A stretch of 64,000 nt of DNA from Candidatus Peregrinibacteria bacterium HGW-Peregrinibacteria-1 (GTDB taxonomy: Bacteria > Patescibacteriota > Gracilibacteria > UBA1369 > LOWO2-01-FULL-3): assembly GCA_002839505.1 (NCBI GenBank), contig PGYE01000001.1:294459-358458 (forward strand), in the 5' to 3' direction. Numbering within the stretch: position 1 is the first letter of the stretch; each line of letters starts with the position of its first letter. The notes beneath the pieces were generated by a model. That model did no database searches, had not been told where the DNA came from, and saw only the letters and a program-made list of their open reading frames with translations. A program made the translations under genes and the position numbers. Positions 1-64,000 of this stretch are shown piece after piece.

Positions 1-426
1 ATTAATTTTATTCTCCATTATGAAAATCTTTTCCTGCATACCATTGACCAGGCGCAAGAAATTTTGTCTCTCTTCTGAATGCTGAGTAACCATCTTTTCC
101 AATGTTCTCGTCAACGCCTTGAAATCATCTCTGGTAATCATATCGTTGTTGTCTTGTTGAGGGGTGGACTCTTGCTTCCTCACCTCGACCGCTTCCGACT
201 TAGTATAAACTCTTGATTCTTCCTCTTTCTTCTCATGCATATTGGCCTTATCCCCAACAATACCATAATATTCACAGACCGAATCCTTAGACACCCAATA
301 TATAAAACCTTGTGGTGTCTTTCTTTTTTTCGTAATAACCTTTCCGGCCTTGATTGCGCGCCGTATCGTTTGAACAGACTTGCCGCTCAATTCAGCAGCA
401 TCCTGTATCGTAATAAAACCTTTCAT
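1..426 (-). CDS. HTH (MerR/excisionase-like) DNA-binding protein, 3' end cut by window edge
   Basis: Reading leftward from an ATG at 424-426, the frame stays open for 142 codons to the window edge, so the C-terminus is missing. Residues 1-55 look like a helix-turn-helix of the MerR/excisionase (HTH_17) type: ITIQDAAELSGKSVQTIRR, followed by a basic wing-like stretch and FIYWVSKDSV. The rest (about 65-142) is charged and probably coiled coil, with many Glu, Lys and Gln. A DNA-binding adaptor or transcription factor is likely, but the target is unknown. It lies 118 bp downstream of the cohesin-like gene on the same strand, and that gap contains a small A-tract hairpin (GTCAA/TTGAC, about 497-512). 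Confidence 0.7.
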   Translation of the reverse strand, partial: MKGFITIQDAAELSGKSVQTIRRAIKAGKVITKKRKTPQGFIYWVSKDSVCEYYGIVGDKANMHEKKEEESRVYTKSEAVEVRKQESTPQQDNNDMITRDDFKALTRTLEKMVTQHSEERQNFLRLVNGMQEKIFIMENKIN

Positions 427-544
427 AGCGAGTGAGTAGTCAAAATAATAACTACAACCAATCTAGTACAAGTAGCCCCATATGACAAACTTGGTTAGTC
501 AAAAAAAATTGACATATCTTCAATTTTCAAACCGGTTATATTCA

Positions 545-1288
545 TTAAGCACTTAGCCTCCTCATTTTAAACAGTCGATACGCAATGATAATCAAAACTA
601 AAAAAAGTCCTCCCATCACAAAACTGCCCAGATTATTACTCAAAAAACTCGATTTCCCAGCCTCACTTTGTCTGCCGTCTTGGTCAAAATCCTCCGTTAT
701 ATTTTTTCCAGCTCTATCAAAAACAGCATTACTCCAAGCAACTAAATCAAGATCTTGCCTCACCGTGTCTAAAGTTGACACCACTCCTCTTCTAAAATCC
801 AATTGGAAGTCTTTACCATCACCCAACTCAAAGTAAAATGAAGTCAAAGTCCCTGAACCCAATGGAAAACTATCATCACGCTTCAAGGTAACACCGTAAA
901 CTAAATATTCATCTCTCAGCGACACACTGCTGGCGGATTTATTGGTCACAACCTCAAAACCAGAGCTTTTTGACGAGTCGACACTCTCACTCACCATGTA
1001 GATCGGCATCCCGCCCTGTTCCAAATACTCTCCAGGTTCATATCTCAAAAATCTCAATTCTTCATCATAGAGCAGATCAAAAGAAACGCCCAGCACAGGC
1101 TTTTTAAAATCATCCATTACCACATCTACCTTAAGTATTGAATCCTCAATGATCATTGCCTCCATTCTCACGGCGCCAACCGTCTGACTGTCTATATCGT
1201 CAATATCTTCGAACCAATTCTGTCCACTAGACACCACACCTTGTGACATTAACAAGATCATAAATGCCAAGCTAAATACTTTTTTCAT
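545..1288 (-). CDS. secreted cohesin-like protein with C-terminal membrane anchor
   Basis: This 247-residue protein has an N-terminal signal peptide (about 1-22). One beta-rich domain (about 38-195) fits the cohesin fold: alternating strands, the FDLLYDEELRFLRYEPGEYL stretch typical of the cohesin core, and a late FYFELG strand. A linker follows, then a single hydrophobic helix (about 222-240) and a basic tail (FKMRRLSA), so the cohesin would be displayed outside and tethered to the membrane. The gene lies just downstream of a dockerin-bearing gene on the same strand (67 bp from that stop), suggesting co-transcription and a receptor/ligand pair. The fold is recognised by eye, and binding is inferred. 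Stop codon TAA. Confidence 0.7.
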   Translation of the reverse strand: MKKVFSLAFMILLMSQGVVSSGQNWFEDIDDIDSQTVGAVRMEAMIIEDSILKVDVVMDDFKKPVLGVSFDLLYDEELRFLRYEPGEYLEQGGMPIYMVSESVDSSKSSGFEVVTNKSASSVSLRDEYLVYGVTLKRDDSFPLGSGTLTSFYFELGDGKDFQLDFRRGVVSTLDTVRQDLDLVAWSNAVFDRAGKNITEDFDQDGRQSEAGKSSFLSNNLGSFVMGGLFLVLIIIAYRLFKMRRLSA

Positions 1289-1354
1289 ATTAATATTTGA
1301 TTAAAATATAGTTCCAAGGGGGCAGTTTATTCTGCCCCCAAATAGTTATCTCAG

Positions 1355-2815
1355 TTAGAAAGTACGACCAAAATTCGCACCAAGACTCACAAGATCACCT
1401 CCATCAATAACTCCGTCAAAGTTAAAATCAATTAACGGATTATATCTCTCGTTTCCAAGTTCACTGCCATACGCTCTTGCCAATGATTCAAGATCTTTAC
1501 CGTCTACTCTATCATTGCGGTCCGCATCTCCTTGAAGTCCTCGTGTTTCTGATCCAGTCACCTCTTCCTGAACAGTAACTCCATTCAAAACTGCCACTAC
1601 GCGGTAACTGTACTCTACTCCGGGGATAATGTTCTGATTATCCACATATGACTTACCTTCAGGCTGACCTAAGAGGTCAAAGCTACCAAGTGCGCTCTTT
1701 TTGTAAACAAAATAGTTATCGGCATTACCTTCCCAGGTAAGCTCAACACTAAATCTATCCGCACCCTCTTTTGCCTCCACATCACTGAATTGCGGAGCTG
1801 TACCCGCCCCAACATTCACCTCTAAAGCAAGAAAATTCGCCGGCATATCTCCAATCGAATTTGAGACACTACTGTTTGAACTAAAAGCAATTCCCGTAGT
1901 TCTACTGACACCTTCTTTCACCAAAAAATCCATTTCAAATAGCGTACCGGCTCCATCCGTACCATTCGGAGGATTCACTAATCTGGCATTTCCCACCACT
2001 AATGTCCCAGGATTACCATTCTCCAACACACCATAAAACGATGTACTATCGCTTCCTGCTGTCAAAAAATCACCTTCTCGTACCGCTGAAAACTCCAATA
2101 CACTTTCATCATAAATCACATCTATTGCGAAAGCATAAAGATCCACAGCATCAGCTACTACAACCGGGATGGTAATTGTCTCACCATTCGGAGCAACATT
2201 CGAATACTCAAATGAAACCCTTACGCCAAACCCATCATATTGACTATTGATTGTACCAGGAGTACCGAGAATACTACTTCCGCTCCTGCCCTTGGCACCA
2301 TTCGAAGTTGTCGCAGCATTCCAGTTATCGCCATCACTGCCATCTCCGAGCGGATTAATTCTTTCCATCGATGCCTTCCCAGTTCCACCACCTGCGAACC
2401 ATTTACTGCTGGTGTCTACCATGTCTATCGACACATCATTGTCATCCCTCAACTCCAATGAATCTCCGGCATTAGCTAAAGATATAGGGATGATTGTATC
2501 GGGAGTTCTATTACTAAAAACATTCACATTATCCGCAATCACAAAGTAGCCATACGGAGCGATCACGCCCTCCGTTATAATATATTCTGTCGTCACATCA
2601 TCCAAAATCACCCAACCCGCAAGATCCACAGCCACCGGAGATGGATTATAAAGTTCAATCCACTCGTCAACAGAGCTATCAAGACTACCGTCCCACGCAA
2701 CCTCATTGATCACCACCTTCCCCTCTTCTGCAAAAACAGGACTGACATGTGCTATATTCAACATCAAAATTGTCAGCATCAAGCACCGAGCCAACAACCG
2801 TTTCATTTTTTTCAT
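1355..2815 (-). CDS. secreted lamin-tail / cohesin / Fn3 / dockerin protein
   Basis: The ATG at 2813-2815 is chosen because it begins a good signal peptide (MKKMKRLLARCLMLTILMLN), giving 486 residues. An in-frame ATG 18 codons upstream would put charged residues in front of it. Domains in order: a lamin-tail domain (about 32-150, opening VVINEVAWDG and DEWIELYNPSP), a cohesin-like domain (about 195-335, with AFAIDVIYDESVLEFSAVRE), a fibronectin type III-like domain (about 340-425), and a C-terminal dockerin with two calcium loops, DADRNDRVDGKD and DFNFDGVIDGGD. Both loops keep the acidic ligands expected of a type I dockerin. The protein is probably held at the surface by the neighbouring anchored cohesin. 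Its ligand or substrate cannot be told from sequence. Confidence 0.75.
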   Translation of the reverse strand: MKKMKRLLARCLMLTILMLNIAHVSPVFAEEGKVVINEVAWDGSLDSSVDEWIELYNPSPVAVDLAGWVILDDVTTEYIITEGVIAPYGYFVIADNVNVFSNRTPDTIIPISLANAGDSLELRDDNDVSIDMVDTSSKWFAGGGTGKASMERINPLGDGSDGDNWNAATTSNGAKGRSGSSILGTPGTINSQYDGFGVRVSFEYSNVAPNGETITIPVVVADAVDLYAFAIDVIYDESVLEFSAVREGDFLTAGSDSTSFYGVLENGNPGTLVVGNARLVNPPNGTDGAGTLFEMDFLVKEGVSRTTGIAFSSNSSVSNSIGDMPANFLALEVNVGAGTAPQFSDVEAKEGADRFSVELTWEGNADNYFVYKKSALGSFDLLGQPEGKSYVDNQNIIPGVEYSYRVVAVLNGVTVQEEVTGSETRGLQGDADRNDRVDGKDLESLARAYGSELGNERYNPLIDFNFDGVIDGGDLVSLGANFGRTF

Positions 2816-2983
2816 CGGCAAATCATTAAGTGTTAAAAAGAAATGTTTTTCGCGAAAAAACATCATCAAATTATCAACCCCACTTAAAACAAATCTAAAA
2901 AAAACCTAAGATATTACCCACAATCACCACCATCTCTTTACAAAACGGTTTTTAAATCATAAAATCACCGAGCAATCAACCGT

Positions 2984-3058
2984 GGCGCCATCGTCTAGCG
3001 GCTAGGACATCGCCCTCTCACGGCGGAAACAGGGGTTCGATTCCCCTTGGCGCTACCA
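2984..3058 (+). tRNA. tRNA-Glu (anticodon CUC)
   Basis: A full cloverleaf can be folded. The acceptor GGCGCCA pairs with TGGCGCT (one G-U), the anticodon loop is CTCTCAC with CTC at positions 34-36, the T-arm loop is TTCGATT, and CCA is encoded. It ends about 30 bp before the CIRCE element of dnaJ. Confidence 0.95.
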
Positions 3059-3089
3059 ATCTGTAGCAATTTCAAGACAGAGAACCACG

Positions 3090-3116
3090 CTGGCACTCAA
3101 GCACAAAGAGTGCTAG
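3090..3116 (+). promoter_or_regulatory. CIRCE element (HrcA operator) upstream of dnaJ
   Basis: CTGGCACTC, nine bases, then GAGTGCTAG: a near-perfect match to the CIRCE consensus TTAGCACTC-N9-GAGTGCTAA, with one G-T mismatch between the arms. It overlaps the first bases of the -35 box of the dnaJ promoter, so a bound HrcA repressor would block RNA polymerase. This indicates heat-shock control of dnaJ by HrcA, although hrcA is not in the window. Confidence 0.9.
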
Positions 3117-3142
3117 ACATTAACTTTGGAAATACCTATAAT
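3114..3142 (+). promoter_or_regulatory. sigma70-type promoter of dnaJ
   Basis: TAGACA (3114-3119), a 17-bp spacer, then a perfect TATAAT (3137-3142). The -35 box starts inside the right arm of the CIRCE element. The predicted leader is short, about 15-20 nt before the ATG at 3166, with no clear Shine-Dalgarno sequence. Confidence 0.8.
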
Positions 3143-3165
3143 ATAAGGGACACAAAACACTAAAA

Positions 3166-4290
3166 ATGAGAGATCTATACGAAATTCTAGGCATCAGCAA
3201 ATCCGCGACCGATGATGAAATCAAGAAAGCCTACCGCAAATTGGCCCTCGAATGGCATCCCGATAAACACAAAGGTGACAAAACCGCCGAAGAAAAATTT
3301 AAAGAAATAAATCAGGCCTACGAAGTACTATCTGATAAGCAAAAACGCCAACAATATGACACCTTTGGTTCCACAGGCGGAGCTGGAGGAGGATTCCCGG
3401 GAGGAGGCGGTGGCTTCGATTTCAACGGCTTTGGCGGCGACACCGGAGGATTTGCCGACATATTTGAGAGTTTCTTCGGAGGAGGAGGTGGTGGTGGACG
3501 AGCCTCATCAGGAAGACGATCATCCGGCCCAAGACGCGGTAACGACATCGAAGCATCCGTCGCGATCACATTCGAAGAGGCGGTTTTTGGTGCTGAAAAA
3601 GAATTGGAAATCACAAAGCCGGATATCTGTAAGCACTGTAAAGGATCCGGGGCCGAACCAGACAGCAGCATCAAAACATGTCCGACCTGTAACGGATCCG
3701 GTGAAATACGAGCTGTCAAAAACACAATCTTAGGACAAATCAGCACCTCCCGAATCTGTAGTGAATGTGAAGGAGAAGGAAAAGTACCTGAAAAACGCTG
3801 TACTTCATGCCATGGAACCACGAGATCTCGAGTCAAAGACCGCATAAAAGTAAAAATTCCCGCCGGCGTCGACAACGGATCTGTCATTAGACTTAGCGGA
3901 AAAGGGGAGGGCGGATACCGCGGTGGAAGCCATGGAGACTTATACATAAACCTTCGAGTGAGCCCCAGCAACAAGTTCATTCGTCACGGAAATGATATCC
4001 ACAGCGAACAATCAATTCACATAATCCAAGCCACCCTCGGAACCGAAGTATCCGTAGAAACCATTCACGGCACCGAAAAAATCAAAATCCCAGCGGGCAC
4101 CACCGACGGCACCACCTTCAAACTCAGCGGAAAAGGAGTCGAAAACATTCGAGGCGGAATGGGAGACCATCTCATAAAAGTAAAACTCTCAGTCCCCAGC
4201 AAACTATCCAAAAAGGAAAAACAACTCTACGAAGAAATAGCCACCCTCAGCAATCTCGATATCAAAAAAAACGGAGGCCTCTTTTCTTAA
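3166..4290 (+). CDS. dnaJ: chaperone protein DnaJ (type I)
   Basis: Co-chaperone that stimulates the DnaK ATPase and delivers unfolded proteins in the cytoplasm. The 374-residue length is normal for the family. The J domain (1-65) carries HPD at 31-33. A Gly/Phe-rich region (about 70-125) follows, then four zinc-binding repeats [24 protein letters not shown] and CTSCHGTT (the last one variant), and the C-terminal substrate-binding domains. It stands alone, with no dnaK or grpE beside it, behind a CIRCE element and its own promoter. The identification is secure. Confidence 0.97.
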
Positions 4291-4394
4291 TGCAGAAATC
4301 ATTGCCTCAAGGCTCACCCTTAAACTTTTCCATAGGTTCCCTTGCTAAAAAGCAGTTCGCATATTAAAGTTACCCTGTTAATCATATCCTTTCT

Positions 4395-4967
4395 ATGAAC
4401 ATCACTCTTTCTTGGGATTTATTCATTATCGTTTTCTTCGTTATCATCGTCGCTTACAGTTTGATAATCGGTCGTGACAGCACCCTAAAAGTCATTCTCG
4501 GCACCTATGTCGCCATGATTGCCGCAGATGCTTTAGGCTTCATTTTCCAACACTACATGGGCGGCTCAGGACTTTTCCAAGGAATATTACAGCTCGCCTC
4601 AGTCAGCAACGACCAAGAAGCCGTTGTTTTCGTGAAAATAATCGCATTTGTCGCACTAGTAATTTTATATGCCGTCAAAGGATCTTTTCATGTTGAAAGC
4701 TTTAATGAACGCTCCGGAGTCATCCGCGTCATTATTGGATCGACCTATGCGATATTAAGCGCCGGACTGATCGTCAGTGCCATCCTAATATTTGTTAGTG
4801 GCGGATCCTTCATCAGTGCCGGAATCACCGGCTCCCAAACTACTCTCAACATGCTGGCCAACAATTCCAATTTAATCGACACCATCGTCAGCAACAGCCA
4901 CCTCTGGTTCTCAATTCCCGCCCTCGCTTTTCTCCTTGATAGTTTTCTTGGTTCAAGCAAACAATAA
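4395..4967 (+). CDS. integral membrane protein of unknown function
   Basis: A 190-residue hydrophobic protein with about four to five predicted membrane helices: roughly residues 8-27, 31-52, 78-95, 105-137 (possibly two) and 168-185. It has few charged loops and no catalytic motif I can recognise. The overall look (short N-terminus, Gly-rich helix ends) is vaguely CvpA-like, but I cannot assign a family. It sits alone between dnaJ and tRNA-Lys. A weak promoter-like TTGCTA-N17-TAAAGT lies just upstream, around 4342-4370. Confidence 0.7.
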   Translation: MNITLSWDLFIIVFFVIIVAYSLIIGRDSTLKVILGTYVAMIAADALGFIFQHYMGGSGLFQGILQLASVSNDQEAVVFVKIIAFVALVILYAVKGSFHVESFNERSGVIRVIIGSTYAILSAGLIVSAILIFVSGGSFISAGITGSQTTLNMLANNSNLIDTIVSNSHLWFSIPALAFLLDSFLGSSKQ

Positions 4968-5061
4968 ACGGTTAATCACACGCGAAAAAAAGCTTGCATA
5001 ACCGATAACATATCAATAGAATAGGCCTGTTTTTGCTGAAAAGCAGGCAATTAATAGTCAT

Positions 5062-5137
5062 GGGTCGATAGCTCAGTCGGTAGAGCAACAGCCTTTTAAG
5101 CTGATGGTCCCGAGTTCGAATCTCGGTCGACCCACCA
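5062..5137 (+). tRNA. tRNA-Lys (anticodon UUU)
   Basis: Cloverleaf with acceptor GGGTCGA/TCGACCC, D-loop AGTCGGTA, anticodon loop CTTTTAA (TTT at 34-36), T-loop TTCGAAT and an encoded CCA. Confidence 0.95.
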
Positions 5138-5142
5138 TCTCA

Positions 5143-5172
5143 AAACCTTTTTCATTATGGGTTTTTTAAAAT
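5143..5172 (+). terminator. weak terminator-like hairpin after tRNA-Lys
   Basis: AAAACC and GGGTTTT flank an 11-base spacer and are followed by a T-run. The stem is short, so this is only a possible terminator for the tRNA and perhaps for the converging YihY gene. Confidence 0.3.
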
Positions 5173-5177
5173 TGCAC

Positions 5178-6146
5178 TTACTCTGATTTTTTCTCTGCCT
5201 TCGCCCTCTTCCTCTTCAAATACCACTTCGCAATCTTAAACTCCGTCTTCAAAGTAGCCATCACACCCATAAGTTTTGCAAACCCATTCACCTGCACAAA
5301 CATATGCGGCTTCGATTTCAAATAAGCAAAATCCATTGCCTTCACCTTTCTATTTCTCAATATCAACTGCCTCCACACCTCCAATCCGAAAAACAAAATC
5401 ATCGCCATATAATTAATCCACAAAAGGAAAATCACAATTGACGCCCCAATTGCAAAATCACTAGCCAGAGAAAACTGACCAAAAATCCAATTGATTCCCA
5501 GCGTCCCCAGATAAGATACAATCGCCAAAACCAAACCTCCCATAAAGACCTCACTCCATTTCAGTTTCACATAGGCCAGCCATTTTAACAAAAGTCCAAA
5601 AAGCACCACCATCAATAAAACGCTCGCCACACTCTGCAACAGAACAACAAACCACTTTACCTCCAGCCATTGATCCGCCAAAGCATTGAAAACAAAAAGA
5701 GCCACCACCATAAATCCAAGCAACAGCAACAAAGCGAAACTCATTATTGTTCGCAGCAAAGTTATTTTCCATTTACCCTTGACCGTCGGCTTCATCTCCA
5801 CCTCAAAAATATTATTTACCGATTTTTCCAGACCATCCACCAGCTTAGAACCCGACCATGCCAACAAAACCAAAGTCAAAAAACCACTCCAAATCCCCGT
5901 AATCTCCAAACTCTGCTCCCCAAATTGTCCAATAAACTCCGCAGAATCCGCCGGGAAAACCTCTGTAATTTTACTGAATAAAGCATCGCTATTACCACTC
6001 CTCATCAAAAATATCTTTCCCAAATGCAATATTGATAAAATCAATGCCGGAATAGCCAACACTGCAAAATAAGTCACCGCTCCCGCCAAATATCTCGCAT
6101 CATGCTTGCTCCAATCCTGAAAGGCTTTAGTAAAAACAGATTTCAT
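5178..6146 (-). CDS. YihY/BrkB family membrane protein
   Basis: A 322-residue multi-span inner-membrane protein of the YihY/BrkB (UPF0761) family, once mislabelled RNase BN. The family opening is clear: KAFQDWSKHDARYLAGAVTY followed by a long hydrophobic helix. About six membrane helices lie between residues 20 and 265, with the conserved NWIFG and INYMAMILFFGLEV regions near the end, and a Lys/Arg-rich cytoplasmic tail of about 50 residues. The molecular function of the family is unsettled. It lies downstream of the photolyase gene on the same strand (63-bp gap) and may be co-transcribed with it. Stop codon TAA. Confidence 0.85.
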   Translation of the reverse strand: MKSVFTKAFQDWSKHDARYLAGAVTYFAVLAIPALILSILHLGKIFLMRSGNSDALFSKITEVFPADSAEFIGQFGEQSLEITGIWSGFLTLVLLAWSGSKLVDGLEKSVNNIFEVEMKPTVKGKWKITLLRTIMSFALLLLLGFMVVALFVFNALADQWLEVKWFVVLLQSVASVLLMVVLFGLLLKWLAYVKLKWSEVFMGGLVLAIVSYLGTLGINWIFGQFSLASDFAIGASIVIFLLWINYMAMILFFGLEVWRQLILRNRKVKAMDFAYLKSKPHMFVQVNGFAKLMGVMATLKTEFKIAKWYLKRKRAKAEKKSE

Positions 6147-6209
6147 TTAAAGTGGGTTAACTTAATCCCCGAAAGCATCTCATATTTCTCACACGCTGGC
6201 AAAATAAAC

Positions 6210-7562
6210 TCAATTTTTCTCCGACATCTTCGCAATATAAGCATCAACATCAAACTTTGATTTACAGCCATTGTAATTCATATATCGCACCTTTCCGAAC
6301 ACCGGACGATCAAACCACGCCCGATCATGAAGACCGCCGATCGACCAAGCAATACCGGAATAACCATTCGGATCTCGGCCGTCCAACTCATACTTATCAT
6401 TTAAATATATCGCTATTTCCAGTGCCATCTCCGGACTCTCACTCCACTCCAAAATCTTCTTTGCCCAATACATTCGCATATAACCATGCATTTTCCCCTC
6501 AGTCACCATCTCCAACTGCGCAGCATTCCAAAGCGCATCATGAGTCTTTGCTGCCTCAAAATCTTCCAACGAATACAAATACTCTCTCTTATCATCTCGA
6601 TGCTCATCCAATGAAGCCCTTGCCCAATTTGGAAAACCCATAAACGAATCATATTGAGAATTATAATAACAATAATTATCCGACAACTCTCTCCGCACTA
6701 TCAACTCCTCCAAAAACGCCTCTTTCGAATCAACACTAGCGCCACTAGATTGCACCGCCAGGGCGATATATTGAGCCGACAACTGCCCAAAATGCAGATA
6801 AGGCGAAAGCCCCGACTGCAAATTCAAATTTGGATCATTTCGACCATCAGCATAGCCATCAAGCCTTGTATCAATAAAAGTTTTCAAAGCCCCACGCCCC
6901 GCCTTTTTCCCCGGCAATAACCACGCCACCTCCGCCACAGATTTATCAACATTCAGCGACGACCTGACCCTGTTCCAATCGATCGGCTCAGCCCTCAAAG
7001 AAGTTTTATTTTTCTGAGTTTTCACCTTCGGAAAAACAGTCAAATACTCACTCAAAACACGATTTATTTTTGGACGAATCGTATAAGCTCCAAACTCCTG
7101 TTTTGGCGAGGCCTGCCAGCAGGGGACGATGTTATGAGCATCAACATGAAACAACGCACACCCCAATGAGCTCGCCGCCCTCTGTTTCCACTCGGTTTTA
7201 ATTCTCAGTGGATCAAAATCCGTCACCACCGCCCCAGCCTTAATTTTCTTAGCAAACAAAACAATCTCATCATTTGGTACACCCAACAAAACCGAAAAAG
7301 GAATATTCAACTTTCGCAGATCCTTCTCCACCTCTTCCAGCCCCTTCAGCAGAAACTCATACTGCCTCACCGTAGCCCCCCAAAAACTCGGATTAAGGCA
7401 AAAAACCACCACAACCCCACTGTCGTTAGCCACCGCCAACTCCTGAGCATAAATCAACGCCCAATTATTATCCACCCGCTGATCACGACTCATCCAGTAA
7501 ATCACCGGCCCACTCCCAACCTTCTGAGTATTCAAAACCTGCACCCTTCGCGAATCAACCAT
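6210..7562 (-). CDS. class II deoxyribodipyrimidine (CPD) photolyase
   Basis: Light-driven flavoenzyme that splits cyclobutane pyrimidine dimers in DNA. At 450 residues it has normal length. Class II is indicated by the N-terminal YWMSRDQRVDNNWALIYAQE block and the C-terminal series around NWARASLDEHRDD, EMVTEGKMHGYMRMYWAKK and NGYSGIAWSIGGLHDRAW, the FAD-binding helical domain of this class. The N-terminal half (about 20-190) is the alpha/beta antenna domain. Class II enzymes are commoner in eukaryotes, some archaea and scattered bacteria than classical PhrB, so lateral acquisition is possible. The stop is TGA, consistent with the standard code here. Confidence 0.93.
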   Translation of the reverse strand: MVDSRRVQVLNTQKVGSGPVIYWMSRDQRVDNNWALIYAQELAVANDSGVVVVFCLNPSFWGATVRQYEFLLKGLEEVEKDLRKLNIPFSVLLGVPNDEIVLFAKKIKAGAVVTDFDPLRIKTEWKQRAASSLGCALFHVDAHNIVPCWQASPKQEFGAYTIRPKINRVLSEYLTVFPKVKTQKNKTSLRAEPIDWNRVRSSLNVDKSVAEVAWLLPGKKAGRGALKTFIDTRLDGYADGRNDPNLNLQSGLSPYLHFGQLSAQYIALAVQSSGASVDSKEAFLEELIVRRELSDNYCYYNSQYDSFMGFPNWARASLDEHRDDKREYLYSLEDFEAAKTHDALWNAAQLEMVTEGKMHGYMRMYWAKKILEWSESPEMALEIAIYLNDKYELDGRDPNGYSGIAWSIGGLHDRAWFDRPVFGKVRYMNYNGCKSKFDVDAYIAKMSEKN

Positions 7563-7589
7563 AATGAAAATAAATAGTAAAACTAAAAA

Positions 7590-7682
7590 TGGCGGAGGGG
7601 GGGGGATTCGAACCCCCGCGGGGACTGACGTCCCCCTACAGGATTAGCAATCCCGCCTCTTCAGCCACTTGAGTACCCCTCC
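7590..7682 (-). tRNA. tRNA-Ser (anticodon GCU)
   Basis: Class II tRNA with a long variable arm. Acceptor GGAGGGG/CCCCTCC, discriminator G, encoded CCA; anticodon loop TTGCTAA (GCT); T-loop TTCGAAT; variable stem GGGGAC/GTCCCC. It lies on the minus strand just upstream of the photolyase gene. Confidence 0.95.
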
Positions 7683-7801
7683 AAATAACGGCACCTTAGA
7701 AGAATTGCCAGATCAATATATTGAAAATAATACCCCTTGTCCAGAAAAGGTTCACGCATACTCAAAGTAATAAATTGATCACACTCAACCACCGCCTCTG
7801 T

Positions 7802-7830
7802 TTGACAAAAAAACAATTCACCACTAAGTT
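7802..7830 (+). promoter_or_regulatory. possible promoter of the 7873 gene
   Basis: A perfect TTGACA (7802-7807) is followed after 17 bp by a poor -10 candidate, TAAGTT. The -35 box is convincing and the -10 box is not. Confidence 0.35.
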
Positions 7831-7872
7831 TACCCACCTAATATTTTATGCAAATTATCAACAAAATAAACC

Positions 7873-8988
7873 ATGCTCAACCGACCTAAAGAAAACTCAC
7901 AACCTTGGCCACCAGAAGCAAAAACACTCTTTGGTGAAAAATTCACAGACTCAGTTGATCAGGGCGTCAAGATCTATGAGGATCACGACATAAACGAAAT
8001 TCAGGCTGACTCCGCCTTGGCTATACAACTTTACCGTCAAGCCAAGCCACACATGGACATGGCAATCGAGGAAGGAACACAAAACATCATCAACCATTAC
8101 TTTGAGAGATCAGATCAGAAACTCGACCTCAAGAGAGACCCCACCACCATCTTGATGGGTATTGAGTTTTTGATAGCATCAAGATACCCGCAATGGCTTG
8201 GAAGGAGCTGCTCCGAAGTAATATTCCTCAATACGGTCATCAGCGCCTTAAAGTCCGCAATGCTAGCAAGACTCGCCAAATGGCGACATATCAACAACAG
8301 ACCTCATCGACCGGAATCAGACTTTTACAAATTAATGGGAACAGAAGGGGATCAGGCCATCAAAAAATCCCAAGAAAGAGTACAGGCCATGTTGTTGGCT
8401 GGCGCATATATCGAACACATCAGATTAGACGAATTTTTCCAAAAACAAGCAATCGGACCACAAGAAGATGAAGCAGCGATCACATTAGCCGATCGCAGAA
8501 ATCTAAACTCTCAAATATTCGATGTTATATCAGCCCACAAACGACACGGTATCCCTCTATCTATCAGCGAAAAAAGTGGATTAACCCAGAAACCACTTCA
8601 TATCCAATTTGAAGATCTTGACCCCAATTCACCAGAATACTCTATGTTTTTGGCTCGCGTCATCCTCTATCACGAGCAAGATGGCAAGATGATGAAACAA
8701 AACCCCAACCTGCTGCAATTCACGAAATTCCAAGCCGACCTCGAAAAATTCACATCAGTCACCTCTGTATTTGGAAATTCCATACACTTGCATATATCGC
8801 GCCATGACGGCCATCTTTACGGCCTCAAACAATTCCCAGCTGACATCAAATACCTTATAGGCGAAAAAAAATATGAGCTACTCCGCACACATCTATTGCT
8901 TCAATTAGCAGGGTTAACCCGCCCACAAGCAATTCAAGCCATATCAACTGGAATCACAGACGCTGTCGAAGAAGCACTAGGGAAATAA
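7873..8988 (+). CDS. hypothetical protein, cytoplasmic, alpha-helical
   Basis: I do not recognise this 371-residue protein. It has no signal peptide or membrane helix, is mostly charged and helical by composition, and has no cysteine-rich or nucleotide-binding motif. A stretch around 70-130 (AIEEGTQNIINHYFER, MGIEFLIASRYPQW) and a C-terminal piece near 320-370 (KYELLRTHLLLQLAGLTRP) look like structured domains. The gene is monocistronic: tRNA-Ser lies upstream on the other strand, and a perfect 14-bp hairpin lies directly downstream at 9000-9031. Codon use matches the neighbouring housekeeping genes, so it is probably long resident. Confidence 0.75.
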   Translation: MLNRPKENSQPWPPEAKTLFGEKFTDSVDQGVKIYEDHDINEIQADSALAIQLYRQAKPHMDMAIEEGTQNIINHYFERSDQKLDLKRDPTTILMGIEFLIASRYPQWLGRSCSEVIFLNTVISALKSAMLARLAKWRHINNRPHRPESDFYKLMGTEGDQAIKKSQERVQAMLLAGAYIEHIRLDEFFQKQAIGPQEDEAAITLADRRNLNSQIFDVISAHKRHGIPLSISEKSGLTQKPLHIQFEDLDPNSPEYSMFLARVILYHEQDGKMMKQNPNLLQFTKFQADLEKFTSVTSVFGNSIHLHISRHDGHLYGLKQFPADIKYLIGEKKYELLRTHLLLQLAGLTRPQAIQAISTGITDAVEEALGK

Positions 8989-8999
8989 TTAATCAAAAA

Positions 9000-9031
9000 T
9001 TGGGGCATCCAATATTGATTGGATGCCCCAA
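9000..9031. terminator. perfect 14-bp hairpin between convergent genes
   Basis: TTGGGGCATCCAAT, loop ATTG, ATTGGATGCCCCAA. There is no strong T-run on either side, but the stem is perfect and lies between two converging genes, so a bidirectional terminator or 3'-end stabiliser is the likely role. Confidence 0.6.
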
Positions 9032-9102
9032 AGGTCAATTTACTACCCTAGAACGCTCATAGCCGCCTCGTAATCCCTCACAGGCCCATTCACAGACTCT
9101 CC

Positions 9103-12100
9103 CTACATCATCTCCATCATCAACACAATGATCTTAGCGGCTTGCGCCCTAGTAAGACTATCAGACGGCCCAAAAAGCCCATTCTGATACCCCTGAACAA
9201 CACCTTTTTCAACGGCAAAAGAGACTAAATCAGAATACCAGCTACCTGCGGCCGTATCAGGAAAGACAAAGGCTTTGCTATAATCCAAGGATAATTCTGA
9301 AGATTTCAAAATTATTGCCAAGGCCTCCACTCTGTTTACAGTATGGTTTGGACGGAATGAACCATCGGCATACCCTTCAATGAATCCCATACTCTTAGCC
9401 GCCTCCACATAAGAAGCAAACCATCCTGTAAGCTCTACATCCGAGAACGAAGAAGCCGTCGGAGTCGGTACACTCAGCTCGTAAGCCTCCATCATCATCT
9501 TCAAAAGTTCGGCTCGAGTAACCGCATCATCCGGAGCAAAAACACCAGGACGCTTACCCTGTACTACACCCTTTTCTCGTAACTTTTCAATATACATCTC
9601 ACCCCAGTGACCATTTACATCATCAAAAGATTGACTCTCAGATTCCACTCCTTCATTACTGAGTCCTGTTGGATTTGTAGATGGCGACAAAAAGCCAATA
9701 CCACCTCCACCACCTCCACCACTACCTCCTCCAATTGTTGGAGATATGTCAGAAAGAGAAAATGAAAACTCTCCCAAAACGGTATCAACAGTATTTACGG
9801 TAATCATCGTATCATTTGAACCAGAACCACCCAAATCAACACTCTGAGATTCACCCGCCCCCAAAGTCACAGTGACTGGATCAGAACTGATCGTAAACTT
9901 TACCTTTGGAGATTCCGGAACATCCAAAATAATTTCCTCAAACACCACCGTATGCAAGGTATTACTTCCCTCAAACATAAACTTCACTGGCTGAGGATCA
10001 TCAGTAAACATCTTTAAATCAATATTCTTGGACAAAGCGGATGTCGCAATCACAACTGGATCAGAATCGACATAAACCACCGGATTTGCAGAAGAAATAG
10101 TTCTTACCTTAAACGAATAACTCGTAACCGGACTCAGATCGCTAACAGTGGTTTTTGTATTTGTGGTTGTAGCGACAAGGCTATCGGAATCTACATCATA
10201 AACCTCGTAAATAGTTCCTTGCGGATTATTGTTTGCTGACCATGACAAAGCTACTGAATGAGAACCGTTCGCTTCAGCAGTTAAAGCAGATACCGAACTA
10301 GGCGCAGTATATGCCGCAACTTCATCAGACGATTCACTTAAATTACCCGATGTGTCCATCTGATAGACACTAAAAAAGTATTCCGTATTTGGTGTTAATC
10401 CCGTAACCGTAGTAGATGTCGTCCCGGCTAAACTTAAATTTTCATCATTCGTAAAATTCCATAGAGTACCCGTGAGACTTGTTACACCTGTAGCATTTCC
10501 GTAATAGACTAAATACTCATCAAAATTACCTGCTACCGAAGCATCCCAACTAAGCACAATGCTATCTGAAGTCGCAGAATCAACTATCAATCCAGTTAAT
10601 GGATTGGGATCCAACACATGAACAAAGAGCTCTGTTCCAAAATCAGTATCCGTTGAGACAAAGAACAAATTTGAATCAATTGGACTCAAATCTGAGGAGC
10701 CATAAGCACCAGTGGAATTCACGTCGCTTACTTTAAAGGTCCCATCTTCAGTTCCGTCTGACCTCCACAACTCAACCGCAATATTTCCATTATCCCAGTT
10801 GAAAAAAGTATAATTAAAAAACAAAAGATTATTCACCTGGATAAGATTTGATGGTGCATGCGTTTGAGAACTCGGTTCAGCACCTGGATTTATATCTTTT
10901 ACCAGCACTGTTCCACTTACAGTTCCATCACTCTTCCAGATCTCATTCCCATTCGTACCATTATCAGCCACAAAAAACAAAAGCCCATTGGCTACAGTTA
11001 AATGTCGTGGAGTAGACCAGTCCGCTCCGGGCTTAATATCTACCAGCATTTGTGTTCCCGCCTCTGTACCGTCAGTTGACCACAATTCTGAACCATTAAC
11101 ACCATTCGTAGCACTAAAATATAGCTTGCCATCAAAGACGGTCATATATTCAACATATGCATACCCCGCATCACTAGCGGTTGGATTAATATGTTTCAAC
11201 ATCATTGTATTTGCTTCATTTCCATCGGTTACCCATAGTTCACTGCCATTCACCCCATCATCAGCTGTAAAATATAGCTTATTATCAAACACTGTCAGAT
11301 TATCAGGAAATGCCCAATCATAAATGTCCTTGACCATCACAGTATTTAGCTCTGTTCCATCCGTCTTCCAAATTTGAATATTATGTGTACCATCATTCGC
11401 CCTAAAAAAAAGTTCATCATTTAATACCGTAAATCTTTCAGGATTTGAATTTGCAGTGGGGTGAATGTCTTTAACCATCACAGTGTTTTGCTGAGTACCA
11501 TCAGTCTTCCAGAGTTCTCGACCGTCATCTCCATCTCCGGAAATGTATAAATAGTCCTTAAATACTATTGGATTCATAGGATTAGTATACCCAAAGGAAC
11601 TCAAAACAAGCCTAATAGTATTCCCTTCACTTCCATCAGTCACCCACAGTTCTTGGCCATTTGCCCCATTGTCAGCCTTAAAAAACAAAAGTCCATTTGC
11701 TACTATAAGATTACTCACAGAGTCATTTCCTGCAGAATTTACGTTTTTTACTTTTACTGTATTCTGTGAAGATCCATCAGTTACCCACAGACCTTGGTCG
11801 GAACCAAACGCCACGCCATTATCGTCCGTAGCCACAAAAAACAAAAGATTATTATAAACAGTAAACTCTCCTGGAAAAGAACCGCCACTGCCCGGATAAA
11901 TATCCTTCACCATATATGTTCCACCTATTGTCCCATCTGACCTCCAAAGCTCTCTACCATTCGTTCCATCATCAGCTACAAAAAACAACAAGCCATTATG
12001 ACTGATGAAGCTTCCAGGATTAGAACTGCCAACTCCGGGATAAATATCTTTAACCAAAGCGGGAGCACTATTTGCTTGAGCGTCAAGATTGCCCAGATTA

Positions 12101-12111
12101 GACATTGCCAA
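9103..12111 (-). CDS. ELWxxDGT-repeat / Fn3 / SLH surface protein, interrupted at both ends
   Basis: A 1002-codon frame. Residues 15-490 hold nine copies of an ELWxxDGT-type repeat (for example RELWRSDGT, SELWVTDGN, VELWRSDGT), spaced about 45-60 residues, expected to form a beta-propeller. Two Fn3 domains (about 505-690), a beta-rich domain, a Gly-rich linker (about 805-820) and three C-terminal SLH domains (about 838-1000) follow, the last for binding cell-wall polymer. The frame begins with TTG (12111) or ATG (12105), inside what is clearly a signal peptide. The peptide really starts at an ATG at 12160-12162 (MKQTLF), but an in-frame TGA at 12142-12144 interrupts it. At the other end TAG (9103-9105) is followed by 19 more sensible codons before TAG-TAA. 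It may be a decaying gene or depend on stop readthrough. Confidence 0.8.
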   Translation of the reverse strand: MAMSNLGNLDAQANSAPALVKDIYPGVGSSNPGSFISHNGLLFFVADDGTNGRELWRSDGTIGGTYMVKDIYPGSGGSFPGEFTVYNNLLFFVATDDNGVAFGSDQGLWVTDGSSQNTVKVKNVNSAGNDSVSNLIVANGLLFFKADNGANGQELWVTDGSEGNTIRLVLSSFGYTNPMNPIVFKDYLYISGDGDDGRELWKTDGTQQNTVMVKDIHPTANSNPERFTVLNDELFFRANDGTHNIQIWKTDGTELNTVMVKDIYDWAFPDNLTVFDNKLYFTADDGVNGSELWVTDGNEANTMMLKHINPTASDAGYAYVEYMTVFDGKLYFSATNGVNGSELWSTDGTEAGTQMLVDIKPGADWSTPRHLTVANGLLFFVADNGTNGNEIWKSDGTVSGTVLVKDINPGAEPSSQTHAPSNLIQVNNLLFFNYTFFNWDNGNIAVELWRSDGTEDGTFKVSDVNSTGAYGSSDLSPIDSNLFFVSTDTDFGTELFVHVLDPNPLTGLIVDSATSDSIVLSWDASVAGNFDEYLVYYGNATGVTSLTGTLWNFTNDENLSLAGTTSTTVTGLTPNTEYFFSVYQMDTSGNLSESSDEVAAYTAPSSVSALTAEANGSHSVALSWSANNNPQGTIYEVYDVDSDSLVATTTNTKTTVSDLSPVTSYSFKVRTISSANPVVYVDSDPVVIATSALSKNIDLKMFTDDPQPVKFMFEGSNTLHTVVFEEIILDVPESPKVKFTISSDPVTVTLGAGESQSVDLGGSGSNDTMITVNTVDTVLGEFSFSLSDISPTIGGGSGGGGGGGIGFLSPSTNPTGLSNEGVESESQSFDDVNGHWGEMYIEKLREKGVVQGKRPGVFAPDDAVTRAELLKMMMEAYELSVPTPTASSFSDVELTGWFASYVEAAKSMGFIEGYADGSFRPNHTVNRVEALAIILKSSELSLDYSKAFVFPDTAAGSWYSDLVSFAVEKGVVQGYQNGLFGPSDSLTRAQAAKIIVLMMEMM

Positions 12112-12321
12112 AAAAACGACAAAGAAACCTGTAACAGCCTTTCAAAACAATGTTTGTTTCATATAATTTGGGACATTAAAAAATACTAAAATTAAATCAC
12201 TCAAACATCACAATAACTGAAAAAGCCAAAGAACAACAATAGAAAGACTAATGGTTCATCTTTACCTGTTGCCATAATATTATTCCGTTTCAATTCAACA
12301 ATATCTGTTGAAAACAAAATC

Positions 12322-12411
12322 TGGCGGAGAGACAGGGATTCGAACCCTGGAGGAGCTTGCGCCCCTGACGGTTTTCAAGACCGTTGCTTTCGACCGCTCA
12401 GCCATCTCTCC
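12322..12411 (-). tRNA. tRNA-Ser (anticodon UGA)
   Basis: Class II tRNA. Acceptor GGAGAGA/TCTCTCC, discriminator G, encoded CCA; anticodon loop CTTGAAA (TGA, reading UCA codons); long variable arm GGGGC..GCTCC; T-loop TTCGAAT. It decodes serine and is not a UGA suppressor. Confidence 0.95.
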
Positions 12412-12476
12412 AAAACACTAGCAGTGCCCGCAAAATATAGGTAAACCGCGACAAAAATGCAAATCAAAAGTATCTC

Positions 12477-12695
12477 TTATTTCCCCTCCACCTTTTCAAA
12501 ACGCCGTCCACAACCACTAAACTTTGCCCCACCCTCTTCCAAAAAACTCACCAACGGCCTCACATATACCTCTCCACCATCCAACGACCGATACACTACC
12601 ACCTCCTCAAGATCCGCCTCCATCTTCGCCAGCGTCACGACCTCATACATCCCGCCCTTAAAATGTCGATAAACTTCTTTTGCTACAGGCTTCAT
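12477..12695 (-). CDS. DUF1653 small protein
   Basis: A 72-residue protein matching the DUF1653 pattern: EVYRHFKGGMYEVVTLAKME near the N-terminus, VVVYRSLDGGEVYVRPL in the middle and a final FLEE segment. This is a small beta-barrel-like domain of unknown function, common in bacteria. Its ATG lies 19 bp after the argS stop on the same strand, so the two are probably co-transcribed. The short Gly/Arg-rich tail after residue 55 is not part of the usual domain. Confidence 0.8.
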   Translation of the reverse strand: MKPVAKEVYRHFKGGMYEVVTLAKMEADLEEVVVYRSLDGGEVYVRPLVSFLEEGGAKFSGCGRRFEKVEGK

Positions 12696-12714
12696 AAAAA
12701 CAACAATTTAACGA

Positions 12715-15318
12715 TTACATCTCCTCCACAACATTAATCCCCAAAAGCATCAAACCATTCTTCATCACCTGCGCCGTCGCCTCCACAATCTTCAAGCGCG
12801 CCTCCCGCTTCTCCTTATCTTCCGACTTAAGCACCGGAACATTATTATAAAAAGAATTAAACCGCTGCGCCAAATCATACAAATAATTACTGATCAAATT
12901 CGGCTTATACTCCTTCGCCGCCATCAGCAACGCCTCTTGAAACTTCGGCAAAAACGCCACCACATTTCTTGTCTTACCAGCAACATCATCACCATCTTCG
13001 ACAAAATTTCCCATCTCTCCGACCTCCTGTGATTTCCTCAAAATACTCTTCGCCCTCGCGTAAGTGTATTGCAAATATGGCCCGCTATTACCCTCCAAAC
13101 TCAACATTCTCTCCCAATCAAAAACAATATCCGTCGTTCTATTCTGTGAAAGCACACTATATTTCACCGCACCGACACCAACCTCGTGACCCACCAACTC
13201 CTTATCTTTCAACTTTGGATTTTTTTCTTTCACTACCTTCACCGCCCTCTTTTCCGCCTCATCAACCACATCCTCCAACCTTACAATATTCCCCTTTCTC
13301 GTGCTCATACGCCCCTCCTTCATCTGCATTCTTCCAAACGAAATATGCTCCCCCTCATCGCCATACCAATCAAAACCTTCCACCGCCGTAAACAACTGCT
13401 TAAAATGCAAAGTCTGCGCCACATCAACCACATACAAGATTTTTTCCGGCTTAAAAGTATCAATACGATACTTCAATGCCGCCAAATCCCTGGTCGAATA
13501 CAATGTCGCCCCATCCTTTTTTTGCACCACCAGCGGAGACATATTTTCATCGTCAAACATCACTACAAACGCCCCCTCATTACCCTCCACAAACACACCA
13601 TTCTCCTTCCCTTCCTTCAAAAGATCCGCCAACATCGGCTCATAAAAACTCTCACCCTGATAATAATCAAAATGCACATTCCCCAAACGATCATAAATAT
13701 TCCTTAAATCATCGATACTCACCTCCACAAACCACTTCCACAAAGCTCTATTTTCACTATCTCCCTCTTCAAAAATCTTAAATTCGTGCCTAGCCTCATC
13801 CTCCAACGCCGGATCCTTCTCCGCCGCATCATGAAACCGAACATACAAACTTAACAGCTCATTAATCGGATTTTTTTCAACACTCTTCTTCTTTCCCCAA
13901 CGCTTATACGCCACAATCAACTTCCCAAATTGCGTGCCCCAATCCCCTAAATGATTAATCGCAATCGCATCAAACCCAACAGCATTCAAAATATTATGCA
14001 AACTCTGACCAATCACAGTTGAAAGTAAATGATGCACCCCCAGTGGCTTCGCAATATTTGGTGAACTATATTCCACTATAATCTTCTTATTTGCACCTGC
14101 TCGCAATTTTCCATACTGCTCCCTCTTTTCCAGCACAACCGCCACCTCATTTTCCAAAAAACGCTGATCCAAAAAGAAGTTTATAAAACCATTGCCCGCC
14201 ACCTCTACACGATCCACCAGATCATTAATCGGCATACTATTTTTAATATTAGTTGCCACCTCCAAAGGACTCATCTTCAAGATTTTCGCCAGCTGAAAGG
14301 CAACCCCGCATGCGTAATCACCATTCTCAGAATCATTAGGCTGCTCAACTTTAATTCTAAAATCGGACTCGTCAACATCAGATGCAAACGCCCTCAAAAC
14401 CCCCTGCATCAAAAGCACTTTAATTCGTCCGCTCAAAAGATCCGCATCACTTAGCTCCAGCGACCTCTTAGGCTTCGACTTTTTCACCTTCTTAACAGCG
14501 GCAGCGGCATCCTTCACTGGCTCCGAAGCACTCAATTCCGCCCTTTTTTTCATCTCAAAATATGCTTTTTCTTGTGCCGGAATCTTCGAATCATTCATGT
14601 TTACTCGTCCATGGATTCCCATATCAACTCCATAGTGATCATGCCCCAAAACATATGACTCCACACTCCCTCCCAAATATTTACTCACCGAATCTTGAAT
14701 CTCTTTAAGCATTTCCCCAAACTGATCCGCGTGTATTTTTGACATATCCTCAATAAAAAGCACCGCATTCACAGTCCTCCTCGTAATATTCGTCCGCTCA
14801 CACTCATCAGCATTCCAATAACGACAAATTATTCCACCAGCATCAACATAACCAGCCTCACCCTCCTTAGCATCTTCCACATCCACCGAATTCTTCATCC
14901 TAAACGGCTCGCCCCCATCAGTAAACTTCAGCCACAAATCACCACAAATCCAGTCCAAATCATGCGCCACCACCGGCAACTTATACTTCAAAGCAAAATA
15001 CCTACTCAGATCCTTCAAAGCACTCTCATACTCCACGGATTCTTCCGCCTTCGCCGCTCTCAACAACTCTTTAAAACCACTCAACTTCTTGTCCGGATTC
15101 ACTCCCAGATTTCCATAAACACGATCCCACACCGCCACCATCGCATCCTCATTCAACTTTTTAACCGCAAACTCCTTACCTCTCTGCGCAGAAACCCCTC
15201 TAAAGAGCCCCTCCACCGACGACATTTTTCTGCTATTATCGAAATTTTTTATCAAAATAACTCCCATTTTGAAGTCCGGGAAACTTTCGAAGATTTTTTG
15301 ATCAACACTGAATTTCAT
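12715..15318 (-). CDS. argS: arginyl-tRNA synthetase with N-terminal B3/B4 tRNA-editing-type domain
   Basis: Charges tRNA-Arg with arginine. The ATG at 15316-15318 is chosen because B3/B4-family proteins start with this sequence (MKFSVDQKIFESFPDFKMGV); an in-frame ATG 11 codons upstream is possible. The protein has 867 residues against about 560 for usual ArgS. Residues 1-240 resemble the B3/B4 domain of PheT: the FPDFKMGVILIKNF opening, LPVVAHDLDWICGDLWLKF, and GIICRYWNADECERTNIT. A Lys/Ala-rich linker (about 250-295) follows, then a normal ArgS: N-terminal domain, HIGH-like SSPNIAKPLGVHHLL, KMSKS-like MSTRKGN, and a C-terminal anticodon-binding DALR domain. The extra domain may edit or help bind tRNA; that is inference. 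The downstream partner is DUF1653. Confidence 0.95.
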   Translation of the reverse strand: MKFSVDQKIFESFPDFKMGVILIKNFDNSRKMSSVEGLFRGVSAQRGKEFAVKKLNEDAMVAVWDRVYGNLGVNPDKKLSGFKELLRAAKAEESVEYESALKDLSRYFALKYKLPVVAHDLDWICGDLWLKFTDGGEPFRMKNSVDVEDAKEGEAGYVDAGGIICRYWNADECERTNITRRTVNAVLFIEDMSKIHADQFGEMLKEIQDSVSKYLGGSVESYVLGHDHYGVDMGIHGRVNMNDSKIPAQEKAYFEMKKRAELSASEPVKDAAAAVKKVKKSKPKRSLELSDADLLSGRIKVLLMQGVLRAFASDVDESDFRIKVEQPNDSENGDYACGVAFQLAKILKMSPLEVATNIKNSMPINDLVDRVEVAGNGFINFFLDQRFLENEVAVVLEKREQYGKLRAGANKKIIVEYSSPNIAKPLGVHHLLSTVIGQSLHNILNAVGFDAIAINHLGDWGTQFGKLIVAYKRWGKKKSVEKNPINELLSLYVRFHDAAEKDPALEDEARHEFKIFEEGDSENRALWKWFVEVSIDDLRNIYDRLGNVHFDYYQGESFYEPMLADLLKEGKENGVFVEGNEGAFVVMFDDENMSPLVVQKKDGATLYSTRDLAALKYRIDTFKPEKILYVVDVAQTLHFKQLFTAVEGFDWYGDEGEHISFGRMQMKEGRMSTRKGNIVRLEDVVDEAEKRAVKVVKEKNPKLKDKELVGHEVGVGAVKYSVLSQNRTTDIVFDWERMLSLEGNSGPYLQYTYARAKSILRKSQEVGEMGNFVEDGDDVAGKTRNVVAFLPKFQEALLMAAKEYKPNLISNYLYDLAQRFNSFYNNVPVLKSEDKEKREARLKIVEATAQVMKNGLMLLGINVVEEM

Positions 15319-15425
15319 AAGAACATCTTTTAATAAACTGTCATACCACAACGGATTCTAAAGAAAAGTTACCTAAAAACAAAGCAAAATTATCGCGACC
15401 AAATAAAAATACTATATCAAGAGGA

Positions 15426-15454
15426 TTGAAATTCAATTCAATATCTGTTATAAT
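15426..15454 (+). promoter_or_regulatory. promoter of the Fn3/LAETG surface-protein gene
   Basis: TTGAAA (15426-15431), 17-bp spacer, TATAAT (15449-15454) with an extended -10 TG (TGTTATAAT). Predicted leader about 50 nt. One of the best promoter matches in the window. Confidence 0.75.
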
Positions 15455-15511
15455 GCCACGATACCTTCAAAAAACGGGTATACACAAAAACAAAAATTAA
15501 CACAAAAAGTT

Positions 15512-17023
15512 ATGAATAAATGGATCACCAAGCAAGTATCAAAGCTTGCTTTAGTCGCCACCACACTACTTGTATTAAGTGTTGGTGCATACGCTGCCGA
15601 CATCACTCCCCCGGGAGATGTCACGAATTTTACCGGTACCGCCTTCGACGGTAGTGTCCAGCTTAGTTGGGCACCTGCCACCGATGACACCGGCATTGCC
15701 GGATACCAAGTTCACTACGGAAGAACTTCCGTCAGTCAAGATGGTCAAAGTTACGAGACCTTCATCGATGTCGGAAATGTCACAGATTATGTTCTCACAG
15801 GATTGAACAACAACTCTGCCTACTATTTCTCAGTTATTGCCTATGATGCCGCTAGCAATGAAAGCGCCAGATGGGCCGCGGAAATATCACTGACACCCAA
15901 TGCAGCAGCCGGTGCCGTCGTTGATAGTATTCCTCCACAAGTAGTCGAAGCTGAAGCAATTGATAAAGAGACAGTAAAAGTTGTTTTCTCCGAGCCTGTT
16001 AAACTACCGGCCGAAGACCCACAAGATGCTTTTACCATCGAAGATAATGGTACATTTACAGCTCTAATCGCCTCAGATGCCGGTTTTGATCCAGCCGATG
16101 TATCTGAAAGAACAGTTCTCGTTACAACTGAAGACCAAATTGCCAATGCTCAATACCGCGTTACCGCATCAATTGAAATTACCGACAAAGCGGGAACACC
16201 AATCAGCAGCGGAATATCTGACTCTGCACTATTCACCGGTAGCTCACTCGAACCAGCTCAACCACTCGAATTTGTTAAGGCAGAATCAGTATCAAAAAAC
16301 GGAGTAAAAGTCACATTCGATGCCCCACTTGAACTCGACCTCAATTTTAATATCGACCCTTCAGAAAACTTTGTGATCACAGAAACACAAACACCAAATA
16401 GTGGTCTCTCTATTCTCGGAGTAGAAGTTGAGATTGAAAACGGAAACCCGACAGGGACCGTTGCCTTAATAACAACAGAGCAAAAAGCTGTCTCTTACAC
16501 ACTTACCGTCAACGGATTAAAAGACAATAGCGGAAAGGATATAACTCCTGACCCAAACACAATCACCTTTAACGGCACCGCATCCGAAGACCCGACTGAC
16601 CCAACAGATCCTACCGATCCAACAGACCCCACCGACCCAACCGATCCCGTTCTATCAATCGAAGCCTTCAATTTCCTTGCAAAAGCTACATTCAGCGCTC
16701 AAAAGTATTTATTGCACTTCACATGGGAATTACCGGAGGAAAACGATGCCATCAAACAATTCTTCTACATCAGTACCGACAACGAAGAATTTGAAAAAAC
16801 CGGTGAACTCGAAGGCGGAATAACCGCTGCTGAAGTTGACGGACTCGAACCAGGAGAATACTGGTTTAAGCTCACACAAACCGATGAAGATGGTAATGAA
16901 ACCGAAGGTGTCGTCACCAAAGTACTCCTAGCGGAAACTGGTCCAGGACTACTCGGAATGCTCGTCGGATCAACCATACTTGGACGCATCGTTACCCGCC
17001 GCAAATCCAAAGACCAAGAATAA
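15512..17023 (+). CDS. secreted Fn3/Ig-like protein with LAETG-type sortase signal
   Basis: A 503-residue surface protein. The signal peptide covers about 1-29 (VATTLLVLSVGAYAA). An Fn3 domain (about 30-130, opening ITPPGDVTNFTGTAFDGSVQ) precedes two bacterial Ig-like units (about 140-245 and 247-350; each starts with a V-KVVFSEP / V-KVTFDAP strand). A hinge of six DPT tripeptides (about 360-380) and another beta domain (about 385-470) follow. The end is LAETG, a hydrophobic helix and RRKSKDQE, the layout of a sortase substrate with LAETG in place of LPXTG. No sortase gene is in the window. It has its own promoter and a strong terminator. The ligand is unknown. Confidence 0.8.
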   Translation: MNKWITKQVSKLALVATTLLVLSVGAYAADITPPGDVTNFTGTAFDGSVQLSWAPATDDTGIAGYQVHYGRTSVSQDGQSYETFIDVGNVTDYVLTGLNNNSAYYFSVIAYDAASNESARWAAEISLTPNAAAGAVVDSIPPQVVEAEAIDKETVKVVFSEPVKLPAEDPQDAFTIEDNGTFTALIASDAGFDPADVSERTVLVTTEDQIANAQYRVTASIEITDKAGTPISSGISDSALFTGSSLEPAQPLEFVKAESVSKNGVKVTFDAPLELDLNFNIDPSENFVITETQTPNSGLSILGVEVEIENGNPTGTVALITTEQKAVSYTLTVNGLKDNSGKDITPDPNTITFNGTASEDPTDPTDPTDPTDPTDPTDPVLSIEAFNFLAKATFSAQKYLLHFTWELPEENDAIKQFFYISTDNEEFEKTGELEGGITAAEVDGLEPGEYWFKLTQTDEDGNETEGVVTKVLLAETGPGLLGMLVGSTILGRIVTRRKSKDQE

Positions 17024-17044
17024 TAACTACACATCATAACGCCC

Positions 17045-17075
17045 CAAAAAATGCCTCCTCCGGAGGCATTTTTTT
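17045..17075 (+). terminator. rho-independent terminator
   Basis: A-rich lead-in, stem GCCTCC/GGAGGC extended by A-T pairs, loop TCC, then seven T. It ends the LAETG-protein transcript and rules out the in-frame ATG at 17051 as the start of the next gene. Confidence 0.85.
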
Positions 17076-17143
17076 ACAATAAAGTTATAAAAATTTTAAG
17101 CGGCTTACCTATCATCCTATACAACCTAGCAATTTTGCCGCCC

Positions 17144-17947
17144 ATGCGAATCATCATCACCTTAGCAATAATCTTAGTAGCCCTGCTAAGCCAACTACCC
17201 GACAACCGCTTACATGTTTATTTTCTTGATATTGGACAAGGGGACAGCATTTTTATCAAGACACCAAACAACCACCACATCTTAATCGACGGCGGCCCTG
17301 ATAGCACAGTCGTCAGAGAAATCAGCGAACTGATGCCCTTTCTCAATAAAAATATCGACCTCATAATCCTCACACATCCCGACGCCGATCATCTTAACGG
17401 ACTCATTGATGTCATCGAACGCTACTCCGTTTCAAATATCTATCTCACTGGCGTCGCCAACGCCAAACCCGAATATGCCCGTCTCTTCGACCTAGCAATC
17501 ACCAAAAACATCAACCTCATCCTTGCCGACAGCCAAACCGACTTCAAATTTGGCCCCCTCATTCTCGACACCCTATATCCCTTTTCCAACATTTCCGGAA
17601 ATCCCGAGATTGCAGCCAATGACAGCTCAATCGTCACAAAAATAATCTACCGACAACACAAAATACTTCTCACCGGAGACCTCGAAGAAAACGGCGAAAA
17701 GCAACTGTTAAATAGCCACATTGACCTAACAGCCAGCATCTATAAAGCCGGACACCATGGAAGCAAGACCTCCTCATCCCTCCCATTTGTAAAAGAAATA
17801 TCTCCGGAAATTGCCATCATCCAAGCCGGTAAAGACAACAGATATGGTCATCCACACTCCATCACCATCCAAAATCTCTACAAAACACACACCAAACACA
17901 TCTACAACACCGCAACCGATGGCAGAATCAAAATTATCTTCGACTAG
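17144..17947 (+). CDS. MBL-fold hydrolase, ComEC C-terminal-domain-like
   Basis: A 267-residue metallo-beta-lactamase-fold protein. The ATG at 17144 is chosen because the earlier in-frame ATG lies within a terminator, and because this one starts a hydrophobic N-terminal segment (MRIIITLAIILVALLSQL). The core begins LHVYFLDIGQGDSIFIKTP and ILIDGG, with the metal motif HPDADHLNG and later KAGHHGSKTS, the pattern of the ComEC/Rec2 hydrolase domain. The membrane-channel part of ComEC is absent, so this is a free-standing, probably secreted or membrane-tethered phosphodiesterase/nuclease-like protein. It may act on incoming DNA or on wall components. It overlaps the end of murA by 4 bp on the opposite strand. 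Confidence 0.85.
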   Translation: MRIIITLAIILVALLSQLPDNRLHVYFLDIGQGDSIFIKTPNNHHILIDGGPDSTVVREISELMPFLNKNIDLIILTHPDADHLNGLIDVIERYSVSNIYLTGVANAKPEYARLFDLAITKNINLILADSQTDFKFGPLILDTLYPFSNISGNPEIAANDSSIVTKIIYRQHKILLTGDLEENGEKQLLNSHIDLTASIYKAGHHGSKTSSSLPFVKEISPEIAIIQAGKDNRYGHPHSITIQNLYKTHTKHIYNTATDGRIKIIFD

Positions 17948-19212
17948 CTATCAACCCGTTTAATATCGGCACCAAGCGAATTCAGTTTCTTCTCAATGTT
18001 TTCATAACCGCGATCGATATAGACAACATTTGATATCTCCGTCGCACCCTTGGCAATCAGCGCCGCAATTACCATCGCCGCCCCCGCCCGTATATCCCAG
18101 CTTGAAATCGGTACCGCCTTCAACTCTCTCGGCCCCAAAATCAAAGCCTGATGTGAATTCAAAAGCTCCACTCTCGCCCCCATCTTTTCTAACTCAAAAA
18201 TATAATTCAACCGCCCCTCAAATAAAGTCTCAAACACCTTACTCACACCCTCAGCCTGTGTCAGCAAAACAGTAAAAGGAGCCTGTAGATCAGTAGCAAA
18301 ACCAGGATAAACCGCCGTTTTCACAACAGATAACGGTTTTAATTCATCAACCGGTTTCACCCTTATCCAATCATCACCCAGCTCCAATTCCACCCCCATC
18401 TCCTTTAGTTTTTGCCATAAACTATCCAACTGACCGGGATCAATGCCGGTTATTTTAACATCTCCCTTCGTCGCCACCGCCGCAATCGCCAAGGTACCCG
18501 CCTCCAAATAATCCCCAATCACCCTGTGCGTTACACCCTTAAGCGCTTTAACACCCTTAATTTTCAAAAAATTAGTACCCACACCGCTAATTTCCGCCCC
18601 CATACTTTGTAAAAACAGACACAAATCCTGTACATGAGGCTCAGCTGCCACCATCCTTATCTCACTCTCACCCTCAGCCAGCACCGCCCCCATAATCGCA
18701 TTCTCACTCGCTGTAACGCTCATCTCCGACATCACAAAAGTACCCCCCTTAAGCCCTCCATCGGTCTTCATGTGAATATGTTTCGTTTCCTCCACGACCA
18801 CTCCTCCCAGCCCTTTCAGCGCCTCCGTATGCGACTCAACCGACCTCTTACCCAAAACACAACCACCTGGAAAATCCATCTTAACCTCTCCGCACCTAGC
18901 TAAAAGTGGTCCCATCAACAAAATAGAAGCCCTCATTCTCTTAATCTTATCATCAAAAAGATCATGATGCCCTTTACCCATCGCACTTGGATCAATCTCC
19001 AACCTATTATTTTCAAACATCACGCGCACACCCAACTCTTCAATAATACTTGCCAAGGAATGCACATCCGCAATATTCGGCACATTCGTCAGAATCGTCT
19101 TTTCATCAGTCAACAGCGCCGCACACATAATAGGCAACACCGCATTCTTCGAACCATTAACCGACACCTCACCCTTCAACTTCCTCCCACCGTTCACAAT
19201 AAATTTAACCAT
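17944..19212 (-). CDS. murA: UDP-N-acetylglucosamine 1-carboxyvinyltransferase (MurA)
   Basis: First committed step of peptidoglycan synthesis: transfers enolpyruvate from phosphoenolpyruvate to UDP-GlcNAc. The 422-residue length is normal. Visible motifs are the opening VNGSKNAVLPIMCAALLT, the active-site loop FPGGCVLGKR with the catalytic cysteine kept (the fosfomycin target), and a C-terminal FATDLQAPF and RAGAAMVIAALIA. A cytoplasmic two-domain enzyme. It is monocistronic on the minus strand and converges with the MBL hydrolase (4-bp overlap). Confidence 0.96.
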   Translation of the reverse strand: MVKFIVNGGRKLKGEVSVNGSKNAVLPIMCAALLTDEKTILTNVPNIADVHSLASIIEELGVRVMFENNRLEIDPSAMGKGHHDLFDDKIKRMRASILLMGPLLARCGEVKMDFPGGCVLGKRSVESHTEALKGLGGVVVEETKHIHMKTDGGLKGGTFVMSEMSVTASENAIMGAVLAEGESEIRMVAAEPHVQDLCLFLQSMGAEISGVGTNFLKIKGVKALKGVTHRVIGDYLEAGTLAIAAVATKGDVKITGIDPGQLDSLWQKLKEMGVELELGDDWIRVKPVDELKPLSVVKTAVYPGFATDLQAPFTVLLTQAEGVSKVFETLFEGRLNYIFELEKMGARVELLNSHQALILGPRELKAVPISSWDIRAGAAMVIAALIAKGATEISNVVYIDRGYENIEKKLNSLGADIKRVDS

Positions 19213-19345
19213 ATAATATTAAATTAAAATCCCATACCGCCCCAAAATACTCCACTAAGGGATAAAAATCAAAACAGTAAAACTATACAACAAAACAATA
19301 ATCCACTTAAGTCCACCCCATCATAAAACTACTCAACTCAATATG

Positions 19346-19374
19346 TTGAGAAAATGTTTATTTAATGGTAAAAT
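19346..19374 (+). promoter_or_regulatory. promoter of the SLH membrane-protein operon
   Basis: TTGAGA (19346-19351), 17-bp spacer, TAAAAT (19369-19374). The in-frame ATG at 19365 lies inside this promoter, which argues that translation starts at 19398. Confidence 0.65.
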
Positions 19375-19397
19375 ACTCGGATATAAAAAAACAAAAA

Positions 19398-20708
19398 ATG
19401 TCTGATAAAAAGCAAAAATTACTCCTCAAAATATCAGCTGCCATCGCAGTCGTCACTTTAACATTGGCCATCAGCTTCATTGAGTTTCCGGCAAAAGAAA
19501 GCCAAGTATCAGTCGTAAACTCGGTCATTCAACTGACCTCTCCATACAAGGTAACCCCAGCAGATCTATCCTTTGAAGAAGTCGATTATCAGAAGGTACA
19601 ACAGAGCACCGGACATTACGAAACCTACAAAGTAAAGGTTCGCATTCGTAATCGCGGAGGAAATATCATTAACAGAAATGTTCATCTTCTTGTTGGAAAC
19701 GAAAAGATTCCCGTTACCAATAACCCCGATAACACCTTTTCTTTAAGGGAAAACCAAGAACATCTCCTCAATAGCTTCGAAGTAAAATTCGATAAAAGAC
19801 TAAATGGCCAATCCATACCTATAAAAATTGAAATCACCGATCAAGAAGATTTAAACCTCAACAATAATTCTTACGACCTCTACATCACAGCATATCCGGC
19901 ACTATTGAAAAATGTTTCACTTACCTACAACAAAGACAAACAACTAATTGCAACTTTTGATCGTCAAATCGATCTTAGCAACTATGTCATGCAAATTGTT
20001 TCAATCCCAAAAGACAAAGTTCTGACCGGTAAAGAAACCGTAATTTACAAAGAAGTAAACCTCGATAACACTATTTTTCAATACAACCTTATTCAAGCCG
20101 ACCAAGACAATTCGCCCTTGAGAATACCTTCCGAGCCGGCCACCTTCACCGAAGAAAACCACCTCATTATTACCCGTACAAACCTTGAAAAGAGCGAAAA
20201 TTACATTCAAATCCGCGCCATAAATTCCGAGAATCATAATTATCTAGTAAGTGATATAATTAGACTCCCACTCACTGAAGAAGCTCCATTAAACAGAGCA
20301 CAATTTGCCAAACTGTTTATTGAAGAAGCCGGAATACCGCTCTATCGCGGTCAAACCCTTTTCAACGACATCCCCAACGATCAATGGTACACGCCCTATG
20401 CCGAAACACTTCATAACCTCGGACTTTTAGTGTCTCCTTCCGAGAATGAATATAAGTTCAGCCCCGAAGCCCTGATCAGTAGGGGAGAAGCCTTGAAAAT
20501 AATTCTCGACTATTTTGACATTAATCTTCTGGTTGGAAACTTCACTAACACTTACCTCGATGTCACAGAAAGCAACAAATATTACTTCTATGTCGAAACC
20601 CTCAGGGCCGACGACAACACCTCATTTATCGACCAAAGATTCAACACCAATCACCCCGCTACAAGAGCATTTGTTACCAACATAATTAATCTCTACAAGA
20701 CACAATGA
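19398..20708 (+). CDS. membrane-anchored protein with C-terminal SLH domains
   Basis: 436 residues from the ATG at 19398. The ATG 11 codons earlier falls within the promoter. An N-terminal hydrophobic helix (about 8-28) serves as signal or anchor. A CARDB-like beta domain (about 60-170: KVRIRNRGGNIINRNVHLLV) and a second beta region to about 290 follow. Residues about 295-430 hold two SLH units and part of a third: LNRAQFAKLFIEEAGIPL, FNDIPNDQWYTPYAETLHNL, SRGEALKIILDYF. It probably links the wall or S-layer to the membrane. Its TGA stop overlaps the ATG of the next gene (ATGA), so the two genes are translationally coupled. Confidence 0.75.
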   Translation: MSDKKQKLLLKISAAIAVVTLTLAISFIEFPAKESQVSVVNSVIQLTSPYKVTPADLSFEEVDYQKVQQSTGHYETYKVKVRIRNRGGNIINRNVHLLVGNEKIPVTNNPDNTFSLRENQEHLLNSFEVKFDKRLNGQSIPIKIEITDQEDLNLNNNSYDLYITAYPALLKNVSLTYNKDKQLIATFDRQIDLSNYVMQIVSIPKDKVLTGKETVIYKEVNLDNTIFQYNLIQADQDNSPLRIPSEPATFTEENHLIITRTNLEKSENYIQIRAINSENHNYLVSDIIRLPLTEEAPLNRAQFAKLFIEEAGIPLYRGQTLFNDIPNDQWYTPYAETLHNLGLLVSPSENEYKFSPEALISRGEALKIILDYFDINLLVGNFTNTYLDVTESNKYYFYVETLRADDNTSFIDQRFNTNHPATRAFVTNIINLYKTQ

Positions 20709-21388
20709 AGATCCAGAAACTTCTAAAATATTACTTTGCTTTTGTTGCCATCACCTTCACCGCAACATCGCTACTCGACAACACCAATGTCCGAGATTAC
20801 ATGGTAAACACCTTGCATATCGACATACTCGAAGAAAGAACTCCAAAATCTATTAACGGATATATATTTTTGGAAACAATCGAAAAAGAACCGGAACCCA
20901 GCCTTTTCAAACAAATTACGAAAACTGATTTACCCTCACTTTATATCAAACCTAAACTCGAAGGAGAGCCCAATCATGTGGTTGCCGGGACTAAAGATCT
21001 CCATGCTTTTTCAATTTCCATGAGCAGCCTGCTTGACGATATAATGCTTCAACAAGTCATTTTCACGCCACAGGGAATAGCAACAAAGGATATAAGATCC
21101 GTGAAACTTGTCAGAAAAGATGAACCCACGACGACTGTCGGTAGAGGAAAAATCAATAAAGAATCAATAGTCTTCACCGCCATCAATCACAACACCAACG
21201 AACCACTAATCCTGATTGTAGAAATAGCCGAAGAAATTCCTACTGGCACACACTTTACCTTCCAAATAGCCTCGCCCGATCACATTAAAATCCAACACGA
21301 CAGAAAAGAACAAAAAATCGGCGGAAAATACCCGATTGAATCACCCTCAACAACCATTATCCGACCACGCCTTCCACAAAGAAAGTAA
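20705..21388 (+). CDS. hypothetical secreted or membrane-anchored protein
   Basis: A 227-residue protein starting in a 4-bp ATGA overlap with the SLH gene, so certainly the second gene of a two-gene operon. The N-terminus (LLKYYFAFVAITFTATSLL) is a signal peptide or anchor. The body is beta-rich with no motif I recognise; the region about 75-200 (AFSISMSSLLDDIMLQQVIF, FTAINHNTNEPLILIVEIAE) could be one Ig-like domain. By coupling it probably works with the SLH protein at the surface. Stop TAA; the tlyA gene on the other strand ends immediately next to it. Confidence 0.7.
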   Translation: MKIQKLLKYYFAFVAITFTATSLLDNTNVRDYMVNTLHIDILEERTPKSINGYIFLETIEKEPEPSLFKQITKTDLPSLYIKPKLEGEPNHVVAGTKDLHAFSISMSSLLDDIMLQQVIFTPQGIATKDIRSVKLVRKDEPTTTVGRGKINKESIVFTAINHNTNEPLILIVEIAEEIPTGTHFTFQIASPDHIKIQHDRKEQKIGGKYPIESPSTTIIRPRLPQRK

Positions 21389-22105
21389 TCACCTCAAATC
21401 AAATTTGAGCCATACCTCCTGATTACCTTTTTTTCCCTTAATTTCACAATATTTTTCCCCCTTGAACTCTAAGCCAAGCCTTTTTGCCCAAGCAACAAAG
21501 GTTTTTTTCACCTCCAAAATTTTTTCCTCATCCTTCACCACTCCATCCTTTCCTACAAAATCTTTCCCCACCTCAAATTGAGGCTTAAACAAGGCCAATA
21601 TTGTCCCACCAGAACTTAAAAAATATTTTACTTTTTCAAAAATCATTCTCAGCGAAATAAATGAAACATCAATCACCGCCAAATCAACAGCTTCTCCCAA
21701 ATCACTGATACTTCTCACATCCACACCCTCATATTCCACAACTCGCGGGTCATTTTTCAAGCTCAAATCCAATTGCCCTCGACCAACATCTATAGCAAAC
21801 ACCTTCACCGCCCCATTTTTCAATAAAAGATCGGTAAAACCACCAGTCGAAGCCCCAATATCCGCTACCACCTTACCATCAATCTCAAGATTCCAGTACT
21901 CAATCGCATCTTTCAGCTTTAAAGCCCCTCTGGAAACATATCGCTCCTCCTTCACTATCTCGACCACATCACCATCTTTCACATTCTTGTTTGGCTTGTG
22001 CACTACCTCACCATTTACCTTCACCCACCCCAAACGCACAAAATCCTTACCTTGTGCTCGACTTCGACATTCGCCTTTATGTACCAAGAACTCATCTATC
22101 CGCAT
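21389..22105 (-). CDS. tlyA: TlyA-type rRNA 2'-O-methyltransferase (S4 + FtsJ domains)
   Basis: A 238-residue RNA methyltransferase of the TlyA/hemolysin-A family, which 2'-O-methylates ribosomal RNA. Residues 1-60 are an S4 RNA-binding domain (MRIDEFLVHKGECRSRAQGK, then VKVNGEVV). The rest is a Rossmann methyltransferase with the SAM-binding ADIGASTGGFTD motif and an AVIDVSFISL block typical of TlyA. It ends with TGA directly against the stop of the convergent gene, and is divergent from pilB (60 bp between starts). Confidence 0.92.
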   Translation of the reverse strand: MRIDEFLVHKGECRSRAQGKDFVRLGWVKVNGEVVHKPNKNVKDGDVVEIVKEERYVSRGALKLKDAIEYWNLEIDGKVVADIGASTGGFTDLLLKNGAVKVFAIDVGRGQLDLSLKNDPRVVEYEGVDVRSISDLGEAVDLAVIDVSFISLRMIFEKVKYFLSSGGTILALFKPQFEVGKDFVGKDGVVKDEEKILEVKKTFVAWAKRLGLEFKGEKYCEIKGKKGNQEVWLKFDLR

Positions 22106-22135
22106 AGCAATCTTGTTTTAATTTAAAGCATTTTC

Positions 22136-22144
22136 TGCTATAAT
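22136..22144 (+). promoter_or_regulatory. extended -10 promoter of pilB
   Basis: TGCTATAAT is a perfect -10 box with the TGn extension; the -35 region is AT-rich without a clear box. The predicted leader is only about 15 nt before the ATG at 22166. Confidence 0.6.
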
Positions 22145-22165
22145 ACATAGATAAATTATCGCAAA

Positions 22166-23842
22166 ATGAACCAAGAAGAAAACACAAATCCAATTCCTTT
22201 CAAACAAGACTCTAAAACATACCAAAAAAACATCAATCGAGAGTTTCAAGAAAGTGCTACGCTCAAACGCGCCCAGTCTTTTGACATTCCCTACATCAAC
22301 CTCTCCAAGACCCCTCTCAATCCCGACTTTTTCAAAATCATAGAACTCGAAACAGCTCGTAGCGGAAGAATAATTCCATTCCTCAAACAAAGCCAAAAAG
22401 TACTTGTGGCCGTCGAAGACCCACAACATCAAAATACAATCCACGCCATCGACGGCCTCCACAAGCGAGGCTTCGAAGTAATCGTACACCTTGCCTCCAC
22501 AGCCTCCATCGACGAAGCCCTCAGCACCTATGATCGCCAAAAAAAATACTATGCTCCAAAGATTATCGAACAAGTCGAAACCGAAAGCATCAAAACCTAT
22601 GAAAATGAAATCAAAGACCTAAAATCCATCCCCGAAAAACTAGCCACCACCACTCAAGAAGAAGGCCTCAACCTCATCGACATCGCCGCCATGAAAACTG
22701 GTGCCTCCGACATCCACTACGAACCACAAGAAAAAGACACCATAGTCCGATTTCGTATTGATGGCGTACTTCACGAAGTTTTCCGCATATCTCACAAAAT
22801 CTACGGACTAATCTCATCTCAAATCAAGTACAGCAGCAAGATGAAACTCAACATCAACAATGTCCCTCAGGACGGACGCTACACCTTCGTCTTCAACAAA
22901 ATAAAAATCGCAGTCAGAGTATCGGCAATCCCGACCCCCTATGGAGAATCCTTTGTCTGCAGATACCTATCCTCCGACCGCAAAGCACTGACCTTCGAAG
23001 AATTAGGATTCATCGGACTCCAGCTCTCAAAACTCCAAGCCGTCACCAAAATATCCCGCGGCATGGTACTTGTCACCGGTCCCACCGGTAGTGGTAAAAG
23101 TACCACCCTCTACTCCCTGCTCAACATAATGAAAAGCACTGAAAACAAGGTAATCACACTTGAAGACCCCGTCGAATACTACATTGACCAAGTCACCCAA
23201 AGTCAGATAGATGAAAACGACGGCTACACCTTCTTATCAGGATTAAGATCTATTCTCCGACAAGACCCCGACATCATCATGCTCGGAGAAATCCGTGACC
23301 TACCCACCGCCGACACCGCCCTACAAGCTGCATTAACCGGACATGTCCTCCTCAGCACCCTCCACACCAACAGCGCCGTCGAGACACTTCCCCGCCTCAT
23401 CAACATGGGCATCAAATCATTCATGCTTGCTCCCGCAATGCACACCGTCATTGGCCAAAGACTGGTTCGTAAAGTCTGCCAATTTTGCTCCACCAAGATC
23501 TCAACACCAAGTGAAGTCAAAGAAGAATACGACAAAATGAACCAATCTCTCAAAGCTATCAACCCGACACTCGCCTTTGAAACACCCGCCGAAATACCTC
23601 AAGCACATGGCTGTGAAAAATGTAGCCACACCGGATACAGTGGCCGACTTGTCGTCGCTGAAGTCCTTGTTATTAGCGAAAAAATCCGCCGCCTAATCAT
23701 GGAAGGAGCCGGCAGCATCGACATCATTACCGTTGCCCGACAAGAAGGAATGACCACCATGCGAGAAGACGGTTATCGCAAAGTCGCCATCGGAATGACC
23801 ACACTGGAAGAAGTCCACCGCGTCACCAATATCACAATTTAG
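22166..23842 (+). CDS. pilB: type IV pilus assembly / type II secretion ATPase (PilB/GspE)
   Basis: A 558-residue hexameric ATPase driving pilus extension (or secretion) at the inner membrane. The N-terminal domain (to about 165) is the MshEN-like region. The core has GASDIHYEP, Walker A GPTGSGKSTT, the Asp box ITLEDPVEY, Walker B DIIMLGEIRD, the His box TGHVLLSTLHTN, and a zinc site CQFC...CEKC before GYSGRLVVAEVL. Normal family length. Other pilus genes are not adjacent. It has its own extended -10 promoter, and its end overlaps dprA by 11 bp on the opposite strand. A role in DNA uptake is suggested by dprA and the ComEC-like gene nearby. Confidence 0.95.
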   Translation: MNQEENTNPIPFKQDSKTYQKNINREFQESATLKRAQSFDIPYINLSKTPLNPDFFKIIELETARSGRIIPFLKQSQKVLVAVEDPQHQNTIHAIDGLHKRGFEVIVHLASTASIDEALSTYDRQKKYYAPKIIEQVETESIKTYENEIKDLKSIPEKLATTTQEEGLNLIDIAAMKTGASDIHYEPQEKDTIVRFRIDGVLHEVFRISHKIYGLISSQIKYSSKMKLNINNVPQDGRYTFVFNKIKIAVRVSAIPTPYGESFVCRYLSSDRKALTFEELGFIGLQLSKLQAVTKISRGMVLVTGPTGSGKSTTLYSLLNIMKSTENKVITLEDPVEYYIDQVTQSQIDENDGYTFLSGLRSILRQDPDIIMLGEIRDLPTADTALQAALTGHVLLSTLHTNSAVETLPRLINMGIKSFMLAPAMHTVIGQRLVRKVCQFCSTKISTPSEVKEEYDKMNQSLKAINPTLAFETPAEIPQAHGCEKCSHTGYSGRLVVAEVLVISEKIRRLIMEGAGSIDIITVARQEGMTTMREDGYRKVAIGMTTLEEVHRVTNITI

Positions 23843-24740
23843 AGCGTCGAAAACGCCCCGAATTACCCTCCACCAAACCCTTCAATTCCAACATCGTCAA
23901 ATTACTCAATACCTCCACAACCGGTATCAATAACTTTCTAGTAATAAAATCCGCACTCTTCCAATCTCTGGTATTCAACACTCCATAGATTTTTTTCTCA
24001 TAGCCCTCCAGCCCCTCAGGCGACGAATTCACCACACCGCCCTCGTCAACATTCTTACTCGCAGCAAAAAGACTCGGCTGCAACTTCATATAATCAAAAA
24101 TATCTGCCCCACAACTGACTGGAAAACCACCGCCGCTCTGCATCAACTCCAATATCCCTCTTCCACTTGAACGATCCACATCCCCCGGAACCACAAAGAC
24201 ATCTCTATTCTGCCCCAAAGCATATTTAGCCGTAATCAACGCCCCCGACTTCTTCGGTGCCTCCACCACCACCACCGCCTGAGACAAACCGCTGATTATC
24301 CTATTTCTCATCGGAAAATGAAACGCCAAACCCTTAGCATCCGGCTCCAGCTCCGAAACCACCAACCCTCTACCACTCGCCACAATCTTATCGGCCAATC
24401 CTCTGTTATAATTTGGATAGACATTATCCAGGCCACTCCCCAAAACCGCCACTGTCTTCCCGCCCATCTCCAAGGCCGTACTATGCGCCATCGAATCCAC
24501 CCCCAACGCCAACCCCGAGACTATCACCGCCCCAAACTCCACCAAATCAGCAACAATTTTCCTCGTCATCGATAGACCGTAATCACTACAATATCGCGTC
24601 CCAACCACCGCCACACACAAACCATTCACGACCCCCAGCTCACCCCTGTAAAACAGCTTCTTCGGCGGCTTACTGATCTTCTTCAACATAAACGGATATT
24701 TCCCATCCGCCGCCACAATAATGTTATGTTTTGCACCCAT
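23832..24740 (-). CDS. dprA: DNA-processing protein DprA
   Basis: Protects incoming single-stranded DNA and loads RecA during natural transformation. 302 residues: the Rossmann-like DprA core is complete (VVGTRYCSDYG, SGLALGVDSMAHSTAL, VLGSGLDNVYPNYNR, FPMRNRIISGLS, VVVEAPKKSGALITA, VVPGDVDR), with a C-terminal winged-helix-like tail (about 235-300). The N-terminal SAM-like domain of longer homologues is missing, as in many minimal DprA proteins. Its location next to pilB fits a competence function. It is convergent with pilB (11-bp overlap). Confidence 0.95.
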   Translation of the reverse strand: MGAKHNIIVAADGKYPFMLKKISKPPKKLFYRGELGVVNGLCVAVVGTRYCSDYGLSMTRKIVADLVEFGAVIVSGLALGVDSMAHSTALEMGGKTVAVLGSGLDNVYPNYNRGLADKIVASGRGLVVSELEPDAKGLAFHFPMRNRIISGLSQAVVVVEAPKKSGALITAKYALGQNRDVFVVPGDVDRSSGRGILELMQSGGGFPVSCGADIFDYMKLQPSLFAASKNVDEGGVVNSSPEGLEGYEKKIYGVLNTRDWKSADFITRKLLIPVVEVLSNLTMLELKGLVEGNSGRFRRSKL

Positions 24741-24839
24741 TCCACCTTTTAAAAATAAGTTATAAAATCAACCTAAACCCTCCACATAAAATAATATTAA
24801 AATTTTCCTAAAATCCGCGCCCCATGCTAACCTTACAAC

Positions 24840-25751
24840 ATGCAAGAACACATCACACAATTCCTCCAATACCTCGAAGTAATGCGCAACCGTTCTCTCA
24901 AAACAATTGAGAACTATCGCCACTACCTAAACCGTTTTTCCCAATTCTACGGCCCCTCAAAACATGTCTCCAAAATCACCCTCAGCGACATCAACGACTT
25001 TCGAATTCACCTCAAACGCCACCAAAACAAACACCAAAAACACCTCTCCATCAGCACCCAAAACTACCACATCATCGCCCTCCGCGCCTTCCTCAAATAC
25101 CTAGTCAAAAACGACATCCCCACCCTCTCACCCGACAAAATCGAACTCAGCAAAATCCCGGCCCGCACCGTTGAATTCCTCACGCGCGAAGAATTAGACC
25201 GACTCTTTGAAAGCGTCAATCCCGCGGACAAATGGTCATTTCGCGACCTCGCCATCCTCAAAACACTCTACTCCACCGGACTTCGTGTCAGCGAACTCAT
25301 CAGCCTCAATCGCGAGCAGGTCGACCTAAAACGCCGAGAATTCATGGTTCGCGGAAAAGGAAATAAACCCCGAATAATTTTTCTCTCACAAGAAGCCTCC
25401 GACATCATCGCCAAATACCTCTCCCTCCGCGACGACAACTTCAAACCCGTCTTCATCAACACCGGCAAAGGACTCAAAGACCCCAACGACATATTAAACG
25501 AAGAACAGCGCCGCCTCAGCCGCGTCAGCATCGAAACAATCGTCCGCAAATACGCCTTAAAAGCCGGCATTATCAAAAAAGTCACTCCCCACACCCTCCG
25601 CCACAGCTACGCCACCGAGCTCCTAATAAACGGCGCCGACATCCGCTCCGTTCAAGAAATGCTCGGCCACAGCTCCATCACCACCACACAAGTCTACACT
25701 CACATCACCGACAAAAAACTTCGCGAAATTTACGAAAAATTTCATCGCTAA
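24840..25751 (+). CDS. tyrosine recombinase XerC/XerD
   Basis: A site-specific recombinase of 303 residues, normal for XerC/D; likely resolves chromosome dimers at dif. The N-terminal core-binding SAM-like domain (about 1-90) contains FLQYLEVMRNRSLKTIENY. The catalytic domain holds TLYSTGLRVSELISL (first Arg), a lysine in the beta-hairpin near RGKGNKPRIIFL, HTLRHSYATELLINGADIR (His-x-x-Arg), GHSSITTTQVYTH (His and the nucleophilic Tyr). All catalytic residues are present. It is the only Xer in the window, so it may be the sole Xer of a one-recombinase system. It starts the + strand cluster with ftsE and purM. Confidence 0.93.
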   Translation: MQEHITQFLQYLEVMRNRSLKTIENYRHYLNRFSQFYGPSKHVSKITLSDINDFRIHLKRHQNKHQKHLSISTQNYHIIALRAFLKYLVKNDIPTLSPDKIELSKIPARTVEFLTREELDRLFESVNPADKWSFRDLAILKTLYSTGLRVSELISLNREQVDLKRREFMVRGKGNKPRIIFLSQEASDIIAKYLSLRDDNFKPVFINTGKGLKDPNDILNEEQRRLSRVSIETIVRKYALKAGIIKKVTPHTLRHSYATELLINGADIRSVQEMLGHSSITTTQVYTHITDKKLREIYEKFHR

Positions 25752-25766
25752 TAATAAAAAAACTGT

Positions 25767-25772
25767 TATATT
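25767..25772 (+). promoter_or_regulatory. extended -10 box of ftsE, leaderless arrangement
   Basis: TATATT preceded by TGT (TGn extension), only 6 nt before the ftsE ATG at 25779, so the transcript would begin at or next to the start codon. Confidence 0.5.
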
Positions 25773-25778
25773 CGAATC

Positions 25779-26438
25779 ATGATAACTATTGAAAACCTCA
25801 CAAAAAAACAAGGCGACAAAACCATCCTCGACAACATCTCATTCAGCGTAAAAAAAGGAGAATTTGTCGCATTACTAGGCCCATCCGGTGTCGGAAAAAC
25901 CACACTAATCAACATAATAATCGGAGCCGACGAATGGGAATCCGGAAAAGTAATCGTCAACCACTATAATGTCGGCGGACTTCAAGGCGGCAACATTCAA
26001 AAACTTCGCCGCAAAATCGGAATCATCTTCCAAGACTACAAACTCCTACCCCGCAAAACCGTCTACGAAAACATCGCCTTTGCCCTAGAAGTATCAGGCT
26101 ACGAAAAAAACAAAATTCAAAAAGAAACAATCGAAATCTTAAAACTCATCAACCTCGAAGACCTCCGCAACAACTACCCACACGAACTCTCCGGCGGTGA
26201 AAGACAGCGAGTTGCCATCGGACGCGCCATCATCCACGCCCCCGAACTTTTAATCGCCGACGAACCCACCGGAAATCTCGACTCCGACAATATCGAAACC
26301 CTCTGTGACCTCTTTCTCAAAATCAACAAAGAAAAAGGAACAACAATCTTTTTATCAACCCACAATCCTGCCATTATCAAGCGCGTAAAACCCCGAATCA
26401 TCACCCTATCGGCGGGCAAAATATCAGAAAACACATGA
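25779..26438 (+). CDS. ftsE: cell-division ABC transporter ATPase FtsE
   Basis: ATPase partner of FtsX, controlling peptidoglycan hydrolases at the septum. The 219-residue length is right for FtsE. It has Walker A GPSGVGKTT, Q-loop FQDYKLLPRKTVYENIAFAL (typical of FtsE), signature LSGGERQR, Walker B LLIADEPTGNLD and a switch His in STHNP. No ftsX follows. Instead purM starts in a 4-bp ATGA overlap, so ftsE and purM are translationally coupled. FtsX must be encoded elsewhere, or this ATPase serves another permease (LolD-like alternatives are possible). Confidence 0.88.
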   Translation: MITIENLTKKQGDKTILDNISFSVKKGEFVALLGPSGVGKTTLINIIIGADEWESGKVIVNHYNVGGLQGGNIQKLRRKIGIIFQDYKLLPRKTVYENIAFALEVSGYEKNKIQKETIEILKLINLEDLRNNYPHELSGGERQRVAIGRAIIHAPELLIADEPTGNLDSDNIETLCDLFLKINKEKGTTIFLSTHNPAIIKRVKPRIITLSAGKISENT

Positions 26439-27442
26439 CTACTTACCGCGAATCCGGCGTCAACATCGAGCTCGGAGACACCTGCTCACAAATAGCCTAC
26501 AACGCCGCCAAAGCAACTTTTCCCAGCCGCGAAGGCCTGATTGGAAGTGCCGTCATTGACGACGGAGGCTTTGCTGGACTTATCGACATGGGCGACTACT
26601 ATCTTGTTCAAAACGACGATGGAGTTGGCACCAAAATACTTATCGCCGAGCACCTCCAAAGCTATGACACACTAGGTTATGATCTACTGGCAATGGTTGC
26701 CGACGATGCCGTCTGTATCGGAGCCGAAACCATTTCCATCAGCAACACCCTCGATGTCGACAAAGTCGATCCTCAAAAAGTCACCCCTCTTTTAAACGGA
26801 CTCAAAGAAGCCTGCATTAAACACAAAGTTATCATCCCAGGAGGTGAAATCGCCGAAATGAACAACATGGTAAACGGCTACATCTGGAACGCCACCGCCG
26901 TCGGTATTGTCGAAAAACACAAACTAATCACCGGCAAAAATATCCAATCTGGAGACCTCATCATCGGACTAAAATCCGCCGGATTTCGTGCCAACGGCTT
27001 TACACTCGTCCGCCACATCCTCACGAACGCCTTCGGCCCTGACTGGTACCACGCCCCCTACGACCAAAATCAGAATTGGGGACAAGCCGTTCTCACACCT
27101 TCAATCATCTACTCCTCAGCCATTCTCGAAATGCACGGTCGTTTCAAAAAGGAACCCATCGTCGAAATCAAAGGAATCGCCCACATCACCGGTGGGGGAA
27201 TCCACGGAAACCTTGCTCGCACCCTCAAAAAAACCGGCCTCAAAGCCGATCTTCACACCCTCCCAAAACCGCACCCCATCATGGAAAAACTCATCGAAAT
27301 TGGGAAAGTACCGCTCCAAGATGCCTACAACACCTGGAACATGGGTATCGGAATGATATTAATCGCCAACGACTTCGACAAAATCTCCGAAATCTGCACC
27401 AAGCACCAAATCCAATCTCAGATCATCGGAAAAATAGTGTAA
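26435..27442 (+). CDS. purM: phosphoribosylformylglycinamidine cyclo-ligase (AIR synthetase, PurM)
   Basis: Fifth step of purine biosynthesis: ATP-dependent ring closure of FGAM to AIR. 335 residues, normal. It opens TTYRESGVNIELGD, with the ATP-binding NDDGVGTKILIAE and DLLAMVADDAVCIGAETIS, then PGGEIAEM, GLKSAGFRANGFTLVR, ITGGGIHGNLAR, and NMGIGMILI near the end. Coupled to ftsE by an ATGA overlap, an unusual partner. With purH at the right edge it indicates de novo purine synthesis genes in the genome, which many Patescibacteria lack. Confidence 0.95.
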   Translation: MTTYRESGVNIELGDTCSQIAYNAAKATFPSREGLIGSAVIDDGGFAGLIDMGDYYLVQNDDGVGTKILIAEHLQSYDTLGYDLLAMVADDAVCIGAETISISNTLDVDKVDPQKVTPLLNGLKEACIKHKVIIPGGEIAEMNNMVNGYIWNATAVGIVEKHKLITGKNIQSGDLIIGLKSAGFRANGFTLVRHILTNAFGPDWYHAPYDQNQNWGQAVLTPSIIYSSAILEMHGRFKKEPIVEIKGIAHITGGGIHGNLARTLKKTGLKADLHTLPKPHPIMEKLIEIGKVPLQDAYNTWNMGIGMILIANDFDKISEICTKHQIQSQIIGKIV

Positions 27443-27461
27443 ACCAAAAAGCGACAACAGA

Positions 27462-27767
27462 TTATTTTGACTGCAACCTCTTAGCTAATTTGTAGAGGAA
27501 ATTTTTGCCAACCTCCAACTTATCAGGATCGTTTTCTTTCAGTACCAGGTCCGACTGCGCCGCTACAAAAAAGAGATCCAACCCCTCTCCCATTGCCCCA
27601 TCATAAGCCAATTCACCCCTCTCAAGCTTATTGCAAACATTGATAAAGTTATCATCACCAAGTTCATACCTCGTCTCACTGAAAATCCCATCAAACAAAC
27701 TATCGGTTGCCACCTTCACCAGCTTTGAATTCTCCTGTAAAGCACCCCGGGCATCTTGACTATTCAT
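27462..27767 (-). CDS. small hypothetical protein
   Basis: A 101-residue acidic, probably cytoplasmic protein with no motif I recognise (opening MNSQDARGALQENSKLVKVA, ending FLYKLAKRLQSK). It is supported by codon use like the neighbours and by a promoter-like TTGCTG-N17-TATAAT on the minus strand just upstream. It is divergent from dgt and convergent with purM. Confidence 0.55.
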   Translation of the reverse strand: MNSQDARGALQENSKLVKVATDSLFDGIFSETRYELGDDNFINVCNKLERGELAYDGAMGEGLDLFFVAAQSDLVLKENDPDKLEVGKNFLYKLAKRLQSK

Positions 27768-27791
27768 ATAAATAATTTAAGTTATCATCAC

Positions 27792-27820
27792 ATTATAGCA
27801 AAAAAGCAATAATTCAGCAA
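27792..27820 (-). promoter_or_regulatory. promoter of the small minus-strand gene
   Basis: On the minus strand: TTGCTG (27815-27820), 17-bp spacer, perfect TATAAT (27792-27797). It ends 5 bp before the dgt start on the other strand, so the two genes may influence each other. Confidence 0.5.
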
Positions 27821-27825
27821 TATCC

Positions 27826-28971
27826 ATGATCAACACCCTACAAACCCTACTCGAACAAGAAAATCAAAACCTCGCCCCTTACGCCGTGCGCAGTATCGAT
27901 GGGGGAGCTCGCAAACACCCTGAACAACCCGACCCCTACCGCCTACCTTTCCAACTCGATAAAGACCGCATCATTCACTCCAAAGCCTTCCGTCGTCTTG
28001 ATGAAAAGACTCAAATATTCGTCGCCGGCACAGGAGATCACTACCGCACCAGACTCACTCACAGCCTTGAAGTTGCCCAAATCAGTCGCGACATCGCCCG
28101 CCGCCTTGGCCTCAACGAAGACCTCTGCGAAGTCATCGCCCTTGCTCACGACCTTGGACACCCACCCTTCGGACATGGCGGCGAAAAAGCACTTGATGAA
28201 GTAATGAACGAACTCGGATACAGCTTCGAACACAACAAACAAAGCCGCCGCACCGTTGAATTTCTCGAAAGCCCCTACCCGCATTTTGACGGTCTCAACC
28301 TCACTCACGAAACCCTCGACGGATTAATCAAACACCAAACCGCCCTCGACAATGACGGCAACCCCTACGAACTCGCCGCCCATCTCGAAGCCCAAGTCGT
28401 CAACCACAGTGACGAAATCGCTTACATCAACCACGACATTGACGACGGACTACGCTCCGGCATCATCGACCTCACCCAACTCCGCACCTTTTACCTTTGG
28501 CGCATCGCCGAAGAACTCGTCCACAAAAAATACGGCACCAACCTCTTACCCCGCATCACAATCAGTCGTACCATCAGCCGCATGACCTCTCTCATGATCG
28601 AAGACCTCACCCTTCAAACCGAAAAAAACATCCAAGAAAACAAAATCAATACCCTCGGAGCCGCCATCGAATTTCAAGGAAAACTAGTCAAATTTTCACC
28701 ACAAATGAAAGAAATGATCATCGAAATCCGCAAATCCCTCTTCAACGACCTCTTCTATCGCCAACCCACAATCTACCAAAAAGTTAAAGAAGGAGCCGAC
28801 ATGATCAAAAAACTATTTGGCTATTACCTCAAGCACCCACACAGCATGAAAAAAAAGTACCTCGACAGGGAAGATCAAGACATTATAATAGCAGTAAAGG
28901 ATTATATTGCTGGCATGACCGACGGTTTTCTTATCAGCGAGTACCACCGACACATAATCGGAAAAAAATAA
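27826..28971 (+). CDS. dgt: dGTP triphosphohydrolase (dGTPase, HD domain)
   Basis: Hydrolyses dGTP or other dNTPs to the nucleoside and triphosphate, adjusting dNTP pools. 381 residues. HD-domain metal ligands are visible: RTRLTHSLEVAQI (His), ALAHDLGHPPFGHGGE (His-Asp pair plus downstream His), and a later NHSDEIAYINHDIDD (Asp). The opening RTLEQE-like region, then PDPYRLPFQLDKDRIIHSKAFRRLDEKTQIF, is classic for the family. The next gene is nrdR, so two dNTP-supply functions lie together. Confidence 0.95.
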   Translation: MINTLQTLLEQENQNLAPYAVRSIDGGARKHPEQPDPYRLPFQLDKDRIIHSKAFRRLDEKTQIFVAGTGDHYRTRLTHSLEVAQISRDIARRLGLNEDLCEVIALAHDLGHPPFGHGGEKALDEVMNELGYSFEHNKQSRRTVEFLESPYPHFDGLNLTHETLDGLIKHQTALDNDGNPYELAAHLEAQVVNHSDEIAYINHDIDDGLRSGIIDLTQLRTFYLWRIAEELVHKKYGTNLLPRITISRTISRMTSLMIEDLTLQTEKNIQENKINTLGAAIEFQGKLVKFSPQMKEMIIEIRKSLFNDLFYRQPTIYQKVKEGADMIKKLFGYYLKHPHSMKKKYLDREDQDIIIAVKDYIAGMTDGFLISEYHRHIIGKK

Positions 28972-28986
28972 ACCCCCACCCACCCT

Positions 28987-29433
28987 ATGTTTTGTCCCAA
29001 ATGTAACCAAAACTCCACTCGCGTACTCGACTCTCGTGAAACAGATGGACATCGTGCTGTCCGCCGTCGCCGCGAATGCGAACACTGCCAAAACCGTTTT
29101 ACTACATTTGAAAGACCCGAAATCAATAAATTTGTCATCGTCAAAAAAGACGGCAGTCGTGAAAGATACGACCGTGAAAAAGTAGAAAACGGCATCTGGA
29201 GAGCCTGTGAAAAACGAAAAATCACCGAAGAACAAATCACCACACTCATCAACCAACTCGAAGAAAAATGGTCCAATATCGGAAAAGAAGTCAACAGTGA
29301 AGCCATCGGAGAAGGCATCATGGAATCGCTCAAAGACCTAGACGAAGTCGCCTACATCCGCTTCGCATCAGTCTATCGTCAATTCCGCGACCTCGAAACC
29401 TTCCGCAAAGAAGTTCAAAAGCTTCTCAAATAG
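28987..29433 (+). CDS. nrdR: transcriptional repressor NrdR
   Basis: Zinc-ribbon/ATP-cone repressor of ribonucleotide reductase genes, sensing ATP/dATP. 148 residues, normal. The N-terminal zinc ribbon has CPKC...CEHC (FCPKCNQNSTRVLDSRETDG, RRRRECEHCQNRFTTFER), followed by the ATP-cone (about 50-140: VIVKKDGSRERYDREKVENG, YIRFASVYRQF). It starts 15 bp after dgt, a probable operon. No NrdR-box pair stands out in this window, so its targets are elsewhere. Confidence 0.96.
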   Translation: MFCPKCNQNSTRVLDSRETDGHRAVRRRRECEHCQNRFTTFERPEINKFVIVKKDGSRERYDREKVENGIWRACEKRKITEEQITTLINQLEEKWSNIGKEVNSEAIGEGIMESLKDLDEVAYIRFASVYRQFRDLETFRKEVQKLLK

Positions 29434-29479
29434 AACAATAAAACCAATTCAGACTTATTTACTCTAAATACACTCCTCG

Positions 29480-29510
29480 CTCACTTAAAAAGTGAGACCA
29501 TGTGTTTTTT
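29480..29510 (+). terminator. possible terminator after nrdR
   Basis: Stem CTCACTT/AAGTGAG with loop AAA; a run of six T follows eight bases after the stem. Weak because of this gap. Confidence 0.4.
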
Positions 29511-29537
29511 AATTATCAAACCATAAAAAACCCCACC

Positions 29538-29566
29538 TTGCAAAAAACACCAAAATATTGTAGAAT
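29538..29566 (+). promoter_or_regulatory. promoter of the L,D-transpeptidase gene
   Basis: TTGCAA (29538-29543), 17-bp spacer, TAGAAT (29561-29566), 36 bp before the ATG. Confidence 0.55.
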
Positions 29567-29602
29567 AACAAAAGCACATAAAAACAAACCCTAAAAATAA
29601 CC

Positions 29603-30658
29603 ATGACAAAAACCACAAAGTTCATAGCTAAAAATCTCTTTTCAGTCACGGGCATGCTCATCGCCCTATTTTCAGGATTTACCATGGCTCACGCCGAATC
29701 CCTCCCGACACTATCCGACGACCCAGCTCCCACTCAAAACCTTCTACTCGATCAATCTCCATGTTTTTATGAAACACCTATTAAAATCGATTACAGCTCT
29801 CAATTCATCTCACATCGCCAAAAATTAAAAGTCGAACCAGGCGAAATATTCCGCACCAAAGTATTCCTAAAAAACACCGGAAACACACCATGGTTTTCCG
29901 ACAGCTCACCATGTTCCGAGCCACACATGAACTTAGGAACCGACACACCCCGAGACCACGAAAGCACTCTTTACACCCCATCCACGGTCGACCTTCAAAC
30001 AAACTGGATCTCTCCCACCCGCGTTGCCATGGATCAACTCCGCGTCAACCCGGGAGAAATAGCCTCCTTCACCTTCTGGAGCAAAGCCCCATCCGAATCT
30101 GACATCATGCTTCACAACTTCAGTCCGGTTATTGATGGACTCCAATGGATCGAAGACAGTCAAGTCCAACTCAACCTTATTGTCGGCGATAGCGAAGAAG
30201 ACTGGGAAACCCTTCGCAAACGCATGCTCTATGCCAACGAAAGTGGATCGATCATGGACATCGACCTCAACGCCAGCAAAAAACTCGTTGTTAGCATCTC
30301 CGATCAAACAGTTGACCTTATGCTTGGTGAATACACCGTTAGAAAATTCCCCGTCAGCACCGGGGCCGTCAGAACTCCCACACCACTCGGAGAATTCAGC
30401 ATCAAATTCAAACAAGAAGTCCGTGTCGGACAAAAAGCCCCTCACTACATCATGCCAAAATTCATGTGGTTCCGTGATGGCGGATATGGCTTCCACGCCC
30501 TCCCATCATTAAGAAACGATGGTGGAGTATTCTGGAACGAAGCTTGGGATCACATCCAACAACGCGTCAGCCATGGATGTATCCGCTTGCTACCTCACGA
30601 TGCCGACTTTCTATTCGACTTCACCGATGTCGGAACAAAAGTTGTTATCAAATGGTAA
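29603..30658 (+). CDS. L,D-transpeptidase (YkuD) with NBR1-Ig-like domain
   Basis: A 351-residue exported enzyme that makes 3-3 crosslinks in peptidoglycan or attaches proteins to it. A signal peptide covers about 1-29. Residues about 45-195 resemble an NBR1/Ig-like beta domain (LKVEPGEIFRTKVFLKNTGN, FSFW-type strand in IASFTFWSKAP). The YkuD domain is C-terminal: LVVSISDQTVDLMLGEY, STGAVRTPTPLGEFSI, GFHALPS (His), and VSHGCIRLLP with the catalytic cysteine. It has its own promoter. It fits with MurA and the M23 peptidase as wall-remodelling functions here. Confidence 0.9.
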   Translation: MTKTTKFIAKNLFSVTGMLIALFSGFTMAHAESLPTLSDDPAPTQNLLLDQSPCFYETPIKIDYSSQFISHRQKLKVEPGEIFRTKVFLKNTGNTPWFSDSSPCSEPHMNLGTDTPRDHESTLYTPSTVDLQTNWISPTRVAMDQLRVNPGEIASFTFWSKAPSESDIMLHNFSPVIDGLQWIEDSQVQLNLIVGDSEEDWETLRKRMLYANESGSIMDIDLNASKKLVVSISDQTVDLMLGEYTVRKFPVSTGAVRTPTPLGEFSIKFKQEVRVGQKAPHYIMPKFMWFRDGGYGFHALPSLRNDGGVFWNEAWDHIQQRVSHGCIRLLPHDADFLFDFTDVGTKVVIKW

Positions 30659-30699
30659 ACACCACCCAAATCAATTTCTTCTTTTGAACTTTCCACTTT

Positions 30700-30736
30700 G
30701 AATCTATAATTTGCACTCACATCAAATTATAGATTC
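30700..30736. repeat. perfect 14-bp inverted repeat directly before the uvrD start codon
   Basis: GAATCTATAATTTG, nine bases (CACTCACAT), CAAATTATAGATTC, and the ATG of uvrD follows at once. The left arm contains TATAAT (30705-30710), a candidate -10 box for uvrD. It could be an operator overlapping the promoter, or an RNA hairpin at the start codon. The loop shares TGCACTCAC with the lexA operator at 59538-59555. Confidence 0.7.
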
Positions 30737-32980
30737 ATGAATATTTTCGAAGAACTCAACCCCAAACAAATCGAAGCCGTCCAACATGTTGACGGAGCAC
30801 TTCTCGTATTTGCCGGTGCCGGTAGTGGCAAAACCAAAGCCCTCACCCACCGCATCGCCTACATGATCAAGGAAGCCGGCATCAACCCTTGGAACATCCT
30901 TGCCGTAACTTTCACAAACAAAGCCGCCAACGAAATGAATACCCGTATTCAAAAACTTTTGGAAAACCAAGACCAAGCCGCCGTCCTCCAAGGATTTGGC
31001 GACCTCCTCAGCACCTCAGTCATTGAAAACTTCACCGCAAACAGCACCGACCTCCCCACAGTCGGCACCTTCCATGCCATCTGCGTTCGCATACTCCGCC
31101 GCAACATTCACCACCTCGACTTTGAAAACTCCTTTGCCATCTATGACACCGCCGACCAAGAAATACTCATGAAAAGACTCATGAACGAACTCATGATCGA
31201 CTCCAAAAAAATCACCCCAAAATCCATCCTCGCCCACATCTCCAACGCCAAAAACCAACTCATCGGCCCCGACCAATACCGTCAATATGCCGACAACTAC
31301 TTCACCGAACGCGTCGCCGAACTCTACCCTCGATATCAATCCGCCCTTCACCGCAGCAACGCCCTCGACTTCGACGACATCATCATGAAAACCGTCGAAC
31401 TCTTCCGTGAACACCCCGCCATCCTCGCCTTCTACCAAGAAAAATTCCGCTACATCAGCGTCGACGAATACCAAGACACCAACACCGCCCAATATGAACT
31501 AATCAAACTCCTCGCCGAAAAATACCGCAACATCTGCGTAATCGGAGACAGTGACCAGAGCATATATCGCTGGCGCGGAGCCAACATTCAAAACATCCTC
31601 AACTTTGAAAAAGATTACCCCGAAGCCAAAGTAATCCTCCTCGAGCAAAACTACCGCTCCACAAACAACATCTTGAACGCTGCCAACAATGTCATCTCCC
31701 GCAATCAAAACCGCCGCGACAAAAACCTCTGGAGCGACAAAGATGATGGCACCAAACTACGCCACTGGATTGCTGACAACGAACGACACGAAGCCGAAAT
31801 GATTGCCAATGAAATTCGCCAGCACTACACCGGCACCGAATACCCCGACTACACCGAAAATGTCGTCCTCTGCCGCACCAACGCCCAAACCCGTGTTATT
31901 GAAGAAGCCTTCCTTCGCCACGGCATCCCTTACAAAATTGTCGGCGGAATCAAATTCTACTCTCGCAAAGAAATCAAAGACCTCATCTCCTACCTACGCA
32001 TCATTCAAAACCCCAGCGACAGCGTCAGCCTTCTGCGTGTAATCAACACCCCCGCCCGCAAAATCGGTCCCAAGACCCTCATCGCCTGCCAAGAATTTGC
32101 CAATCGTCACAACCTCTCCCTCTTCAACGCCCTGCTCCTCTCACATGAAATCCCCGAACTCAGCAAACCCAAAGCCGACGCTATCGAACAATTCATCAAA
32201 ATAATCAAAGACCTCCAATACCTCAACGCCTCCAACCCCGCCTCCGCCATGATCAAATACGCCCTCGACATCACCGGTTATAAAAAAATGATCGACGACG
32301 GCTCCGTCGAAGGTGAAGCCCGCCTTGAAAACACCAATGAAATGATCTCAGTCGCCGGAAAATATGACAAACTCGAACCGGGCACCTCCCTCTCCATCTT
32401 CCTCGAAGAAGTATCCCTCATATCCGACCTCGACAACCTCGACGAACAAGAAAACGCCGTCACCATCATGACCGTCCACTCCGCCAAAGGACTCGAATTT
32501 CACAATGTCTATCTCGTCGGACTCGAAGAAGGCATCTTCCCACACACCCGCAGCCTCCTCAGCCAAGAAGAACTCGAAGAAGAACGCCGTCTCATGTATG
32601 TTGCCATCACCCGCGCCAAAGACAACCTCTACCTACTCCACGCCCGCCAACGACTACTCTACGGCCAATCCCAAAGCAACGCACCCTCACAATTCCTCGC
32701 CGACATCCCCGAAGACCTCGTCGAAACCAACTTCGGCAGCCATGCCACCGCCCGCGTCCGCATCTCAACCGACCAAATCGGACACCGCCCCATCCCCGTC
32801 GAAATGGAAGAACCCGCCATCTACGAATATGAAATTGGTGACAAAATAACCCACACCGGCTTTGGACAGGGAATAGTCATCGACATCACCGGAGGAATCA
32901 TTACCATCGCCTTCATCGACGCCTCCATTGGCGTCAAAAAACTCGCCATCTCCATCGCCCCGATAAAAAAATTAACCTAA
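30737..32980 (+). CDS. UvrD/PcrA-type DNA helicase
   Basis: Superfamily 1A 3'-5' DNA helicase for repair and replication-fork processing. 747 residues, normal. Motifs in order: Q-motif LNPKQIEAVQHVDG, Walker A GAGSGKTKAL, Ia VTFTNKAANEM, II VDEYQDTN, III GDSDQSIYRWRGA, IV LEQNYRST, V TVHSAKGLEFHNVYL, VI EERRLMYVAITRAKDNLYL. The C-terminal region ends with a Tudor-like GDKITHTGFGQGIVI, as in PcrA. Together with MutS and MutL it could serve mismatch repair. It starts right after a perfect inverted repeat. Confidence 0.95.
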   Translation: MNIFEELNPKQIEAVQHVDGALLVFAGAGSGKTKALTHRIAYMIKEAGINPWNILAVTFTNKAANEMNTRIQKLLENQDQAAVLQGFGDLLSTSVIENFTANSTDLPTVGTFHAICVRILRRNIHHLDFENSFAIYDTADQEILMKRLMNELMIDSKKITPKSILAHISNAKNQLIGPDQYRQYADNYFTERVAELYPRYQSALHRSNALDFDDIIMKTVELFREHPAILAFYQEKFRYISVDEYQDTNTAQYELIKLLAEKYRNICVIGDSDQSIYRWRGANIQNILNFEKDYPEAKVILLEQNYRSTNNILNAANNVISRNQNRRDKNLWSDKDDGTKLRHWIADNERHEAEMIANEIRQHYTGTEYPDYTENVVLCRTNAQTRVIEEAFLRHGIPYKIVGGIKFYSRKEIKDLISYLRIIQNPSDSVSLLRVINTPARKIGPKTLIACQEFANRHNLSLFNALLLSHEIPELSKPKADAIEQFIKIIKDLQYLNASNPASAMIKYALDITGYKKMIDDGSVEGEARLENTNEMISVAGKYDKLEPGTSLSIFLEEVSLISDLDNLDEQENAVTIMTVHSAKGLEFHNVYLVGLEEGIFPHTRSLLSQEELEEERRLMYVAITRAKDNLYLLHARQRLLYGQSQSNAPSQFLADIPEDLVETNFGSHATARVRISTDQIGHRPIPVEMEEPAIYEYEIGDKITHTGFGQGIVIDITGGIITIAFIDASIGVKKLAISIAPIKKLT

Positions 32981-32992
32981 ATAAAAACAACC

Positions 32993-33787
32993 ATGAAAAT
33001 CCTCTTTATCGGTGACATATTCGGCCGCCCGGGCCGCCAACTCATTGAAAACAAACTCCCCGAAGTCATCAAAGAACACGCCCCCGACCTCATTATCGCC
33101 AACGCCGAAAACATCTGCCACGGAAGCGGCTTCACCCCTGCAAACATAACCCAAATGCAACAAGCTGGCGTCCACTTCTTCACTCTCGGCAACCACGCCT
33201 TCCGCAAACAATCCGGCGTCAACCGCCTCAACGACCCCGACTTTCCCGTAATTCGCCCTGCAAATTACCCCGAATCCGCAGAAACACCAGGGAGAGGTTA
33301 TCAAATATTTGAACACAACAACTACAAAACACTCATTATCAACTTAATGGGACGCGAAGGCATGAAAGTGCACCTCGACTGCCCATTTCGCAAAGCCGAC
33401 CAAATCCTCGAACAGCACAAAGACCACCAACTAAACGCCATCTTTGTCGACTTTCACACCGAAACCACCTCTGAAAAAATAGCACTCGCCACCTACCTCG
33501 ACGGCCGCATCACCGCTCTCATCGGCACCCACACCCATGTCCCCACCGCCGACGCCCGCCTCCTAACAAACGGCACCGCCTTCATGACCGACGCCGGAAT
33601 GAACGGCATCATTGACTCAATAATCGGCCTCAAAGCTCAGCCGATTATTCAAAAAATGCTCACCCAAATCAGCACCACCCACGAACCCGCCGACCAAGGC
33701 CGCACAATTTTCACCGCTGCCCTAATCGCTATTGACCCCTCCACACAAAAAGCTGTAAATATAACACACTTAACAGAAATAAAATAA
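32993..33787 (+). CDS. ymdB: YmdB-family metallophosphoesterase
   Basis: A 264-residue TIGR00282/YmdB-type enzyme; in Bacillus the family is a 2',3'-cyclic nucleotide phosphodiesterase that affects biofilm and RNA turnover. Metal-binding motifs are visible: MKILFIGDIFGRPGR, NAENICHGSGF, LGNHAFRKQ, VDFHTETTSEK and GTHTHVPTADAR. Normal length. It lies 12 bp after uvrD and 4 bp before the S41 protease gene, so uvrD-ymdB-ctp is likely one operon. The linkage with neighbouring rny/recA seen in Firmicutes is absent. Confidence 0.93.
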   Translation: MKILFIGDIFGRPGRQLIENKLPEVIKEHAPDLIIANAENICHGSGFTPANITQMQQAGVHFFTLGNHAFRKQSGVNRLNDPDFPVIRPANYPESAETPGRGYQIFEHNNYKTLIINLMGREGMKVHLDCPFRKADQILEQHKDHQLNAIFVDFHTETTSEKIALATYLDGRITALIGTHTHVPTADARLLTNGTAFMTDAGMNGIIDSIIGLKAQPIIQKMLTQISTTHEPADQGRTIFTAALIAIDPSTQKAVNITHLTEIK

Positions 33788-33791
33788 AATT

Positions 33792-35009
33792 ATGACTTTC
33801 AAAAAGACTCAGACCACCACTCCAATTACTCGCACTTTATTACTGCTCGCACTTAGTTTCTTCCTTGGATTCCAAGTATCCAGTTTTACAAACACCAACG
33901 CCGCCAACTCACCATACCAAACGCTGGAAAACGGCCAAAATACCCTCTCCGAAAGCGATTTCGGACTCTTTTGGGAAGTATGGGAATTAATTGACACCTC
34001 CTATTATCAAGAAAACGCCGTCAACGCAGAACAAAAAGTCTATGGAGCAATCAAAGGACTAGTGGAATCCATCGACGACCCCTACACCGTATTCATGGAT
34101 CCCAGTGAAAGCAAACAATTCAACTCCAGCCTCGAAGGCGAGCTTGAAGGAATTGGCGCGGAACTCACCGTGATCGACAAAGCACTCACCATTGTATCTC
34201 CGCTTCGTGACAGCCCCGCTGAACGCGCCGGACTCATGCCAGGGGACATCATCTACAAAATAGGTGAAGAATTCTCAATTGAAATGTCCATGATCGAAGC
34301 CATCCTCTCAATCAGAGGCGAAAAAGGAACTTCCGTAACCCTCACTATAATTCGTGAAGGAATCGAAGAACCCTTCGAAGTAACTATCATCCGCGACAGC
34401 ATCAAAATCGAAAGTGTCACCGTCGAACAACTCGAAGACGGCATCACCTATATCAGCGTCAACAACTTCAACGAAAAAACCAACGAACAATTCAACAACG
34501 CCATCTCCACCCTCCTCCTAGGAGACCCCGAAGGAATCATTATCGACCTCCGATTCAACGGTGGGGGATACCTCGACATCTCAGTTGACCTACTATCCTA
34601 CCTCTTACCTGCTGACACCCCCGCCCTCATCATGAAACAAAGGAACGGCAAACAAGAAACCCTCTACACCAAACGCAGTCCAAAATTACTTGAAACGCCA
34701 ATCGTCGTCCTCGTAAACCAAGGCTCCGCCTCCGCCTCTGAAATCGTCGCCGGAGCAATCCAAGACCACAAACGCGGCATCATCATGGGAACCCAAACCT
34801 TCGGTAAAGGCTCAATCCAAGAAGTTGACTCCTTCTCAGACGGCTCCAGCATGCGCATGACCATCGCCAAATGGTTTACACCAAATGACCGCAGCGTTGA
34901 CGAAGTTGGACTCACTCCCGACATCATCGTCGAAATGACCGAAGAAGACATCAAAGAACTCAATGACGCACAAAAACAAGCCGCAATTGACTATTTGAAA
35001 AACCTATAA
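33792..35009 (+). CDS. S41-family C-terminal processing peptidase
   Basis: A 405-residue exported serine protease (CtpA/Tsp type). An N-terminal signal or anchor (about 16-35: TLLLLALSFFLGFQVSS) precedes the region with YGAIKGLVESIDDPYTVFMDP. A PDZ domain (about 110-195: GIGAELTVIDKALTIVSPLR, DSPAERAGLMPGDII) comes next, then the catalytic core: IIIDLRFNGGG, VLVNQGSASASEIVAGAIQDH (Ser) and GTQTFGKGSIQ (Lys), a Ser-Lys dyad. It degrades or trims envelope proteins by their C-termini. It is coupled tightly to ymdB upstream and the glycosyltransferase downstream (3-bp gap). Confidence 0.94.
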   Translation: MTFKKTQTTTPITRTLLLLALSFFLGFQVSSFTNTNAANSPYQTLENGQNTLSESDFGLFWEVWELIDTSYYQENAVNAEQKVYGAIKGLVESIDDPYTVFMDPSESKQFNSSLEGELEGIGAELTVIDKALTIVSPLRDSPAERAGLMPGDIIYKIGEEFSIEMSMIEAILSIRGEKGTSVTLTIIREGIEEPFEVTIIRDSIKIESVTVEQLEDGITYISVNNFNEKTNEQFNNAISTLLLGDPEGIIIDLRFNGGGYLDISVDLLSYLLPADTPALIMKQRNGKQETLYTKRSPKLLETPIVVLVNQGSASASEIVAGAIQDHKRGIIMGTQTFGKGSIQEVDSFSDGSSMRMTIAKWFTPNDRSVDEVGLTPDIIVEMTEEDIKELNDAQKQAAIDYLKNL

Positions 35010-35012
35010 TCT

Positions 35013-36389
35013 ATGAGAATCCTCCTGGTCGGAAACGGCCCGTTACCGGATGAAAACACCCCAAAACGATACGCTGCCGGACTTCGCACCTGGCAGCTTT
35101 TCAGTGCCCTCCAAAATGACAAAGCCGCAGGCCAATCCGCCAATCACCAAATCCACCTCGTCACAATTGCCGAACCGAACGCCTACGATGATACCGACAG
35201 CCCTGACCCGACCGCCCAACCCCCTGAAATATCGCAAATCACCCCTGACTGCAACCGCTACAACTTTCACAAAAAAGACCGCCGACTCAAAAGCAAACTG
35301 CAAAAACTCATCAACACCCAAAAACCCGATGTCATCATCGCCGCCAACAACCACCCCTCCTACCTCGTCAGCAAACTAAAATTTAAGGTCCCATTCTGGG
35401 CCGACCTCAACGGCTGGCTACCCGCCGAAGTGCAAGCCCAAGCCTACCGCATGCAATCCGACGCCTTCATCCCGCACTTCCACAAGATGCAAGACACCAT
35501 CCTTCGCCGTGCCGACAAATTCTCCACAGTATCCACCCCACAACAGCACGCCATCACCGGCCAACTCGCCTCCATAGCGCGGCTCAACAGCAAAACCTTC
35601 GGCTATCAATTCATCCACTCCATCCCAAACAGCCCTTACCCTCAAACTAAAACACAAAGCCCCAATATCGAAACACTCGGAGCTATCCCTCAAGGCGGTA
35701 AAGCCTTCAACCTCTTCTGGCTCGGAGGATACAACACCTGGGTTGACCAAGAAACACTCTTTCACGGAGTTGACGCCGCCATGAAGCGACATCCCAACCT
35801 CTATTACATCTCCACTGGCGGCGGCCTCACTGGACTCGACAGCTCCACCTACGAAACATTTAAACAACTCGTAAACAAAAGCCCCCACAAAGACCGCTAC
35901 ATCTTCCTCGGCTGGGTCCACTCCGCCGACATCCCCCACATCTACAGCAAAGTTCACGCCGGACTCAACATCGACCTACCATGCGATGAAACCACCATGG
36001 GAGCCCGCAACCGGCTGAATGAAATGCTTTCATTCAGCCTCCCCGTTATCACCACCCTCGGAAGCGAAATCTCCTACCAGATCCAAGAGCACCACGCCGG
36101 CCTCACAATCCCTCAACGCGACTCCAATGCGCTCGCCTCCGCCATCACCACCCTAATAGACTCCCACCAGCTCGCCCCAACCCCCACCCCCACCCCAATC
36201 CCGCCTACTCAACCCCTCGACTTCATAAAAGCGCACTGTCTACCCGAAATAACCACCGCCCCCCTCCTCCACTGGCTCCAAAATCCCGCCCTCGCCCCCG
36301 ACCACAACTACAAAATCCGCTTAAAATCGCCACTAAACACCCTCGCCAAGATCGCAAAATACCTCAAGGTGAAACATTTTAGCAAATAG
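35013..36389 (+). CDS. glycosyltransferase, family 4-like (GT-B)
   Basis: A 458-residue protein with two Rossmann-like halves. The N-terminal part opens MRILLVGNGPLPDENTPKRY with a loop for the acceptor. The C-terminal half has LFWLGGYNTWVDQETLFHGV, YIFLGWVHSADIPHIYSKVH, and RNRLNEMLSFSLPVITT, the acidic nucleotide-sugar site region of GT4 enzymes. No membrane helix. The stretch PTPTPTPIPPTQP near residue 390 is an unusual Pro-rich insertion. It probably adds sugars to a surface polymer or glycoprotein; donor and acceptor are unknown. Last gene of the + strand operon. Confidence 0.85.
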   Translation: MRILLVGNGPLPDENTPKRYAAGLRTWQLFSALQNDKAAGQSANHQIHLVTIAEPNAYDDTDSPDPTAQPPEISQITPDCNRYNFHKKDRRLKSKLQKLINTQKPDVIIAANNHPSYLVSKLKFKVPFWADLNGWLPAEVQAQAYRMQSDAFIPHFHKMQDTILRRADKFSTVSTPQQHAITGQLASIARLNSKTFGYQFIHSIPNSPYPQTKTQSPNIETLGAIPQGGKAFNLFWLGGYNTWVDQETLFHGVDAAMKRHPNLYYISTGGGLTGLDSSTYETFKQLVNKSPHKDRYIFLGWVHSADIPHIYSKVHAGLNIDLPCDETTMGARNRLNEMLSFSLPVITTLGSEISYQIQEHHAGLTIPQRDSNALASAITTLIDSHQLAPTPTPTPIPPTQPLDFIKAHCLPEITTAPLLHWLQNPALAPDHNYKIRLKSPLNTLAKIAKYLKVKHFSK

Positions 36390-36517
36390 GTCAAGACCTA
36401 TTCACCTATTCATGTAACACAAACTCTTTCCTTTAGTTAGTACTTAAGTGAGGCGATAGAGTCTTTTTTCATTTAGCACAAAGCAAAACCGAGCTATAAA
36501 AGAGATTCGCAAATCGT

Positions 36518-36563
36518 CTAGTCAAGATCCCCGTCATTAGGTAAAATGATTGACGGCGACTAG
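36518..36563. repeat. two-step stem-loop in the S-layer upstream region
   Basis: Outer arms CTAGTC/GACTAG and inner arms CCGTCA/TGACGG, with an asymmetric bulge (AAGATC / C) and a 14-base loop. It has no T-run, so it is a structured RNA or operator rather than a clean terminator. Confidence 0.5.
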
Positions 36564-36697
36564 TCACTTTGTTAAATTTTCCTCCGTTAGTGTCTGACTA
36601 CTCAAAACTTTTATTTTGACACTAAGCTTGATTAAACAATTACCCGGATTGAAAACAATCAAATTCCTACCTCCTTTATCTCAGATTAATTAGCTCT

Positions 36698-36727
36698 TTG
36701 ACACCATAGGCAAAAGACCCATGCAAT
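36698..36727 (+). promoter_or_regulatory. possible promoter of the S-layer gene
   Basis: A perfect TTGACA (36698-36703), 18-bp spacer, TGCAAT. This would give a leader of about 130 nt. The -10 box is poor, so this remains a candidate. Confidence 0.35.
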
Positions 36728-36861
36728 TAATGCAACAAAACTGCCTTCTTTATTGTAAGGCTTTATGATCCCCTCATTCGATTGAGGTCCGAAGGTTGTC
36801 GAGAATCTAGGATTAAAATCGGAAAATTTTTTATATTTATATATTCTTAAACAAAAGTAAT

Positions 36862-39800
36862 ATGCAAAAACTGCGAAAAGTATTTGCTTCAGCAGGTATC
36901 GTTGCTGTTCTTTCAACACTGTTTGTTGCTCAAGCTGCTACAGCTGCAACATTCAATGATGTCCCAAGTAATTCTTGGTTCGCTCCTTATGTGGAGGAAC
37001 TAGTTAGCTTAGGCGTTGTCAGTGCTGAAAATAATAGCTACCGTCCTGGTGACTCATTAAATAGAGCGGAAGCTACTAAGCTTCTGGTAGAGGCTTGTGA
37101 CCTAAGTGGTACAACTTCTATCAGCTTCTCTGATGTTTCATCAGGAGCTTGGTTCCACTCTTATGTATCAACTGCTGCTGCCAACATGGTTGTAGAAGGT
37201 TACTCAGACGGAACTTTCCGTCCTAGTGCTGCTATCAATCGTGCCGAGTTCGTAAAAATGGCAAATGTAGCCTGCGACCTTCCTGACATGTCTTCAATGG
37301 ACAACCCGTTCACTGATGTCGCTTCAGGAGTATGGTACAGAGACCATGTTGTAACCTCTTACTGGAATTCAGTAATTGACGGTGTCAACGGTTCAGACAA
37401 ATTTGCACCTGGAAACAGCATCAACAGAGCTGAGGCTGCAAAAGTAATCGCTAACACTATGGATCCGGTTGAAAGACCAGAAGAACCTACTGGACCTGTA
37501 CAAGGTGGAAGCGTTTCAGTTTCTAAATCTACCAGCGGACCTGGTTCAGTGGTAGGAATCCCTAAAGGAGCTACCGGAGTACATGTTGCCTCTTTCGACT
37601 TCAAAGCCGGAACACAAGATGCTACAGTCCAAGCTCTTACCCTTAAGAGAAGAGACACAGGAGATCCTGCTGACTTCTCACGCATTTACCTTTATGTTGG
37701 AGACAATTCTCTAACTAATGGTAAATCTCTAAACAGCTCTTCAAACGAAGTAATCTTCAGCAACCTTGGTCTTCAAGTAGCTGCTGGGAAAACCGTTACA
37801 GTTGATGTAGTTGTTGATATCGCATGTGTCGGTCTTGACTGTGTCGACACTCCTGGAAGCGGAATTCACAGATTCGTTCTTGAAGCTGCTACTTCTGTAG
37901 AAGCTGGAGGATCTGTTACTGGAAGTTTCCCTGTTTCATCTGATCAATTCAGCACCGGAAGCGTAGCTGCCGGAGCTTTAACTGTTGATGTTAACGGAAC
38001 AACTTACACTCGTACAACTGGAGAAGTTGATGTTGAAGTAGGTGGATTCAGAGTTGATGTAACTAACAAAGAGGATGTTCACTTCGAAAAAATTACTCTT
38101 TACAACGATGATGACGATGTCCTTTCAAACCTAACTCTTTGGAGAGGTTCTGAAAAAGTAGCTACTGCTATGCAAGACGGACGCCGTTTCACTTTCGTAC
38201 TTGATGAGCCTATTGCAATCCAAAAAGGAAATGCAGTTGCCTTCAAAGTAAGAGGTGATGTTTCTGGTCGTGACGGAGACACTGCTGAGCTTTATGTTCG
38301 TTACCGTGCTGATGTTACTGCTGTAGGGCAAACATTCGGATATGGAGTTAATGTTTCTGGAGGAAACTATGTTGATGAAACTGGTGGAGTTTCACGAAGC
38401 ACTACTACTGTACAAGCTGGACAGTTTACAATCGTATTCAATGGTCCTACTTCTAGTGATGTTTCAAACGATATGAATGATGTTGTTCTTATGAACTTCA
38501 ATCTTACCCCTGACAGCACTGTTAATGTAGAAAGAGCTCGAGTTTTATTTGATGTTACTGAAGTCGGTGCAGCCTTAACTGACGCTAGTCTTTCAAATCC
38601 TGAAATCGTCTGTAACGGTTCAGTTGTTGCCCAAGAAAACACTGTACCTGCAGGAGGAGTCGTTGACTTCAACGATGACTGGACTTTGACCGGTGGAGAA
38701 ACTGCTAACTGTCAAGTAAGAGTTGACATCGAAGCTACTGGTACTGGTACTATTCAAGCTACTTTGGTAAATGCTGGATGGACAATCCGTGATAACGACA
38801 GCAACGACCAAATATCTGAGATTATTCCTTCTGGAGATATCCAAGGTAATGAAATGGAAGTTGTAGAAGCATCTCTTGATGTTGCTATTTCTAGCTTGGT
38901 TCCAAGTTCACAAAGTTATGTTAAAGGTACGATGGGTGCAGATGCTGTAGCCTTCACCTTTGACGCTGGAGAATCTGACGATGTAACAGTTAATGCTCTT
39001 GAGTTTACTGGTTTGGTCTCTGACGAAGCAGTAGGACCTACTTATGACGAAACTGCGCGCGATATCATCGTTAAAGTATCTCTTTACGAGTCAACAGACC
39101 TTACTACGCCTATCGTGGCTGGTAAGTCTTTAAGCACAAACGGAACAGTTCAATTCAACTCTCTTAACTGGCAAATTGCGGCAGGTCAAACTGCTACTCT
39201 TGTAGTTAAGGTTGATCTTGCTACTTCAGCTCCATTAAGTGCAAATGCTGATAGATTTGCTGTTTCATTGACATCTGTTGATGCTGAATACGGAAATGGT
39301 TCAAGCCTTACCGTAAACGGTACTCCAACTAACGCTGCCGGAACTGTAAGCCAAGTTGTTGATGGTACTGGTACTATCGCACTTGATGCTCCAAATGCTC
39401 CAGCAGCTGCCTTAGCTGCTGCCGATGAGACTACGACTGCTCACGTTATAAGATTCCGCGCTGATGATGAGGCCTTCGAAGTACAAGACCTTACCATAGA
39501 AGGAACTAATGAAGATCAACTTACCAGCGTAACTCTTGCATACAAAAATGCTGAAGGTGCTGATGTTACAGTTACCCGTGGATTCACTGGTGCCAACGCT
39601 AGTTTCACTAGTCTATCTCCGGCAATCTATGTACCTAAAGATGGTACTGCCACTGTAACTGTTCGTGTTACTGTTGCCGGTAAGAACTCTCTTACTAACG
39701 GTACTGATGTAACTGTAAATCCAATTTCTTACAAGGCGGTAGGTGTTGATTCACAACAAACTGTGACCAATGCCCAAAACTTCCAAAGTAACGCCTTGAC

Positions 39801-40317
39801 TGTTTACAAAGCTTACCCAACATTTGCATTCGCTGCATCTAGTGAAACTAAATTGATTCCTGGATCAGCTGACTTCGAGCTTGCTAAGCTAAGTATTACA
39901 GCTAAGGGTTCAGAAGCTGTTGTCTTCTCAGAAGCTGCTACAGCAAACGAGATTGAACTAGTAGTCTCTGGACAATGTACAGGTGCCGGTGCTGCTCTTG
40001 CAGATGTTACGCTTAGAGATAGCGATAACAATGTAGTTGCAGAATTCACCTATGCTGGAGTTGAAACTCTATGTGCTGGTGACACTGCTACCTTAGTATT
40101 TACAGACACGGTTAATATCGCGCCTGGAACTACTGAGACCTTTACAATCCATGGAGACACTACTGGATTTACTGGAGATTCTGATTCTGTACAGTTGAGA
40201 CTTCTTTCAGCTTCTGCTACAGACTTTGCAATTGACGGTGAAACTCCAAAAGTTAACTATACTGAATCTGCAATCCTATTCCGCGGAAACCTTTCTTCAC
40301 CTGTCCTTTCTAAATAA
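36862..40317 (+). CDS. probable major S-layer protein with three N-terminal SLH domains
   Basis: An 1151-residue exported protein. A signal peptide covers about 1-28 (VAVLSTLFVAQAATA). Three SLH domains span about 30-205 (FNDVPSNSWFAPYVEEL, FSDVSSGAWFHSYVSTA, FTDVASGVWYRDHVVTS), each with a following RAEx motif. The rest is a long beta-rich, Thr/Ala/Val/Asp-rich, Lys-poor array, probably several Ig-like domains, ending PVLSK. It has very few cysteines, which are clustered. Codon use differs sharply from all neighbours (GCT, GTT, ACT, CTT instead of the C-ending forms), as expected of a very highly expressed gene. A long upstream region and a strong terminator support abundance. The main cell-surface lattice protein is the best guess. 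Confidence 0.88.
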   Translation: MQKLRKVFASAGIVAVLSTLFVAQAATAATFNDVPSNSWFAPYVEELVSLGVVSAENNSYRPGDSLNRAEATKLLVEACDLSGTTSISFSDVSSGAWFHSYVSTAAANMVVEGYSDGTFRPSAAINRAEFVKMANVACDLPDMSSMDNPFTDVASGVWYRDHVVTSYWNSVIDGVNGSDKFAPGNSINRAEAAKVIANTMDPVERPEEPTGPVQGGSVSVSKSTSGPGSVVGIPKGATGVHVASFDFKAGTQDATVQALTLKRRDTGDPADFSRIYLYVGDNSLTNGKSLNSSSNEVIFSNLGLQVAAGKTVTVDVVVDIACVGLDCVDTPGSGIHRFVLEAATSVEAGGSVTGSFPVSSDQFSTGSVAAGALTVDVNGTTYTRTTGEVDVEVGGFRVDVTNKEDVHFEKITLYNDDDDVLSNLTLWRGSEKVATAMQDGRRFTFVLDEPIAIQKGNAVAFKVRGDVSGRDGDTAELYVRYRADVTAVGQTFGYGVNVSGGNYVDETGGVSRSTTTVQAGQFTIVFNGPTSSDVSNDMNDVVLMNFNLTPDSTVNVERARVLFDVTEVGAALTDASLSNPEIVCNGSVVAQENTVPAGGVVDFNDDWTLTGGETANCQVRVDIEATGTGTIQATLVNAGWTIRDNDSNDQISEIIPSGDIQGNEMEVVEASLDVAISSLVPSSQSYVKGTMGADAVAFTFDAGESDDVTVNALEFTGLVSDEAVGPTYDETARDIIVKVSLYESTDLTTPIVAGKSLSTNGTVQFNSLNWQIAAGQTATLVVKVDLATSAPLSANADRFAVSLTSVDAEYGNGSSLTVNGTPTNAAGTVSQVVDGTGTIALDAPNAPAAALAAADETTTAHVIRFRADDEAFEVQDLTIEGTNEDQLTSVTLAYKNAEGADVTVTRGFTGANASFTSLSPAIYVPKDGTATVTVRVTVAGKNSLTNGTDVTVNPISYKAVGVDSQQTVTNAQNFQSNALTVYKAYPTFAFAASSETKLIPGSADFELAKLSITAKGSEAVVFSEAATANEIELVVSGQCTGAGAALADVTLRDSDNNVVAEFTYAGVETLCAGDTATLVFTDTVNIAPGTTETFTIHGDTTGFTGDSDSVQLRLLSASATDFAIDGETPKVNYTESAILFRGNLSSPVLSK

Positions 40318-40372
40318 TTCTATTTAGATCTGACATCTGAATCCGATTGAGACACTCTCTCAATCACACACA

Positions 40373-40408
40373 AAAAAGCCCCGAGCGTTCATTCGCCCGG
40401 GGCTTTTT
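40373..40408 (+). terminator. strong rho-independent terminator of the S-layer gene
   Basis: AAAAAGCCCCG/CGGGGCTTTTT with a single A-C mismatch, then GCG/CGC and loop TTCATT. A very stable stem with a T-tract. Confidence 0.93.
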
Positions 40409-40417
40409 GTTTATCTG

Positions 40418-40453
40418 GATTTAGTGTTGTCACTATTTTGACCACACTAAATC
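40418..40453. repeat. 15-bp imperfect inverted repeat
   Basis: GATTTAGTGTTGTCA and TGACCACACTAAATC around a 6-base centre; the arms match at 14 of 15 positions. It lies between the S-layer terminator and the toxin-antitoxin promoter. It could be an operator or a recombination half-site pair. Confidence 0.6.
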
Positions 40454-40474
40454 ACAGATACAGCCACAAATTAT

Positions 40475-40503
40475 TTGTTTTTTACTATATAACTCTATAT
40501 AAT
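40475..40503 (+). promoter_or_regulatory. promoter of the toxin-antitoxin pair
   Basis: TTGTTT (40475-40480), 17-bp spacer, perfect TATAAT (40498-40503), 28 bp before the antitoxin ATG. Confidence 0.6.
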
Positions 40504-40531
40504 AAAACATATAAAATCCAACAATCTTTAT

Positions 40532-40780
40532 ATGAATAATATCGTTACAACCACAGAGGTACAACAAAAGATCGGTACAATCACCCGTAGCATTGACCAA
40601 GAAACCTACATTGTCACCAGCCACGGTAAAGGTAAAATCGTGATGCTTCCGTATTTTGACGGCTGTGACCGGAATATGGCTGAATACATGGAGGACTATG
40701 AGATGATTAAAAACAAAGCCAAGCTTAAGGCCAAATATTCAAAATCACGAGCATCAGGGGAGAGTGATCTTATTATCTAA
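40532..40780 (+). CDS. antitoxin, Phd/YefM-like
   Basis: An 82-residue protein placed 3 bp ahead of a RelE-type toxin gene. The N-terminus (NIVTTTEVQQKIGTITRSID, then YIVTSHGKGKIVMLPY) follows the Phd/YefM antitoxin pattern: a DNA-binding N-terminal fold with a strand reading like 'xVTxxGKxxxVLxPY'. The C-terminal part is charged and probably disordered until bound to the toxin. It should neutralise the toxin and repress the shared promoter. Confidence 0.75.
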   Translation: MNNIVTTTEVQQKIGTITRSIDQETYIVTSHGKGKIVMLPYFDGCDRNMAEYMEDYEMIKNKAKLKAKYSKSRASGESDLII

Positions 40781-40783
40781 ACT

Positions 40784-41053
40784 ATGATTCAATTCATCTT
40801 CACAAAATCCGCCAAAAAGACTTTCCAGAAGTTACCAGCTGCTATCCGTGATCGCATCATCACCAAACTCAAAGAGTTAAAGAACCATAGCGACATTTTT
40901 TCTACCCTCAAAAAACTTCACCACTTCAGCCCCGCCACCCACCGCCTAAGAATTGGCGACTACCGCATAATCCTTGAACTCCAAGACTACACCGACACCC
41001 ACACAACCTTCCTAATCCTCGACCTTGGAAGTCGCAAAGACATTTACAACTAA
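40784..41053 (+). CDS. RelE/ParE-family toxin
   Basis: An 89-residue protein of the RelE/ParE superfamily, probably an mRNA interferase acting on ribosomes. Visible features are FTKSAKKTFQKLPAAIRDRI at the N-terminus, a central LKKLHHF and then HRLRIGDYRIILEL, with the usual Arg-rich strand, and a final LDLGSRKDIY. Normal length. It is the second gene of a type II toxin-antitoxin operon. Confidence 0.85.
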   Translation: MIQFIFTKSAKKTFQKLPAAIRDRIITKLKELKNHSDIFSTLKKLHHFSPATHRLRIGDYRIILELQDYTDTHTTFLILDLGSRKDIYN

Positions 41054-41068
41054 TACCACTTAAAGTTT

Positions 41069-41092
41069 GTTGCCCACCTAACGACACCACAA
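41069..41092. repeat. 24-bp direct repeat, copy A
   Basis: Starts GTTGCCCACCTAACGAC and ends ACCACAA; 22 of 24 bases are identical to copy B at 41710-41733. The two copies flank an AT-rich segment with one orphan gene. Confidence 0.7.
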
Positions 41093-41146
41093 AAGACATT
41101 TTGATTATTGCAAACCATCCTCACATTTGCTAAAATGCAACCAGAG

Positions 41147-41195
41147 AAAGGCTTTCGGCCTGTAGTTAATATACTACGCTTAGCGGAAAGTCTTT
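41147..41195. repeat. composite hairpin between the toxin and the orphan gene
   Basis: Outer arms AAAGGCTTTC/GAAAGTCTTT (one G-U) enclose an inner hairpin GTAGT-TAATAT-ACTAC. The T-rich end on the + strand and the location just before the orphan gene's stop suggest a bidirectional terminator. Confidence 0.5.
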
Positions 41196-41198
41196 TTC

Positions 41199-41645
41199 TT
41201 ATTTGTTTGGGAATATAGAAATAAGATATTTTTGATTAGTTCGTTTATTCTCTTTGATTTGTACATAGAAAATGTCATTTTCTTTTGTGATTCCAGCAAA
41301 ACGATGAAGTACTTCATTGGCTTTGTTAGGGTTATCTTTTGATCTTGGATCAATTTTACTATTTCTGATTAATTCCATAGAAGCCTCAAAGAACTTAAGC
41401 CTTTCCATTCGGTCTTTCCATTTTTGTTGATCAAAAAGATGTTGCCAAAACAAGGCAAGGAAGACTTTATCCTTCTTGAAATAAGCTGACCTAATATATG
41501 GCCTACGCTTACTCTTCATTTTAATATTACTATAGATAGCAAAAGCTTTCTTTCTAACTTCATAAAAATCTGAGCCTGCCAATTTGCTAGTTTTTGTTCT
41601 ATACACTTTCATAACCTCAATTCTACTTCTGCTTAATGTTTTCAT
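41199..41645 (-). CDS. orphan AT-rich accessory gene, possible PBECR-type nuclease toxin
   Basis: 148 residues from the ATG at 41643-41645; a TTG four codons upstream is possible. A basic soluble protein. The C-terminal quarter (HRFAGITKENDIFYVQIKEN, then KYLISIFP) resembles phage-barnase/EndoU/RelE-like (PBECR) nuclease domains with an HR pair followed by VQIxE and a final SIFP strand; this assignment is tentative. It uses AT-rich codons unlike the neighbours and lies between two 24-bp direct repeats, next to a toxin-antitoxin pair. All of this points to acquisition by transfer. Confidence 0.65.
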   Translation of the reverse strand: MKTLSRSRIEVMKVYRTKTSKLAGSDFYEVRKKAFAIYSNIKMKSKRRPYIRSAYFKKDKVFLALFWQHLFDQQKWKDRMERLKFFEASMELIRNSKIDPRSKDNPNKANEVLHRFAGITKENDIFYVQIKENKRTNQKYLISIFPNK

Positions 41646-41709
41646 CAAAAGAAACAAGATTTTCTTGCCAAGAAACCTATCACACTAAGCTTTCTCCAAG
41701 CATTTTGGC

Positions 41710-41733
41710 GTTGCCCACTTCACGACACCACAA
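41710..41733. repeat. 24-bp direct repeat, copy B
   Basis: Starts GTTGCCCACTTCACGAC and ends ACCACAA; the partner of copy A at 41069-41092. Same orientation, starts 641 bp apart. Confidence 0.7.
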
Positions 41734-41796
41734 TCACCAACCACTCCGATAATAAACTTTAATTTACAAACAAAACACCGCATAATAACAGCAAAA

Positions 41797-41802
41797 TATA
41801 AT
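41797..41802 (+). promoter_or_regulatory. -10 box of eno, leaderless arrangement
   Basis: A perfect TATAAT only 8 nt before the eno ATG at 41811. No good -35 box. The predicted transcript starts within one or two bases of the start codon. Confidence 0.45.
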
Positions 41803-41810
41803 CCACTTCT

Positions 41811-43079
<1,269 letters not shown>

Positions 43080-43106
43080 AGGCAAATACAAGGAAATAAA
43101 ACCCAG

Positions 43107-43135
43107 TTGAGAACACCACCATATTTTGCTATCTT
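43107..43135 (+). promoter_or_regulatory. promoter of the MBL-like gene
   Basis: TTGAGA (43107-43112), 17-bp spacer, TATCTT (43130-43135) with a TGC extension, 28 bp before the ATG. Confidence 0.55.
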
Positions 43136-43163
43136 ACCTCCACACTAACAGAATAAAAACACT

Positions 43164-43742
43164 ATGGAACTAACATACCACGGCGACACCACCCTAAAAG
43201 TCACCGGAAAAAAAGCCACCGTCCTCCTAAACCCTAAAACCAAAAACTCCTCACTCACCGCCGACCTAGTCATCTCAAACCTACCCGACGACCAACTCGC
43301 CGTACCAAACGGCATCACCAAAATCTTCTCTTGGCCAGGTGAATACGAAGCCAACGAAGTCCCAATTCAAGGTCTCGACATCCGCCGCAAAGACGGCTCA
43401 CTCAACACCGTATTCTTCTTCACCGTTGACGGAATACACCTCTGCCACCTCGGAAACATCGACACCACCCTCCAAAAAGAAGAACTCAACACCATCGGAG
43501 ATGTCGACATACTAATGATCAACATCGGCGACGACCTCGAACTCAGCACCAAAGACGCCATCGAACTAATCGAATCCATCGAACCCCGCATCCTCCTCTT
43601 CATGGGACACAATTATGAACAAAGCCCCGTCCTCAAAGAACTCGAACTCACCAACATCGAAAAGAAAGACAAATTCACCCTCAAAGACACCAGCGAACTC
43701 CCCGAATCCGACCGCCTCGACATCGCTTTGAACGCCGTATAA
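43164..43742 (+). CDS. degenerate MBL-fold (UlaG-like) protein
   Basis: A 192-residue protein of the metallo-beta-lactamase-fold 'Zn-dependent hydrolase' type. It opens MELTYHGDTTLKVTGKKATV and LLNP, then VISNLPDD where the metal site would be, GEYEANEVPIQGLDIRRKDG, and GIHLCHLGNI, VDILMINIG. The HxHxDH ligand motif is missing, so it may not bind metal as the family usually does. This shortened form occurs widely in Patescibacteria-like genomes. Monocistronic, with its own promoter, followed at once by the repeat block. Confidence 0.75.
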   Translation: MELTYHGDTTLKVTGKKATVLLNPKTKNSSLTADLVISNLPDDQLAVPNGITKIFSWPGEYEANEVPIQGLDIRRKDGSLNTVFFFTVDGIHLCHLGNIDTTLQKEELNTIGDVDILMINIGDDLELSTKDAIELIESIEPRILLFMGHNYEQSPVLKELELTNIEKKDKFTLKDTSELPESDRLDIALNAV

Positions 43743-43770
43743 AGAACTGAATTCAGACCAATCTTTACTG

Positions 43771-43859
43771 AGCCTTTGCGGGCCGGTGCCGAATGAAATG
43801 AGGCGAGCAAAGGCGAGATTTGAGGTGCGATTTCCCGCTGGGGAAATTGACGCCGTCCG
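43771..43859. repeat. structured repeat, copy 1 (compact form)
   Basis: It begins GAGCCTTTGCGGGCCGGTGC and ends with a 50-bp block containing ATTTCCC-GCTG-GGGAAAT and GACGCCGTCC. GCCTTTGC (43773-43780) pairs perfectly with GCAAAGGC (43807-43814). Both ends recur in copy 2 at 43962-44192, where they are separated by a 158-bp middle. Confidence 0.8.
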
Positions 43860-43904
43860 AAACAGAATCAGATTACCACCCCACCTCTTTTTACCAAATT
43901 TTCA

Positions 43905-44231
43905 TTTTGGAGAATTACCAGCAAGTTAAGTGGCAAGATAGTATTATGGTGGGCGTATCGGAGCCTTTGCGGGCCGGTGCCTCTCACAGGCTGAATTCGG
44001 ATAATCTTCACCTATTACTTATTTTGCGTCATTGCGATTATGTCGAGCGATCATGTATCACGAGACATGGGCAAGGCGTACATGCTAGCCGCAGCCCATT
44101 TAATCGCTGAAAGCAAAATAAGTATGGTGAAGATTATCTAAAGGCGAGATCCTGAGGTGCAATTTCCCGCTGGGGAAATTGACGCCGTCCCACCAGAATA
44201 CTACTGCCACTTAACACTTTCCTCCAAAATT
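43905..44231. mobile_element. nested inverted-repeat element (MITE-like), containing copy 2 of the repeat
   Basis: Outer arms: about 43905-43954 and 44190-44231, sharing ATTTTGGAG, GTTAAGTGGCA and TAGTATTNTGGTGGG in inverted order. Inside lies copy 2 of the structured repeat (43962-43982 and 44141-44192). Within that, a third palindrome spans 44001-44139, with arms GATAATCTTCACC plus CTTATTTTGC matched at the other end, and a further GCGATTA/TAATCGC pair inside. There is no credible reading frame. It lies directly upstream of tRNA-Arg. A non-autonomous mobile element or a large structured RNA are the main options. Confidence 0.6.
44001..44139. repeat. 139-bp internal palindrome
   Basis: Left arm 44001-44028 and right arm 44114-44139 pair over 23 bases with one small internal loop (TATTA against TAT). 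Inner pairs are GCGATTA (44035-44041)/TAATCGC (44102-44108) and ATGGGC (44068-44073)/GCCCAT (44095-44100). It replaces the short middle of copy 1. Confidence 0.8.
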
Positions 44232-44299
44232 ACCTTCCCTCAAACTGCTCATTGTCTTTCCCCCCATAATATGGCATCTTTTCACCTGTCTTCTACGCG

Positions 44300-44374
44300 T
44301 CCTCGTAGTTCAATGGATAGAACGGAGGTTTCCTAAACCTTAAATGCAGGTTCAATTCCTGCCGAGGACACCAC
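44300..44374 (+). tRNA. tRNA-Arg (anticodon CCU)
   Basis: Acceptor GTCCTCG/CGAGGAC, D-arm GTTC/GAAC, anticodon loop TTCCTAA (CCT at 34-36, reading AGG), T-arm GCAGG/CCTGC with loop TTCAATT, discriminator A and encoded CCA. It lies 69 bp after the repeat element. Confidence 0.93.
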
Positions 44375-44391
44375 TACATAACGCAATAAAC

Positions 44392-46242
44392 CTACTTCAA
44401 CACCGCCTTAATCCTTCTCACACCGCTCCCCACACTCTCCTCCTTCGCAATTTTAAATGTACCCAACTCCAAAGTATTCGCCACATGTGGCCCACCACAA
44501 ATCTCCATACTAAAAACATTTTCACCTCTCATCGCCCCCTCTCCCATCTTATACACCTTCACCACCTCACCATACTTCGCCCCAAAAAGCCCGATCGCAT
44601 TCTTAGCCTGCGCCTCCTCCACCGTCATCTCCTCATAACTCACCGGCAAAGCCGCCTTAATCTGACTATTCACGATTTCCTCCACCTGCGCCTTCTCCTC
44701 CGCCGTCATCGCCCTCTCAAAATTAAAATCAAACCGCAACCTCTCCTGAGTAATATTCGATCCTTTCTGATTAATCTCATCTCCCAGCACATCCTTCAAA
44801 GCCTGATGCAACAAATGCGTCGCCGTATGAAGTTTCACCGTCTCCTCATGATGATCCGCCAAACCTCCACTAAACTTCTTATCAGCTCCCGCCCTTGAAA
44901 GCGCCTGATGCTTTTCAAAATTTTGATTAAAATTATTCGTCAAAACATTTAAATCCTTATCATTTGAAATCCACCCCTTTTTCTTCATCTCCTCCAAAGT
45001 CATCTCCAAAGGAAAACCATAAGTCGCAAACATATCAAAAACAAAATCATCCGCAAACGCCATAATCCCCTTACTCTTTTCACCCGAAAGCCGCTCCATC
45101 TCCTTCTTCAACACCCCCATTCCACGATCCAAAGTCTGCCCAAATCGCGTCTCCTCATTCGCCATCTCCTCAAAAATCCGCTCCTGATTCTCCAACAGCT
45201 CACCATAAAACTCTCCGTAATTCTTCACCACAATTCCTGCCAGCTTCCTCATAAAAAAACCTTCAATTCCCAACTCCCGACCATAACGAATCGCTCTTCT
45301 GATCAACCGCCTCAACACATACCCCTGATCATTATTGGAAGGGGATAGTGGCACCGGATCTCCCAGCATAAAAGTCGCCGCCCTCACATGATCCACAATA
45401 ATTCTCTCCGCCTCTCTCTCCTCATCACTCAACTCCTTATCATACCGACCCAACATCCTCACCTCCTCAATCAACTCCTCAAAAAGCTCCGTCTCAAAAG
45501 CCGACTTCTTCCCATTCAACACCGCCAAAACTCGCTCCAGCCCCATCCCAGTATCGACATTTGTCTGTTCCAAAGGCAAAAACTCACCCTTATCATTTTT
45601 AAAATACTGCATAAAAACATTATTCCAAATCTCCACCCAACGAGCATCCTCCGGATCAAAAACCGTCGGAGCCTCACCATCACCTGTCCAATAAAAAATC
45701 TCAGTATCCGGCCCACATGGCCCCGTCTGGCCCGCCGGCCCCCACCAGTTATCAGCCTTCCCCAAAAACGCCAAACGATCATCACTCACCCCCAAACTCC
45801 TCCAAATTCCCGCCGACTCATCATCACGCGGCGCATTCTCATCACCCGTAAAACAAGTCACCGCCAAATCCTTCAAATCAATTCCCAGACCACCATCCGC
45901 CCGACTACTAGTCAAAAACTCAAAGCTCATTTTAATCGCCTCCTCTTTAAAATAATCCCCCAACGACCAATTACCCAACATCTCAAAAAAAGTCAGATGC
46001 GTATTATCTCCGACCTCCTCAATATCTCCGGTTCTTACACATTTCTGCACATTCACCAGCCTCTTCCCCCCGGGATGTCTTTCTCCCATCAAAAACGGTA
46101 CCAACGGATGCATTCCCGCCGTCGTAAAAAGCACTGTCGGATCATTCTCAGGAATCAAAGACGCCCCCGAAATTTTTGCATGCTCATGCTTCTTAGTAAA
46201 AAAATCAATAAACAAATTTCTCAACTCATTAGCGGTAATCAT
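44392..46242 (-). CDS. alaS: alanyl-tRNA synthetase, short form lacking the C-terminal C-Ala domain
   Basis: Charges tRNA-Ala. The ATG at 46240-46242 is chosen because AlaS proteins start with this sequence (ITANELRNLFIDFFTKKHEH); an earlier in-frame ATG adds 16 unrelated residues. 616 residues, against about 870 for the usual enzyme. The class II catalytic domain is intact (SLIPENDPTVLFTTAGMHPL, VQKCVRTGDIEEVG, THLTFFEMLGNWSLGDYF). The editing domain has zinc-binding HTATHLLH and CGGPHV. The protein ends just after the editing (SAD) domain (VGSGVRRIKAVLK), so the oligomerising C-Ala/DHHA1 part is absent, not merely cut, since the stop is natural. Confidence 0.95.
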   Translation of the reverse strand: MITANELRNLFIDFFTKKHEHAKISGASLIPENDPTVLFTTAGMHPLVPFLMGERHPGGKRLVNVQKCVRTGDIEEVGDNTHLTFFEMLGNWSLGDYFKEEAIKMSFEFLTSSRADGGLGIDLKDLAVTCFTGDENAPRDDESAGIWRSLGVSDDRLAFLGKADNWWGPAGQTGPCGPDTEIFYWTGDGEAPTVFDPEDARWVEIWNNVFMQYFKNDKGEFLPLEQTNVDTGMGLERVLAVLNGKKSAFETELFEELIEEVRMLGRYDKELSDEEREAERIIVDHVRAATFMLGDPVPLSPSNNDQGYVLRRLIRRAIRYGRELGIEGFFMRKLAGIVVKNYGEFYGELLENQERIFEEMANEETRFGQTLDRGMGVLKKEMERLSGEKSKGIMAFADDFVFDMFATYGFPLEMTLEEMKKKGWISNDKDLNVLTNNFNQNFEKHQALSRAGADKKFSGGLADHHEETVKLHTATHLLHQALKDVLGDEINQKGSNITQERLRFDFNFERAMTAEEKAQVEEIVNSQIKAALPVSYEEMTVEEAQAKNAIGLFGAKYGEVVKVYKMGEGAMRGENVFSMEICGGPHVANTLELGTFKIAKEESVGSGVRRIKAVLK

Positions 46243-46441
46243 TCTCCCCGATTGGTTAATCAAAATATAACGGCTACATTCTAAGGACAATCACCCCCAT
46301 AAATCAATTTGAAATTCCCTCTAAAACACGCCAAATACCAAAACATCAAGCTGATATGTCACCCCACAGCAACCACAAAACATTCCATAAAACCACTATC
46401 TATTGTACAAATTACTTACCTCATTATCTTTTATCTAAGCA

Positions 46442-48067
46442 ATGTCAGACCAAAACAAACACACCTTCGCACAACTCCAAACTGAAATTTTTGACCCTGA
46501 TTCTCAATTCAAAATCAGCAACACACTGGGAATTGTCATCAGCATACTTGCTCTAGCCTTTCTAACAATATATGGCTACCTGATCGTCATAACCATCTTC
46601 CAGCCTCAATCCATCGCAAAAATTCTCCCCGAAAATCACACCGTCGCCTTTTTCGAACTCCACCACAGCATCGAAAACCCCAATTCCGACAAGACCTTCG
46701 ACCTCCTGCAAAACCACCCACTCTACTCTCGCGAAGCCATCATTTCCCACATTGAATCCACCCTCGACATCGACTACTCAACCCAAGTCAAACCTTGGAT
46801 CGGCCCTAAAATCGGCGCCGCCATCATAAAAAACCCCTCACAAGGCACCGCCAACATTCTCTACTTTGCCCAAATAAAAAACCAACAGCTCGCCACCGAG
46901 CTCTACCCCACCGAAACCAACAACTATTACAGCGCTGTCTTCAGCGACTATTTACTAATCAGCTCCGACCAATCTACCCTCGACAACATCCTCGATGAAA
47001 ACCAAACCCGCCTCTACACCACCCCAAAATTCCGCCGCATCAACACCAACCTCCCCATCAACAAAACCGGCTTCATCTACCTCGATTACCAACTCATCGA
47101 CAACACCGTCTACAACCAACTAAAACTTCCATTCGAAACCATTGCTCCGATCTTCTCTCGACTTGGCACCGAAGGCATCGCCATTGTTTCCCTCGACGAT
47201 AAATTCCTTCTCCAAAATTTCACCGCCCTCACCCCCCACAGCAACGGCGACACCAACCTCTTCACTATCCCCGAGCAATACACCGCCTCCATGACCTCAC
47301 TTCTACCCTCCGACACCATCCTTTTCTGGGGCGCAACCAACCTCGACCACCAAATCCGCCGCTTCCTAGAATCCCTGATGAACCAAGAAATATCATCTGA
47401 CATCAACCAGGTTATCGACCTCCAAATCAGCCAACTTCTCGGCAATAATCTTGACTACCAGACCGACCTTTTGCCGCTTATTGCAAACGAATTCAGCTTC
47501 AGTATCGAAATTCATCAAAACCAACCGCAACTTAAAGCAATCATCCAAATCGACGAAGAAAAACAACCAACTCTCCAAAATATTATCAACAAAATCGTCA
47601 TCTTATCATCTCAATCCCAGACCCAGCGCATCAGCAAAACTCTCCCCGACGGTACCTATGCCGAGGAAATAGTTCTCATTGAACCTCAACTTTTCACCAC
47701 CAACTCGAAGTACAGAAATTTTTCTATCAGTACCACCACTACAACCGCCGATGACTTTTCCATGCACACCACCACCATCGACGACTTCACCATTATATCT
47801 CCTGAAATAGCCCTCATCCACTCCAGTATTGACACCCACCTCAGCCCTCAAGACAGCTTGGCAAATTCTGCGGAATTCAAACTCACTACCGAGTCACTAA
47901 TTGGCAACATTGACCAATTAACCTATTATAAAATCGACGACCTTCTTCCTCTGATAATGCAAAACTCCGAAATACAAAAATATTTCCAAGGATTATCAGC
48001 ACTCTCATCAGGTAAAAGCTACCTCAACGACGGAGTCACCACGCAAAGCTACCTAACAGTCGAATAA
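46442..48067 (+). CDS. membrane-anchored DUF3352-like protein
   Basis: A 541-residue protein with a cytoplasmic N-terminus (about 1-28), a single membrane helix (about 29-52: GIVISILALAFLTIYGYLIV) and a large external region. The start of the external part (ILPENHTVAFFELHHSIENP, then WIGPKIGAAII) and the repeated FIYLDYQLIDNTVY/ TILFWGATNLDHQ segments resemble DUF3352. Function unknown. It runs directly into the DUF4012 gene (stop TAA at 48065-48067, ATG at 48068), so the pair is one operon. Confidence 0.7.
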   Translation: MSDQNKHTFAQLQTEIFDPDSQFKISNTLGIVISILALAFLTIYGYLIVITIFQPQSIAKILPENHTVAFFELHHSIENPNSDKTFDLLQNHPLYSREAIISHIESTLDIDYSTQVKPWIGPKIGAAIIKNPSQGTANILYFAQIKNQQLATELYPTETNNYYSAVFSDYLLISSDQSTLDNILDENQTRLYTTPKFRRINTNLPINKTGFIYLDYQLIDNTVYNQLKLPFETIAPIFSRLGTEGIAIVSLDDKFLLQNFTALTPHSNGDTNLFTIPEQYTASMTSLLPSDTILFWGATNLDHQIRRFLESLMNQEISSDINQVIDLQISQLLGNNLDYQTDLLPLIANEFSFSIEIHQNQPQLKAIIQIDEEKQPTLQNIINKIVILSSQSQTQRISKTLPDGTYAEEIVLIEPQLFTTNSKYRNFSISTTTTTADDFSMHTTTIDDFTIISPEIALIHSSIDTHLSPQDSLANSAEFKLTTESLIGNIDQLTYYKIDDLLPLIMQNSEIQKYFQGLSALSSGKSYLNDGVTTQSYLTVE

Positions 48068-50185
48068 ATGAAAAAGCGACTTGTTGACATCACAACCGAT
48101 AGCGACGAAGTCATCGAACTGCAAAAAAACAAAAGGAAAAAACATTCCCCAAAATTTTTCAAACCCCTTAAAAACAACAAGCAAAACCACCGGTTCTTCA
48201 GTGACCTCACCCCTCCCACCTCCCACCAAACCCACGAAAAACATTTCAAAAAAAACCTCCCCCGCGGCATCGAAAAAATCATTCCGTTTTTCATTACCGG
48301 ATTTATCATCATCTTAATTATCACCGGCCTCCACGCCTTTTCCCAAGCCCAAAAACTCCAAGGCAGCATTATCGAACAAGCCAACATCGGACTCGACAAC
48401 ATCATTAACGCCGGCCAAAACACCCTCGAAGTTCGTTTCAAAAACGCCAAAGAACTCTTCTCTCAAGCCGTCGAAAACTTTGAGCAAGCTCGCAACGATG
48501 TCTGGTTTTTGAGATATAGCAGCACCTCATCCTCCGACCCTATCACCCAAGCCGTCTCCATTCTTCTTGAATCCGGAGAAAATATCGCCACCGCCGGCGA
48601 TCACTTTGTCGACGCCCTTAATGAACTCGGGAAAATAGCTGTTTACATGAACTCCACCGCAGAAAACACCGAAAAACCATCGCTCACCAAAATACTCAAA
48701 AACGGACTCGCTCAAGTCGACCTTGCCATCGAACAAATCACCATTGCCGGCGACAACATCGCCAAAATCGACCCCACAAAACTCCCGGAAGCCATCGCCG
48801 AGCAGCTATTCACCGCCCAACAACAACTCCACGACCTATCCGAAATACTCAACTCCATATCGGAGCACTTCCCCGCGCTGCTTAAATTGCTCGGAGACGA
48901 GCATCCACACCGCTACCTGATACTTCTTCAAAATGACACCGAAATACGCCCCTCAGGCGGTTTTATTGGCAATTACGGCATCATGGACATCAACAATGGC
49001 TACATCGAATCATTAGAAATCCACGATGTCTATGCTCTCGACAACTTTTACACCGAATTCATCGAACCACCCGAAGAATTCAAAGCCTTCACCGACAACT
49101 GGCGCCTTCGCGATAGTAACTACTCCCACCACTTTCCACTATCCGCCGAAAAAGCCCGCTGGTTCCTCGAAACCGAAGGCGGCCCCAGCGTTGACAGCGT
49201 CATCGCCATCAACCAATCCATAGTTCCCGACCTATTACGCGTCACCGGCCCGATCAACATCGAAGGATTCGGTGAAATCAGCGCCGAAAACTACTATCCA
49301 CTTATGACCTATGTTGTCGAATCCAAACTCTGGGCCAAAAACGACCCCAAACAATTCCTGCGACTATTTATCGACGGCTTCAAACAAAAAGCCCTCACCG
49401 CAAAAAACAACATCTCCGATTTCGGCCGCATCATGCTTGAAGAAATCAACAAAGAAAACATCATGCTCTACTCCCAACACGATCAAATCCAAGAATTTTC
49501 TCGTCTTTTAGGAATCAGCGGCGAAATCAAATACGACCCAGACCAACCCCCAACCGACTACCTCAGCATCGTCAACATCTCCACCGGCGGCACCAAAACC
49601 GACCCCTTCATCGATGAAAAAATCACCCATCACACCACCATCAACCAAGATGGTAGCATCAACAACGAGCTCAGCATCATCCGCACCCACACCTGGACCG
49701 AAGCCCAATACCAAAGCTGGCAAAAAATCTTCGCCGACTACGGCATCGACCCCATCAACCAAGAAACCATCTACATCATCGGCCGAGGTCGCAATCGCAT
49801 GAACACCAAAGTATATGTCCCCAAAGGCAGCCAAATAATCACCGACGAATACACCACCCCCGTCACCACCAAACACGACCCCGAACTAAACTTAGACTAC
49901 TTCTACTACACCAGCGAAATATTCCCCGGCGAAAGCCACCAACTCTTCATCAAATACCGCCTCCCTAACAAACTCACCTTCAACCCCGCCACCACCTACC
50001 GCATCCAAATTGACAAACAACCCGGCAACCAAGGCTCCATCTTCACAAAAACCCTCTCCACCGCCCCCGACCTCGAAATCATCAAAAACTACCCCACCTC
50101 CGTCAAAACCAACCGCCTCAAAAACTCCATCTTCGCCACAAACCTCACCTACGACCGCAACTTCGCCGCCATCATCACAAAATAG
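48068..50185 (+). CDS. DUF4012 membrane-anchored protein
   Basis: A 705-residue envelope protein. A long basic cytoplasmic N-terminus (about 1-72), one membrane helix (about 74-95: IIPFFITGFIIILIITGLHA), then an alpha-helical region to about 270. The DUF4012 core covers about 275-520: LLLQNDTEIRPSGGFIGNYG, DNFYTEFIEPPEEFKAFTDN, WRLRDSNYSHHFPLSAEKAR, VIAINQSIVPDLLRVTGPIN. A beta-rich C-terminal part follows. The family is common in Actinobacteria and Patescibacteria and is often linked with cell-surface polysaccharide or LytR-CpsA-Psr-type functions, but the role is unproven. It is translated directly after the DUF3352-like gene. Confidence 0.85.
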   Translation: MKKRLVDITTDSDEVIELQKNKRKKHSPKFFKPLKNNKQNHRFFSDLTPPTSHQTHEKHFKKNLPRGIEKIIPFFITGFIIILIITGLHAFSQAQKLQGSIIEQANIGLDNIINAGQNTLEVRFKNAKELFSQAVENFEQARNDVWFLRYSSTSSSDPITQAVSILLESGENIATAGDHFVDALNELGKIAVYMNSTAENTEKPSLTKILKNGLAQVDLAIEQITIAGDNIAKIDPTKLPEAIAEQLFTAQQQLHDLSEILNSISEHFPALLKLLGDEHPHRYLILLQNDTEIRPSGGFIGNYGIMDINNGYIESLEIHDVYALDNFYTEFIEPPEEFKAFTDNWRLRDSNYSHHFPLSAEKARWFLETEGGPSVDSVIAINQSIVPDLLRVTGPINIEGFGEISAENYYPLMTYVVESKLWAKNDPKQFLRLFIDGFKQKALTAKNNISDFGRIMLEEINKENIMLYSQHDQIQEFSRLLGISGEIKYDPDQPPTDYLSIVNISTGGTKTDPFIDEKITHHTTINQDGSINNELSIIRTHTWTEAQYQSWQKIFADYGIDPINQETIYIIGRGRNRMNTKVYVPKGSQIITDEYTTPVTTKHDPELNLDYFYYTSEIFPGESHQLFIKYRLPNKLTFNPATTYRIQIDKQPGNQGSIFTKTLSTAPDLEIIKNYPTSVKTNRLKNSIFATNLTYDRNFAAIITK

Positions 50186-50322
50186 GAAGCCCAACAAACA
50201 CACCACTTAAAAAACAGGGATGTTTAAGCAAAAAAAACACGGATTGACAAAAAGGGAATTTCATGGAATAATTCAAGACTATATATTCAACTTTTGTTAT
50301 TAATTTATCAGTAATCAAACTT

Positions 50323-51408
50323 ATGAACCCACCAAATAAAACACAGACTCCAGATATTCAAGACACACCATTAGTCCTAACGCCGGAACTTGCAAGAGCC
50401 AGAGAAACAGCAATAAAACACGAAGGATATAGCTACAGGGTATTTATAGATCGCATCTTAGAGGCGTTATCAAAGGCTAATTTAACCGAGGAAAAGCTAA
50501 TAAGTATTTTAGAATCAAAATCTCTGGCTGGTATTTTATACCATTACAATTATGGTGGTACTCAGTATGGAGACGTCTTTATATCGGATATGAATGAATC
50601 GTTTTACGAAAGCATAGCACCGGAAACTAAAAATTTACTTATCAAGGAAGCAATACGTGAATACTTGGTACGTCAAGGAGCATCAGCAAGCCCATATAGT
50701 CTCAATCAGATATATGAAGAATTCACATTGGACGGCTTGCCTGACAATAGTAAAACAAAAGTAACACAGATGTCTACGATGTCAAAAGATCGCAAAGGTA
50801 CGCAGGGACTGAAGGCACAGACACTTGATGAGGGGGTACCGCGAGTATTCACTGATCAAGAACTTTTTGCCGACATTGTAGTACACGTTATGCTAAAGAG
50901 TTTCCCAGTAGGAACTATAGATTATAAAGCAAAAGAACAATTTTCAGCTAATTTTCATAATATACAGTTTAATGAAGAAGGAATTCCATACCGAAACGGC
51001 CACAGAAGTAACGATATCAAATTAATCCACGAGAAACTCGAAAAGTTTTTGGGAGAAAAGAAAATTTCCACATATCAAGAATTAAAGGAAGAAATCCCAA
51101 AAATAGCTAATGAGGCAAGAAAAAAGATAGAAGCAACAATGAGAGAGAAGCAGACTCTCGAAGAAAAATTGGCTACTCAGACTTCAGATACTGAAAAACG
51201 TACTCAAAGACTTACTCAAGAGGTAGCCAGAGTGCGCCAAGACTTTGAGAGAGTTACCCAAGAAAATCAGACACTACAACAAAAAATCGCCGAACTAGAA
51301 GCAAAATTACAAGCCGCCACTGCAATAGCAGACGAACCAAAAACAGGTCTCTTCAAAAAAGATGATAGAGTCGAGCGAATAGCGGGAATTCTCAAAAAAG
51401 ACAATTAG
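50323..51408 (+). CDS. orphan protein with C-terminal coiled coil
   Basis: I do not recognise this 361-residue soluble protein. Residues 1-235 are mixed (KHEGYSYRVFIDRILEALSK, GTQYGDVFISDMNESFYESI, TDQELFADIVVHVMLKSFPV), and about 235-335 are a strongly predicted coiled coil (KIEATMREKQTLEEKLATQT, QENQTLQQKIAELEAKLQAA). Codon use is AT-rich, with AGA and A/T-ending codons where the neighbours use CGC and C-ending forms, so recent acquisition is likely. It sits alone between the DUF4012 gene and mutL. The opening residues (about 20-80) resemble nothing I can name. Confidence 0.75.
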   Translation: MNPPNKTQTPDIQDTPLVLTPELARARETAIKHEGYSYRVFIDRILEALSKANLTEEKLISILESKSLAGILYHYNYGGTQYGDVFISDMNESFYESIAPETKNLLIKEAIREYLVRQGASASPYSLNQIYEEFTLDGLPDNSKTKVTQMSTMSKDRKGTQGLKAQTLDEGVPRVFTDQELFADIVVHVMLKSFPVGTIDYKAKEQFSANFHNIQFNEEGIPYRNGHRSNDIKLIHEKLEKFLGEKKISTYQELKEEIPKIANEARKKIEATMREKQTLEEKLATQTSDTEKRTQRLTQEVARVRQDFERVTQENQTLQQKIAELEAKLQAATAIADEPKTGLFKKDDRVERIAGILKKDN

Positions 51409-51428
51409 GAATTGGGAGTGAATAACTC

Positions 51429-53243
51429 CTACTTCCGCCCAAACATCCTCCCCAAATCATCCACCGTCAGCTTCACCATCGTCGGCCTTCCATGTGGACA
51501 AGTATACGGCCTATCCAAACTATGCAAGTCCTCCAACAGCTTCTGCATCTCCAAAAGCGAAAGCCCCTGCCCAAACTTAATCGCACTCCTACACGACATA
51601 TAAGTCAAAATCTCCTCCACCCTTCCCTGCAAATTCGTCGCCGCCTCACCCTTCTCCAAATCATCCACCACCCCCTTAATCACCTCCTCGACCCCCTCCT
51701 TCGCCAAAGCCGCCGGCACTGCACTAACCACCATCGTATTCCCCCCAAAATCTTCAATCTCAAAACCCAACCCCTCAAAAACATCCATATTATCCTTCAT
51801 CAAAAGCAACTCATCTTTTGAAAAATCAATATTAACCGGCAGCAACAACGCCTGCGAGCTCTTTTCCTTACTATAAAACTCTTTCATCAGAGTTTCGTAT
51901 CGCACCTTCTCATGCGCCGCATGCTGATCCACCAACACCAATCCCTCCTCATCACTCGCCACAATATAAGAATTATACACCTGAGCAATCGCCTTCATCG
52001 GCTCCTTCTTAAATTCCGTCCCTCCATCGCCATCACGATCGTCACTATACCTCTCGCCCGCCCCCATCATCCTTCTCGAAAAATACAACGCCTCACCAAC
52101 GCTCACTCCACCACTCCCACCCCCAAACTTCGGCTTAAAATCATAACTATTCCCACCCTCCCCAAACTTCATCTGCTTTCCCTCTTGCCCAAAACTCGAA
52201 CTGAGCCCATCAGACATATATCTCTGCGACTCTGAAAACCCCTTCGGCATCAAATTATTATTATCCAAAGCCTGCCCCACCGCCTTATAAATCTTATGCA
52301 CAATATCCTGTTGATTCTCAAAACGAATCTCCAGCTTTCTCGGATGCACATTCACATCAATCATCGCCGGATCAATCTTAATATCCAGAATAAACACCGG
52401 CTTCTTATTCTCCATCAACATCGTTTTATAAGCCGCCTTCACCCTATTTGCGATCAAATGATGCTGAATCACACGCCCATTCACAAAGATATACTGGTTT
52501 TTGGAACTACTACGATTCAACACCGGCTTCCCCACATATCCACTCAACTGAAAATCATTCCCTCCATAAAACACCGGAAGCATCGCCTCGCGCGTCGCCT
52601 TCCCAAAAACATCCTCAATCCTCGCACTCAAATCCGTCACCTTCGGAAAATCCAAAACCACCTTACCATTATGCACCAATTTCAACGCCACATCCGGCTT
52701 CGCCAAAGCCATAGCGTTTAACATTCCAGTCGTATGTTGCAATTCCGTCCCATCCTGCTTCAAATACTTCTTTCTCGCCGGCGTATTAAAAAACAAATCT
52801 TTCACCTCAATCTGTGTCCCGACACTCATTCCCACATCCTCAAGTTCACCAACCACACCGCCTTTCACCTCAATCACTCCACCAAAATCAGCATCCGGGC
52901 ACCTACTCTTCAAAACTATCTTCGAAACCGACGCAATACTTGCCAACGCCTCCCCTCGAAACCCCATCGTCCCAATCTTCCACAAATCCTCCTCACTCCC
53001 GATCTTACTCGTCGCATGCCTCTCAAGCGCCAACGGCAAAAACTCCCTCTCAATACCGCCACCATTATCAACAATCTTGATATAACTCTTCCCGCCCTCA
53101 TTCATCTCAATCTCCACCTGATCCGCCCCAGCATCAATGCTATTTTCCACCAGCTCCTTCACCACACTCGCCGGCCTCTCTATCACCTCACCCGCCGCAA
53201 TCTGGCTAATCAGCGTCTCCGAAAGTAATTTGATCACCGCCAT
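51429..53243 (-). CDS. mutL: DNA mismatch repair protein MutL (endonuclease type)
   Basis: GHKL ATPase linking MutS mismatch recognition to strand incision. 604 residues. N-terminal motifs are ISQIAAGEVIERPASVVKEL, ENSIDAGAD, DNGGGI, ATSKI and GFRGEALASIASVSK. The C-terminal metal site DQHAAHEKVRYE fits the endonuclease motif DQHA(X)2E(X)4E, and CPHGRPTMVKL near the end fits the CPHGRP motif, so this MutL can nick DNA itself and needs no MutH. It is the third gene of the mutS / CapA-like / mutL operon, with a 2-bp gap from the previous stop. Confidence 0.96.
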   Translation of the reverse strand: MAVIKLLSETLISQIAAGEVIERPASVVKELVENSIDAGADQVEIEMNEGGKSYIKIVDNGGGIEREFLPLALERHATSKIGSEEDLWKIGTMGFRGEALASIASVSKIVLKSRCPDADFGGVIEVKGGVVGELEDVGMSVGTQIEVKDLFFNTPARKKYLKQDGTELQHTTGMLNAMALAKPDVALKLVHNGKVVLDFPKVTDLSARIEDVFGKATREAMLPVFYGGNDFQLSGYVGKPVLNRSSSKNQYIFVNGRVIQHHLIANRVKAAYKTMLMENKKPVFILDIKIDPAMIDVNVHPRKLEIRFENQQDIVHKIYKAVGQALDNNNLMPKGFSESQRYMSDGLSSSFGQEGKQMKFGEGGNSYDFKPKFGGGSGGVSVGEALYFSRRMMGAGERYSDDRDGDGGTEFKKEPMKAIAQVYNSYIVASDEEGLVLVDQHAAHEKVRYETLMKEFYSKEKSSQALLLPVNIDFSKDELLLMKDNMDVFEGLGFEIEDFGGNTMVVSAVPAALAKEGVEEVIKGVVDDLEKGEAATNLQGRVEEILTYMSCRSAIKFGQGLSLLEMQKLLEDLHSLDRPYTCPHGRPTMVKLTVDDLGRMFGRK

Positions 53244-53245
53244 AA

Positions 53246-54727
53246 TTAATTTGCTATTAACTTACTATTCATCTGAGTCTGCAAAGTCGAATCCCCAAGT
53301 CTCGGATAACCATTCTCAATCTTCACCGCAAAAGGATAAAAACTAAACTCACCATCATCATAACTCACTCCCATCACCACCCCACTGGAGCTCAAATTCG
53401 GACTCAACGCCAGACCTGAATCTGTAATAAAATCTCCCAACGAATAAATCACCACTCCACCCTTCCAAAGCTCCATCGGGCCAATCTCCTTCAACCCTCT
53501 ACCTACCACAACATCCGCTCCCTCATCCACCGCTTTTCGCCCCAACACCTTCGCCTCGCTCAAACTCAGCCCCCTAAAATCGCGGAAAACCACCACCACA
53601 TCATCCTCATCAAAATCCATAATTTGCCTCAACTCATTTCCCTCACTTCCGACACCGCACATATGCACCGTCACCGCACCAAACCTCTCACGATAACACC
53701 CCACCTTCACCTCAAACATCATCAAATCAAAACCCTTCAAAAACCCATAGTCAGCTCCCTGCAAATCCCTAAAATAGTGCAAAAAACTACTACGATCGGC
53801 AATCGCCGCATAATCAAAATCCCTCAAATAACTAAAATCCGGAGGATTCACCACATTCCCCATCAACATAAAAGAAACTCCCGCCGAATCTTCACCGTTC
53901 CCCTGAAGATAAAGTTTGATTCCATCTTCCAACTCCGACAAAACCTCATGCCCACGAGCTTTCATCGTCTGCATAACAACATCTAAACACGAAACACAAT
54001 CCACATTCAAATTCGACGGCACATCAGAAAGAGCCCTCAAAACCCGCACAAAAGAATTATTTTGAAACTCCGCCACCTCACTAATAACATTCTCCGAAAC
54101 CCCTAAATCCAAAATCACCATCGCATCCTCCGGCAAATTCAAATTCATCCAATCCGCCAAATCACTCCTCACAGACTCATCAAGATTTGACTGCAGTGTA
54201 ATCGGCAAAATCTTACTGTTTGGATAAAACCTCGCAATCATTTTTGAGTGCACCAGTATTCCATTTTCATTTAATAACTTCGCATCTCTTGCCTCAATAC
54301 CACTCTCTTTAATCAACAGTTTCGCCAATTCCGCATCCACCTTCGCCTCACCAAACTCGCTCACATATCGACACTCCACGCACACCTCCACCCCCGCACT
54401 ATCAACCGACGACCGCGCATCCATTATCACAATCAAAGACGGACTCACCACATCGCTCAACTCCTTATAAAAAACCTCCAATTTCAAAGGATCACTTATC
54501 AACTTACTTGGAATCACTACCCCAAAAGGCACCTCTCCCACCTCATTCTCCGCCCCATCCTCAAGCCCTACCTCCTCCTCATTCTCAGCCATTCGCACAT
54601 CACTTGCAGTCATCGAAATCTCAGTCAAATCACCCCCAGCTTTATTATATGAACCAAACACCAAATACAAATAAAAACCCACCGCCACCAAAACAATGAA
54701 AATGGATATCTTTTTTATATTTTTCAT
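53246..54727 (-). CDS. membrane-anchored Memo-like / CapA-like fusion protein
   Basis: A 493-residue protein inserted between mutS and mutL. A signal/anchor helix covers about 7-26. Residues about 60-270 resemble the Memo (AmmeMemoRadiSam protein B) fold: FGVVIPSKLISDPLKLEVFY, LLNENGILVHSKMIARFYPN, ILPITLQSNLDESVRSDLAD and VDCVSCLDVVMQTM. Residues about 290-480 resemble CapA/PgsA metallophosphatase-like proteins (SFMLMGNVV in place of the usual GDIML, DVVVGRGLKEIGPMELW and VVIYSLGDFITDS). Several catalytic acids and histidines of both families are changed, so the activity is uncertain. It overlaps the end of mutS by 4 bp (ATGA), so it is coupled to it. Confidence 0.75.
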   Translation of the reverse strand: MKNIKKISIFIVLVAVGFYLYLVFGSYNKAGGDLTEISMTASDVRMAENEEEVGLEDGAENEVGEVPFGVVIPSKLISDPLKLEVFYKELSDVVSPSLIVIMDARSSVDSAGVEVCVECRYVSEFGEAKVDAELAKLLIKESGIEARDAKLLNENGILVHSKMIARFYPNSKILPITLQSNLDESVRSDLADWMNLNLPEDAMVILDLGVSENVISEVAEFQNNSFVRVLRALSDVPSNLNVDCVSCLDVVMQTMKARGHEVLSELEDGIKLYLQGNGEDSAGVSFMLMGNVVNPPDFSYLRDFDYAAIADRSSFLHYFRDLQGADYGFLKGFDLMMFEVKVGCYRERFGAVTVHMCGVGSEGNELRQIMDFDEDDVVVVFRDFRGLSLSEAKVLGRKAVDEGADVVVGRGLKEIGPMELWKGGVVIYSLGDFITDSGLALSPNLSSSGVVMGVSYDDGEFSFYPFAVKIENGYPRLGDSTLQTQMNSKLIAN

Positions 54728-57330
54728 AAGTTTGTTTTAATGTTTTTTTTCAACTCACTAAGTTTATTCAGCGCCTCCAAAGGCGTCAATTCATCGACAT
54801 CAATCTCACTCAACTCTTCAACAAGGCTAGTATGCGCCCTATTTTCCGAATAATCAAAAACAATCTCCTGCTGTTTCTTTTCAATAGCACCATCTGTCGA
54901 CACACCGTCATGTTCAGCCTCCAATCTCGACAGCACCTCTTTTGCTCTCTCGACCGTTTCACGCGGCAAACCCGCCAACTTAGCGACCTCAATTCCATAG
55001 CTCTTATTCACCGCCCCCGCAACAACCTTATACATAAACTTCACCTCGCCATCTTTCTCTCGCACCATCACACTGTAATTATTCGCCTTTTCCAGACTCT
55101 CCGCCAAGTCCACCAACTCATGATAATGTGTCGCAAATAAACTCTTCGCACCAATAACATTGTGGACATATTCCATAATCGCCCACGCTATACTTAATCC
55201 GTCATAAGTCGAAGTCCCACGCCCAATTTCATCCAAAATAATCAGACTTCTCTCCGTCGCATTATTCAAAATATAGGCCGCCTCCTGCATCTCCACCATA
55301 AAAGTACTATCACCTGTCGCCAAATTATCACTTGCCCCCACCCGCGTAAAAATCCTATCCACCACCCCCAAACTCATCTCCTCAACCGGCACAAAACTCC
55401 CTATCTGAGCCATCAAAACCAGCACCGCCACCTGCCTCAAAAAAGTCGACTTACCACCCATATTAGGCCCCGTAATCAACAAAAACCTCTCACTTTCATC
55501 CAAAGTACAATCATTTGGCACAAAATCTTTCAAATACGACAACCTCTCCACCACCGGATGCCTGCCGTTCACAACTCGAATCACATTTTCCTCTACAAAA
55601 ACCGGCCTGCGATAACTAAACCGCTCCGCATTAAAAGCAAAATTTGTATAAACATCCAAATATGCCACCGCCACCGCCAACTCCTGAATATCCTTCAACC
55701 TCTCCAACACCGCCATTCTCACCCCATAAAACAACTCATACTCCAGCTCCTTAATCCTATCCTCTGCATTCAACACCTTATCCTCATACTCCTTCAACTC
55801 CGGAATAAAATACCGTTCCGCATTCACCAAAGTCTGCTTACGAATATAATAATCCGGCACCAAACCGGCATTCACCTTACTCACCTCAATATGATAACCA
55901 AAAACCTTATTATACTTAATTTTCAAACTATTTATCCCCGTACTTTCAATCTCCCTTCTTTGTAAATCCGCAATAAAACCCTTTCCCTCACGACTAATCG
56001 CCTTCAAATCATCCAATTCACTATTATAACCGCTCCTTATCATCCCCCCATCTCTCACCGACATCGGTGACTCCTCGTTAATTGCCTCATCAATCAAATC
56101 CACCAATTCCTGAAAATCATGAAACCCTCCCCAAACCCCCTCCAATTCTCTCGCCTCATTCAGCAACTTTTTCAGATCAGCCACCACACCCAAAGACTGT
56201 TTCAGAGCCACCAAATCACGAGCATTACCACTACCGATACTCAAACGCGCCAACAACCTCTCAATATCATAAACCTTATCCAAAATATCCCTCACCCCTC
56301 TCAACAGCCCACTATCTTTCACAAAAAACTCCACCGCATCAAGCCTCTTCTCTATTCTGGCTCGATCCAGCAGGGGAGTCACAATTAATTTCCTCATCAA
56401 TCTCGCCCCCATCGCCGTCAAAGTATTATCCAACACATCAACCAAACTACCCTCCCGCTTCCCCTCTCTATTAGTCAAAAACAACTCCAAATTGCGCACC
56501 AAAGAATCATCCACCGCCATATAATCACTGGAACTATAAAAAGAAACCTTTCTTACATGCTTCAGCTCATTCTTTTGCGTCTCCAAAAGATAATTCAACA
56601 GAACCGCCCCCGCCTTCTTCGCCCCATTTCTTCCTTCTAAACCAAAAACACTTAAATTTTTAACCCCAAAATGCCCCATCAAAAAATCCTCCGCGTCTCG
56701 CACCGCCTGCGCCTCAAAAACATATCCCCCAAACTCCCTAAACACACCATTCAACTTATCAAAAAACTCACTACCTCTTTCCACAATTCCCTCCGTAGGA
56801 CTAAATTTTTTCAACTCATCCGCCACAGCTTTAAAAGAATCAAACTCCGTCACCAAAAACTCTCCCGTCGTCAAATCCGCAATCGCAAAACCAAATAAAT
56901 CACCTCCCCGACCCCCTCGACCCCCTTTCTCCGACCTCAAACTCACCACAGTCGCCACATAATTATTATGCTTACGATCCACCACCTTCTCATCAAAAGT
57001 CGTCCCAGGCGTCACCACTCTGGTCACCGCCCTCTCTACAATTCCCTTCCCCGCAGGAGACATCTGTTCACAAATCGCCACCTTCTTCCCCGCCTTCGTC
57101 AACTTCCACAAATACTGATCCAACGCATGAAAAGGCACTCCACACATCGGAGTTTTATTCTCGCCATTTTTATTTCTAGCCGTCAAAGTAATCCCCAAAA
57201 TCTTCGACGCCACCTCGGCATCTTCAAAAAACATCTCATAAAAATCACCTAAACGATACATAACTATGCATTCCGAATATTCATTTTTCACCTTCATATA
57301 TTGCGCCATCATCGGCGTCAAATTTGCCAT
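54724..57330 (-). CDS. mutS: DNA mismatch repair protein MutS
   Basis: Recognises mismatches and small loops. 868 residues, normal. The N-terminal mismatch-binding domain has CIVMYRLGDFYEMFFEDAEV (Phe-x-Glu motif FYE). The connector, lever (YIRKQTLVNAERYFIPELKE) and clamp follow. The ATPase domain has Walker A GPNMGGKSTFLRQ, GRGTSTYDGLSIAWA (signature) and the switch His in FATHYHEL. The C-terminus ends KKNIKTNL and is followed by a TGA that overlaps the next ATG. First gene of the three-gene minus-strand operon. Confidence 0.97.
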   Translation of the reverse strand: MANLTPMMAQYMKVKNEYSECIVMYRLGDFYEMFFEDAEVASKILGITLTARNKNGENKTPMCGVPFHALDQYLWKLTKAGKKVAICEQMSPAGKGIVERAVTRVVTPGTTFDEKVVDRKHNNYVATVVSLRSEKGGRGGRGGDLFGFAIADLTTGEFLVTEFDSFKAVADELKKFSPTEGIVERGSEFFDKLNGVFREFGGYVFEAQAVRDAEDFLMGHFGVKNLSVFGLEGRNGAKKAGAVLLNYLLETQKNELKHVRKVSFYSSSDYMAVDDSLVRNLELFLTNREGKREGSLVDVLDNTLTAMGARLMRKLIVTPLLDRARIEKRLDAVEFFVKDSGLLRGVRDILDKVYDIERLLARLSIGSGNARDLVALKQSLGVVADLKKLLNEARELEGVWGGFHDFQELVDLIDEAINEESPMSVRDGGMIRSGYNSELDDLKAISREGKGFIADLQRREIESTGINSLKIKYNKVFGYHIEVSKVNAGLVPDYYIRKQTLVNAERYFIPELKEYEDKVLNAEDRIKELEYELFYGVRMAVLERLKDIQELAVAVAYLDVYTNFAFNAERFSYRRPVFVEENVIRVVNGRHPVVERLSYLKDFVPNDCTLDESERFLLITGPNMGGKSTFLRQVAVLVLMAQIGSFVPVEEMSLGVVDRIFTRVGASDNLATGDSTFMVEMQEAAYILNNATERSLIILDEIGRGTSTYDGLSIAWAIMEYVHNVIGAKSLFATHYHELVDLAESLEKANNYSVMVREKDGEVKFMYKVVAGAVNKSYGIEVAKLAGLPRETVERAKEVLSRLEAEHDGVSTDGAIEKKQQEIVFDYSENRAHTSLVEELSEIDVDELTPLEALNKLSELKKNIKTNL

Positions 57331-57421
57331 ATTTTCAACGATTTAAGCCCAAAACAATCTATCCCATAGCGTTGACTAATTCAATCCATTTCCCCAATTA
57401 ACTCAAATTCCCCCAATTAAC

Positions 57422-58516
57422 TCAAAAAATACTCAAATTATAATTGCTTCGCACCCCCGCAACCCCCATCCCTACCAATCTAATACTCCTTCCGACAGCC
57501 ACCCGTTTATTAAAAAGCTCCTTCGCCAGATCAAACAAATCCTCCGGCGTCCGAGAAAAATAACCTAAATCCCGACTAAAACCCACATCACTAAAAATAT
57601 TATTTCCCTGAAAATTACGATACCTAATCTTCACAAAAACACTCTTTGCCATTAAATCACCAGCCTTCAACTTCTCACAAACCGTCTCAGCAATTTCATA
57701 AATCTGGCTTAGACAATAATCATGGTTTTGAATATACGGATAAAAAGACCTCTCCTTCGATATTGATTTTGGATCGACATCCTCCCCCCGTACTATTCGA
57801 TTATCCGCTCCCTGCGCCTTTTGCCACAATGGAATACCTTGAATACCCAATATCCTAATCACACTATCCATATCCAACGCTGCAAAATTACCAATTTTCT
57901 CAATCCCAAACCGATTCAACACCATGAAAGTCTTCCTCCCGACACCAGGCAGCGTCCTGACCGGCATCCCTCCCATAAACTCCAACTCCTTTCCAAACGG
58001 CACATAAGTCAATTTATGAGGCTTATTATAGCTTGAGGCCACCTTAGCCACCACCTTGCTACTTGCCACCCCGCACGACACCGTAATTCCCAATTTTTGA
58101 TGAATTTCCTGCATAATACTTCTCCCAATATCAACCGGTAAAACACCCATACTCTGGACAGTATCCTCAATATCCAAATATGCCTCATCTACAGACATCA
58201 TCTCAACCTTACTTGAATAATTTTTAAAAACATCATACATCCCCTTTGAAAACTCTCTATACGCCGTAAAATTTGGTTTCACCACGACTGCATTAGGACA
58301 CAAATCCATGGCTTTATAGAAAGGCATACCAGTCTTTATTCCCAGTGATTTTGCCTCATAACTTGCTGCGCAAACAATCCCTCGCCCCTCATCCGTTCCC
58401 CCCACAATTACCTGTTTACCTTTTAATTTTGGATTAAGCGCCTGTTCCACAGATGCAAAGTAAGCATCTGCATCCACATGCATGATTAACTGTTTTCTGT
58501 TGATTATAGGTATCAT
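57422..58516 (-). CDS. dinB: DNA polymerase IV (DinB, Y-family)
   Basis: Translesion DNA polymerase. The ATG at 58514-58516 gives 364 residues; a GTG six codons upstream is less likely. Catalytic palm motifs are MHVDADAYFASVEQALNP (first Asp pair), YEAKSLGIKTGMPFYKAMDL, MMSVDEAYLDIED (SVDEA), and TVSCGVASSKVVAKVASSYNKP; the HhH region LPGVGRKTFMVLNRFGIEKIG and the little finger follow. It lacks a recognisable beta-clamp-binding tail (ends NYNLSIF, though this could itself be a clamp motif of the QLxLF type). It lies downstream of the lexA region on the same strand, fitting an SOS role. Stop codon TGA. Confidence 0.95.
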   Translation of the reverse strand: MIPIINRKQLIMHVDADAYFASVEQALNPKLKGKQVIVGGTDEGRGIVCAASYEAKSLGIKTGMPFYKAMDLCPNAVVVKPNFTAYREFSKGMYDVFKNYSSKVEMMSVDEAYLDIEDTVQSMGVLPVDIGRSIMQEIHQKLGITVSCGVASSKVVAKVASSYNKPHKLTYVPFGKELEFMGGMPVRTLPGVGRKTFMVLNRFGIEKIGNFAALDMDSVIRILGIQGIPLWQKAQGADNRIVRGEDVDPKSISKERSFYPYIQNHDYCLSQIYEIAETVCEKLKAGDLMAKSVFVKIRYRNFQGNNIFSDVGFSRDLGYFSRTPEDLFDLAKELFNKRVAVGRSIRLVGMGVAGVRSNYNLSIF

Positions 58517-58556
58517 AAAGCGAGTTATTTCCACTTGAAATCAAGTTAATCCCAAA

Positions 58557-58760
58557 TTATATGGCTCTCACTTTAACGCCAAACCCATAATGCTTTTCTC
58601 TCAAGTCGCGCCTAAATGCTCTCATTTTATCCCACATGCTTCTCTTGCTGACATGTACGGCCTTCCTCCAACTTTGTGCAGTGTTCACGCGCCTGCGCTT
58701 TTTCATTCTGATCCCGTTACGACTCAAAGTATTCGTATCTATTGTTAGTGTTATAAACAT
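58557..58760 (-). CDS. small basic hypothetical protein between lexA and dinB
   Basis: A 67-residue, strongly basic protein (KKRRRVNTAQSWRKAVHVSK in the middle, tail YGFGVKVRAI) of no family I know. It begins 40 bp upstream of dinB on the same strand and could be co-transcribed with it. High Arg/Lys content suggests nucleic-acid binding. The only support for coding is position, a sensible ATG and an AT-rich upstream region, so moderate confidence. Confidence 0.45.
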   Translation of the reverse strand: MFITLTIDTNTLSRNGIRMKKRRRVNTAQSWRKAVHVSKRSMWDKMRAFRRDLREKHYGFGVKVRAI

Positions 58761-58805
58761 GATTTGTTTTGTTAAAATATAAATTTGTTTATTGCGAAAA
58801 TCGCT

Positions 58806-58824
58806 ACTTCAAATAAGTTGAAGT
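58806..58824. repeat. palindrome upstream of the small basic gene
   Basis: ACTTCAA-ATAAG-TTGAAGT, a perfect 7-bp inverted repeat, 46 bp upstream of the ATG at 58760. A possible operator; it differs from the lexA boxes. Confidence 0.45.
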
Positions 58825-58876
58825 TTTGACCGTTATTATCTGATTAGTTTACCTTTTTATGTTCTCTCCGTTCCTC

Positions 58877-59500
58877 TTAGTAATATTTTCTGATCATAGA
58901 GACCACAACCCCCTGTACCTCAAGGCTATTAGCCGGATAGATATCTTTATACTCAGGATTTTCTGCCTGCAAATAAAATTTCCCATCCTTCTTGACCAGT
59001 CTTTTAAGCGTATTCCCTCCATCAATCAACGCTACTACGATATCTTCGGCTCGAGGCTCTCTTTTCATATCAACCACGACTAAATCTCCCTCATGAATAC
59101 CAGCATTAATCATACTGTTACCCGTGACCTCCAACAAAAAACAATTCTTACTACTATCAGCTATATCAGAGCCCACCTCCATATATCCCTCCATATATTC
59201 TTCGCTCAATACAGCTCCACCCGCTGGAATAAATCCCAATATCGGCAACTTAAATTGCTGGCTGGTTCCCTCGAGACGCTCTCTTACAACATTCAGAAGT
59301 TTAATACCTCTTGGAGTATCATCTTTTTCAATGAATCCCTTTTCAATCAGCCCTTTCAGGTGTTTTAAAATACTGTTATCCGAGCTTACTCCAAAATGCT
59401 CTCGCATTTCTTTAATCGTAGGGGATTTACCATGAGCCATTTGGTATTCTTCGATGAAGTTGTAAACAGCTTCTTGTTTTTCCGTTAAATAATTTTCCAT
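58877..59500 (-). CDS. lexA: SOS-response repressor LexA
   Basis: Winged-helix repressor that self-cleaves with RecA-ssDNA. The ATG at 59498-59500 is chosen (207 residues) because LexA proteins begin with a sequence like MENYLTEKQEAVYNFIEEYQ; upstream in-frame codons overlap the operators. The DNA-binding domain covers about 1-65 (SPTIKEMREHFGVSS recognition region). The Ala-Gly cleavage site is in GFIPAGGAVL, the catalytic Ser in VTGNSMINAGIHEGD and the catalytic Lys in GGNTLKRLV. Two operators in its promoter suggest autorepression. The dinB gene lies downstream. Confidence 0.95.
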   Translation of the reverse strand: MENYLTEKQEAVYNFIEEYQMAHGKSPTIKEMREHFGVSSDNSILKHLKGLIEKGFIEKDDTPRGIKLLNVVRERLEGTSQQFKLPILGFIPAGGAVLSEEYMEGYMEVGSDIADSSKNCFLLEVTGNSMINAGIHEGDLVVVDMKREPRAEDIVVALIDGGNTLKRLVKKDGKFYLQAENPEYKDIYPANSLEVQGVVVSMIRKYY

Positions 59501-59510
59501 AAGACTTATA

Positions 59511-59528
59511 GGTGAGTGTATGATCACC
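59511..59528. promoter_or_regulatory. putative LexA operator 1
   Basis: GGTGA-N8-TCACC on the + strand, just downstream of the lexA -10 box and 10 bp before the ATG. It resembles operator 2, and both are preceded by ATA. Confidence 0.75.
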
Positions 59529-59531
59529 CTC

Positions 59532-59560
59532 AATATAGGTGAGTGCACCCTCACCGTCAA
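59532..59560 (-). promoter_or_regulatory. lexA: lexA promoter
   Basis: On the minus strand: TTGACG (59555-59560), a 17-bp spacer and TATATT (59532-59537). Operator 2 fills the spacer almost exactly. Confidence 0.8.
59538..59555. promoter_or_regulatory. putative LexA operator 2
   Basis: GGTGA-N8-TCACC inside the promoter spacer. On the minus strand the two sites read GGTGAtcaTaCACTCACC and GGTGAgggTgCACTCACC, 27 bp apart centre to centre, with a shared right half CACTCACC. The motif differs from both the E. coli (CTGT-N8-ACAG) and Bacillus (CGAAC-N4-GTTCG) LexA boxes. Confidence 0.75.
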
Positions 59561-59572
59561 GTGTTTTTTTCT

Positions 59573-60094
59573 TTAAATATGGCTCTTGTCTCGATATCCC
59601 AGTACCCAAGCCCAAAAAACCCACAAAAAAGTTTTCATATTTGCATTATATTGATCCACCATTCCATTATAAGTTTTTGTTTTTTCCTCAATATTTTGTT
59701 TTAAATCCCGCAATTCTTTGCTCAACACAAGATAGTTCACATTTGTTCCAAGACCTTTGTTTGATCCCGCCAAAGCAAAAACCGCCTCAATTTTCCTTTC
59801 TAGGTCCGCCTCCGCCACCATTCTCTCCTTCTTTTCTTCTCCTGCCAAAACCGCCACCTTCCTCAATTTGATCAATTCCTCGATTAAATTGTCATTTTCC
59901 AGACCACAATATCTCATGGTTTCTACCAGATTCGGCACCATATCTTGCCGTTTTCTCATAACTTGATTCACCAATTCCCACTCATCATCCATCCGTACAC
60001 TCCAAAACCGCAGATGACGATAAGCAAAAACCCCCCACACCACAACGACCAGCGCCACACTAACTATCAATATCCACCAATTATAAACTTCCAT
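59573..60094 (-). CDS. LemA family protein
   Basis: A 173-residue protein with an N-terminal membrane helix (about 7-23: WILIVSVALVVVVWGVF) followed by the LemA-type long helical bundle: WELVNQVMRKRQDMVPNLVE, then AVLAGEEKKERMVAEADLER and NYLVLSKELRDLKQNIEEKT. The motif 'N-x-x-L-V-x-x-R-x-D-M-V-P-N-L-V' is a good match. Mostly extracellular or periplasm-facing; function unknown. It lies just upstream of the lexA operators on the same strand, with a 13-bp gap to the lexA -35 box. Confidence 0.85.
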   Translation of the reverse strand: MEVYNWWILIVSVALVVVVWGVFAYRHLRFWSVRMDDEWELVNQVMRKRQDMVPNLVETMRYCGLENDNLIEELIKLRKVAVLAGEEKKERMVAEADLERKIEAVFALAGSNKGLGTNVNYLVLSKELRDLKQNIEEKTKTYNGMVDQYNANMKTFLWVFWAWVLGYRDKSHI

Positions 60095-60183
60095 ACAGCA
60101 TTATAAATTAATAACTTTATCAAAATATAGAATCTTTTTGCTCAAATGCCAAATCTCTTAGCTTCCCAGACCCCCAATCTCAA

Positions 60184-60219
60184 CAAAAAGCCCGCTACCA
60201 AGACATGCCTGGTAGCGGG
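60184..60219 (-). terminator. rho-independent terminator of the rpsF-ssb-rpsR operon
   Basis: CCCGCTACCA (60191-60200) and TGGTAGCGGG (60210-60219) form a perfect 10-bp stem around nine bases. On the minus strand the stem is followed by CTTTTTGTTG. Confidence 0.92.
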
Positions 60220-60243
60220 TTACGCGCTCAATCTCGAATCACA

Positions 60244-60456
60244 TTACTTAGTGAAAGGAATCAAACCCATATATCTCGCATTCTTAATCGCTTTTGCAAG
60301 CATCTTTTGATACTTAAGAGAGGTTCCTGAGTAATACTTTGGTGTAATCTTGTTGTATTTAGTAATAAACTTCTTCAACAACGGAACATTTTTGTAATCG
60401 ATATAGTTGATGTTGTTCTCTTTAAAGAAACATCGTCTGTTATTATAAGTAGGCAT
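60244..60456 (-). CDS. rpsR: 30S ribosomal protein S18
   Basis: 70-residue ribosomal protein S18: INYIDYKNVPLLKKFITKYN and SGTSLKYQKMLAKAIKNARY followed by MGLIPF. Normal, though the first part (RRCFFKENN) keeps a single Cys. Third gene in rpsF-ssb-rpsR, the classic arrangement, closed by a terminator. Confidence 0.96.
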   Translation of the reverse strand: MPTYNNRRCFFKENNINYIDYKNVPLLKKFITKYNKITPKYYSGTSLKYQKMLAKAIKNARYMGLIPFTK

Positions 60457-60484
60457 AATTTATTTAAAGTTAGAATGGTTTTAT

Positions 60485-60928
60485 TTAGAACATGTTTTCT
60501 GAAGAATCATAGTGATCATCACCGTCACCATGACTATGACTTCCTTCATTATTGTCAGCGGTGTATTCATCATCTCCATCATCGCTACCATCACCGCGCT
60601 TATTGAGCATAATCATATCTTGGGCAACTATTTCTGTTCTGTATCTCTTTTCTTTGCTCTCGTCCTCTTCCCAGATCCTAGTCTTCAAATAACCCTCAAT
60701 ATAAACCAATTTACCCTTTTTTAGGTATTCATTACAGATTTCACCAAGCTTTGCCCATGCTACAACTTCATGAAACTCTGTAGATTTTTTTCTATCACTA
60801 TCATTTGTTGTCCATTCTCGGTTTGTCGCAATACCAAACGAAGTGATCACTTGACCGCCTTGTGTGGTCTTCATAACTGGATCACGCGTTAAATTTCCGA
60901 TTAAAATGACTTTGTTTACACTTCTCAT
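60485..60928 (-). CDS. ssb: single-stranded DNA-binding protein
   Basis: A 147-residue SSB with an OB fold: RSVNKVILIGNLTRDPVMKT, ITSFGIATNREWT, EFHEVVAWAKLGEICNEYLK, YIEGYLKTRIWEED and EIVAQDMIML. An acidic tail rich in Asp, Ser and His ends in DSSENMF, in place of the usual DDDIPF tip, which may alter partner binding. Second gene in the rpsF operon. Confidence 0.95.
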   Translation of the reverse strand: MRSVNKVILIGNLTRDPVMKTTQGGQVITSFGIATNREWTTNDSDRKKSTEFHEVVAWAKLGEICNEYLKKGKLVYIEGYLKTRIWEEDESKEKRYRTEIVAQDMIMLNKRGDGSDDGDDEYTADNNEGSHSHGDGDDHYDSSENMF

Positions 60929-60966
60929 AATATTTTAGTTAATTTACAAAATAAACACTTAATGCT

Positions 60967-61464
60967 TTATACGGTAATGTCGGGATCGCCCACAATACCT
61001 TCCAATTTTTTATCGGCCTCCTCCACCTTGGTCTTGGCGGGAGATTTTTTAGGTTCTGTATCTTTCTTTTCAGCTTTAGCCTTAGCCTCAGATTTTTCAG
61101 TCGCTTTACTTTCTTCAAGTGCTTGAGCAGCCTCATCCTTATAAGCATCCAAACTTTTCAACTGATAATCAGCTGGAGTCTTAATAGTCAAATATCTCAA
61201 GATATCTTGATTTAGATTCAATGGCTTTTCGATTGTTTTCAATGTTCTACTATCCATGTTGAAATTAACAACCCAGTAATATCCACTATCTTCTTTCTTG
61301 ATAGTATAGCTGAATTCGCGCAATCCCCAAAAATCCTCAGTGGTAATTTTACCGCCTTTAGATGTTAACAGGTCTCGCACTTCTTGAAGTTTTTCCTCGA
61401 TTTTAGCCTCTCCGATTGAGGATGAGAAGATAATCATCATCTCATAATTTAGTCTTTTTTCCAT
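60967..61464 (-). CDS. rpsF: 30S ribosomal protein S6 with extended charged tail
   Basis: The S6 domain covers about residues 5-105: YEMMIIFSSSIGEAKIEEKL, TTEDFWGLREFSYTIKKEDS, GYYWVVNFNMDSRTLKTIEK and LNQDILRYLTIK. A tail of about 60 residues follows, rich in Lys, Glu and Ala (EAKAKAEKKDTEPKKSPAKT), much longer than the short tails of most S6. First gene of the rpsF-ssb-rpsR operon. An AAAGGA sequence precedes the ATG closely. Confidence 0.95.
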   Translation of the reverse strand: MEKRLNYEMMIIFSSSIGEAKIEEKLQEVRDLLTSKGGKITTEDFWGLREFSYTIKKEDSGYYWVVNFNMDSRTLKTIEKPLNLNQDILRYLTIKTPADYQLKSLDAYKDEAAQALEESKATEKSEAKAKAEKKDTEPKKSPAKTKVEEADKKLEGIVGDPDITV

Positions 61465-61786
61465 TTCCTTTGGGTTAAGAAATATATTTAGCCCTATGCC
61501 TTCCTACGGGGATTGATCAATCAAACCCTTGGTAAGACTTCAACACAGAGCAGAAAATGGCCGAAGCCAGAGGAATCTACCCTACGATTGACAAATAGGC
61601 AAGTAAATAGTGAATGAAGCCAAACAAGAAAACGCACAACAACACCTTTTTGCTAACTTTGCAACAATATATTCTTGCAAAATACGGCTTACCGTAGGAA
61701 GATACTATGAACATTTCACTTGTATTAACCATCTATTGACCGGAAACAAATTAAGTGCTAATGTCGCAGTCGTAAGGTAAAAGGAA
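61465..61786. other. 322-bp divergent region between rpsF and the M23 peptidase gene
   Basis: No gene seen. It contains a perfect palindrome GATTGATCAATC (61511-61522). Two copies of CCGTAGGAAG occur, one in each transcription direction (61500-61509 on the minus strand; 61692-61701 on the plus strand). A candidate rpsF promoter on the minus strand is TTGCCT-N17-TAGATT around 61573-61601. The rpsF leader may hold an S6-S18 autoregulatory structure, but I cannot prove it. Confidence 0.5.
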
Positions 61787-62138
61787 ATGAGACGCAATAG
61801 ATACGAAGACGAACTTAGAGTTTTTAAAAGCTAATCAACAAACCATAAATACCTACACAGAAACATTACAGGTAAACAAACTCGCTAGACGACATCGTCA
61901 CCTAAAAGCCTTTTCCGCAGGACAAAGACTTAAGAATAGCGTAAAGCAAACAGCAGAAAGTATTATCAGGCCATTATACAAAGCACTACCCAAAATAAAC
62001 ATTGGGAATTTTACTGATACCTTATCTCAAGTTGGCGAGGCTTCACGAATCACCGACATATTCTCCCCGGCATCACCTAAGAAAAAGGTTCTTTTTCAAT
62101 CTATACTATTAAGTGCCGGAGTACTGATCGTCAGCTCA
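61787..62138 (+). other. 5' part of the M23 peptidase gene, separated by a +1 frame change
   Basis: An ATG at 61787, closely preceded by AAAGG, opens MRRNRYEDELRVFKS and then hits TAA at 61832. One base further on, after the tract TTTTTAAAA (61821-61829), the peptidase frame is open: it encodes a basic stretch of about 85 residues (ANQQTINTYTETLQVNKLAR onward) and a membrane helix (LFQSILLSAGVLIVSSL) and runs into the annotated body. In the body frame there is no ATG or GTG from the stop at 61788-61790 to 62139. A +1 shift in the homopolymer (true mutation, phase switch, programmed shift or assembly error) explains both pieces. Confidence 0.65.
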
Positions 62139-63089
62139 TTGACTCCTGGTGTCGAATCTGGAGTAACCAATGCCTACAATCATGAATACATCGAATCCTA
62201 TGCCATTGCCGGTGATGTATTGGTCGCTGACTCCGATGGATACCTTATCAAGGTTAACCCTCAAACAGCTGAATCAAACCGTATTGGAATGAATGATTTT
62301 GCTATCCACACCGTGGAATCCGGAGAAGTTCTTTCAAGTATTGCTGAAAAATATGGCGTAAAAGTGCAGACCATCATGTGGGAAAACAATATGTCCAACG
62401 CTAACTCTCTCAGAACAGGACAAAAATTGTTGATACCACCAGTAAATGGAATTTCATACTCTGTCCAAAGTGGTGACACGATCGACAAAATTGCCAAAAA
62501 ATACGAAGTCACTCCTGAAGCTATTATCGCTCAAAATTCACTTGGAGACACCAGCCTGAGCAGAGGACAAAATATATTCCTTCCAGGTGCGGAGCCAATC
62601 TATGTTGCCCCTGTAGCTCCCGTTGTCGCATCAAGGTCCAACACAGCTGCACGAAGTACCGGAGTATCTGAAATACGAACAGTTGATGCACCGGCATCAA
62701 GCGCCGCTCCCACAGTAGGAAAAGTATTTATCTTCCCAACTCGCGGATCCATCACTCAAGGATACCATAGTGGACACTACGCCCTTGATATCGCCGACCG
62801 TAGCAAACCCCCAATTTGGGCTTCCGGAGCAGGAACAGTCGTCAAATCATCAGTTGGAACATGGGGAGGAGGATATGGTAATCATGTCATTATCGACCAC
62901 GGAAACGGTCTAAAAACTCTATATGCTCACATGGATACAGTTGGAGTAAATGTCGGAGATACAGTTGGACAAGGAGATGTAATTGGTATTATGGGAAACA
63001 CCGGTCGTGTATACGGTGTAACCGGAATTCACCTTCACTGGGAAGTATGGCAAGATGGTGTAAAACAACGTCCTGGAAATTACTACTAA
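62139..63089 (+). CDS. LysM / M23 peptidoglycan endopeptidase
   Basis: The annotated body begins at a TTG (62139) in the middle of the natural protein; the true N-terminus is probably upstream at 61787 (see the 5' part). After a short linker come two LysM domains (IHTVESGEVLSSIAEKYGVK and SYSVQSGDTIDKIAKKYEVT) and a Ser/Ala-rich linker. The M23/LytM metalloprotease domain holds FPTRGSITQGYHSGHYALDI, HVIIDHGNGLKTLYAHMDTV, VGDTVGQGDVIGIMGNTGRV and GIHLHWEVWQDG, with HxxxD and HxH zinc ligands. It hydrolyses peptide crosslinks in peptidoglycan. The upstream membrane helix would tether it. Confidence 0.9.
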   Translation: MTPGVESGVTNAYNHEYIESYAIAGDVLVADSDGYLIKVNPQTAESNRIGMNDFAIHTVESGEVLSSIAEKYGVKVQTIMWENNMSNANSLRTGQKLLIPPVNGISYSVQSGDTIDKIAKKYEVTPEAIIAQNSLGDTSLSRGQNIFLPGAEPIYVAPVAPVVASRSNTAARSTGVSEIRTVDAPASSAAPTVGKVFIFPTRGSITQGYHSGHYALDIADRSKPPIWASGAGTVVKSSVGTWGGGYGNHVIIDHGNGLKTLYAHMDTVGVNVGDTVGQGDVIGIMGNTGRVYGVTGIHLHWEVWQDGVKQRPGNYY

Positions 63090-63104
63090 GAAGTAATTCA
63101 AAGC

Positions 63105-63374
63105 ATGCTCCAAAACATATGTGTGACATTACTAAAAGTGCCCAGGCACTTTTTTGCATTGCTGATAAAAATATACCAACGCACCCTTTCACCGGATCAT
63201 GGGATATTTCGAGCACTATGGCCGAACGGATATTGTAGATTTCACCCCTCTTGCTCAGAATATGGACGGCAAGCCATTCTCAAGTATGGAGTTTTCAAAG
63301 GAGGATTCATGGCCTCAAAGCGGGTTATTCGCTGTAATCCCTGGAATAAAGGAGGCGAGGATCCCTTGCCCTAA
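63105..63374 (+). CDS. yidD: membrane protein insertion efficiency factor YidD
   Basis: An 89-residue protein. A hydrophobic, amphipathic N-terminal helix (VPRHFFALLIKIYQRTLSP) is followed by the YidD signature CRFHPSCSEYGRQAILKYGV, KRVIRCNPWNKGGEDPLP. Assists YidC-dependent membrane insertion. In many genomes it lies between rnpA and yidC; here it follows the M23 gene by 15 bp, and no rnpA or yidC is seen. Possibly co-transcribed with the peptidase. Confidence 0.92.
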   Translation: MLQNICVTLLKVPRHFFALLIKIYQRTLSPDHGIFRALWPNGYCRFHPSCSEYGRQAILKYGVFKGGFMASKRVIRCNPWNKGGEDPLP

Positions 63375-63445
63375 AAAAAGATAACTCCCTTGAAAATTAA
63401 TGCACACAATGTATCTTCATAAGCGTGTATTAAAAACATCTAATT

Positions 63446-64000
63446 ATGGAAACAGCTCGAGCATTAATAAGCGTCTCAGACAAGAGAGGCATTGTTGAAT
63501 TTGCCCAAAAATTATCGTCAATCGGTATTGAAATTTTATCTACCGGAGGTACCGCCAAAGCACTTGTAGATGCCGGTATACCCGTTAAAAATGTTGCCGA
63601 CCACACCGGTTTTCCCGAAATAATGAACGGCAGAGTAAAAACCTTACATCCTCGTATTCATGGAGGCCTCCTCGCAAGGCGTGATCAACCCTCAGACCTT
63701 GAAGACGCTCACAACAATAACATCGAATTTATCGATATTGTGGTAGCCAATCTTTATCCTTTTGAAGACACCCTGGCGCGCCCGGAATCCACACACGATG
63801 ACATAATTGAAAACATCGATATCGGCGGTCCTAGCATGATCCGAAGTGCCGCCAAAAATTTTCGCGATGTCCTGGTTATCACTGATCCTGAGGACTATAT
63901 GAACATAGCTCTGAAGCTTGAAAAAAAAGAACAAATTACCCTTGATGAAAGAAGGAGATTGGCGACAAAAGCCTTTTCCTTAACATCAAATTACGATGCC
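63446..64000 (+). CDS. purH: bifunctional purine biosynthesis protein PurH, 5' part cut by window edge
   Basis: The ATG at 63446 opens a frame that stays open for 185 codons to the end of the window. The visible part is the IMP cyclohydrolase (MGS-like) domain: ARALISVSDKRGIVEFAQKL, EILSTGGTAKALVDAGI, FPEIMNGRVKTLHPRIHGGL, VVANLYPFEDTLA, and ENIDIGGPSMIRSAAKNFRD. The AICAR transformylase half lies beyond the window. With purM it supports a working de novo purine pathway. Confidence 0.93.
   Translation, partial: METARALISVSDKRGIVEFAQKLSSIGIEILSTGGTAKALVDAGIPVKNVADHTGFPEIMNGRVKTLHPRIHGGLLARRDQPSDLEDAHNNNIEFIDIVVANLYPFEDTLARPESTHDDIIENIDIGGPSMIRSAAKNFRDVLVITDPEDYMNIALKLEKKEQITLDERRRLATKAFSLTSNYDA

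Follow-up and report, generated by a model that had tools for sequence, protein, structure and literature searches.

A CtdA-related B3/4 domain with an altered pocket at the N-terminus of a Peregrinibacteria arginyl-tRNA synthetase

The only arginyl-tRNA synthetase (ArgRS) encoded by the Peregrinibacteria genome studied here begins with a B3/4 domain whose nearest kin is the deacylase CtdA, and not the B3/B4 domain of PheT. The fusion is real and old. We read the protein, with a probability of about 0.6, as an ArgRS carrying a covalently tethered CtdA-type deacylase for post-transfer editing of mischarged tRNA(Arg) in cis. The pocket of the copy in the window (the whole 64,000-nucleotide stretch of DNA that was analysed) has nonetheless been replaced at several positions that CtdA and most fused relatives keep. 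CtdA proteins of two organisms deacylate canavanyl-tRNA(Arg), and that of P. canavaninivorans has no effect on arginyl-tRNA(Arg); canavanine is not discriminated by most ArgRS, for which no editing domain is known according to the same paper (PMC10018355). Nor does a 2024 review list a post-transfer editing domain for any of ArgRS, LysRS, TyrRS, MetRS and TrpRS (PMC11415595). Among open-licence papers we found no report of B3/4 on any of these five synthetases, though 'B3/4' is unusable as a search term and an earlier mention is possible. Cis-proofreading by the fused ArgRS would be without counterpart in any described ArgRS.

The genome, of the Peregrinibacteria/Peribacteria type, consists of one contig, 998,424 bases long (0.998 Mb). 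The argS reading frame runs from an ATG at 15318 to a stop at 12715-12717, and an in-frame TTG at 15351 would extend it by 11 residues. The features of the gene, all on the minus strand, are as follows.

12715..15318, minus: argS, the B3/4-ArgRS fusion, 867 aa, sole ArgRS in the genome (ORF, Pfam, NCBIfam)
14623..15318, minus: CtdA-type B3/4 domain, residues 1-232 (Pfam B3_4, phmmer, AlphaFold, VIA-align)
14962..15006, minus: pocket segment, residues 105-119, SRYFALKYKLPVVAH in the window, YNYFSLKYxLPIGGE in relatives (alignment)
14788..14817, minus: second pocket segment, residues 168-177, WNADECERTN in the window, WNxRECERTK in relatives, WNWRQGVRTR in CtdA
14419..14586, minus: Lys/Ala-rich linker, residues 245-300 (about) (AlphaFold)
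14170..14385, minus: Arg_tRNA_synt_N domain, residues 312-383 (Pfam)
13114..14145, minus: ArgRS class I catalytic domain (tRNA-synt_1d), residues 392-735 (Pfam)
14029..14040, minus: HIGH-motif position, residues 427-430, GVHH where HVGH is expected (alignment)
12718..13074, minus: DALR anticodon-binding domain (DALR_1), residues 749-867 (Pfam)

The initial annotation had described an 867-residue ArgS with a B3/B4-type N-terminal extension on a Lys/Ala-rich linker, and proposed an HMM search and an AlphaFold model as checks. Both agree with that description. In Pfam, B3_4 scores above its curated threshold (E 1e-8; residues 64-190 in the 867-residue numbering) and is followed in order by Arg_tRNA_synt_N, tRNA-synt_1d (the class I (R) catalytic domain) and DALR_1, and NCBIfam identifies the whole as an argS equivalog (E 3e-152). 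The linker is there, and is predicted to be disordered, with pLDDT below 50 at residues 262-281 of the full-length model; its length differs among relatives. That model has a pTM of 0.65 and places the two halves relative to each other with low confidence, so that we claim no domain geometry. Compared with the bacterial ArgRS (class I, TIGR00456), the protein has complete N-terminal, catalytic and DALR domains, to which the editing-type domain and the linker are added. The synthetase body has a KMSKS-like MSTRKGN, and at the HIGH position reads GVHH (AKPLGVHHLLST); GVHH (GxHH) is found there in most members of this ArgRS clade, with or without the B3/4 domain.

What is the origin of the extra domain? 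Searched with phmmer against solved structures, the first 287 residues match only 9mkl (7e-8) and 9f7e, which is CtdA (6e-6), and give no PheT match. With a profile built from 30 relatives, the hits to 9mkl (3e-33) and CtdA (5e-32) are far ahead of the first PheRS beta chains (5e-4). Modelled alone, residues 1-245 reach a mean pLDDT of 95, and the model fits CtdA across residues 1-229. Foldseek ranks CtdA first (E 4e-17), and so does VIA-align, with Z 27.4 for 9f7e over 220 residues at an rmsd of 2.3, Z 26.9 for 9mkl and about 15 for PheRS beta. In the domain tree a branch with moderate support (SH-aLRT 87) has on one of its sides, of 36 rows, both CtdA proteins together with the domains linked to ArgRS; two ArgRS fusions, L148 and L183, fall outside that side. 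The B3/4 assignment of the initial annotation therefore stands, and the PheT parentage that it implied is ruled out by profile, fold and tree.

CtdA, known from Pseudomonas canavaninivorans and Clostridium perfringens (9f7e, 9mkl), resembles the window's domain in its whole fold, its sequence and its tie to tRNA(Arg), and the motifs DLYN, GGE and WNxR..RT are common to CtdA and most fused relatives. The genetic setting is different, since CtdA is a standalone protein associated with guanidine riboswitches or the catabolism of canavanine, whereas the window's domain is fused to ArgRS and has no such neighbours. There is no canavanine catabolic neighbourhood around this argS, and no guanidine riboswitch near it; the only Rfam match between positions 9000 and 20000 is a tRNA. 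A tRNA-Ser(TGA) gene (12322-12411) lies just downstream on the same strand, and the flanks at 9103-12111 and 15512-17023 read as large fibronectin-like or S-layer-type proteins. With the B3/B4 domain of PheRS beta the likeness is one of fold, pocket location and the logic of editing in cis on a synthetase; the sequence similarity is weak (E 5e-4), the Z-score lower, and PheRS belongs to the other synthetase class. The YbaK/INS proteins (ProXp) offer a parallel, as an editing module found either fused to ProRS or free, though they belong to another Pfam family, tRNA_edit, whose classic host is ProRS.

How widespread is the fusion? Named relatives identified by a DNA scan were Peregrinibacteria, Peribacteria and Gracilibacteria MAGs; a contig scan with the window's domain alone gave no match, and one with an alignment gave matches. 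In the 30 genomes of the family, the window's included, domain and ArgRS occupy one open frame in 19, are adjacent genes in seven and meet a contig edge in one. The remaining three have no domain match, and there argS is absent or truncated by the contig, its 5' end unassembled. Wherever the 5' end of argS is assembled in the family, the domain is either fused to ArgRS or encoded next to argS. In the split forms the domain gene directly precedes argS, in most cases with stop and start within about 10 bases or overlapping. In the ArgRS tree these split forms are scattered among fused ones, a pattern more simply read as fission; the initial annotation had asked whether separate start codons in relatives might betray an artefact, and the seven separate pairs instead resemble fissions. 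The fusion recurs in many genera and is also present in unrelated and distant Patescibacteria; related families of the same order have ArgRS without the domain, with a full domain or with a truncated one. Six truncated examples (L037-L040, L046, L047) have lost the GGEPFR or the CRxWN core, and such remnants are probably non-catalytic.

For the ancestral and majority form, cis post-transfer editing is the most likely explanation, because of the kinship to CtdA, the linkage to argS and the CtdA-like pocket in most members. In this scheme the ArgRS half would load tRNA(Arg), at times with canavanine or another analogue of arginine; the N-terminal domain, on its flexible linker, would be able to receive the 3' CCA end of the mischarged tRNA(Arg); and the B3/4 domain would hydrolyse the ester, so that the synthetase would proofread in cis. 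Hydrolysis, substrate and CCA transfer are what we infer for the fused domain, and canavanine is the likeliest ancestral substrate. With such a fusion, proofreading of tRNA(Arg) in cis becomes open to direct test.

Does the window's own protein do this? CtdA (9f7e/9mkl) and most fused relatives retain Y105, N106, S109, G117, G118, E119 and R171. Measured against CtdA or most fused relatives, the window's copy has Y105S, N106R, S109A, GGE117-119VAH, R171D and K177N, so that the Y N S G G E R of the CtdA pocket (105, 106, 109, 117-119, 171) reads S R A V A H D. Other residues are kept, namely D103, D120, D122, E137, F139, E154, D159, W168, N169, R175 and T176. At columns conserved outside the family the window retains 31 of 46, against 38-42 in pocket-intact relatives, and, measured against its own ArgRS body, its domain has diverged further than in other pairs (identity ratio 0.84, other pairs 0.98). 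Profile positions 95-144 align without gaps with residues 239-288 of Thermus thermophilus PheRS beta, and residues 105/106 therefore correspond to PheRS beta Thr249/Asn250, and 117-119 to the HAF segment, which is GGE in CtdA and most fused relatives and VAH in the window. A role in positioning the catalytic water has been proposed for Thr249 and Asn250 (PMC12447630). With these pocket residues replaced, canavanine editing by the window's protein is doubtful, and we consider it unlikely. The suggestion of canavanine-type editing in the initial annotation consequently holds for the lineage, whose closest characterised kin are canavanyl-tRNA(Arg) deacylases and whose domain is linked to argS, and is doubtful for this particular copy. 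Judged from its sequence, the copy would be expected to have either a changed activity, on another substrate, or a lost one, the domain being retained for tRNA binding or structure.

One would like to know whether such changes arose once. Comparable substitutions occur at the same pocket positions in several relatives, G117 becoming R, H, V or S, Y105 becoming C, S, V or G, and N106 becoming K, R or H. On the ArgRS tree the altered copies do not group as a single clade (AU test, p 0.001), which rules out a single origin there, and the starred branches of that tree force at least three pocket changes. A grouping of altered copies in the first B3/4 tree disappeared once the pocket columns were dropped, and the altered copies then scatter as they do in the ArgRS tree. 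The domain is also under strong purifying selection. Its dN/dS is 0.014-0.072 in pairs whose domain is full-length and whose dS is unsaturated, leaving out the partly altered pair L033/L034, for which it is 0.11. Close relatives with an altered pocket have a domain dN/dS of 0.01-0.06, not above that of the ArgRS body, and therefore the altered domain is still under selection, either retuned or non-hydrolytic; decay is ruled out for these relatives, at 0.014-0.06. By extension from its siblings the window's domain, which has no close relative, would be retuned or non-catalytic and not decaying. Repeated pocket changes under such constraint form a natural series on what the pocket recognises.

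Two alternatives follow from the altered pocket. It is rather unlikely that in the window's lineage the domain has ceased to be a hydrolase and serves ArgRS as an additional arm for tRNA binding or structure. The independent replacement of pocket residues in the window and several relatives (AU p 0.001), the low dN/dS of the altered copies and the truncated remnants on ArgRS of sister families are all consistent with such an arm. The complete CtdA-type pocket of most fused relatives is not, nor are the split forms, in which the domain is a separate protein and so no arm of ArgRS at all, nor the eleven residues from D103 to T176 that the window's copy keeps. Slightly less likely still is a domain that remains an active deacylase but has been retuned, in the window's lineage, to a different mischarged tRNA(Arg) product. 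The parallel changes at 117, 105 and 106 in a strongly constrained domain would suit retuning, and the same pocket positions vary between the domains on Arg-, Lys- and Tyr-tRNA synthetases; against it, the window's copy has Arg in place of N106, the counterpart of the catalytic-water residue Asn250 in PheRS.

Could the domain instead edit D-aminoacyl-tRNA, in place of a missing D-aminoacyl-tRNA deacylase? No DTD (PF02580) was found in the window's genome. Tyr, Trp and Lys synthetases are known to charge D-amino acids, and the domain is found on TyrRS, TrpRS and LysRS as well. However, roughly half of the family genomes with an ArgRS fusion do have DTD, as do two of four additional genomes with a TyrRS fusion, so that presence of DTD and presence of the fusion show no clean anticorrelation, and replacement of DTD is rejected. 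The CtdA substrate is moreover an L-analogue, and D-arginine was not charged by the ArgRS tested (PMC10018355), all of which leaves D-editing very improbable. Equally remote is the reading, raised in the initial annotation, that the domain edits other tRNAs in trans; Tyr-tRNA(Phe) would be one example for a PheT-like module merely sitting on ArgRS. PheRS B3/4 does act so on its own product and the fold is common to both (Z 15), but the domain is CtdA-like rather than PheT-like, the genome has a separate, ordinary PheT with its own B3/4, and the linkage to argS is near-universal in the family. An assembly or gene-calling artefact, to which the separate adjacent genes of seven relatives might seem to point, is ruled out for practical purposes by the one-contig genome, the open fusion frames in 19 family genomes and the same fusion in distant Patescibacteria.

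Other synthetases carry a domain of this family as well. Class II LysRS has it at the C-terminus in Patescibacteria, one Verrucomicrobia MAG and one Parachlamydiales MAG, and at the N-terminus in several Chlamydiae (class II fusions: L053, L098, L101, L103, L108, L111, L155-L157, L162, L175, L176, L181, L189, L193). Class I LysRS has it at the C-terminus in Patescibacteria and archaeal MAGs (L054-L056, L107, L109, L110, L191, L196; as an adjacent gene in L190). Two unrelated enzymes thereby connect the domain to tRNA(Lys). Eight TyrRS carry it at the N-terminus, with Tyr or His at residue 119 (L045, L058-L060, L104, L105, L112, L114). Single cases on long branches are a TrpRS (L115 of G114, a 753-aa frame), in which an N-terminal YbaK-type tRNA_edit domain precedes B3_4, and a MetRS with a C-terminal B3/4 (L116 of G262, an 812-aa frame). 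This wider set points to where editing substrates of LysRS and TyrRS may be sought. Well-supported branches of the domain tree require at least four changes involving class II LysRS labels, at least two involving class I LysRS and at least two involving ArgRS, as gains or losses.

Does the pocket follow the partner? All 37 Arg-linked or CtdA domains have R175, as do 9 of the 26 Lys-linked domains. At residue 119, CtdA and domains with Arg partners mostly have E, and domains with Lys partners mostly D (or F, Y). The Fisher p values for these associations are tiny but reflect only one or two independent contrasts, and we regard a link between these two residues and the partner as a lead. More tentatively, with somewhat less than even confidence, the CtdA-type B3/4 domain may be a modular cis-editing unit grafted repeatedly onto synthetases otherwise without an editing domain (ArgRS, class I and class II LysRS, TyrRS, MetRS and TrpRS), its pocket (chiefly 117-119 and 175) tuned to the amino acid of the partner and, in the window's lineage, now being rebuilt.

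Eighteen scanned loci carrying mostly standalone domains had no guanidine riboswitch; they had three cobalamin riboswitches, distant and on the opposite strand. Two of the class II LysRS fusions, L098 and L103, also contain an HD domain in the same chain, and L103 has a DUF2000 in addition.
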